DNA from: Chloroflexota bacterium
Lineage (GTDB): Bacteria; Chloroflexota; Anaerolineae; Anaerolineales; Villigracilaceae
Length of the DNA: 34,059 nt
NCBI GenBank assembly: GCA_026390015.1
Contig: JAPLGS010000072.1
Span: 1-34,059, forward strand
Direction: 5' to 3'
Shown: positions 1 through 34,059 of the stretch, piece by piece
Position numbering within the stretch: position 1 is the stretch's first letter
Layout: every line of letters begins with the position of its first letter
Notes under the pieces: generated by a model
What the model was told of the DNA's origin: nothing
The model's database searches: none
The model's input: only the letters and a program-made list of their open reading frames with translations
Translations under genes and position numbers: made by a program

Positions 1-61
1 AACAGGTCAAAAGGGAATTTGCGCCTCCAATAACTTCAGTTTCAAACCATAAATAATTACC

Positions 62-103
62 AACGAGAGGTGGACTTGTGTCCGCCTCTCGTTATTCCTT
101 TTT
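62..103 (+). terminator. Rho-independent terminator of an upstream gene
   Basis: A 14-bp stem (62-75 with 80-93, one G-T wobble) with a 4-base loop is followed by a T-rich run to 103. It most likely ends a plus-strand gene lying left of the window. All three forward frames reach a stop within the first 56 bases, so the end of that gene cannot be assigned to one frame. Confidence 0.8.
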
Positions 104-178
104 CGTTCTTATCAGAAAGAACAGCGCGATGAAAACCAGAGCGTATTGTTCATTATATGAATATGCATGCAACCCCAC

Positions 179-207
179 TTGACGCCTTTTCTTTTTCCCC
201 GTAAGAT
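179..207 (+). promoter_or_regulatory. Sigma70-type promoter of the topoisomerase gene
   Basis: TTGACG (179-184) is separated by exactly 17 bases from TAAGAT (202-207). Transcription would start near 214 and give a leader of about 107 nt that carries the palindromic repeat at 235-307. The same TTGACG box with a 17-base spacer recurs at 21399. A 13-base palindrome, TTCATTATATGAA, lies just upstream (149-161) and could be an operator, though nothing else supports that. Confidence 0.6.
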
Positions 208-234
208 AAGCCCCGATATAGAACAAACTTTCGT

Positions 235-307
235 CCACCACAAAGGACACGAAGGAGCACAAAGGTTTATTTTCCTTTGTGTCACTAAGTGCCCTTCGCA
301 GTTAAGG
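235..307. repeat. Imperfect palindromic repeat (CACAAAGG/CCTTTGTG type) in the topoisomerase leader
   Basis: Two purine- or pyrimidine-rich arms built from CACAAAGG, GACACGAAGG and their complements flank an AT-rich loop. The inner 8 bp pair perfectly (258-265 with 274-281) and the outer arms only partly. Its composition resembles degenerate CACAAAGGACACAAAGG palindromes that I recall scattered in intergenic regions of many environmental bacterial genomes. It ends 14 bases before the ATG and would be transcribed in the leader. Confidence 0.55.
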
Positions 308-320
308 TCTTGGAGTTAAC

Positions 321-2924
321 ATGGAACTTGGTATCGTTAGAAAAATAGACATAGACACTGAAATGCAGCAGTCGTATCTCGATTACGCCATGAGCGTAAT
401 TGTGGCGCGCGCCCTGCCCGATGCGCGTGACGGACTCAAGCCCGTCCAAAGGCGCATCCTATATGCGATGTACGACATGGGCATCCGCGCGGACACGGCT
501 TACAAGAAATCCGCTCGTATCGTGGGTGAAGTACTTGGTAAATATCATCCGCATGGCGACTCAGCCGTCTACGAAGCGATGGCGCGTATGGCGCAGGATT
601 TCTCGCTACGCACACTGCTCGTCGATGGTCAGGGAAACTTCGGTTCCGTGGATGGCGACCCGCCCGCAGCGATGCGATACACCGAAGCGCGGCTTACATC
701 CGCTGCGCTCGATATTCTATTCGACCTCAATAAAGATACCGTCGCATTTACCCCCAACTTTGACGACACTCTCGAAGAGCCAAGCGTTCTGCCGGCCGCG
801 ATTCCGAATCTTTTAGTCAACGGCGCAACGGGTATCGCTGTCGGTATGGCAACTTCCATCCCGCCACACAACCTTGGCGAGATCGTGGACGCGCTCGTGT
901 ACATGATCGAGAAGTGGGACAAGCTCGATGATATTGATGTTGAGCAATTAATGGAATTTGTGCAAGGACCCGATTTCCCCACGGGCGGAATCATCATTCA
1001 AGAAAAAGGTGAAGACAACATTGAGTCCGCGTATGGTTCGGGGCGTGGGCGCGTCACTGTGCAGGCCAAGGCGCATATCGAAGAGATGGAACGCGGCAAA
1101 AGCCGGATCATTGTCACAGAATTACCGTATCAGGTCAACAAGTCCAGTTTGATCGAGCGCATTGCCGAGCTGGCGCGTGATGGTCATCTCGAAGGCTTGT
1201 CTGATCTGCGCGATGAATCCGATCGACAGGGAATGCGCATCGTCCTCGAAATGACGAAGAACGTTGAACCCGAAACTGTGTTGCGCGAACTGTATAAACG
1301 CACGCCCATGCAAACGACATTCGGCATCAACTTGCTGGCGTTAGTCGATGGCGAGCCGCGCACTTTAACATTGAAGCAGGCATTGCGCGTTTATGTTGAA
1401 CATCGTTTAACGATCATCAAACGCCGCGCCGAATTTGATCTGGAGAAAGCCAAAGCGCGCGCGCATATCCTTGAAGGATATTTAACCGCGCTCAAGAATT
1501 TGGATGAAATTATTCAGATCATCCGCTCCGCGCCTGACGTGGAAACTGCCCGTCAAAAACTGATGAAGCGTTTCAAGCTGACAGAGTTGCAGACCAACGC
1601 CATCCTCGACATGCAGCTGCGCCGGCTGGCCGCGCTCGAACGCAAGAAGATCGAAACCGAATATAAGGAAGTTTCCACGATCATCAAAGATCTAACTACT
1701 TTGTTGAAATCTCCGAAATTAATGCGCGCCGTTGTATCGGATGAACTCCTGCGCGTGAAAGCCGCCTATGGCGACCGCCGCCGCACACAAATTGTTAATC
1801 TTAAAAAGAGTGGAAAAGGCGTAAGGTCATTGGTCGCCACAGATTTGATCACCGAACAAACTGTCTGGATCGGTGTGACAGCCGATGGAATCATAGCGCG
1901 CACACATGAAGATAAGGCGCCGCGTCCATCGGGGAATGAAGCGCCGCATTTCCTTGTGAGAGCATCATCAACTGATACACTTTATCTTGTTGCTGAAAAC
2001 GGTAAAGCCGCTGCGATTGCATTGCACACCCTGCCCGAGATCGGCTCGAATGGACATTTATCTGACGGCATTCCATATTTCAAAGCCTCACCTTTAACTG
2101 AAGAAGATAAACTCGCGGCAGTATTTTCGATGCCCGCCAAACGCTCCGAGTTCGCGCCAGAGACTTGTGTCCTCACGGTATCACGCTTTGGCATGGTCAA
2201 GAAAAGCCTAGTCACCGAAATGCCCGGGCCTTCGGCGCAGACCTTCGTTTTGGCGAGAGTCAACGAAGGCGACAGACTCGGCTGGGTGGGATTAACAGAC
2301 GGCGCGAAGAAAGATATCCTGCTGGTCACATCCCAAGGCATGGCGATCCGCTTCAAGGAAGATGATGTGCGCCCGATGGGACTCGTCGCCGCGGGGGTCA
2401 ATGGGATTAAGCTAGAAGATGGCACCGAATTGGTCGGCGCGGAAATCCTGCCCGCCGAAGGCGAGATCTTCCTGATGACATCCGATGGCAAAGCCAAGCG
2501 CGTCAGCGAAAAAGAATTCCCAACCCAGGGACGTTACGGCAAAGGCGTGAATGTCTGGTCATTGCCAAAGAAGGTCAGCATTGCGGGAGTCGCCTCGGGC
2601 AAACCGAATCACATCGCCACCATCCACACCAGCAAGGGCGCACCCAAATCCGCGAGGTTGGATGCCGCAGGGATCCGCAAGCGTGCTGCCACAAAAGGTG
2701 ATGCGATCGTGGAAGTGAAACCAGGCGAAACCGTTACATCCGTGATCGTGGCGTGGACCGTGGAGCGGTTCGTGACACTGCTGCCGAAGGGGAAAGTGGC
2801 GAAGGATGAGAAGACATCGTCCCCGAAGGGGAAGGAAGGAAAGAAGAAAGAAAAAACGGCGAAACCTGTAGCCAAGCCTGTGAAGAAGGTTTCGGTGAAA
2901 AAGCCTGCAAAGAAAAAGAAGTAA
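321..2924 (+). CDS. gyrA: Type IIA topoisomerase A subunit (DNA gyrase A / ParC family)
   Basis: This subunit cuts and rejoins DNA and would act with a GyrB/ParE ATPase that is not in this window. The 867 residues match the family length. The catalytic tyrosine is Tyr120 in RYTEARL. The quinolone pocket [10 protein letters not shown] (residues 76-85) keeps Ser81 and acidic Glu85, the wild-type pattern. A C-terminal beta-pinwheel follows from about residue 500. No clear GyrA box is present in the expected first blade (near 555); the only similar motif, QGRYGKG, is at 736-742. The last 44 residues contain 19 lysines. GGAG at 312-315 supports the ATG. The family is certain; gyrase versus topoisomerase IV is less so, and a second paralogue may exist elsewhere in the genome. 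Confidence 0.93.
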
Positions 2925-2936
2925 CTCGTATCCTAA

Positions 2937-2968
2937 AACCTCCGAAGTCTTAAAGACCTCGGAGGTTT
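2937..2968 (+). terminator. Hairpin of the CCTCCGAGGTCTT family after the topoisomerase gene
   Basis: AACCTCCGA (2937-2945) pairs with TCGGAGGTT (2959-2967), with a further five pairs inside. It starts 12 bases after the stop codon but has only a short T run. A close relative is found at 10511-10544, also at a gene end, so this is probably a dispersed terminator-like hairpin. Confidence 0.6.
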
Positions 2969-2970
2969 GG

Positions 2971-3009
2971 AAAATTTACAGCCCCGCTGATGCAGGGCTG
3001 TAAATTTTC
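2971..3009. terminator. Bidirectional Rho-independent terminator between convergent genes
   Basis: A perfect 14-bp stem (2971-2984 with 2995-3008) with a 10-base loop has an A run on its left side and a T run on its right. It can stop transcripts from both the topoisomerase gene on the plus strand and the RRM gene on the minus strand. Confidence 0.8.
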
Positions 3010-3037
3010 ATTCAGGTTTCAAGGCTGGAATTTTTTT

Positions 3038-3358
3038 CTAATAGCGGTTCCGTTCACCACCGCCGCCGTTGCGACTGCGATTTCTATCGCCAAAATTGCG
3101 GGGTTTGTCTTCGCGGGGTTTGGCAACGTTGACGGTAATTGCACGCCCCATGAAATCAAGTCCATTGAACATGCTGATTGCCTTTTGGGCTTCTTCAGCT
3201 GTCGACATTTCCACAAAGCCGAAGCCTTTTGCGCGGCCTGATGCGCGATCTGTGATGAGCGCAACTGAGGTTACAGTGCCAGCCTGACTGAAGTGGTTTT
3301 TGATATCCTCTTCACTAGCGGCATATGGCAAGTTGCCTACATATAACTTGTTTTCCAT
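3038..3358 (-). CDS. Small RRM-domain RNA-binding protein with Gly/Arg-rich tail
   Basis: A single RNA recognition motif fills about residues 3-80 of 106. RNP2 is LYVGNL (5-10) and RNP1 is KGFGFVEM (44-51), both with the aromatic residues that stack on RNA. The tail from about residue 81 is rich in Arg, Asn and Gly. This layout matches the cyanobacterial Rbp and other bacterial single-RRM proteins, which are often cold-induced and proposed to act as RNA chaperones. The start is preceded by GGAGAAGAG on the minus strand. The leader contains a hairpin (3408-3444). The function in this organism is inferred from the family alone. Confidence 0.92.
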   Translation of the reverse strand: MENKLYVGNLPYAASEEDIKNHFSQAGTVTSVALITDRASGRAKGFGFVEMSTAEEAQKAISMFNGLDFMGRAITVNVAKPREDKPRNFGDRNRSRNGGGGERNRY

Positions 3359-3407
3359 CTCTTCTCCAGTTTATTCAACGTCCAGCCTGAGCGACGACAC
3401 GTTCGCC

Positions 3408-3444
3408 GCACTGCGTTGGCACTAAGAAAGGTGTGTTGCAGTGC
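3408..3444 (-). promoter_or_regulatory. Leader hairpin upstream of the RRM gene
   Basis: GCACTGC (3408-3414) pairs with GCAGTGC (3438-3444) and a CAC/GTG pair sits inside, 50 to 86 bases upstream of the RRM start codon. Genes of cold-induced RNA-binding proteins often have structured leaders, but no specific class was recognised here. Confidence 0.3.
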
Positions 3445-3523
3445 AGATTTAATGAAGTTTATCATAAATCAAAATATTGTAAATAGGATTTTTTGAGTCT
3501 TCGGCACACTCTGGTGGCGGCTG

Positions 3524-3922
3524 TTACCTGCTCCAGCCGCCGGGCAGTCGCGCCACCCCGATGAAAATAATGATCAGCACATCGATCACAATGAATAAAG
3601 AATTGCGGAATCGAATTTTATCTTCGGCATTTTTCCAGCGCGCAGAAAGGTGACCAACCACAGCGGCGATGATCATCGTGATGGCATGTTCAATGCGAAA
3701 TGCTGGAAAACCCGTAGTTGCGATGCCGTCCCAGATCAGATAGATAATACCGAGTGTGACTTGCAAATCCACCAAACCGCTGAATCCGGATGCGAGTCCG
3801 CGATCCATACTTTTAAATGTGCCGCCTCGCAGCCAGCCCAACGCAAACTTGACAATCGCAAAGACGGCTACGATAACGATCAACCAGCGCAGAATCGAAT
3901 GAATCATTAATAAGATGCCCAT
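3524..3922 (-). CDS. Four-helix membrane protein, cytochrome b-like family of unknown function
   Basis: The 132-residue protein has four predicted membrane helices (about residues 5-30, 46-66, 78-95 and 108-126). Three histidines sit in or next to helices: His8 in HSILRW, His79 in EHAITM and His91 in GHLSA. This HSxLRW...DLQxxLG...H pattern resembles small proteins, common in Bacteroidetes, that are loosely annotated as 'cytochrome B'. I recall that family from memory and could not check it. Haem binding by these histidines is plausible but unproven. AGGAG lies 11 bases before the start. It is followed on the same strand by the RRM gene after 165 bases. Confidence 0.7.
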   Translation of the reverse strand: MGILLMIHSILRWLIVIVAVFAIVKFALGWLRGGTFKSMDRGLASGFSGLVDLQVTLGIIYLIWDGIATTGFPAFRIEHAITMIIAAVVGHLSARWKNAEDKIRFRNSLFIVIDVLIIIFIGVARLPGGWSR

Positions 3923-4017
3923 TTTATATTTTTCTCCTCATGAAATGATTATTCCCAATGGTAGCATATTTCCATTTCTCGTGTAGAATCGAAAAAAAGT
4001 AAATAGAGGAGTCTTCC

Positions 4018-4791
4018 ATGACGTACACATCCATCCTTACAGAAATTCGCGGGCGCGTCGGCATTGTCACGCTTAACCGTCCACAGGCAATGAACGCGTT
4101 TAATACCACCATGTTAACAGAGTTGTTCGACGCGCTCGACGCCTATGATAATGATGAAAAAATTGGGGCTATCATAGTAACAGGCAATGAAAAAGCTTTC
4201 GCCGCCGGCGCCGATATAAAAGAAATGGCAGATGCGACTCCATTTGACATGATCGGTCAGGGGCGTGTTGAAAAATGGGATCGCATTCGCGCCATCAAAA
4301 AAGTTGTCATTGCCGCCGTCTCAGGCTGGGCTTTGGGCGGCGGTTGTGAATTCGCAATTTCATGTGACATGATCGTCGCCTCTGAAACAGCCAAATTCGG
4401 TCAGCCTGAAATTACGATCGGCGTGATCCCCGGCGCGGGCGGCACGCAACGTCTTGCGCGCCTGCTGGGAAAAAACCTCGCAATGGAAATGGTCATCAAC
4501 AACCGTACGTTGACTGCCCCTGAAGCGCTCCAATTCGGATTGGTGAATCGAGTTGTACCTGTGGATGGATACCTCACTGCAGCAGTTGCCTTCGCTGAAG
4601 AGATCGCCGCGCGTGCGCCGCTGGCTGTTCGCATGGCAAAAGATTCGGTCAACGCCGCGTTTGAAACGACACTCGCTGAAGGCTTGAAAGCCGAGAAGAG
4701 AAATTTCTATCCACTTTTTTCCACAGAAGATCAAAAAGAAGGAATGAAAGCCTTTATTGAAAAGCGCAAACCAAATTGGATGGGAAGATAA
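4018..4791 (+). CDS. Enoyl-CoA hydratase (crotonase family)
   Basis: It hydrates trans-2-enoyl-CoA to 3-hydroxyacyl-CoA in fatty-acid or amino-acid beta-oxidation. The 257-residue single-domain length is typical. The oxyanion-hole segment AFAAGADIKEMA lies at 60-71, and GWALGGGCEFAISCDM at 103-118. Both catalytic glutamates of true hydratases are present: Glu111 and Glu131 (in QPEITIGVIPGAGGTQRL). This favours a hydratase over an isomerase or dehalogenase. GAGGAG sits 7 bases before the ATG. It ends 2 bases before an acetyltransferase gene, so the two are probably co-transcribed. The chain-length preference cannot be read from the sequence. Confidence 0.93.
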   Translation: MTYTSILTEIRGRVGIVTLNRPQAMNAFNTTMLTELFDALDAYDNDEKIGAIIVTGNEKAFAAGADIKEMADATPFDMIGQGRVEKWDRIRAIKKVVIAAVSGWALGGGCEFAISCDMIVASETAKFGQPEITIGVIPGAGGTQRLARLLGKNLAMEMVINNRTLTAPEALQFGLVNRVVPVDGYLTAAVAFAEEIAARAPLAVRMAKDSVNAAFETTLAEGLKAEKRNFYPLFSTEDQKEGMKAFIEKRKPNWMGR

Positions 4792-4793
4792 AA

Positions 4794-5579
4794 TTGTCCT
4801 CTTCACTTCTTGATTTGAAAACTGGCCTTTTCAAACTAGGTTTGACCAAACACCCCGTCATTGCGCACGCATCGCTGAAATCATTCGGCCACATCGAGGG
4901 CGGCGCGCAGACAATGCTCAACGCCTTATTGGATTCTGTGCGCGGTATCATCATGCCGACCTTTACTTATAGATCCATGCTTAACCCGGATGTGGGTCCG
5001 CCGCGAAATGGAATTACGTATGGAAGCGAAAATGACCTGAATAAAATGGCGGAGGCTTTTCATCCCGACATGCCCGCGGACAAAACTATGGGCATATTGC
5101 CAGAGACCCTTCGCAAACATCCAAAGGCGAAACGTTCTTCACATCCGATTCAATCTTTTGCCGGCATTCGCGCAGATGCTATCATCAATAGCCAAAGGAT
5201 GTACGATCCGCTTTCGCTGATCGGGACGCTGGCAGATCACGACGGCTGGGTGCTTTTGCTCGGCGTGGATCAGACCGTCAACACCAGTATTCATTACGCC
5301 GAGAAACTTGCAGGGCGATTGCAATTCATCCGCTGGGCGTTGGTGCAGGATCGCGTGCTGGAATGTTCCGGCTTCCCCGGCGATTCGGATGGGTTCAATG
5401 CCATCGCACCGTTTGTAGAAAAATACACGCGCCGCGTGGAAATTGGGAACGCGCTTGTGCAGGCCGTTCATCTTAAAAGTTTGCTAAAAGTTGTGATGGA
5501 TCAAATTAAAGAAAACCCGTTCGCATTGCTCTGCCAAAGACAGGACTGCGAACGGTGTACTACGGTCAGGTGGGCGTAA
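4794..5579 (+). CDS. AAC(3)-family N-acetyltransferase
   Basis: It is a member of the aminoglycoside 3-N-acetyltransferase fold, which uses acetyl-CoA. With a TTG start at 4794 it is 261 residues, the usual length. Family motifs are MGILPETLRKHPKAKRSSHP (99-118, with His117) and LLLGVDQTVNTSIHYAEKLAG, where His167 and Glu170 match the conserved T-x2-H-x-AE. The C-terminus carries three cysteines in a CxxxxxCxxC spacing. TTG 4794 is preferred because GGGAAG lies just upstream; another in-frame TTG at 4776 would overlap the hydratase. Pairing with a CoA-dependent enzyme suggests a metabolic role rather than resistance. Chromosomal homologues often have unknown substrates. Confidence 0.82.
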   Translation: MSSSLLDLKTGLFKLGLTKHPVIAHASLKSFGHIEGGAQTMLNALLDSVRGIIMPTFTYRSMLNPDVGPPRNGITYGSENDLNKMAEAFHPDMPADKTMGILPETLRKHPKAKRSSHPIQSFAGIRADAIINSQRMYDPLSLIGTLADHDGWVLLLGVDQTVNTSIHYAEKLAGRLQFIRWALVQDRVLECSGFPGDSDGFNAIAPFVEKYTRRVEIGNALVQAVHLKSLLKVVMDQIKENPFALLCQRQDCERCTTVRWA

Positions 5580-5640
5580 TCTGATGAGAAGGTTGCTTCC
5601 TCGAAAGCAAGTACCCTCCTCGCAACGAGATGCTATTAAA

Positions 5641-7620
5641 TTATTTTGAAAGATCAACAGCTTCGCTGCCATACGTGCCAGTGACGTGAAGTGCGCCATC
5701 GCTGTTGCGCGTGTAAGTGAGCGAGCCGTCTTTCAAACCAGTGACTGCCACTTCGAGCATGAAGGAGCCTTCGTCGGAGTTGTTGGATCCACTGCCAGTG
5801 AGGGCAAAACCATTTGTGAAGGAGCAGTTATCCAGCGTGAGAGAATCGCCCGTGTCGGTTGCTTCGAAAGATAACGTGCCGCCAAACGTGCATCCGACCG
5901 ATTTGGGTGTTGACGCATCCCAGAAAAAATATTCGGGCAGATAATGAATTTCATCATCCACAGAAATTAATGCCTCAAGCGGATTCGCAAATTCATTTGC
6001 ATTGAACGGCGCTAGAGCCACGAATTCTTTTATCACAGTGCCTTCGCAGGTTGTCTCGCGATTTGCGGGCATCTCATCCTTTACCAAAAAATTTGTGACC
6101 AGACCATCAATGCAAGGAATGCCGCGTCCGAAGATCACATGCGGGCCGCCATCCTGCGTGACAAGATATCCGTCAGACAAGCGGCTGAAAACATCCTGTC
6201 CGTTGGAGACCGGTGTGGCAGGGTCGGCAAGCGCGCCAAGGACAAGCGTGGGAATTCCATCGGCGGTTAATGGCGCGGGACGTGTATTATCCTGACGGGC
6301 ATTGGGCCAGAACACGCACGGAAAATCACCGTAGAAGATCGTCGAGAAGTACGGGACGGCGGCGTCAATACCATCGCCGGCGCGCAGGAAGGCAGTGGCG
6401 CGTTCATCGGGGGTGCCGCTAAAGTAACCGTAATCCTGACATTCCACGCCATAATATTCTGCGTCAGAAAAAGTCGGGTCTGGAATGGCGGCCAATGTTT
6501 CGGGATCCAATACGAGTGAGTCATAAAGGATGCGCGCCATTGGCGCAAGATCCTTATTGCGGGAATATGCCTGCAGTGCGCGCAGGAAGAGCATTCGGGT
6601 TGACTGTGAATACATATAGCTTATTACGCCATTTTCAAGATCGGCGAAGCTGAACGTGCGCTGGGCAATTCCGCCTGAAGGCAAAGGGAAATCAAAAGGC
6701 TGCGGCGCCTGCTTAAGACGCTCGGCCAATTTATCATAAGCCGCAACCGCATCGCCTCCGCCCATTGACTCTGCGCAGAATTCATCTTCATTACAGGCTT
6801 CGAGTGTGAGTTGTAAAACGTCACTGAAGGCATGAGTTTGTTTTACATAATATTGTTCGCTTGAAAGAGTCAAATCCACAGTGCCGTCCAAAATAAGGCT
6901 GGCCAAATGATCGGGATGCGCGGCGGCGTAAGTCTGGGAATATTGGGTGCCATAACTTTCACCATACAACCAGATTTTTTCATCGCCCATGGCTTGCCTG
7001 AAAGCCTCAAGATCTTCCACGGCTTGAGCTGTGCCAAGATAAGGAAGAATTTCAGGATTGCCCATTTCGGTCACGCAGTCATTTGAAAACGTGCGCGCAG
7101 ATTTCACCATCGCGGCTTCTTCTTGCGGAGTATTGGCGCTCCAGTCTCCGCTATAGAACGCGGCCGCGGCATTCGTACATTGCAATCCGCCAGATTGGCC
7201 GACTCCGCGTTGATCGAAAAAGACGATGTCAAAATGTTCGGGGATGGATGGATCGAAGTATGTAGTGTAATCATCCGCGCTAGTGATGCCGGCCGAGCCT
7301 GGCCCGCCCGTGGCAGTCACGAACATGCCTTTGCGTTCGCCCGTCGCGGGCAGGATCGCAAATACCACATCCATTGTGCGCGAATCAGTTGGATCAAAAT
7401 GATTCAGCGGGACGGTAAGTGTGACACATGTAAAGTCGCTATCTGGACAAGGAACCCCGCCGAGACCATCCAAGCCGTGAGTTGGTTCTGCGGTTGGAGT
7501 TTCCGCTACGCTGACTGACGATTCCGTCGGCGCGAATGTTGCAGCAGGCGTCGGCGCGAATGGAGCGCAAGCCTGACCAAGAAAACATAAGACTAAAAAC
7601 CCGATCAGAGATTTCTTCAT
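5641..7620 (-). CDS. Secreted alpha/beta hydrolase, peptidase S33 / TAP-like, with C-terminal extension
   Basis: It is an exported serine hydrolase related to tripeptidyl aminopeptidases and prolyl aminopeptidases. An N-terminal signal ends near Cys18; GQAC is a poor lipobox, so either a lipoprotein or a cleaved secreted form is possible. A Thr/Pro/Ser-rich linker follows to about residue 48. The hydrolase fold contains GGPGSAG (105-111, oxyanion hole), DQRGVGQSG (136-144) and the nucleophile Ser222 in GESYG. Likely partners are Asp466 and His494. From about residue 560 a beta-rich tail of roughly 100 residues extends beyond the usual family length. The start codon directly abuts the stop of the upstream hydrolase gene, with AAAGG motifs within that gene. 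Confidence 0.87.
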   Translation of the reverse strand: MKKSLIGFLVLCFLGQACAPFAPTPAATFAPTESSVSVAETPTAEPTHGLDGLGGVPCPDSDFTCVTLTVPLNHFDPTDSRTMDVVFAILPATGERKGMFVTATGGPGSAGITSADDYTTYFDPSIPEHFDIVFFDQRGVGQSGGLQCTNAAAAFYSGDWSANTPQEEAAMVKSARTFSNDCVTEMGNPEILPYLGTAQAVEDLEAFRQAMGDEKIWLYGESYGTQYSQTYAAAHPDHLASLILDGTVDLTLSSEQYYVKQTHAFSDVLQLTLEACNEDEFCAESMGGGDAVAAYDKLAERLKQAPQPFDFPLPSGGIAQRTFSFADLENGVISYMYSQSTRMLFLRALQAYSRNKDLAPMARILYDSLVLDPETLAAIPDPTFSDAEYYGVECQDYGYFSGTPDERATAFLRAGDGIDAAVPYFSTIFYGDFPCVFWPNARQDNTRPAPLTADGIPTLVLGALADPATPVSNGQDVFSRLSDGYLVTQDGGPHVIFGRGIPCIDGLVTNFLVKDEMPANRETTCEGTVIKEFVALAPFNANEFANPLEALISVDDEIHYLPEYFFWDASTPKSVGCTFGGTLSFEATDTGDSLTLDNCSFTNGFALTGSGSNNSDEGSFMLEVAVTGLKDGSLTYTRNSDGALHVTGTYGSEAVDLSK

Positions 7621-8403
7621 TTATATACCTTTTTCCTTTAACCAATTTAATATTCGTTTGGAAACTGATCTCCAATTTAATTCCAGCATCATATCATGTG
7701 CCATATTTGGGAATATCTCCGCGTTGATGCCATATGCCCGCGCTGTAGCATGGACTTGCTCCGGCGAGATGGCATTGTCAAATTCAGCGCCTAGGATGAG
7801 CAATGGAGTTTTTACCTTTTTCGGATTCACAAGATTTAATCCTAACAAATCCATAAACATGCGGAATGATTCATCGTTTAATTTTGCATAATATTTGGAT
7901 ACTTGTTCTTCGGGCATATCTTTTGAGAACAATGCCCAGCGTGCCGCTTCAGGTGTTTCCACAACTGGATATAAACGTAGCTGACCAATTACCTTCAGCA
8001 GGGTGAGCGGACGTTGCCCGGCCATACGAAAAAATGTCGGCCACAATCCATAATGCGGATTGGATGCCAGCAAAACTGCGGCGGGCGCATTATGTGTTTC
8101 CAAATATTTCTGTGTGAGAAACCCGCCCATGGAGTGACCAATGATCACTGGCGCTGTTTCAAATTGACTCGCAACCTGATCCACATCACTGACATAATTT
8201 GCAATGGTGTTTCCGCTAATCTTCCCATCACTGCCCGCATGTCCGCGCAGGCTTAATGCAGTGGCGTGATAACCATACTCGGCGAAATATGGAAGGAAGT
8301 ACTCGTCCCAGCACCACGCACCATGCCACATGCCGTGGACGAAGAGCAGGGGAGTCTTGTGCGTTTGAGTTTGCGGCACGCGGGTGATGGTTTCGAGTCT
8401 CAT
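7621..8403 (-). CDS. Cytosolic alpha/beta hydrolase
   Basis: A compact 260-residue alpha/beta hydrolase with no signal peptide. The oxyanion segment FVHGMWHGAW covers residues 21-30. The nucleophile is Ser91 in GHSMGG, and the triad is completed by Asp209 (GAEFDN) and His236 (NMAHDM). The family includes esterases, lysophospholipases and lactonases, so the substrate cannot be stated. It has a strong AAGGAGGTG ribosome site and a likely promoter at 8431-8458. It is the first gene of a two-gene operon with the secreted hydrolase: the next ATG follows the stop codon with no gap. Confidence 0.88.
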   Translation of the reverse strand: MRLETITRVPQTQTHKTPLLFVHGMWHGAWCWDEYFLPYFAEYGYHATALSLRGHAGSDGKISGNTIANYVSDVDQVASQFETAPVIIGHSMGGFLTQKYLETHNAPAAVLLASNPHYGLWPTFFRMAGQRPLTLLKVIGQLRLYPVVETPEAARWALFSKDMPEEQVSKYYAKLNDESFRMFMDLLGLNLVNPKKVKTPLLILGAEFDNAISPEQVHATARAYGINAEIFPNMAHDMMLELNWRSVSKRILNWLKEKGI

Positions 8404-8430
8404 TGAACACCTCCTTGGGGATAAGAGTTC

Positions 8431-8458
8431 ATTGTAACGCCGGGCAAGTAAAAAACAA
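8431..8458 (-). promoter_or_regulatory. Promoter of the two-gene hydrolase operon
   Basis: On the minus strand TTGTTT (8453-8458) and TACAAT (8431-8436) are 16 bases apart. The start would fall near 8424 and give a leader of about 20 bases that carries the strong ribosome site at 8408-8416. Confidence 0.45.
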
Positions 8459-8769
8459 ATTGCAAATCGAATCTGATTTTGCCTTTAGAGGCTTACCATG
8501 CGAAACCAATTTGTATTCGGGAATGGACCCTATAAAGAGTTAAGGCGCGAACCACATTGACGGCATAGATTTCTTTTATAGTGTAGAATTTATGCATATA
8601 AATAAACATGGCTAAATTTGTTTACTTCGAATCAACAGATGAGTATTTCAAAAACCTGATAATTATGAAGTGAGGCCATGCAGTGCGGCGGGGAAAGATA
8701 GCTTAGATAATATTATTTATGAAACGCTGATTGGATATTGCTGCATGCTGGTGAACAAGGTGGTGAAAT
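8459..8769. other. AT-rich intergenic stretch with no convincing gene
   Basis: Nothing conserved was recognised here. A 21-codon open frame (8608-8673, plus strand, starting MAKFVYFES) lacks a ribosome site and may be chance or a decayed gene end. TTGACG at 8557 is followed by TATAGT after 14 bases and TAGAAT after 21, neither a good promoter spacing. AAGGTGGTG just before 8770 is the ribosome site of the glycosyltransferase. Confidence 0.5.
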
Positions 8770-10401
8770 ATGATTAAGAATACCCCGACATTTAAAGAGT
8801 TTCTTATATTGTCATTTTTTGTTTTAATCGCGGTCGGGGTTAACTTAACGAAAGCCGTCCATATAGACGATACGGCATATTTGGAAATGGCAAAGGCGAT
8901 TCTTCATAATCCATTTCACCCGCTTTCTCAGGAAACAAACTGGGGAAATACATCTGAACCGATATTTAATATTAATCAACCGCTTTTCATCCCTTTTGTA
9001 TATGCATTGGTGCTTAGAAGTTTCGGCGAATCTGAGGTGGCTTTGCACATGTTTATTGGCTTATGTAGCGCTCTGGCTATTTTTCTCTTTTACATGCTGA
9101 CAAACCATTTTCAAATTCGCCATAAATTATTTCTGACCGGTCTTTTTGCGTTAGGCCCCTCTTTTTTACCCGGCCAAGATTTAATGGTGGATATTCCGCT
9201 TATGGCTTTTTGGCTGGTATTCTTTTTGGCGATTTTTTCCATAAAAGAGGAGAATCATAAAAAATACCTGGTTGCTGGATTGGCCGTCGCAATCGCATGT
9301 TTAACAAAATATATCAGCTTAACATTGCTTCCCATTTTTATTTTTGCGATGTTATACCGGGGTCATTGGAAAAGTATTTGGAGTTTAGGGATTCCTGTGA
9401 TTGTTCTGGCACTTTGGTCTTGGTTTAATTATATTGATTTCGGGGCGATACACATGTTTGAAAGACCAACTCCAGACCTCAACGATATTACCTTTCAAAT
9501 GATATCTTACAGAATGATCACTTGGATTGCTGGTGTCGGCTCTGTTTCACCTTTTGCAATTAGCTTCATCTCGCTAAAACGAAATGATTCTGCTGGCAGG
9601 GGCGTATTGCTGGCCGCTTTGGCGAGTGGGTTTGCCTTGAGTGCTTTTATGATTCTTACAAACCAAACTCAATTCATGGCTTATTGGATAATTTTTTTCA
9701 TTACTGGCGCTTTCGTAAATGGATTTATCCTTTTGATTCTATATCAAAACATAATGGCAGCATGGCAAAGAGAAGATAGAAATGAATTTGGGCAGGAAAT
9801 AGTGCTTGGTTTATGGATTGCCGGGACAATTACATTCATTATCTTGTTTTCCCCATTTATAGCAATCAGACATATTTTCCTTGTGATGCCTGCGGTCTTG
9901 TTGATTCTTGGCAGGCATCTTTCAAAACAAGGAATGATCGTTTCAAGGGATGTCATTAGTTTTGCATTGACAATCTTGTTGGGGGTGGCTCTCGCTGTTT
10001 CAGATTATTATTATTCTGATATTTATCGTGTATATGCTTTTAAAATACGAGAGGATTTGCCGCGGGAAGCCCGTATCTATCAAACAGGACATTGGGGCTG
10101 GCAGTGGTATTCAATTAAAGCAGGGATGATTCAATATGACACGATAAAAAGCCGCCTCCGAAACGGCGATTACCTGGTTGTTCCTTCTGGTATTTTTAAT
10201 CAGAAAATCCCTGCGCGCATCCTGCCAAAACTAGAAGAGGCACAACGACTGATAATTCCAGCTCCTGCCCCAACTTGGATCCGAACCATGAATACTAATT
10301 TCAAAGGCGGAGGTTATTATGGTTTTGAGTTTCCAGGGTCAACACCATGGCTTTTTTCGAAAGCCCCTTTTGAATTCGTAATCTTTCAATTCGTGGAATA
10401 A
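8770..10401 (+). CDS. Polytopic membrane glycosyltransferase (GT-C fold, GT39/GT83/ArnT-like)
   Basis: This 543-residue protein has about ten or more membrane helices and probably transfers a sugar from a polyprenyl-phosphate donor to a lipid or protein on the outer membrane face. Near the N-terminus Asp33-Asp34, after the first helix, match the catalytic acidic pair in the first outer loop of GT-C enzymes. A soluble C-terminal portion starts near residue 420. Codon use is strikingly AT-rich compared with both neighbours, and the gene stands alone between convergent and divergent partners, so recent acquisition is plausible. AAGGTGGTG precedes the ATG. Neither donor nor acceptor can be predicted. 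Confidence 0.8.
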   Translation: MIKNTPTFKEFLILSFFVLIAVGVNLTKAVHIDDTAYLEMAKAILHNPFHPLSQETNWGNTSEPIFNINQPLFIPFVYALVLRSFGESEVALHMFIGLCSALAIFLFYMLTNHFQIRHKLFLTGLFALGPSFLPGQDLMVDIPLMAFWLVFFLAIFSIKEENHKKYLVAGLAVAIACLTKYISLTLLPIFIFAMLYRGHWKSIWSLGIPVIVLALWSWFNYIDFGAIHMFERPTPDLNDITFQMISYRMITWIAGVGSVSPFAISFISLKRNDSAGRGVLLAALASGFALSAFMILTNQTQFMAYWIIFFITGAFVNGFILLILYQNIMAAWQREDRNEFGQEIVLGLWIAGTITFIILFSPFIAIRHIFLVMPAVLLILGRHLSKQGMIVSRDVISFALTILLGVALAVSDYYYSDIYRVYAFKIREDLPREARIYQTGHWGWQWYSIKAGMIQYDTIKSRLRNGDYLVVPSGIFNQKIPARILPKLEEAQRLIIPAPAPTWIRTMNTNFKGGGYYGFEFPGSTPWLFSKAPFEFVIFQFVE

Positions 10402-10510
10402 TATTATTAGTTACCAAATGATTTGAAAATCGACAGGATAATTCTGACTTATAAGGCGAAAAAATGCTCACGCACTTTGTAGAAAGTACGTGGTTGACGG
10501 TTTGAGAAAT

Positions 10511-10544
10511 AAGACCCCCGAGTTTTCAAAATCTCGGAGGTCTT
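10511..10544. terminator. Shared hairpin between convergent genes (CTCGGAGGTCTT family)
   Basis: A 12-bp arm (10511-10522) pairs with 10533-10544 with one mismatch around a short AT-rich loop. It lies between the glycosyltransferase end and the dnaE stop, and its sequence is closely related to the hairpin at 2937-2967. Confidence 0.6.
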
Positions 10545-10550
10545 GATGAA

Positions 10551-13500
10551 TTACTGATACGTGATCTCTTCCACGCGCCAACTTTCTTCACCCAAAACTC
10601 GCAGCAAGCGAGCAAGCAATTCGGGGCTGATGCGCGTGGTCTCGCTGGGGAAATCTATCAGGTGGCCTGTGCCATTCTCAAAAATCTGGAAAGAGAATTT
10701 ATCCCGACCATGGAATGAGATCAATGTTCCATGCAAAGTTTTAATTCTGCGCTTGTCACGTTCCTTATCTTCAGAAGCGCGCAAATTAACTGTGATCTGT
10801 TTGGGCGGATGATCCGCCTCTTCTTTTGCAAGTGGCACGTACAATGATGGCATGCGCGTAAAGGTCAACGCTTCATCAATTGATTGCGCTGGCTGCTCTC
10901 CAGGATCCTCTAAAAGCGAAGGAACTGCCGCGCGCGGCGGCGTGATGGGCTCATCTTTTTTAAATTTCGGCGCGGGTTTGGATGCGGTCGCCGCTTCGTC
11001 AAAGGAAGGCTGCCATTCAGCGTCCCAGTCATCGGGGAAGTTATCTGGCGGAGGCGGCAAGCCCTCTCCTTCGAGGGGAGTGGCTTCGTCGGCAACGTGA
11101 GTTACAGTCACTGACTGATTCACAATGGGCTTGGGTGGAATCTGCTTTGGAGGTTGAGTCGCTTTTTGGGCAGGAGCAGTTGTCGATTTGTAATGAAGCG
11201 TTGTGGCAGGCGTGGGAGGCGTCTCTGGAATTTCATCCGCGGCCGAGGTGATTTTAATCTCAGTCTTGATGACATCCACAAGAATTTTTGGCGGCAGATT
11301 CCCCATATCCACTTTGCCTTCGACAATGATGATCTGCCCGACGGTAAGGACATTTCGATAGGTGTCCCATGTTTTCGGGAAGAGCACGAGTTCGATGTTG
11401 CCTTGAATATCTTCGATGGTGACGAAGCCCATGCCTTTGCCACTTTTGGTTGTGTACGGACGAATAATGGTGACGAGGCCCGCGACGCGAACTTTTTCTT
11501 CGTGGCTGGCTTCGGGCAGCTGCGCGGAAAAATAACTAACGATCTGTGCGAGCGTGGCTTGATATTCGTTTAGCGGATGATCGGTAATGTAGAGGCCGAT
11601 GAGTTCGCGTTCCCAATTGAGCATTTCGCGCTTGTCGACATTTTTTACTTCAGGAAGATGGATCTCTTCGACAATGCCTGTTGCCGCGCCAAACAGACTC
11701 ATTTGTCCCGCGTCTGCCGCGCGGAAATGATTGCTGCTGATTGCGATGACGCGATCCAGCGAAGCGATCATGGCGGGGCGGTTGCCAAATTGATCGAGCG
11801 CGCCGACTTTGATAAGACATTCAAGCGAACGCTTGCCGACGGTGCGCAGGTCAACGCGGCGGGCGAAATCGTTGAGGTCTGTAAATTTATTTTCCCTGCG
11901 TGCCTCAATGATCGCATCCACTGCCGCTTGATTTACGTTTTTGACCGCGCCGAATCCAAAACGAATGGAAGGTTTAATTTTATTTTTGCTCTCGACGCTG
12001 TCTTCGGTGGCAATATCTTCGATCTCAAAATCCCAGCCTGATGCGTTGACATCTGGTGCGAGGACAGGTACGCCCATGTTACGCGCATCAGCCACATAGA
12101 AAGCGACTTTTTCAGTTATGCCTGCGTTGGCAGAAAGCAAGGCGGTCATATATTCGGCGGTGTAGGTTGATTTTAGATAGGCAGTTTGAACCGCGATCAC
12201 ACCGTAATCGGCGGCGTGGCTATTATGAATAAGTATGTCATTGGCGATGAAGTTGTGGGTTTCAGCGATCTCAAGATCGTAGGTTTGTTTCTCTCCGATA
12301 TATTCAATAAAAGCAATGCGATCCCAATACAAATCACTTTGTGCATAACGCTTGATGTTGGGGTCATCAAAATATTGGCCTAATCTGTTTAAAGTATTTC
12401 TGCCAAACCCGACCTTGCCAGAAGAGTTTGTGGGAGAAAATTCGCGCGGAGCAATACCTGTCGTGGCTGAAATTTCCTTCCAAGTAAGCCCTGATCGATC
12501 CTTGGCTGTGCGAATATATTCTTTTACAGCGGTCGGAACAATATCTTTTGTGCCAACTGCAATTGGGGGAAGTATCGCAGTTAGCTCAGCAAGGTAATCT
12601 CTACGTTTCTGGCTGACAAAATAACATCCTATATGCTCTAAAAAAGTAAGGATGTTTTCATAGCCTGTGACGAAGACCTGATAGCCAATCCGTCCTTCTT
12701 TATAAGGAAAATTAACAGTTCGCAAGCGGCCGATAATACCGAAGCGTAATAATAAATGCTGAAGTTGCCGGGCCATGCGTTGTGAAGAAGTGGCGTAATA
12801 TAAACTACGTCCGAGCACATCAATATGACCGTCCCCTTCCCACATACGGCTGATCATGAGCCCGATCTGGCGGTTGGTCAACTCAAAAACTGGCGCGGGG
12901 ATTTCCTTTGTGCGCGCGTTCTTGCCCAACATGTCCAGTTCTCGTGCCCATGAGAATATGCCAGGTTCAAAGCGCTTGTCTACGCGCGCGGCATAAATGG
13001 AATAAGTGTTTTTATGTGTGGCAATTGTGCATTTGACATTTTCAAACGTATCAGCGGCTTGAATGAAATCTGTAACCTGTTCTTCATCCTGGTTGTAATA
13101 ATATACAGAATGAGGGTGGCACAGATTTCCCTCTGCCAATAAATGACCGAGCGCGATCACTTCGTGGTCAGGCCATTCGTTTAGCCCTTCCACTGGGATG
13201 ATTCGTGGAACAGCGATAAATTCATCAGGTTGTAGATCATCCAATTTGCGCCAGCCGTTATATGTGTAGAAAGGATGATTACCTGTTGCTTCGATGGTAC
13301 GTCCCAGCGCTGTGGTTAAACGAAAAACAGGTTTGACACCGTTGTCCATTACCTTTGTAACCAGTTGATTCTTTAATTTTAATGCGGGAATATCGCATGA
13401 TAAAGTTTTTGTAATAGACGTGATACCACGATATAAATCTTCCATTTTTACAAGGCGGCCTGTGGACGCATCCAAAACTTCCACGTCGCCGGGCAAACAT

Positions 13501-15746
13501 TTGTTGAAACCATACCTCGCGAACTCTTCCCAATCCATGTAGATCGCATCGGCAGTGGATTGGTCCATTCCTTTTTCAACGGCGCCTTTGACGAACTTGG
13601 CGCGATGTTTATCGATATCTTCTTTTTTCTTCTTTGAGATTGCTCTGCGCAATTCGTCAGATTCAGAGGGGCTGTATCCCGCAAGTTCCACAGCGGCGCG
13701 CATCAGTTGTTCCTGATAAACAGGAATTCCATAGGTGTCCTGGAAGATCGGAGCCATATCCGGGTGGCGATATTCCACTTCCGCTTCACCGTGCATGCGC
13801 GCAATATAATCGGGAATGAAGGCCATCGGTCCCGGGCGGTACAACGCGACCATCGCGATGATGTTATCGAGATTCTTTGGTTTCATTTGGACGATATAAC
13901 GAGTCATGCCTCCGCCTTCCACCTGGAAGACTCCCGCAGTTTGTCCCGCGCCCATTAATTCAAATGCTCTGGGATCATCAATGGGAATATTGTTCAGATC
14001 AAACTTAATGCCGTGACGTTTTTCGATCATGTCGCAGGCGCGCGCCATCACGGTCAATGTGATCAGACCGAGGAAATCCACTTTCAACATGCCCAGCGAT
14101 TCGAGGATGCCCATTTCAAACTGAGTGACAGACTTGATGGGTGTTTCTTCCGAATTGGAAGTTGGGCGATGAAGTGGCAGGTAATCAAGAATTGGCTGAT
14201 CTGAGATCACCACACCCGCGGCGTGCGTGCCTGCGTTGCGAACCGTGCCTTCCATGCGCGCAGCAATATCCACCACTTCCTTGATGCGCGCGTCTGAATT
14301 ATATATTTTTTTGAACTCAACAACTTCAAGCGCGTCTTTCATGGTGGTTGCTCTACCTGAAACGAACGGAACGAGTTTTGCAACCTTGTCTATTTCGGGC
14401 AACGGCACTTCCATTACACGCGCCACATCGCGCAGGGCAGCTTTCGTTCCCATGGTGCCAAAGGTAATGATCTGCGCAACCTTGTCATTACCGTATTTTC
14501 GCGCGGTATATTCCAGCATTTCGGAACGGCGGTCGTCGCGGAAATCCAAGTCAATATCAGGCATGGACACGCGCCCCGGATTCAGGAATCGTTCAAAGAT
14601 GAGTGCGTGTTCAAGTGGGTCAACTCTTGTGATGTCGAGTGTGTAGGCGATGATCGAACCAGCGGCCGAGCCGCGCGCGTTGTACCAGATCCCATTTTCA
14701 CGGGCGAAGCGGCACAGATCCCAAACGATTAGGAAGTAAGCGTCGAATCCCATGGTGTGGACGACGCTTAATTCATATTCGAGTCTTTCCTGGACCTTCG
14801 AGCTGACGGCGTCAGCCTTGAATTTTATCTGCGCCCCCTGCTGGCACAGCGCGCGCAAATAAGTTTCGGTTGTGTATCCTTCAGGAACTGTGAAATCGGG
14901 CAGGTGATAGCCCTTGAAAGATAAGTCGACATTACAGCGTTCCGCAATGAGCAGTGTATTGCTCAACGCGTCGGGAACTTCCGAGAAAATTTTGCTCATC
15001 TCCAAAGGCGAACGCAGATAATACGAGTCGTCGCTCATCTTCATTCGTTCGGGATCCGAAAGCACGGTCTGTGTTTGAATGGCGAGCAGGATCTCCTGTA
15101 ATTTCGCGTCTTCCTGATTGATGTAATGCACATCGTTGGTGGCGATGAATCTTGCTGAATAACGCGCGCCTAAACTTAAAAGTTGTTTGTTTAAGTCCGT
15201 AATCTCTTTGATATTATGCTGCTGCAGCTCAACAAAGAATCTATCTCTGCCGAAGACTTCGGAATACCAGTCCCATTTTTTCACGGCCTCAGCGGGATTT
15301 TCGCTAAGCAGCGCACGCGGAATCTCCGCAGACATACAGCCTGAGGTGCAGATCAACCCTTCAGCGTGTGAAGCGAGAAAGTCATGGTCAATGCGCGGAT
15401 AATAATAGAAGCCATCCATTTGCGCGGCAGACGCGATCTTCAACAGATTCTTGTAGCCAGTTTCATTCTCCGCAAGCAGGAGCAGATGCGAGGAGGTGCG
15501 GTCGAGTTTCGAATCCTTATCTTTCATCCCGCGCGCCGCCATGTACGCTTCGAGTCCGATGATCGGCTTGATGTTCTCGGCTTTCGCAGCTTTGTAAAAG
15601 TCCATCACTCCGAACATCGTGCCATGATCCGTGATGGCCACCGATTCCATGTTCATCTCTTTAACGCGTTTGACCAGCTTCTCGATATTCGAGAAACCGT
15701 CGAGTAAAGAATATTCGGTGTGAACGTGTAAGTGGGTGAAGGACAT
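10551..15746 (-). CDS. dnaE: DNA polymerase III alpha subunit containing an in-frame intein
   Basis: This is the replicative polymerase catalytic subunit. The frame encodes 1731 residues; removing the intein (750-1175) leaves 1305. The PHP domain starts at FTHLHVHTEYSLLDG (3-17). Palm aspartates are Asp397 and Asp399 in PDIDLDF and Asp557 in KVDFLGL, matching E. coli Asp401, Asp403 and Asp555. After the intein come the rest of the fingers, a helix-hairpin-helix region, the OB fold (around VRVAGLVTIIRPY), a Pro/Asp-rich linker of well over 100 residues, and a terminal domain seen in other long DnaE proteins. No strong ribosome site is visible before the ATG. The coding frame is intact throughout. 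Confidence 0.96.
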   Translation of the reverse strand: MSFTHLHVHTEYSLLDGFSNIEKLVKRVKEMNMESVAITDHGTMFGVMDFYKAAKAENIKPIIGLEAYMAARGMKDKDSKLDRTSSHLLLLAENETGYKNLLKIASAAQMDGFYYYPRIDHDFLASHAEGLICTSGCMSAEIPRALLSENPAEAVKKWDWYSEVFGRDRFFVELQQHNIKEITDLNKQLLSLGARYSARFIATNDVHYINQEDAKLQEILLAIQTQTVLSDPERMKMSDDSYYLRSPLEMSKIFSEVPDALSNTLLIAERCNVDLSFKGYHLPDFTVPEGYTTETYLRALCQQGAQIKFKADAVSSKVQERLEYELSVVHTMGFDAYFLIVWDLCRFARENGIWYNARGSAAGSIIAYTLDITRVDPLEHALIFERFLNPGRVSMPDIDLDFRDDRRSEMLEYTARKYGNDKVAQIITFGTMGTKAALRDVARVMEVPLPEIDKVAKLVPFVSGRATTMKDALEVVEFKKIYNSDARIKEVVDIAARMEGTVRNAGTHAAGVVISDQPILDYLPLHRPTSNSEETPIKSVTQFEMGILESLGMLKVDFLGLITLTVMARACDMIEKRHGIKFDLNNIPIDDPRAFELMGAGQTAGVFQVEGGGMTRYIVQMKPKNLDNIIAMVALYRPGPMAFIPDYIARMHGEAEVEYRHPDMAPIFQDTYGIPVYQEQLMRAAVELAGYSPSESDELRRAISKKKKEDIDKHRAKFVKGAVEKGMDQSTADAIYMDWEEFARYGFNKCLPGDVEVLDASTGRLVKMEDLYRGITSITKTLSCDIPALKLKNQLVTKVMDNGVKPVFRLTTALGRTIEATGNHPFYTYNGWRKLDDLQPDEFIAVPRIIPVEGLNEWPDHEVIALGHLLAEGNLCHPHSVYYYNQDEEQVTDFIQAADTFENVKCTIATHKNTYSIYAARVDKRFEPGIFSWARELDMLGKNARTKEIPAPVFELTNRQIGLMISRMWEGDGHIDVLGRSLYYATSSQRMARQLQHLLLRFGIIGRLRTVNFPYKEGRIGYQVFVTGYENILTFLEHIGCYFVSQKRRDYLAELTAILPPIAVGTKDIVPTAVKEYIRTAKDRSGLTWKEISATTGIAPREFSPTNSSGKVGFGRNTLNRLGQYFDDPNIKRYAQSDLYWDRIAFIEYIGEKQTYDLEIAETHNFIANDILIHNSHAADYGVIAVQTAYLKSTYTAEYMTALLSANAGITEKVAFYVADARNMGVPVLAPDVNASGWDFEIEDIATEDSVESKNKIKPSIRFGFGAVKNVNQAAVDAIIEARRENKFTDLNDFARRVDLRTVGKRSLECLIKVGALDQFGNRPAMIASLDRVIAISSNHFRAADAGQMSLFGAATGIVEEIHLPEVKNVDKREMLNWERELIGLYITDHPLNEYQATLAQIVSYFSAQLPEASHEEKVRVAGLVTIIRPYTTKSGKGMGFVTIEDIQGNIELVLFPKTWDTYRNVLTVGQIIIVEGKVDMGNLPPKILVDVIKTEIKITSAADEIPETPPTPATTLHYKSTTAPAQKATQPPKQIPPKPIVNQSVTVTHVADEATPLEGEGLPPPPDNFPDDWDAEWQPSFDEAATASKPAPKFKKDEPITPPRAAVPSLLEDPGEQPAQSIDEALTFTRMPSLYVPLAKEEADHPPKQITVNLRASEDKERDKRRIKTLHGTLISFHGRDKFSFQIFENGTGHLIDFPSETTRISPELLARLLRVLGEESWRVEEITYQ
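12222..13499 (-). mobile_element. DnaE intein with LAGLIDADG homing endonuclease
   Basis: This 426-residue self-splicing element lies between GFNK and SHAADYG of DnaE. Block A begins with Cys1 (CLPGDVEVLD). Block B has TGNHPF at intein residues 72-77 with His75. Block F is TYDLEIAETHNFIAND (406-421), and the end is His425-Asn426 followed by Ser+1. All residues for canonical class 1 splicing are present. Two dodecapeptide motifs, ALGHLLAEGN (116-125) and IGLMISRMWEGDG (211-223), mark a LAGLIDADG endonuclease whose acidic residues look intact. Residues 335-380 look helix-turn-helix-like and may aid DNA recognition. Its codons look more AT-rich than the flanking dnaE sequence. Confidence 0.96.
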
Positions 15747-15785
15747 TTCGGTTTGAAATTATTTTCGTAAAAATGTTTGAATGCG

Positions 15786-15794
15786 ATTATAGCA
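15786..15794 (-). promoter_or_regulatory. Extended -10 promoter element of dnaE
   Basis: On the minus strand TGCTATAAT forms a perfect extended -10 box, 39 bases upstream of the dnaE ATG. No good -35 is seen, as is common for extended -10 promoters. It lies in the 96-base gap after recQ, so dnaE may be transcribed apart from recQ. Confidence 0.5.
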
Positions 15795-15842
15795 CGCATG
15801 TTCAAGAATGAAATCTACGACATGCTTAAAATATGCGGGTGT

Positions 15843-18008
15843 TTATCTTCCCTCGCATAAATAGCACAGCCGCAAAATTCTTAACTCATCATAATTGACT
15901 GTACCATTCAACTTGTCGTACACAGGCTTCAACATATCCGAGCCGAGTATATCGAACGCTTTGAAGACCGCCATTTGCTGGTCGGGATTGAGATTCGACA
16001 ACGCGATCAGATCCTCTGCCGAGCGCAGCGGATTGCCCGCCATGATAAACCGCGCAAGATGATTCAGGATCGTATCCACGCTGACTTCATAGCGTTTCAT
16101 TAATTCCTGAATGCTCTCGCCCGCGTTGTACGCTTCGCCCACGGTCACATATCGCCGGCCCGCATCCTTATCCGCTGTGCGTATTGGCGTTTTATATTTT
16201 TCATCAATTCTATTTGATCTGCAATAATCTTTGATGATCGCAAGAAAATCGTTTCCATATCTTTCATTTTTTACTTTCCCGACACCGTTGATGTTCAATA
16301 AACTATCACGACTTTGCGGGAAATAGGAAGACATCTCAACTAAAGTTTTATCGGAGAAAATTACATAAGGCGGGACGCCAGCCGAATCTGCCAGTTCTTT
16401 TCTTTTATTTCGAAGCAGACTGAATAATGACTTGTCATATTCTGACTCAGCAGATACTTTGCCGCGCGCGCCTGAGCGTTCCTTCTTCTGCGGCTCATTG
16501 ATCTGACCTCGAACCTGATTCCGCGACTTGAGCAGCTCCAGCCCTTTGGCAGTGATCGATAACACGCGATAGGCAGGCTCCTGATCCAACAATCCGCGCT
16601 CCACCAGTTGACGGGAAACATGCATCCACTGGCTTTTGGTTAATTCCTTTCCGATGCCATATGTGGACAGTTCATGATGATTATATTTTTCAACCTTCTC
16701 ATTTTTCGAACCCAACAAAATATCCACCACATGCGCCGCGCCGAATCTTTCCCCGCTGCGTTTGACACAGGATAGAAATTTCTGCGCCGGGATGGTGATG
16801 TCGGCGAGGTCGCTTTCTTCCATGCCACAGTTATCGCAAGTGCCGCAATTTTCGCCGACAATAGTTTCGCCGAAATAAGCCAACAGAGGTTTGCGTCTGC
16901 AAATACTTCCTTCTGCATAGCGTGTCATCGCGTCCAAATGTTGATAGGCTGCGCTACGCTCAGGATCTTCTTTTTGATCGATGAAATATCTGATCTTTGC
17001 GGCATCGCCATAGCTGTATAGTAACAAACAATGCGCGGGCAGACCGTCACGCCCGGCGCGCCCGATCTCTTGATAATAACTTTCGATATTTTTCGGCAGA
17101 TCAAAGTGGACCACGAAACGTACATTGGGTTTATTGATGCCCATACCAAATGCGATCGTCGCTACAATGATCTGTATATCGTCGCGGATAAAGGCTTCCT
17201 GATTCCGTCTGCGCTCGGAATCCTCCAGCCCCGCGTGATACGGGCGGACTGAGAATCCCTTGTGCGCCAGCGCGTCGGCGAGTTCATCCACCTGACGGCG
17301 CGAGAAGCAATAAATAATTCCAGATTGATCCTTAAAATTTTCAAGAAACTTTATGGTCTGCGCCACAGGCTCGCGTTTGGGAGTCACTTCAATGAACAGG
17401 TTCTCTCTATTAAAAGAAGACTGAAACTCGTTCGCTTGTGAAAACCCGAGCGTAGACATAATATCCGCGCGGACTCGGGGCGTGGCGGTGGCGGTCAACG
17501 CCATGCACACAGCGGATGGAAATTTCTTGCGCACATCCACCAGTTGACGATACTCGGGGCGGAAGTCATGCCCCCACTCTGAGATGCAGTGGGCTTCGTC
17601 AATCGCTAGCAGATCAAGTTTCAGCGAGGAAAGAAGCGAGTAAATTCTGGGAGTCAGTAATGTCTCAGGCGCCACATAAAGTAATTTGGATTGTCCACTT
17701 TTCACAGCGTCCACATTCTCCTGATATTCATCGGGTGAAAGTGAACTGTTGAGAAAAACCGCCGAGACGCCCAGCGCGCGCAGCTGCTCCACTTGATCTT
17801 TCATCAACGCGATCAATGGCGAGACGACAACGGTCAATCCGTCGAACAACAGCGCGGGCACCTGATAGGTGAGCGACTTGCCGCCGCCCGTGGCCATGAT
17901 GACCAGCGTGTCGCGCCGCGCCTGCACATTGGCGATGATCTCGCGCTGTAGCGGCTTGAAGGTGTCGTATCCAAAAGTGGATTTGAGAATGGATTCAGGG
18001 GTGAGCAT
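15843..18008 (-). CDS. recQ: ATP-dependent DNA helicase RecQ
   Basis: This 3'-5' helicase acts in recombination and fork repair. The 721 residues show the full RecQ plan: Walker A ATGGGKS (39-45), DEAH box (137-140) followed by the RecQ aromatic loop, helicase core 2 with ARG-finger motif GRAGRDG, a zinc site with four cysteines around residues 370-395, the RQC winged helix, an HRDC domain around 520-600, and a C-terminal helix-turn-helix module of the HTH_40 type near 620-715. It is longer than E. coli RecQ (about 610) because of that last module. The ATG has no clear ribosome site and sits 9 bases from a possible -10 box. dnaE follows after 96 bases. Confidence 0.95.
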   Translation of the reverse strand: MLTPESILKSTFGYDTFKPLQREIIANVQARRDTLVIMATGGGKSLTYQVPALLFDGLTVVVSPLIALMKDQVEQLRALGVSAVFLNSSLSPDEYQENVDAVKSGQSKLLYVAPETLLTPRIYSLLSSLKLDLLAIDEAHCISEWGHDFRPEYRQLVDVRKKFPSAVCMALTATATPRVRADIMSTLGFSQANEFQSSFNRENLFIEVTPKREPVAQTIKFLENFKDQSGIIYCFSRRQVDELADALAHKGFSVRPYHAGLEDSERRRNQEAFIRDDIQIIVATIAFGMGINKPNVRFVVHFDLPKNIESYYQEIGRAGRDGLPAHCLLLYSYGDAAKIRYFIDQKEDPERSAAYQHLDAMTRYAEGSICRRKPLLAYFGETIVGENCGTCDNCGMEESDLADITIPAQKFLSCVKRSGERFGAAHVVDILLGSKNEKVEKYNHHELSTYGIGKELTKSQWMHVSRQLVERGLLDQEPAYRVLSITAKGLELLKSRNQVRGQINEPQKKERSGARGKVSAESEYDKSLFSLLRNKRKELADSAGVPPYVIFSDKTLVEMSSYFPQSRDSLLNINGVGKVKNERYGNDFLAIIKDYCRSNRIDEKYKTPIRTADKDAGRRYVTVGEAYNAGESIQELMKRYEVSVDTILNHLARFIMAGNPLRSAEDLIALSNLNPDQQMAVFKAFDILGSDMLKPVYDKLNGTVNYDELRILRLCYLCEGR

Positions 18009-18017
18009 GATTAGTTG

Positions 18018-18047
18018 AATATAGTTTCACTGATGAGGTCACTGCAA
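18018..18047 (-). promoter_or_regulatory. Possible recQ promoter giving a near-leaderless mRNA
   Basis: On the minus strand TTGCAG (18042-18047) and TATATT (18018-18023) are 18 bases apart. The -10 box ends only 9 bases before the recQ ATG, so the transcript would begin within a few bases of the start codon, in line with the missing ribosome site. Confidence 0.35.
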
Positions 18048-18195
18048 AACTTGAAATTTTGCGCCTTGATGTTCTTGCGTTACTGTTTTATATTTTTGCA
18101 GTAGAGTCTTCCATATTTAAAAAATGTGTATCCTATCCTGTTTCTGACTAATACAGAAATTCGCGATTTGAAAAAAGATCAGCGAACAAATAGTT

Positions 18196-19545
18196 TTATT
18201 CATCCACATACGGAACATATTCCGCGCGGGCAATACCTTGCTTGAAAGCAGTCTCAGCGACAGCACGTGCTACTGCCCGATGAACTTTTTTATCGAGCGG
18301 GCTGGGCACCAATTCACCGGGCGGAGTCATCTCGGCGATGACATGCGCGGCGGCTAATAACATTTCATGTGTGATGCGCGGCGCGTTCGCATCCACTGCG
18401 CCGCGGAAAATACCGGGGAACCCCAGCACATTGTTCACAGATTTTCCGTCCGCTGCGAAAGCCGCGCCGTGTTCCAGCGCAACTTCAGGATCGATCTCAG
18501 GATTCGGATTCGACAACGCCAAAATGATCTGTCCCTTGCGCACCATTTCTGGCTTGATCAGATTCGGCGCGCCGGTGGTGGCGATCACAATGTCACATTT
18601 TTCCATGATCTCGATTAAGTTGGATTTCCTGCCCCCGGCTTTTTCAAACCTACTCAAGGCATCTTGACTCAAGTCTGTGCCATAGACCGCGTTTCCGGTC
18701 AAACGCATCATCATCTGACCGATGGCATGGCCTGCCGCTCCAAGCCCGATCTGCCCGATGACAGAACTCTTCAAGTCCGTGGCTGTTTCGCGAGTCGCAA
18801 CCAGCAATGCCGCAGTGCAGACAACTGCCGTGCCATGTTGGTCATCATGCAAAACGGGAATATCAAGCATGGCTTGCAATCTTTCCTCGATCTCAAAACA
18901 ACGCGGCGCCGATATATCCTCAAGTTGAATGGCTGCGAAGGTGGGCGAGATCGCCGCCACAGCGGCAATGATCTCTTCGGTGTTTTTTGTATTCAGTAAA
19001 ATGGGAATCCCTGAAAGGCCAACCAGCGTTTCCATGAGCATGGCTTTGCCTTCCATCACCGGCATACTCGCCAGCGGACCGATATCTCCAAGCCCAAGCA
19101 CGGCGGTTCCATCCGTAACAATAGCCACCATGTGACTCACACTGGTATACAACCGCGCAAGGGCAGGGTCTTTGGCGATCTTAAGGCAAACCTCCGCAAC
19201 GCCGGGTGTGTACACACGCCGAAGGGTTGTCAGCGAATCGATCGGGTAGCGCGAGCGGATGGCGATCTTGCCTTTGTGATGCAGTTCCAGAACTTCGTCA
19301 CGCACCTCAAGTACACGCGTGCCTTCATTCTCATGCATCGCTTCGACAATTGCTTTAAGACTCGTTTCATCCTCTGCGTTGATCGTGATATCACGCACCA
19401 CATTCTGCGATGTTTCAGTCACGAGCACGATGCTGCCGGTGCTTCCGCCGGCTTCGGCAATCGCAGTCAGCAATTTACCCAGAATGCCTTTTTTTTGCGA
19501 ATTACGAACCCGCACTGTCCGAATAATCTTTCTTTCCCAAGCCAT
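18196..19545 (-). CDS. NAD(P)-dependent malic enzyme with N-terminal ACT domain
   Basis: It decarboxylates malate oxidatively to pyruvate and CO2. The 449 residues contain an ACT-like regulatory domain at about 8-82, then a short bacterial malic enzyme. Catalytic and metal residues visible are Tyr112 (YTPGVAEVC), Lys167 (MPVMEGKAML), Glu209-Asp210 (QLEDISAPRCFE) and Asp234-Asp235 (LHDDQHGTA). The Rossmann loop is GLGAAG, and the cofactor preference is not evident. The ACT domain suggests control by an amino acid or other small ligand. GGAGG precedes the ATG by 7 bases. The two-domain layout without a phosphotransacetylase tail is like the Bacillus YtsJ/MleA type. Confidence 0.92.
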   Translation of the reverse strand: MAWERKIIRTVRVRNSQKKGILGKLLTAIAEAGGSTGSIVLVTETSQNVVRDITINAEDETSLKAIVEAMHENEGTRVLEVRDEVLELHHKGKIAIRSRYPIDSLTTLRRVYTPGVAEVCLKIAKDPALARLYTSVSHMVAIVTDGTAVLGLGDIGPLASMPVMEGKAMLMETLVGLSGIPILLNTKNTEEIIAAVAAISPTFAAIQLEDISAPRCFEIEERLQAMLDIPVLHDDQHGTAVVCTAALLVATRETATDLKSSVIGQIGLGAAGHAIGQMMMRLTGNAVYGTDLSQDALSRFEKAGGRKSNLIEIMEKCDIVIATTGAPNLIKPEMVRKGQIILALSNPNPEIDPEVALEHGAAFAADGKSVNNVLGFPGIFRGAVDANAPRITHEMLLAAAHVIAEMTPPGELVPSPLDKKVHRAVARAVAETAFKQGIARAEYVPYVDE

Positions 19546-19650
19546 AAAATACCTCCGTGTTATTCAACACTGACAACCGTACGCCACCATGATCCTCGAA
19601 GCGAGTGATAGCGCGAATTCTAACGTCATTCACGCTATTAATTATTTCGG

Positions 19651-20361
19651 TTATTTTAGTAATTCAGGTAATTCCGCAAACGACTTGATAACCGCGCAGT
19701 CTGCATCCGTGAAGAGACTGGTTGGGTCGTAGAGAACAGGCGTCAGCCCGGAGCGGCGCGCGCCCACAATATCTGCAAAATAATTGTCGCCGATGTACAT
19801 CGTCTCTTGAGCAGATGTGCCGGCCAATTCCAATCCGCGTTCAAAGATGATCCTGTCAGGCTTATAGGAATTTACTTCTCCGCCCGCAAGCGAGAACTTG
19901 AAATAGCAGTCCATTTTTATTTTCTTTAATTCTTCCGGATAAGGCTCTTCCCGATTCGAGACCACGCCAAGCACATACTCTGATTTTTTCAAGAACTCCA
20001 AAAGCGGATATGCATCTTGCGGCACATATACTTCAGGTTTATAAAATTCATTCATGTATGTTGAAATTTCATCAGCGAGTTCGACGGCTTGAGTGGAGTG
20101 AATTCCGAGTGACACTAAACGCCTCTTTGTAAAATTCTGCCAAAAGCCTCTGAGGTTTCCATTATATATTTTTTCATCTGCCTGAATTTCAAGCGAATAA
20201 GAAAAATAATGATGTGTCCAATGTTCGGAACGGATTCGATCTTCTTCTGAAATATGCAAACCGATATTTCTAACGTATTCCACAAAAACATCCCCAGCGT
20301 TGGGGATGTGATGACGAAGCGTGCCGTCAAGGTCAAATAAAATTGCTTTGATCTTCTTCAT
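19651..20361 (-). CDS. HAD-superfamily phosphatase
   Basis: A 236-residue haloacid dehalogenase-type hydrolase. Motif I is FDLDGTL with nucleophile Asp10 and acid/base Asp12. Motif II is VVSNRE, motif III centres on YKPD, and motif IV is IGDNYFADIVGA. An alpha-helical cap between motifs I and II (about residues 20-100) places it in subfamily I. Such enzymes dephosphorylate small phosphorylated metabolites; the substrate is not predictable. ATG 20361 is chosen: it lies 10 bases past the moaA stop and the GGAGG inside the moaA end can serve it. A GTG at 20388 would add nine residues and overlap moaA. It is probably translated after moaA. Confidence 0.85.
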   Translation of the reverse strand: MKKIKAILFDLDGTLRHHIPNAGDVFVEYVRNIGLHISEEDRIRSEHWTHHYFSYSLEIQADEKIYNGNLRGFWQNFTKRRLVSLGIHSTQAVELADEISTYMNEFYKPEVYVPQDAYPLLEFLKKSEYVLGVVSNREEPYPEELKKIKMDCYFKFSLAGGEVNSYKPDRIIFERGLELAGTSAQETMYIGDNYFADIVGARRSGLTPVLYDPTSLFTDADCAVIKSFAELPELLK

Positions 20362-20371
20362 AGCTGATACG

Positions 20372-21352
20372 CTATCCTCCAATTTCACTCATGATGCGGT
20401 TCAAGGGGATGATCCCGTCGGCGAGGCCGTGTCCCCAGGGTTTTTCCCAAACGCCATCGAGCAGGAGTCTGCGTAATTCTTCCTGTGTAGCGCCTGCGCG
20501 CATGGGGGTGAGCAGGTCGACTTCTTTTTCACGCAAAAGACACAGACGCAATTTGCCATCCGCGGTAAGACGGGCGCGTGTACACGCCGAACAAAATGGA
20601 TGTGTGACCGATGAAATAAAACCGACATCCCCTCTTGCGCCGTGGATGTGAAAAACCTGCGCTTCGCCATCCAACTTGCCGCCATTGGCGGGTTCGAGTT
20701 TGCCAAATTCAGATTCGATGCTTCCCTGAATTTGCGCCATCGTGATCACTTGGTTGACCTGCAGATCTGTTGCGCCTGCGAATGGCATCATCTCAATAAA
20801 GCGCATCTGCCACGGATGATCGATCGTGAGGGCAGCCAGATCAACAACATCTTCCTCGTTGTAGCCTTTCACGACCACCGCGTTAAGTTTGACCGGAGTC
20901 AGCCCCGCTTTTTCAGCGGCGAGTATGCCTTCCCAGACCTCATCAATTTTTCCCCAGCGGGTGAGACGTTTGAATTTAGCCGGGTCCAGCGTATCAATGC
21001 TGATGTTGACGCGCTGCAAGCCGGCGTCAGCCAAAGGTTGAGCCAGCTTCTTGAGCAGCAGCCCGTTCGTCGTCATGGATACTGAACGGATACCTTCGGT
21101 GGCGGAAATGCCCCGAATAATATCCACGATATTGGCGCGGACTGTCGGCTCGCCACCCGTCAAACGAATCTTGTCGAAGCCGAGGCTGGCAAAAAGACGC
21201 GTGAAGGCGAGGATCTCGTCATCTTGCATTAGATCTGCATTGGGGCGAAAGGTCATATCCTCAGGCATACAATAGATACAACGCAAATTGCAGTGATCGG
21301 TGAGGCTGATTCGCAGATAATGAATGTTTCTTCCAAAACGGTCAATTGCCAT
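20372..21352 (-). CDS. moaA: GTP 3',8-cyclase MoaA
   Basis: This radical SAM enzyme starts molybdenum-cofactor synthesis by rearranging GTP to 3',8-cyclo-GTP. The first [4Fe-4S] cluster is held by Cys21, Cys25 and Cys28 (CNLRCIYC). The second, substrate-binding cluster is held by Cys254, Cys257 and Cys271 in the CxxC-x13-C form specific to MoaA. The SAM motif LTGGEPT lies at 64-70. The chain ends in the double glycine required for activity. The 326-residue length is normal. No other moa/moe gene is in the window. There is no ribosome site before the ATG, and a TATAAT lies only 11 bases upstream. Confidence 0.95.
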   Translation of the reverse strand: MAIDRFGRNIHYLRISLTDHCNLRCIYCMPEDMTFRPNADLMQDDEILAFTRLFASLGFDKIRLTGGEPTVRANIVDIIRGISATEGIRSVSMTTNGLLLKKLAQPLADAGLQRVNISIDTLDPAKFKRLTRWGKIDEVWEGILAAEKAGLTPVKLNAVVVKGYNEEDVVDLAALTIDHPWQMRFIEMMPFAGATDLQVNQVITMAQIQGSIESEFGKLEPANGGKLDGEAQVFHIHGARGDVGFISSVTHPFCSACTRARLTADGKLRLCLLREKEVDLLTPMRAGATQEELRRLLLDGVWEKPWGHGLADGIIPLNRIMSEIGG

Positions 21353-21363
21353 AGATTTTATGT

Positions 21364-21369
21364 ATTATA
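21364..21369 (-). promoter_or_regulatory. Putative -10 box of moaA, near-leaderless
   Basis: A consensus TATAAT on the minus strand ends 11 bases before the moaA ATG. A start about seven bases downstream would leave a leader of only about 5 nt. No convincing -35 box is present, and the AT-rich setting makes a chance match possible. Confidence 0.35.
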
Positions 21370-21398
21370 ACAACAATATAAGAACTCCATTACTACAA

Positions 21399-21427
21399 TT
21401 GACGGTCAGTGTTACCCGTGCTATCAT
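21399..21427 (+). promoter_or_regulatory. Promoter of the PIN/TRAM membrane protein gene
   Basis: TTGACG (21399-21404) and TATCAT (21422-21427) are 17 bases apart. Transcription would start near 21434, giving a leader of about 34 bases with the AAAGGAG ribosome site. The promoter lies downstream of the ATG at 21324, which supports the later start at 21468. Confidence 0.65.
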
Positions 21428-21467
21428 CGCCAATCATCTTTTTATATTTTTTTCAAAGGAGTTATTT

Positions 21468-22544
21468 ATGAGTTTCGATTTTATTGTTCGAATTATTGGC
21501 ATGATCGTTTTATCTGTCATTGGCGGTTACTGGGGATATGATATTTCCAGATCCATTCCAAACGAAATGATTGGCTACACATTGGGATTTGCCTTGCTCG
21601 GCGCGCTGAGCGGGTTGTTGTTTACGCCCTACGTCACTACCCGCCCGGTACGCGCCCTTCGCTCTTTGCTTGGACGCCTGGCAGCTGAAAGCCTGTTCGC
21701 TGCACTGACAGGTTTGATAGTCGGCCTTTTGATCGCCGCTTTGCTCGGGTTTCCGCTTTCGCTTTTACCAAAACCCTTTGGAGAGGTTCTTCCCTTTTTG
21801 GGTGTTTTAATTTTCTCTTACTTTGGTGTTTCGCTTTTTGTAATGCGCCAGGGCGATATTATGGGTTTGCTCAGCGCCTTAAGCGGGCGCAACGAGGGCG
21901 GTTCTTCCTCGGCCTGGACAAATCTCAACCGCAATATTCTGCTGGATACCAGCGTCATCATTGATGGGCGGGTGGCGGATATTGCCAAAACTGGATTCTT
22001 GCCCGGCACGCTGCTCATTCCACGCTTTGTGCTGAACGAACTCCAATATATAGCAGATTCCCCTGACAGTATGCGCCGCCAGCGCGGACGCCGCGGAATG
22101 GAAGTGTTGGCTGAATTACAGAAACTTCCCAATATCCTCGTGCGCATCTCAGACATCAACGTGGATGGCGTACGCGAAGTGGATGATAAACTGATTGTGT
22201 TGGGCAAACAACTCAAAAGTCCGGTGTTGACGAACGATTACAACCTCAACCGCATTGCTGAAATACAGGGTGTGACGGTACTCAACATCAACGAATTGGC
22301 GAATGCTGTTAAATCAGTTGTATTACCGGGCGAGGCTTTACGCATCAACATCATGCAGGAAGGCAAGGAACATAGCCAGGGCGTAGGTTATATGGAAGAC
22401 GGCACGATGGTGGTAGTGGAAAATGGAAAGGATTACATCGGCGAATATATGGATGTAAACATCACCAAAGTGCTGCAAACCGCAGCTGGACGCATGATTT
22501 TTGGCCGCGTGGATGAAGATGCCGCCGCGAAGAAGAAGAAATAA
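21468..22544 (+). CDS. YacL-like membrane protein with PIN and TRAM domains
   Basis: The 358-residue protein has four membrane helices in the first 130 residues. A PIN nuclease fold follows at about 157-275, beginning NILLDTSVIIDGRVAD with Asp160 and Asp166, and with further acidic residues (VDDKL, TNDYN). A TRAM RNA-binding domain at about 285-345 and a short lysine tail end the chain. This matches the Bacillus YacL family, whose cellular role is not well settled; membrane-bound RNA processing is a reasonable guess. ATG 21468 is supported by AAAGGAG just upstream and by the promoter at 21399. A terminator follows at 22567. Confidence 0.92.
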   Translation: MSFDFIVRIIGMIVLSVIGGYWGYDISRSIPNEMIGYTLGFALLGALSGLLFTPYVTTRPVRALRSLLGRLAAESLFAALTGLIVGLLIAALLGFPLSLLPKPFGEVLPFLGVLIFSYFGVSLFVMRQGDIMGLLSALSGRNEGGSSSAWTNLNRNILLDTSVIIDGRVADIAKTGFLPGTLLIPRFVLNELQYIADSPDSMRRQRGRRGMEVLAELQKLPNILVRISDINVDGVREVDDKLIVLGKQLKSPVLTNDYNLNRIAEIQGVTVLNINELANAVKSVVLPGEALRINIMQEGKEHSQGVGYMEDGTMVVVENGKDYIGEYMDVNITKVLQTAAGRMIFGRVDEDAAAKKKK

Positions 22545-22566
22545 GATCAGTAATCAGGAAACAGTG

Positions 22567-22600
22567 AACAGGACGTACGAGTTGCGTCCTGTTTTGTTTT
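22567..22600 (+). terminator. Rho-independent terminator after the PIN/TRAM gene
   Basis: AACAGGACG (22567-22575) pairs perfectly with CGTCCTGTT (22585-22593), followed by TTGTTTT. It lies 23 bases after the stop and separates this gene from cysS. Confidence 0.85.
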
Positions 22601-22661
22601 ATAATGGGAAGATCATCATTAAAACTTTGAACTTTTGAAACTTTTTATAAAAAGAGAACCC

Positions 22662-24059
22662 ATGCTAAAAATCTATAACACGCTCGCCCGCAAGACAGAA
22701 GAATTTCAAACGCTCGAACCGAACCTCGTGAAAATGTACGTATGCGGGGTGACGGTTTACAACGATGCGCATGTCGGTCACGCCATGTCGGCGCTGGTCT
22801 TCGACATCATCCGCCGCTATCTGGAGTATCGCGGCTACACTGTCAAACACGTCATGAACTACACCGACGTGGACGATAAGATCATCAACCGCGCCAAACA
22901 GCTCAAGGAAGATCCGCTTAAACTCTCACAGCGTTATATCGAAGATTACGCAAAAGACCTCGCCAGCCTGAACGTGCTGCCCGCAACATCCAATCCGCAG
23001 GTCAGCAAGACCATGCCGCTCATCATCAAATTTATCGAAGGCCTCATCGAAAAGGGAAATGCTTACGCCGCGACCAATGGGGATGTCTATTTCAGCGTCA
23101 CCAGCGATGCTGACTACGGACGTCTCTCAGGCCGCAAACTGGACGACATGCAAGCCGGCTCACGCGTCGAAGTGGAGGAAGCCAAAACCCATCCAATGGA
23201 TTTTGCTTTATGGAAAGCCGCCAAGGAAGGCGAAATTTCTTGGGACAGTCCGTGGGGTCACGGCCGCCCTGGCTGGCACATCGAATGCTCGGCCATGAAC
23301 CTCGCTGAACTCGGCGAACAAATTGATATCCACGGCGGCGGCAATGACCTGATCTTTCCGCACCACGAAAACGAGATCGCGCAAAGCGAATGTTACAGCG
23401 GCAAGGAATTTTCGCGATATTGGGTGCACAACGGCATGTTGCAGCTCGGCGGCGAAAAAATGTCCAAGTCGCTTGGCAACATTATTTCAATCAAAGAATT
23501 TTTATCCAAACGTGAAGCAGATGTAATGCGGATGCTCGTCTTGAACGGGACTTATCGCTCACCCCTGCTTTTCAATGACGATACTCTGGACGCCGCGCAG
23601 AAAAATGTGGAGCGTCTTAAATCAGCCCTGCGGCCTGCTTCCGCATCAGCCAGTGGACTCAACCCTGAATCAATTTCGGCAGTCGCATCCACCGCCGAAT
23701 CAGCCAAGGCAAATTTTATCGAAGCCATGGATAGTGACTTCAACACCGCCGGCGCCATCGCCGCGTTGTTCGAGCTTAGTAAGATCATCAACAACGCGCG
23801 TGATAGCGGCGCAAATGATCAACAGCTCAAATCAGCCCAAGGCATCTTCCGTGAACTGGCGAATGTGCTTGGATTGAAACTCGAAGAGAAACAAGGCTCA
23901 GCTGACTCAGACGCCTTCATCAACCTGCTGATCGAAACCCGCGCGGAAGTTAGAAAGCAAAAGTTGTGGGCGCTCTCCGACCAGATCCGCGATAAGTTGA
24001 AGGAACTCAACGTGACCATCGAAGACAGCAAAGATGGAACCACCTGGAGATGGGGATAA
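22662..24059 (+). CDS. cysS: Cysteinyl-tRNA synthetase
   Basis: This class I synthetase charges tRNA-Cys. The 465 residues are a standard length. Zinc-site residues are Cys28 ([10 protein letters not shown]), Cys209 (WHIECSAM), His234 and the glutamate in the following [10 protein letters not shown] stretch. The HIGH signature is HVGH (37-40) and KMSKS is at 266-270. ATG 22662 gives the family-typical N-terminus; the frame stays open to a TTG 27 bases upstream, but those residues do not belong to the family. The ribosome site is weak (AAAGAGAA). The next gene starts 67 bases later, so read-through into the downstream unit is likely. Confidence 0.96.
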
Positions 24060-24126
24060 AATCAGTCTTATGCCTCTGACTTCGAGGTATACTTTCGCCA
24101 ACCCGCAACAAGAGGAGAATATAATC

Positions 24127-25032
24127 ATGAAAAGAGCTATCAGTATCAGCATTGGTTCATCCAAACGCGACAAGGCCGTTGAGGTCACTTTGCTTGGTGA
24201 AAAGATCAGCATCGAACGAATCGGCACAGACGGCGACATGGAAGCGGCCGCTTTAAAATATAAAGAACTTGATGGCACCGTGGATGCCTTCGGCGTAGGC
24301 GGCGCGGATCTGGGCGCCCTCGCTGATGGAAAATGGTATCCTTTATATTCAGTGGCGCCCATGGTACGTTATGTAAAAAAAACCCCGCTGGTGGATGGCG
24401 GCGGATTAAAGAACACCCTTGAAAATAAAGCCCCCGCATTTTTAGATAAAAAAATTGGCGATTACATCAACTCGCACGGCCGCAAAGTCCTGGTGACCGT
24501 GGGAGTCGATCGCTGGGGACTGTCTCAGGCTTTTGCAGACGCCGGTTACGAAACCGTCTTTGGCGACCTGATGTTTGGCTTGGATATTCCCATCGCCATT
24601 CACAAGATCAGTCAGCTAAAAACAGTGGCCGCACTGCTCATGCCAATCGCTGGAAGATTACCTTTCTCGTGGATCTATCCCACAGGCGAAAAGCAGGAGA
24701 AACGCACACCCAAATGGGGAAAACATTATGCGTGGGCAACCGTCATCGCTGGCGACTGTCATTACATCAAACGTTTTATGCCCGATGATCTAACGGGTAA
24801 AGTGATCGTTACCAATACCACCACTCCTGAAGATGTTGCTGAATTTAAAAAAGCGGGTGTGAAATATCTAATCACAACCACCCCCGTACTGGACGGACGT
24901 TCCTTTGGAACCAACATGATGGAAGCCGCGATCGTAGCCGTCTCTGGCAAGGGACGCGCGCTCACGTGGCCTGAATTAACTGAGATGCTCGATAAACTTG
25001 GATTCGAACCGCAATTACAGGAGTTGAATTAA
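24127..25032 (+). CDS. Conserved protein of unclear function, related to proteins labelled quinate 5-dehydrogenase
   Basis: The 301-residue protein starts MKRAISISIGSSKRDKAVEV. From memory, similar proteins in Chloroflexota and clostridia carry the label 'quinate 5-dehydrogenase', but I see no definite shikimate/quinate dehydrogenase signature and would not rely on it. There are alternating alpha/beta segments with glycine-rich turns: DAFGVGGADLGALADG near residues 55-70 and KVLVTVGVDRWG near 120-131. No membrane helix or signal is present. AGAGGAG is 9 bases before ATG 24127, which is preferred to an in-frame ATG at 24034 inside cysS. It is followed after 2 bases by a nucleotidyltransferase and probably works in the same pathway. 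Confidence 0.75.
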   Translation: MKRAISISIGSSKRDKAVEVTLLGEKISIERIGTDGDMEAAALKYKELDGTVDAFGVGGADLGALADGKWYPLYSVAPMVRYVKKTPLVDGGGLKNTLENKAPAFLDKKIGDYINSHGRKVLVTVGVDRWGLSQAFADAGYETVFGDLMFGLDIPIAIHKISQLKTVAALLMPIAGRLPFSWIYPTGEKQEKRTPKWGKHYAWATVIAGDCHYIKRFMPDDLTGKVIVTNTTTPEDVAEFKKAGVKYLITTTPVLDGRSFGTNMMEAAIVAVSGKGRALTWPELTEMLDKLGFEPQLQELN

Positions 25033-25034
25033 CT

Positions 25035-25859
25035 ATGGACGCGATCGTAACCGCCGGCGGAATTCCGCAGCCTGGTGAACCTTTATATTCATTTTCCAAT
25101 GGCAGTTCCAAAGCCCTGATTGACGTCGCGGGTAAGCCGATGGTGCAGTGGGTACTGGACGCGTTGAGCAACTCCACCAAAGTGGATAACGTCATTTTGA
25201 TCGGCGCTTCGCAAAAGATCGGCCTGACCTGCGCAAAGCCCATCCACTACATCTCCAATCAGGGGCGCATGCTTGCGAACATTGTCGCGGGCGTCAATAA
25301 ATCCATCGAGTTGAATAAGAAGAGCGAATATGTTCTGATCGTCTCTTCCGATATTCCCGCCATCAAAGGCGAAATGGTAGATTGGCTGGTGGAAACCACC
25401 ATGCAAACCAAAGATGATCTTTACTACGGCGTTTGTCCGCGTGAAGTGATGGAAGCGCGTTACCCTGAATCGCACCGCACCTACACCAAATTGAAAGATA
25501 TACAAGTATGCGGCGCAGACATGAACGTCATCCACGTCAGCATGGCAACTACGCATCTCGACACATGGGAACAACTGATCGGCAACCGCAAGAGTCCCTT
25601 GCGCTCGGCGGCTGTTATTGGCTTTGATATTCTTTTCAGAATGTTCATACGCCAGATCACCATACAGGAATTGGTGGAAAAAGCATCAGCCAGGATCGGC
25701 ATAAAAGGCAAAGCCATTTTCTGGTCACAGGCTGAACCGTGCATGGATGTCGACAAACCACATCAACTGGAAATCATGCGGGAAGACCTCATCCGTCAAA
25801 AAAAGAAAACCGCCGCCGCAGAAAAAAGATTGAAGAATAAACTGGTCAAGGGAAAATGA
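25035..25859 (+). CDS. MobA-like NTP transferase domain protein
   Basis: A 274-residue GT-A-fold nucleotidyltransferase. The N-terminal AIVTAGG (3-9) and SKALIDVAGKPM match the nucleotide-binding loop and conserved lysine/glycine of the MobA, IspD and GlmU group. The loop between them is longer than usual (about 16 residues, Pro- and Ser-rich). VSSDIPAI near residue 110 supplies the metal-binding aspartate. It probably makes an NDP-activated sugar, alcohol or cofactor from NTP. A lysine-rich tail follows residue 250. The ATG lies 2 bases after the previous stop, and its own stop overlaps the PAP2 start by 4 bases. The substrate is unknown. Confidence 0.83.
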   Translation: MDAIVTAGGIPQPGEPLYSFSNGSSKALIDVAGKPMVQWVLDALSNSTKVDNVILIGASQKIGLTCAKPIHYISNQGRMLANIVAGVNKSIELNKKSEYVLIVSSDIPAIKGEMVDWLVETTMQTKDDLYYGVCPREVMEARYPESHRTYTKLKDIQVCGADMNVIHVSMATTHLDTWEQLIGNRKSPLRSAAVIGFDILFRMFIRQITIQELVEKASARIGIKGKAIFWSQAEPCMDVDKPHQLEIMREDLIRQKKKTAAAEKRLKNKLVKGK

Positions 25860-26416
25860 ATTTTCGATCACTACTAGAACTTGACGCCCGGCTCTCCGAC
25901 CAATTACGCGTGGCCGAAAAGCCGGGCTTCCTGCGCAACCTCGCCGCATTCCTCGCCCACTCCGGCGACTCATGGTTTTGGGCGGCCGCCATCATCACAC
26001 TATGGTTCTTCAGCAACTCAACATGGAAACAATGGGCAGTGGTTGAATTCTTTGGCATGCTGGGCCTGGCCGGGGTTGTGCTGGCGATCAAATTTCTCGT
26101 CCGCAGGGAAAGACCTCAGGGAGAATGGGGTGGAATTTATCGCAACACCGATCCGCATTCGTTTCCATCAGGACACACCGCCCGCGCATTTTTGATCGCT
26201 GTCGTTGGGACGGCTCTTGCCCCGACCTGGCTTGCTGCTGCTCTTTGGGTTTGGGCGCCGCTGGTATCGTTGGCGCGCGTGGCGATGGGCGTTCATTATC
26301 TTTCAGACATTATCGCCGGCGGATTTTTGGGAAGCATCGTCGGGTTGATCGGCTTGCAAATTTATCCGCCGATGATCAACTGGCTGGTTTCTTCCATCGG
26401 CTTTCCGCTTTGGTAG
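25856..26416 (+). CDS. PAP2-family membrane phosphatase
   Basis: An integral-membrane phosphatase of the type-2 phosphatidic acid phosphatase family. All three signature motifs are present in the 186 residues: KFLVRRERP (79-87), PSGHT (104-108, His107) and R141-x5-H147-x3-D151. About five membrane helices surround them. Homologues dephosphorylate undecaprenyl pyrophosphate, phosphatidate, phosphatidylglycerol phosphate or similar lipids. The 4-bp start/stop overlap with the nucleotidyltransferase gene implies coupled translation and a shared pathway, possibly a CDP- or NDP-activated lipid precursor. A strong terminator follows directly. Confidence 0.92.
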   Translation: MNFRSLLELDARLSDQLRVAEKPGFLRNLAAFLAHSGDSWFWAAAIITLWFFSNSTWKQWAVVEFFGMLGLAGVVLAIKFLVRRERPQGEWGGIYRNTDPHSFPSGHTARAFLIAVVGTALAPTWLAAALWVWAPLVSLARVAMGVHYLSDIIAGGFLGSIVGLIGLQIYPPMINWLVSSIGFPLW

Positions 26417-26421
26417 AAATC

Positions 26422-26455
26422 AAACAAGTCAGGCTTGAAGCCTGACTTGTTTTTT
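26422..26455 (+). terminator. Strong Rho-independent terminator after the PAP2 gene
   Basis: A perfect 13-bp stem (26422-26434 with 26440-26452) with a 5-base loop runs into a T stretch. It ends the unit beginning at 24127, or at cysS. It lies only 18 bases before the next start codon, so that gene needs its own promoter or read-through. Confidence 0.9.
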
Positions 26456-26472
26456 ACATCGAGGAATCTCAA

Positions 26473-26871
26473 ATGAACGCAAACACATTTCGACTCAAGC
26501 CCGGGCAGGATCTATTTGACTCTATCGAAGTCTTCGTAGCGGATAAAAAAATCGGAGCGGGCTGCATACTATCCTCGGTGGGAAGTTTGACGCACGCGAC
26601 CCTCCGCCTCGCGAACCGTGATACCTACAACGAATACGAAGGTCACTTTGAGATCGTGTCTATGACAGGCACAGTTTCAACAAACGGCTCACACATTCAT
26701 GTTTCGATTTCAGATGGCGATGGCCTGACCATTGGGGGACACCTCGTTTCGGGATGCAAAATCTATACCACGGCAGAAATTGTCATTGCCGAGTTTGATG
26801 ATGTTATATATCAACGCGAGTCACTGAAAAATGATTCGGGGTATGAAGAATTGGTGATTTATAAAAAATAA
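26473..26871 (+). CDS. PPC/DUF296 domain protein
   Basis: A 132-residue single PPC (plants-and-prokaryotes conserved, DUF296) domain. The conserved core GSHIHVSISDGDGLTIGGHL spans 72-91, with His74, His76 and His90 placed to bind a metal as in bacterial structures of this family. In plants the domain occurs in AT-hook DNA-binding proteins; the bacterial stand-alone forms have no established function and lack the AT hook, as here. GAGGAAT precedes the ATG. The stop codon is 3 bases before a dispersed palindromic repeat, and the gene converges on the ECF ATPase gene. Confidence 0.88.
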   Translation: MNANTFRLKPGQDLFDSIEVFVADKKIGAGCILSSVGSLTHATLRLANRDTYNEYEGHFEIVSMTGTVSTNGSHIHVSISDGDGLTIGGHLVSGCKIYTTAEIVIAEFDDVIYQRESLKNDSGYEELVIYKK

Positions 26872-26874
26872 CAT

Positions 26875-26972
26875 GTCGTTGCGAGGAGCGTTCTTGCACT
26901 ATGCGACGAAGCAATCTCCCAAGAGTGCAGAGATTGCTTCGTCACTCGCTATCGCTCGTTCCTCGCAATGAC
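26875..26972. repeat. Dispersed palindromic repeat (GTCATTGCGAGG / GACGAAGCAATCTC type)
   Basis: The 98-bp element has outer arms GTCGTTGCGAGG (26875-26886) and CCTCGCAATGAC (26961-26972), complementary with one wobble. Perfect inner arms are GACGAAGCAATCTC (26905-26918) and GAGATTGCTTCGTC (26930-26943). This GTCATTGCGAGGAGCG...GAGATTGCTTCG motif is, to my knowledge, a widespread intergenic palindrome in Chloroflexota, deltaproteobacteria and others. Its right end overlaps the last codons of the ECF ATPase gene. Confidence 0.85.
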
Positions 26973-27754
26973 GTTAGAAATTCTTCCTGATTTCTAACCG
27001 TCTCTTTAAATCCCAATTTTTTTCCCAGCCTGGTCAACTGCGGCGGATCAACATAGGTCTGCGCCAGAACTTCATCCTGTCCAAATATATTGGCGGCCAC
27101 GCCATCCAATAATATCCGCCCTTCAGACAAAGCGATCACCCGCTCAAAATTTTCGGCGCAGAAATCAATATCATGCGTAATGGTGACAACTGTTTTTCCT
27201 TCGCGCCGCAACTCAGCAATGACATGCGCGATGCGCGCAATACTTAACGCATCCTGGCCCGTTGTAGGTTCATCGAAAATTACGATGGGCGTATCCATAG
27301 AAATGACAGACGCCAGCGCGACCATCTTACGCCACGTGGGGGAGAGATCATACGGGTTGGTTTCGGTCTTGTCACTTAATTCAGTCAGCGTCAGCGCGCG
27401 CTTGACCAATTCATCCGTTTTGTCTTTTGAATAGCCCAAATTGCGCGGACCAAATTTAACCTCTGTGCCAACATCTTTTGAAAATAATTGCTCATCAGGG
27501 TTTTGGAAGACATAACCAACTCTTGACGCGAGTTTCGCCACTGAAGTTATTTTCGTGTCCCAATCTCCTATCAAAACGGACCCGGCAGTGGGCTGCAACA
27601 ATCCGTTGAAGTGTCTCACGAGCGTTGTCTTGCCCGCGCCGTTCTGCCCGACAATGGCGACCTGCTCGCCAGATTCTATGGTGAGTGAAATTCCCTGCAA
27701 TGCTTCCAGTCCTGTGGGATAGGTGAAACGAAGATCATTAATTTCGATTTTCAT
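26942..27754 (-). CDS. ECF transporter ATPase A2 with degenerate signature
   Basis: Second nucleotide-binding subunit of an energy-coupling-factor importer. Walker A is GQNGAGKT (36-43), the Q-loop YVFQNPDEQLF (81-91), Walker B PIVIFDEP (156-163) and the switch histidine His194. The ABC signature, normally LSGGQ, reads LSPTW (137-141) with WRKMVALAS following, so one of the two ATP sites is probably weakened. The last nine of 270 residues are encoded by the palindromic repeat at 26875-26972. Its start overlaps the A1 stop by 4 bases. Confidence 0.92.
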   Translation of the reverse strand: MKIEINDLRFTYPTGLEALQGISLTIESGEQVAIVGQNGAGKTTLVRHFNGLLQPTAGSVLIGDWDTKITSVAKLASRVGYVFQNPDEQLFSKDVGTEVKFGPRNLGYSKDKTDELVKRALTLTELSDKTETNPYDLSPTWRKMVALASVISMDTPIVIFDEPTTGQDALSIARIAHVIAELRREGKTVVTITHDIDFCAENFERVIALSEGRILLDGVAANIFGQDEVLAQTYVDPPQLTRLGKKLGFKETVRNQEEFLTSLRGTSDSE

Positions 27755-28590
27755 TTCTTGAATCCTTCCACGGCTTCATCCAATGTAACTGGTAAATTTT
27801 CCTTCTTCCACAATCCTTGCTTCTTCGCCTCCCTCGTAGTGGATGTATAACGCGAAACCCCAAATCCGTTTTCAGCCAAAAGTTCTGAGGTCAATACTTC
27901 ATTGGGTTTGCCTTCCATCAAAACCTGCCCATCTTTCAAAGCGACGACTCGATCTGCGAAATTCGCGATCCATTCCATTTTGTGTTCGACCATTACAACG
28001 GTCATACCGCCCTCCGCCATTTTGCGGATCACGCCGAAGACTTCACGTGTGCCGATCGGATCCATTTGCGAGGTCGGTTCGTCGAGCACAAGCAGTTTGG
28101 GCCGCATGACCAGGATCGAGGTCAAAGCGACGCGTTGTTGTTGTCCGCCAGATAATGAATAAGGGGAACGATCCGCCAGGTTGCTGATGTCGGTCAACTT
28201 CATGGCTTCTTCCACGCGGGGTTTCATCTCGTTGCGCGGCACACCTGTATTTTCCAATCCAAATGCGATCTCTTCAAAGACCGTATATTTTGCGCCAGAA
28301 ATTTGATTGAACGGATTTTGAAACGCGAGACCGACATTCAAGACCCATTCATCCAGCGTGGATTTACTTGAGTCCATGCCAGCCACTTCAACCGTACCGC
28401 TGATCTCACCTTTGAAAAAATGCGGCACAAATCCCGCGAGCGTATAACACAGCGTGGATTTACCCGCGCCGTTTGGGCCAACAATCGCAACGAACTCACC
28501 CTCGTTCACTTGCAAATTAATATTTTGCAAAGCGGGTGTTTTTGTGAGCGGATATTTATATGTGACGTTATTTAGATTTATGAAAGCCAT
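27751..28590 (-). CDS. ECF transporter ATPase A1
   Basis: First ATPase subunit of the ECF importer, 279 residues from ATG 28590. Walker A is GPNGAGKS (38-45), the Q-loop FQNPFNQISG (90-99), the signature a canonical LSGGQ (146-150) followed by QQRVALTS, Walker B KLLVLDEP (165-172) and the switch histidine His203. ATG 28590 is preferred because the homologous N-terminus starts there; an in-frame ATG at 28635 adds 15 unrelated residues. The start lies inside the end of the ecfT gene (13-bp overlap) without a clear ribosome site, so translational coupling is likely. Confidence 0.94.
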   Translation of the reverse strand: MAFINLNNVTYKYPLTKTPALQNINLQVNEGEFVAIVGPNGAGKSTLCYTLAGFVPHFFKGEISGTVEVAGMDSSKSTLDEWVLNVGLAFQNPFNQISGAKYTVFEEIAFGLENTGVPRNEMKPRVEEAMKLTDISNLADRSPYSLSGGQQQRVALTSILVMRPKLLVLDEPTSQMDPIGTREVFGVIRKMAEGGMTVVMVEHKMEWIANFADRVVALKDGQVLMEGKPNEVLTSELLAENGFGVSRYTSTTREAKKQGLWKKENLPVTLDEAVEGFKK

Positions 28591-29357
28591 AGTTTCAACA
28601 CGATCGAAATGATAACAAGAATAACCAGACCCCAACGAATGAACTTATCAGAACTGCGGTCTGAAATTTCATAAAGCGATGTTTTCGCTTTTTTGGAAGT
28701 GAATCCGCGCGCTTCGATAGCGATGGCGCGTTCCTCCACTTCAACAAGGGAGCCAAAAACCAAAGGACTGACGAGCGGTACAACGGAACCAATTCGCTTG
28801 AAAAATGTACTTTCAGTATCCAATCCACGTGACCGTTGGGCGGCAATAATTGTTTGGGCTTTTGCCTGCATTTGCGGCAGAATTTGCAAAGTTGAAATAA
28901 TGACATAGGCAAACTGCGGAGGCAATCCGCGGCGTGTGAGGTCAGACATTAATTCACTCGGATGCGTGGTCAGCAAAAACAAGGTAAAGGCAGAGATCAT
29001 CACTGTAATTCTTGTAGCGATACGAAACGCGAACAAAAGACTTTCCTGGGTTATATCCAGAAACCAAAAGTTAAAAATAACGGTTTGCCCGATGGGTTGG
29101 AAGAATGCCTGCATGAAGAAAATAAACCCCGCCGCAGGGAGGATCAGACGGAGCGCGCTTGTAAAATATTCATTCGCAACCTTGCCAATAAAAACAAGCG
29201 GCACAATAACCACGAGTAATAAACCATGCGAAGTCCAATACCATGGACTAAATATTGAGACCAGAATAATACTTAAGGCCAAAACGATTTTGGTTAATGG
29301 ATTAAGATGATGGAGAGCGCTGTCGCGTTTAACGAAGAAAGAAAGACGTTCATGCAT
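28578..29357 (-). CDS. ecfT: ECF transporter transmembrane (T) component
   Basis: The 259-residue scaffold that links the S component to the two ATPases. About five membrane helices (roughly 22-60, 68-88, 105-130 and the C-terminal 237-257) surround a cytoplasmic coupling region. The two EcfT signature triplets are present: SRG in AAQRSRGLD (176-178) and ARG in IEARGF (216-218), whose arginines contact the ATPases. It is separated from the S component gene by a 103-base gap holding a strong hairpin, and overlaps the A1 gene by 13 bases. It is specific to this module unless other S components share it. Confidence 0.93.
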   Translation of the reverse strand: MHERLSFFVKRDSALHHLNPLTKIVLALSIILVSIFSPWYWTSHGLLLVVIVPLVFIGKVANEYFTSALRLILPAAGFIFFMQAFFQPIGQTVIFNFWFLDITQESLLFAFRIATRITVMISAFTLFLLTTHPSELMSDLTRRGLPPQFAYVIISTLQILPQMQAKAQTIIAAQRSRGLDTESTFFKRIGSVVPLVSPLVFGSLVEVEERAIAIEARGFTSKKAKTSLYEISDRSSDKFIRWGLVILVIISIVLKLWLS

Positions 29358-29409
29358 AAAAATTCCTGATTACCTGCCTGATTTGAGTACTTTGAATTAT
29401 AAACTAAAA

Positions 29410-29441
29410 AAAATCAGGCCTCGGGAAGAGGCCTGATTTTT
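29410..29441. terminator. Hairpin between the S and T component genes
   Basis: A perfect 13-bp stem (29410-29422 with 29428-29440) with loop GGGAA has A/T runs on both sides and so is a terminator in either direction. On the minus strand it follows the S gene stop by about 20 bases. It probably attenuates transcription from the S gene into T-A1-A2. Confidence 0.8.
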
Positions 29442-29460
29442 ACTAAAGAGCTGCGATATA

Positions 29461-30144
29461 TTAGCCTGCGAGCATGTTGCGGACTACGAAACCCAACGCA
29501 ACAACAACCACAACAACTACCAGCGCGATAATTATTTGAGTAGTATTGTTACCACTTTCCACTTCCGCATTCTCGGGCCGCGGGAAGCGGGCAACCAGGC
29601 GCTTGGAAAGTCCCTGTACGATGACGAAGGCAAGCATGGCGGTAGTGATCTTATCCACTGGTTCAACAAGAAAACCAGTGCTCAATACAGCCGATAGAAC
29701 GCCCTGACCAGTCTGCAGCAAATAGGCGGTAATGAAAGAAGATCCGCTGGCTGTAATGCCGCCGTAAAGATAAACAGAAATCGGAGTTGAGACAATCGCG
29801 GCAGTAAGCGCAATCAGGAAGCCTGACAAAATCACCTTCCACCAGTTCTTGAATAAACCTGCATTGGCGCATAAACCTGCCACCAACCCAATGAAAAACG
29901 CCACAGGCCACCAGGGCAGGGAATCTGGATTAAACAGACCCCAGATGGTATTTGAGAGTGCGCCAGTCAACGCGCCTGCCCATGGACCAGCAACAATACC
30001 CACGAGCACTGTCCCGATCGAGTCTAGGAAAACAGGTAATTTCAACAAAACAACGATTTGCCCTATTGCAATATTGATGGCAATCGCCACAGGGATGAGC
30101 ACCCACGTCATGGTCGTGAAATCTTTTTTGATCTTTTCGAACAT
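29461..30144 (-). CDS. ECF transporter substrate-binding (S) component, ligand unknown
   Basis: A 227-residue membrane protein with six core helices (about 13-36, 40-62, 76-95, 102-125, 137-158, 163-183) and the GPWAGALTGALSN helix (53-65) common in ECF S components. A further strongly hydrophobic helix (203-222, mostly Val and Ile) follows a polar linker; most S components have only six. GGAGGAAG is well placed before the ATG. It lies between two nucleoside hydrolase genes and ecfT on one strand, which points to a nucleoside or nucleobase-like ligand. I could not match it to a named S family such as RibU, ThiT or BioY. Confidence 0.85.
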   Translation of the reverse strand: MFEKIKKDFTTMTWVLIPVAIAINIAIGQIVVLLKLPVFLDSIGTVLVGIVAGPWAGALTGALSNTIWGLFNPDSLPWWPVAFFIGLVAGLCANAGLFKNWWKVILSGFLIALTAAIVSTPISVYLYGGITASGSSFITAYLLQTGQGVLSAVLSTGFLVEPVDKITTAMLAFVIVQGLSKRLVARFPRPENAEVESGNNTTQIIIALVVVVVVVALGFVVRNMLAG

Positions 30145-30209
30145 ATCTTCCTCCGAATGAAATATAGGTTGAATGACTTAAAAATTAGAACACTTTGAAA
30201 TCTCAAAAG

Positions 30210-31157
30210 TCACGCAAAAGGCAGCGTAAATTTTTCAATTCTTTCCAGAAATAATTCCATAAAATCACGCGGTCTCACACCGAGCGCCACTTTCATATTC
30301 GCGGGCTTTTTGGTCATGTTATAAAAATCCGCGAAGGTATTGCCCATCGAAACACCGCCTGAAAGATCAACATCCACATACAATTCCTGATAATCGCATA
30401 GTTCAGGCATGAAGGTCAACGCCAGAGTCAGCGGATCGTTGATCACACAGCCGTCAATTTTTTGGTATTCGTCGTGGAATTCCATGTAAAAACGGGTCGC
30501 ATCCGAGATGAATTTTGTGATCGGCGAATCAATTTTCAACAACCTGTTCAGATCTTCCTTCAAAAAAATACATTGATACGTCACATCCAACGGAGTGAGT
30601 ATGATCGGCATCCCCGAATGAAAAACAATATGCGCGGCGTGCGGGTCAACATAAGTATTGAATTCCGCCAGCGGTGTGGTGTTGCCTTCATGTCTGATCG
30701 CGCCGCCCATGATAAATACCTCTTTAACATTTTCCACAATGCGCGGCTCCTGCCGAATTGCCATTGCGATATTTGTCAGCGGACCGATGCAGACCAATGT
30801 GATTTCTCCCGGCGCAGACATGATCTTCTCGATTAGAAAGTCGCTTCCCTTCTGCAACTGAGGCTTGGTCTGTGGTGCTGACAATTTTGCATATCCGATT
30901 CCCTGTACTCCATGAGTCTCAGGCGCAAGCAGGGATGGCCGAACAAGCGGCAAGTCGCAGCCTTTGTAAACAGGAATATGCCTCGCCTGCGCCAATTCAA
31001 AAACGGATAGCGCGTTGATCGTTCCCTGTTCAGTAGACGAATTCCCATGCACCACGCTCAACCCTTCCAACATGATCTCAGGAGATGCCAAAGCGAGGAG
31101 AATTGCCAGAGAATCGTCGATCCCGGGATCGGTGTCCAGAATAACGTGTTTGGTCAT
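30210..31157 (-). CDS. Inosine/uridine-preferring nucleoside hydrolase paralogue with His-to-Asn change
   Basis: It is built like enzymes that split nucleosides into base and ribose. The calcium motif DTDPGIDDS (8-16), the GPLTN loop (125-129), EFNTYVDPHAAH (165-176) and His82 are retained in 315 residues. The usual active-site histidine before the last calcium aspartate is Asn240 (INDPLTL), whereas the neighbouring paralogue has His241. This may shift base specificity or lower activity on purines. Its ATG overlaps the upstream stop by 4 bases. It shares a 35-base identical stretch with the paralogue. It is cytosolic, with no signal peptide. Confidence 0.9.
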   Translation of the reverse strand: MTKHVILDTDPGIDDSLAILLALASPEIMLEGLSVVHGNSSTEQGTINALSVFELAQARHIPVYKGCDLPLVRPSLLAPETHGVQGIGYAKLSAPQTKPQLQKGSDFLIEKIMSAPGEITLVCIGPLTNIAMAIRQEPRIVENVKEVFIMGGAIRHEGNTTPLAEFNTYVDPHAAHIVFHSGMPIILTPLDVTYQCIFLKEDLNRLLKIDSPITKFISDATRFYMEFHDEYQKIDGCVINDPLTLALTFMPELCDYQELYVDVDLSGGVSMGNTFADFYNMTKKPANMKVALGVRPRDFMELFLERIEKFTLPFA

Positions 31158-32113
31158 GTTGAATCCTGTATGGAACGACTCAAGGTTTCCATTCGCTCAA
31201 TAAATAATTCGATGAAATCGCGTCCGCGCACATCCAACGCCACTTTCATATTGGCGGGCTTTTTGGAAATTTTCATAAAATCAGCAAATGTGTTTCCGTT
31301 GGAAACACCGCCTGAAATATCCACATCTATATGGTGTTCTTCATAAGTAAAAATTTCGGGCGCGATGATGGCGGCCAGCGTAAGTGGATCATGAAGGGCG
31401 CAGCCATCAAAGCCTTCATACTTTTTATAAAAATCCATGTACGTCGCAGTCGCGTCGCGGACAAAACGCGCAATGGGCGAGTCGATCCTGTTTAGGCGTT
31501 CAACGTCCGCAACGGTCAGCAGGCATTTATAAGTCGCATCCAATGGAATCAAGGTAATGGGAATTCCCGAATGAAAAACAATATGCGCGGCGTGCGGGTC
31601 GGCGTGGATGTTGAACTCAGCCAGCGGAGTGACATTGCCACCTTGCTTTATCGCGCCGCCCATGATGACAAGTTCCTTCAACGCCTGTGTGATGCGCGGC
31701 TCTTTGCGAATTGCCAGCGCAAGGTTCGTCATCGGACCGATGGTGAAGAGGGTGATTTCCTGCGGTTCTGCCAAAATACGCTCGATCAAATAATCAATGG
31801 CATGTTGCTCAACAGGTTGAGACTTCGGCTCTGGCAAAACTGCCTTGCCAACTCCGCTTGTGCCGTGGACGACTTCGCCCGATTTCCCTGGCGAACTGAC
31901 AAGTGGTAACGAGCATCCGCGTGCAACAGGGATATGACTCGCGTGGGCGAGTTCCAAAACAGCCAGCGCGTTGCGAGTGGTTTTATCTATGCCAATGTTG
32001 CCGCAGACAGTAGTTAACGCTTCGAGTTGAATCTCTGGCGAAGCGAGCGCCAGCAGGAAGGTCAGGGCGTCGTCCACGCCAGGGTCGGTATCTATGATGA
32101 TTCTTTTTGTCAT
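31154..32113 (-). CDS. Inosine/uridine-preferring nucleoside hydrolase
   Basis: A ribonucleoside hydrolase of 319 residues that cleaves the N-glycosidic bond. Calcium and ribose site residues are visible: DTDPGVDDA (8-16), GPMTN (126-130), EFNIHADPHAAH (166-177) and the terminal HDPLTLA motif with His241 and Asp242. His83 in VHGTSGVGK is also kept, so the active site looks complete. It starts 11 bases after recF and overlaps the second hydrolase by 4 bases. With the ECF importer downstream, it likely releases base and ribose from imported nucleosides. Confidence 0.93.
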   Translation of the reverse strand: MTKRIIIDTDPGVDDALTFLLALASPEIQLEALTTVCGNIGIDKTTRNALAVLELAHASHIPVARGCSLPLVSSPGKSGEVVHGTSGVGKAVLPEPKSQPVEQHAIDYLIERILAEPQEITLFTIGPMTNLALAIRKEPRITQALKELVIMGGAIKQGGNVTPLAEFNIHADPHAAHIVFHSGIPITLIPLDATYKCLLTVADVERLNRIDSPIARFVRDATATYMDFYKKYEGFDGCALHDPLTLAAIIAPEIFTYEEHHIDVDISGGVSNGNTFADFMKISKKPANMKVALDVRGRDFIELFIERMETLSRSIQDST

Positions 32114-32124
32114 GGATTCCCTTT

Positions 32125-33327
32125 TTATTTTCTTGGCGTCACCACGCCGCCGCTCACATCCCAGAGCTCTGCCTGTTCAACGAATTCGGGCGTGAACATA
32201 TTCAAATCTGTTGTGGTGAATAAAACCTGTTCGCTTTTGCCGACATATTTCAACAGGTCGGCGCGGCGGTTGCCATCTAATTCAGCCATCACTTCATCGA
32301 GCAGGATCACCGGCCATTCGCCAGTGCGTTCCTGCATCCATTCCACTTCGGCGAGTTTAAGCGCGAGCAGGGTTGTGCGCATTTGTCCGCGCGAACCGTA
32401 ATCGCTGACATCAGCCTTGTTGATGACGAATCGCAGGTCATCACGGTGCGGACCGATCGTCGTCACGCCGCGCGCGATCTCTTCGCTTCGCAAAGTTTTC
32501 AATCGCGCCAGAAATCCTTTTTGAATTTCATCCAATTCCAAATTGGAGCGGTCGATCTTTGTGTCCAATTTTAATCCCAACTGCATCTCAGGTTTCAATG
32601 GATCGTAAGATGGCTCATAGGCAAGGCGCAGCACTTCGGTTCCACGGGTCAGCTCGTGATGAATGCGGGATGCGAAGCGCTCGATTTCCTGAACAGCCTG
32701 GATGCGCCACAAAATGATCTGCGCGCCGAGCCGTACCAGCGCATCATCCCACACTTGAAGTTGGTTCGTGTCTCCTCCACGCTCGCTCAGCGTTTTGAGA
32801 AGTGCGTTGCGCTGCGTGAGCGCCTGATGATATTCACTCAGCACACGCGCATAAGCAGGGACGGTTTGCGCCAGCGCGAGGTTGAGATAACGGCGGCGCT
32901 CATCGGGCCCGCCTTCGATGATCTGCGACATTTGCGGCACAAAAATGACCGCGTTGAAATGTCCCATTACATCACTGACTTGTTTCTTCGCGCCATTTAA
33001 TAAAATTTCCTTACGCAGGCGCTGCCCGTTGACTCCGCTGGGCTCAAGGATCAGACGCGCTTCGATGCGCTGATTTGTTTTTCCGCGTTGATAATCTGCT
33101 ACAAGACGCGTGACAGCCAGCGGATTCTTCGCCTCATGAAAATTAACGATCTGCCGATCTACGTGTGTTTGCAGAGACGTGAATGCCGCGAGAAAATAAA
33201 TGGCTTCGAGTACGCTGGTTTTGCCTTGCGCGTTACTCCCAACCAACAAAACAACCCGCCGTGGAAGTTCAATATCCAGACGGGTGAGACTGCGAAAGTT
33301 GGTGAGTGATAAATGTTTTAAGTACAT
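32125..33327 (-). CDS. recF: DNA replication and repair protein RecF
   Basis: An SMC-like ATPase that helps RecO/RecR load RecA at gaps. Walker A is GSNAQGKT (30-37). The ABC signature SRGQMRT and Walker B VILLDEVMAELD lie at roughly 315-321 and 345-356. The 400 residues are slightly longer than the usual 360-370. It is usually found near dnaN and gyrB, but here it lies between peptide deformylase (45 bases upstream) and the nucleoside hydrolases (11 bases downstream). No ribosome site is obvious before ATG 33327. Confidence 0.95.
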   Translation of the reverse strand: MYLKHLSLTNFRSLTRLDIELPRRVVLLVGSNAQGKTSVLEAIYFLAAFTSLQTHVDRQIVNFHEAKNPLAVTRLVADYQRGKTNQRIEARLILEPSGVNGQRLRKEILLNGAKKQVSDVMGHFNAVIFVPQMSQIIEGGPDERRRYLNLALAQTVPAYARVLSEYHQALTQRNALLKTLSERGGDTNQLQVWDDALVRLGAQIILWRIQAVQEIERFASRIHHELTRGTEVLRLAYEPSYDPLKPEMQLGLKLDTKIDRSNLELDEIQKGFLARLKTLRSEEIARGVTTIGPHRDDLRFVINKADVSDYGSRGQMRTTLLALKLAEVEWMQERTGEWPVILLDEVMAELDGNRRADLLKYVGKSEQVLFTTTDLNMFTPEFVEQAELWDVSGGVVTPRK

Positions 33328-33372
33328 GGTTGAAGGTCGAAAGCCGTATGACCTTAGACCTTTGACAAGGGT

Positions 33373-33906
33373 TTACAGCTCGTGTTCTTCCTCATTCTGG
33401 AATTTCCATAAGCGCACAGCCAGGTCAGTGAATAATACGCCGTTGAGATGATCTATTTCATGCTGAAAGATGCGCGCCATCCAACCGTCTACTTTGAGCT
33501 TTTGTGGTTTGCCAAAACGATTCAAACCTTTGACCTGTATGGCTTCAAATCTTTCCACTTCGCCTTGTATGCCGGGGATCGAAAGACAGCCTTCCACTCC
33601 TATTACTTTTTCTTCCGAAGTTTTAGTGATCTCAGGGTTGATCATCACATAAAGTTTCTTCAGCTTTTCGGGTTTTTCCTCCGCGCCTTCATCTTCTTCA
33701 TCATCATCTTCTTCCGAATATTCGACAACGATCAACTGCTCTGAGATATTAACTTGCGGCGCGGCAAGCCCCACGCCCGGCGCATCGCGCATAGTCTCGA
33801 TCATGTCATCGATCAAGGTTTGTAGTTTTTTATCAAATTTAGTGACCGGTTTTGCCTTGCGCCGCAAGACGAGTTCAGGCACTGTGACGATATGTCTTAA
33901 AGTCAT
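33373..33906 (-). CDS. def: Peptide deformylase with acidic insertion
   Basis: It removes the formyl group from the N-terminal methionine of new proteins. The three motifs are GVGLAAPQ (44-51), EGCLS (105-109, metal ligand Cys107) and HEIDH (149-153, two metal ligands and catalytic Glu150). A strongly acidic, low-complexity insertion covers about residues 64-82, between strands where other deformylases have a short turn. The 177-residue length reflects it. GAGGAAAA precedes the ATG. It probably leads a transcript through recF to the transporter genes. Confidence 0.95.
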   Translation of the reverse strand: MTLRHIVTVPELVLRRKAKPVTKFDKKLQTLIDDMIETMRDAPGVGLAAPQVNISEQLIVVEYSEEDDDEEDEGAEEKPEKLKKLYVMINPEITKTSEEKVIGVEGCLSIPGIQGEVERFEAIQVKGLNRFGKPQKLKVDGWMARIFQHEIDHLNGVLFTDLAVRLWKFQNEEEHEL

Positions 33907-33940
33907 ACTTTTTCCTCTTTAGTAATGGCTGAAAAATAAC

Positions 33941-34059
33941 TTACCTTATTGCTGGGAACAAAGGCACTGCTCTATAGTTCCACTGTCCCAGATGGCGATC
34001 AAATAAAATACGCATCGTCTCCTTGAAATCATCAGCCGCCTTGCGTCCAGTCTGGTATA
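33941..34059 (-). CDS. Possible C-terminal end of a gene running off the window
   Basis: A minus-strand frame is open from the window edge to a TAA at 33941-33943, encoding about 39 residues that end HLGQWNYRAVPLFPAIR. The length is too short to assign a family. It ends 34 bases before the peptide deformylase start. The amino-acid composition looks protein-like, but chance cannot be excluded. Confidence 0.4.
   Translation of the reverse strand, partial: YQTGRKAADDFKETMRILFDRHLGQWNYRAVPLFPAIR

Follow-up and report, generated by a model that had tools for sequence, protein, structure and literature searches.

The dnaE reading frame of a bacterium from the Anaerolineae (Chloroflexota) is interrupted by an uninterrupted in-frame insertion, which raises the question of what this segment is, whether it still splices and moves, and whether its movement has left a mark in the host gene. 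We analyzed this locus within a window of 34,059 nt, meaning the whole stretch of DNA under study, to which all positions refer (Table 1).

A class 1-type intein in DnaE

The dnaE frame carries Pfam matches to PHP, DNA_pol3_alpha, finger, HHH_6 and OB-fold domains, and NCBIfam DnaE models flank the insertion on both sides. The exteins together comprise 1305 residues, the size that a preliminary description of the sequence had given for spliced DnaE. That description had also claimed an uninterrupted 426-residue insertion with Cys1, a TGNH block B, a His-Asn end and Ser+1, together with two LAGLIDADG motifs, and re-reading the window recovered each of these elements at the junction EEFARYGFNK/C...HN/SHAADYGVIA (slashes mark the splice points; Cys1 is TGT, 13497–13499). 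Cys1, T72xxH75, H425 and N426 are present in all 45 aligned inteins and Ser+1 follows directly, as in class 1 inteins. Two Pfam families match above their curated cut-offs, Intein_splicing (E=2.9e-25) and LAGLIDADG_3 (PF14528, E=9.1e-16), the latter falling on the second half of the nuclease, while TIGR01443 recognizes the intein C-terminus with 24.2 bits (cut-off 15.6). The nuclease part shows what defines a LAGLIDADG enzyme, namely two motifs with the acidic residues E123 and D223 in a two-fold fold; judged from the family, these two residues are the probable catalytic acids. By sequence, the nuclease is intact.

The preliminary description had proposed a search for intein-free dnaE alleles in close relatives, and these were found: in all 31 dnaE copies fetched from the same genus, the site YGFNK/SH closes exactly, with zero extra bases. 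Since these copies close at the junction, the intein frame is no chance reading, and both a chance frame and an ordinary segment of DnaE are ruled out; relatives that carry the segment as part of normal DnaE were looked for and not found. A split intein of the cyanobacterial type is likewise ruled out, by the single continuous reading frame and by weak similarity. The cyanobacterial DnaE inteins (Ssp, Npu) share the DnaE host and the Hint fold with the window intein, but they are split, whereas the latter is encoded without a break and holds a nuclease within it, and the sequence similarity to them (2keq, E=0.11; 4kl5, E=0.12) is much weaker than that to the DnaB mini-intein 4o1r (E=4.9e-27). 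Their split site lies four residues upstream of the site occupied here. We thus confirm that the insertion in this replicative polymerase subunit is an intein of class 1 type.

Table 1. Positions of the dnaE intein, its parts and two neighboring reading frames in the window.
Feature	Position	Strand	Remarks
dnaE reading frame	10551–15746	-	1731-aa precursor; predicted 1305 aa once the intein is spliced out
N-extein of DnaE	13500–15746	-	C-terminal end ...EEFARYGFNK
Intein	12222–13499	-	426 aa, precursor residues 750–1175; 426 codons without a stop
N-terminal splicing (Hint) part	13170–13499	-	Residues 1–110; Cys1 and block B; model pLDDT 95–98
Block B TGNH	13275–13286	-	Residues 72–75; T72, N74 and H75 invariant
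LAGLIDADG homing endonuclease part	12600–13169	-	Residues ~111–300; from Pfam, model and structure matches
First LAGLIDADG motif, LGHLLAEGN	13125–13151	-	E123 in 45 of 45 aligned inteins
Second LAGLIDADG motif, SRMWEGDGH	12825–12851	-	D223 in 44 of the 45 aligned inteins, replaced by Ala in L103
C-terminal helical domain	12342–12599	-	Residues ~301–386, between nuclease and block F
C-terminal splicing part	12222–12338	-	Residues 388–426; blocks F and G; His-Asn end at 12222–12227
Ser+1 codon AGC	12219–12221	-	First codon of the C-extein; follows the intein
C-extein of DnaE	10551–12221	-	Begins SHAADYGVIAVQ...
Gyrase subunit A (or topoisomerase IV)	321–2924	+	
RecQ-type helicase	15843–18008	-	

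Lineage of the intein and state of its nuclease

An AlphaFold model built with 38 sequences (mean pLDDT 92.7, pTM 0.91) lays the intein out as a Hint fold (residues 1–110 and 388–426) that encloses a LAGLIDADG nuclease (~111–300) and a helical domain (~301–386). The helical domain, for which a Pfam search gave no match of its own, is modeled with helices at 297–306, 323–336, 340–347, 351–354, 367–377 and 380–386 and is probably a small DNA-binding module. The top structural matches in the PDB are whole intein-endonucleases, TliVMA (7qss), PI-PfuI (1dq3), PI-PkoII (2cw7) and PI-SceI (structural E-values from 3.9e-24 to 1e-9), which likewise unite a Hint fold and a LAGLIDADG nuclease in one chain but reside in other hosts and share only 9–18% identity in the structural alignment.

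The nearest named relatives comprise 38 loci from Anaerolineae and other Chloroflexota with 49–99% identity, 37 of which show the YGFNK/SH junction (the remaining one, L089, is unreadable on the C side at a contig end). Beyond these, the sequence leads to DnaB. The NCBIfam helicase-with-intein model PRK07773 matches the full length (residues 1–426) with 278.6 bits, a score under a cut-off of 780 that was set for the whole helicase, and the best PDB matches by sequence are DnaB mini-inteins (1mi8, 6frg, 4o1r). DnaB-hosted relatives of the same layout and 32–34% identity occur in the same genus and order; in seven genomes of the genus they sit at DLRESG/SLEQDAD, an eighth being masked there. We take DLRESG/SLEQDAD to be the DnaBi2 site. 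Published accounts place DnaBi2 in the H4 motif. The window intein thus resembles the DnaBi2-type mycobacterial inteins (PRK07773) and the Ssp and Npu DnaB mini-inteins along its whole length but differs from them in host and site. Since it resides in DnaE and the dnaB gene of its own genome (L191) is empty, it is a relative of the DnaB lineage rather than a DnaB intein, and its closeness to DnaB inteins, together with the DnaB-hosted relatives in the genus, indicates one intein lineage in two replication genes. Elements of this type are already known, though not from this location, and as an example of its type the intein is unremarkable. This DnaB-type relationship and the DNA footprint described below are additions to the preliminary description.

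Sequence comparison also bears on the upkeep of the nuclease. In six pairs among four loci (L107, L108, L109 and L071, the last from the genus member G074, Candidatus Villigracilaceae bacterium AMX68), where synonymous sites are not saturated, dN/dS of the nuclease is 0.02–0.07 and about equal to that of the splicing part, which points to purifying selection on the nuclease. Could the window intein nevertheless splice with a nuclease that is already dead? Such decay does happen, as relatives demonstrate: the intein of L103 (G070) has shrunk to 305 aa and carries D223A with its splicing parts conserved (dN of 0.36–0.42 in the nuclease versus 0.04–0.20 in the splicing part), L102 has lost 67 residues in frame after the first LAGLIDADG motif, and further shortened inteins of 287–383 aa occur in a class-wide sample. 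Decay of the nuclease with splicing retained is the usual homing cycle, in which splicing must stay and the nuclease may go. The window intein, however, retains both motifs with both acidic residues and yields a complete model, and its nuclease and splicing parts diverge alike from the near copy L065, a comparison made weak by the small number of changes. We therefore regard a dead nuclease in the window genome as quite unlikely; the intein is intact and probably functional and competent for homing.

Distribution and the serine codon after the intein

Among 57 genomes of the genus, the dnaE intein was found in 10, and the site was read straight through in 40 (41 copies); two genomes contained only a fragment or paralogue, and five gave no match. 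On the DnaE tree (41 rows), its presence takes 9 changes for 10 carriers, and the carriers do not cluster, since 320 of 500 label shuffles need as few. At synonymous sites, the inteins diverge as much as the exteins or more; this comparison, in which many dS values are saturated, therefore gave no sign of recent transfer among the species sampled. Tested against the intein sequences, the extein tree is not rejected (p-AU 0.055), and part of the pattern is thus accounted for by old vertical descent with losses. Conversely, the exteins reject the topology of the inteins, whose own tree has poor resolution. As proof of transfer, tree incongruence is not clean, and we dropped it. The earlier suggestion that the intein may still be mobile is thus backed indirectly, by its scattered presence, the selection on its nuclease and the codon pattern that follows, while its dS and the lack of a visible recent transfer speak against it.

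Serine can be encoded by AGY or TCN, and a switch between these sets takes two adjacent base changes, as stated in an excerpt of PMC6872785. In dnaE, the Ser+1 codon is AGY in all 10 carriers of the genus and in 13 of the 41 empty copies (Fisher 9e-5; 31 of these copies entered the tree tests, all 41 the final count). Eight tree-independent row pairs differ in the same way in 6.6 cases and in the other way in 0 (median p 0.016, range 0.008–0.125). On the host tree, the +1 serine switches set 15 times, compared with 0–2 times at 25 other conserved serine columns of DnaE; the switch is rare at other serines and frequent exactly at the intein junction. On the intein tree, built quickly from 66 distinct sequences and carrying long-branch warnings, the codon set changes 3 times versus a shuffled mean of 13.0; two rows, G134 (AGT among TCN) and G435 (TCG among AGY), depart from the pattern.

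A wider sample was drawn from the class. Across 396 genomes, empty sites are divided almost evenly (44 AGY, 45 TCN). The carrier search pattern is too loose on its own, its reversed control also matching in many genomes; retrieving 73 carrier-like matches gave 35 that bear the intein at this dnaE site, with 29 AGY and 6 TCN codons. The 73 comprise all matches with a serine codon at +1 except one (G000:C66); a carrier in which the +1 residue, or the one preceding the His-Asn end, is different would escape this count. The 66-intein tree took in 21 of the 35 as new sequences, the others being identical to inteins already in the set. In the family outside the genus, AGY occurs in 5 of 5 carriers and 1 of 7 empty copies (neither was found in 2 of 14 genomes), and two further genera of that family show AGY in the carriers found (g23, n=1; g24, n=2) and TCN in the empties found (3 and 2, respectively).

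The signal is narrow. When 106 flanking codons were scanned for differences between carriers and empties, only +31 stood out besides +1 (p ~0.01). Downstream of the junction, a rank test detects excess divergence over 50–150 codons (p 0.004 to 0.0002), but label permutation yields p 0.06–0.12 at 50–100 codons and 0.35 at 25, and nothing was seen at 15–25 codons. The excess is suggestive of a long co-conversion tract; with neighboring codons giving no signal and the label permutation failing, we set such a tract aside, although quick saturation of synonymous third positions may hide a longer one.

The pattern recurs at the dnaB site. Within the genus, AGY follows the intein in 7 of 7 readable carriers versus 7 of 42 empties (Fisher 4e-5; 42 of 43 empty copies were used, and the eighth carrier, G071, locus L210, reads N around the intein), and L026, which carries the intein in dnaB but belongs to a different family, has AGC. 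The +1 codon switches 8 times there, Ser -21 switches 5 times and four other serines 0 times, so that the +1 codon stands out less from other serines than it does in dnaE; the tree-corrected test comprises 4 pairs only (p 0.25). Taken with the 15 switches on the host tree versus 3 on the intein tree, this repeat in a second gene leads us to conclude that the codon set at +1 goes with the intein rather than the host.

This conclusion weighs on a reading by vertical inheritance with repeated loss and without homing in the genus, in which the codon association would be a chance by-product of descent or selection. The p-AU value and the synonymous divergence of the intein agree with such a history. 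Losses alone, however, leave unexplained why empty sister copies differ by a double-base change in the paired rows, why the switches number so differently on the two trees, and why dnaB repeats the pattern; the rejection of the intein topology by the extein data also argues against it, with the reservation about resolution noted above. We consider this reading very improbable.

Proposed homing repair and its alternatives

The explanation we propose would begin with splicing after translation by Cys1, Ser+1 and Asn426, which would release the 1305-residue DnaE. The embedded nuclease would cut empty dnaE alleles at YGFNK/SH, and repair from an intein-bearing allele would copy the intein together with at least the adjacent +1 serine codon, host lineages repeatedly gaining and losing the element. 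We regard this account as a whole, a DnaB-type LAGLIDADG intein in DnaE with splicing, homing and a co-converted +1 codon, as probable. A codon that follows the intein is what homing repair is expected to leave if it copies the first codon past the insertion, and, given that the association is real, we favor co-conversion as its cause with some reservation. The mobile unit would then be larger than the intein: an adjacent serine codon set would be inherited with it and flip back and forth in the host, in two replication genes, as a slow recorder of past homing that is silent in the protein. We lean towards this view.

The identical codon-intein association would also arise if the codon preceded the intein, that is, if nucleases of the AGY clade cut AGY alleles only and those of the TCN clade TCN alleles only, with hosts escaping by a silent switch. 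The 13 empty AGY copies in the genus would then be open targets, and confinement of the association to the +1 codon agrees with such a gate. It would, however, require frequent host switches before invasion, whereas the 25 other DnaE serines hardly switch at all; in genera g23 and g24, the carriers found are AGY but the empties TCN; and excerpts of two papers describe LAGLIDADG nucleases as tolerant of synonymous site changes (PMC3024317, PMC10643990). A gate of this kind is the main rival to co-conversion but seems unlikely to us as the explanation. Co-conversion and gating may both act, and if the nuclease also discriminates between codon sets, the codon may be the object of an arms race.

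Two published cases resemble the co-conversion that we favor. For the haloarchaeal MCM-d intein, an excerpt of PMC10643990 reports that the +1 residue changes from Pro to Ser between empty and invaded alleles and explains this by co-conversion; as described there, the change shows in the protein, whereas the dnaE site keeps Ser and the codon set alone changes. Mobile mitochondrial introns, according to an excerpt of PMC5378118, raise exon diversity beside their insertion site, so that there, too, repeated invasion and loss leave a DNA footprint; as excerpted, that case concerns fungi and SNP density, while the present one concerns an intein and a codon-set switch. Our search of the open-access PMC literature returned no report of a serine codon-set switch at an intein site. 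The codon footprint, hidden at the protein level, is the part worth following. If it is general, Ser+1 sites would allow past gains and losses of inteins to be traced even in genes that are now empty, and genomes could be used to ask whether a silent change of codon lets hosts evade homing nucleases.

Another DnaE intein, not related to this one, agrees with the +1 codon pattern. This 386-aa element sits upstream of the main site, at [IV]EG/SGMTR, in L108 (G005) and L112 (G012). Instead of a LAGLIDADG nuclease it contains NUMOD3 together with a stretch resembling Phage_endo_I (PD...EIKG motif; 27 bits, just below the cut-off); a PD-(D/E)XK-like nuclease would be uncommon in an intein. At the position following the insertion, its two carriers have Ser (AGC), while 38 of the remaining 39 rows read, or would be scored, as Gly. 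The exception is L121 (G015), an intein-free copy with Ser (AGT), which may be the scar left by an intein since lost. If co-conversion is true, empty dnaE alleles with AGY would be scars of past occupation, in line with this serine.

Elsewhere in the window, the reading frames for gyrase subunit A (or topoisomerase IV) and for a RecQ-type helicase gave no intein match in either. In the same genome, G000:C120 (L001, L004) contains a 1706-aa ribonucleotide reductase-like reading frame with two more inteins.
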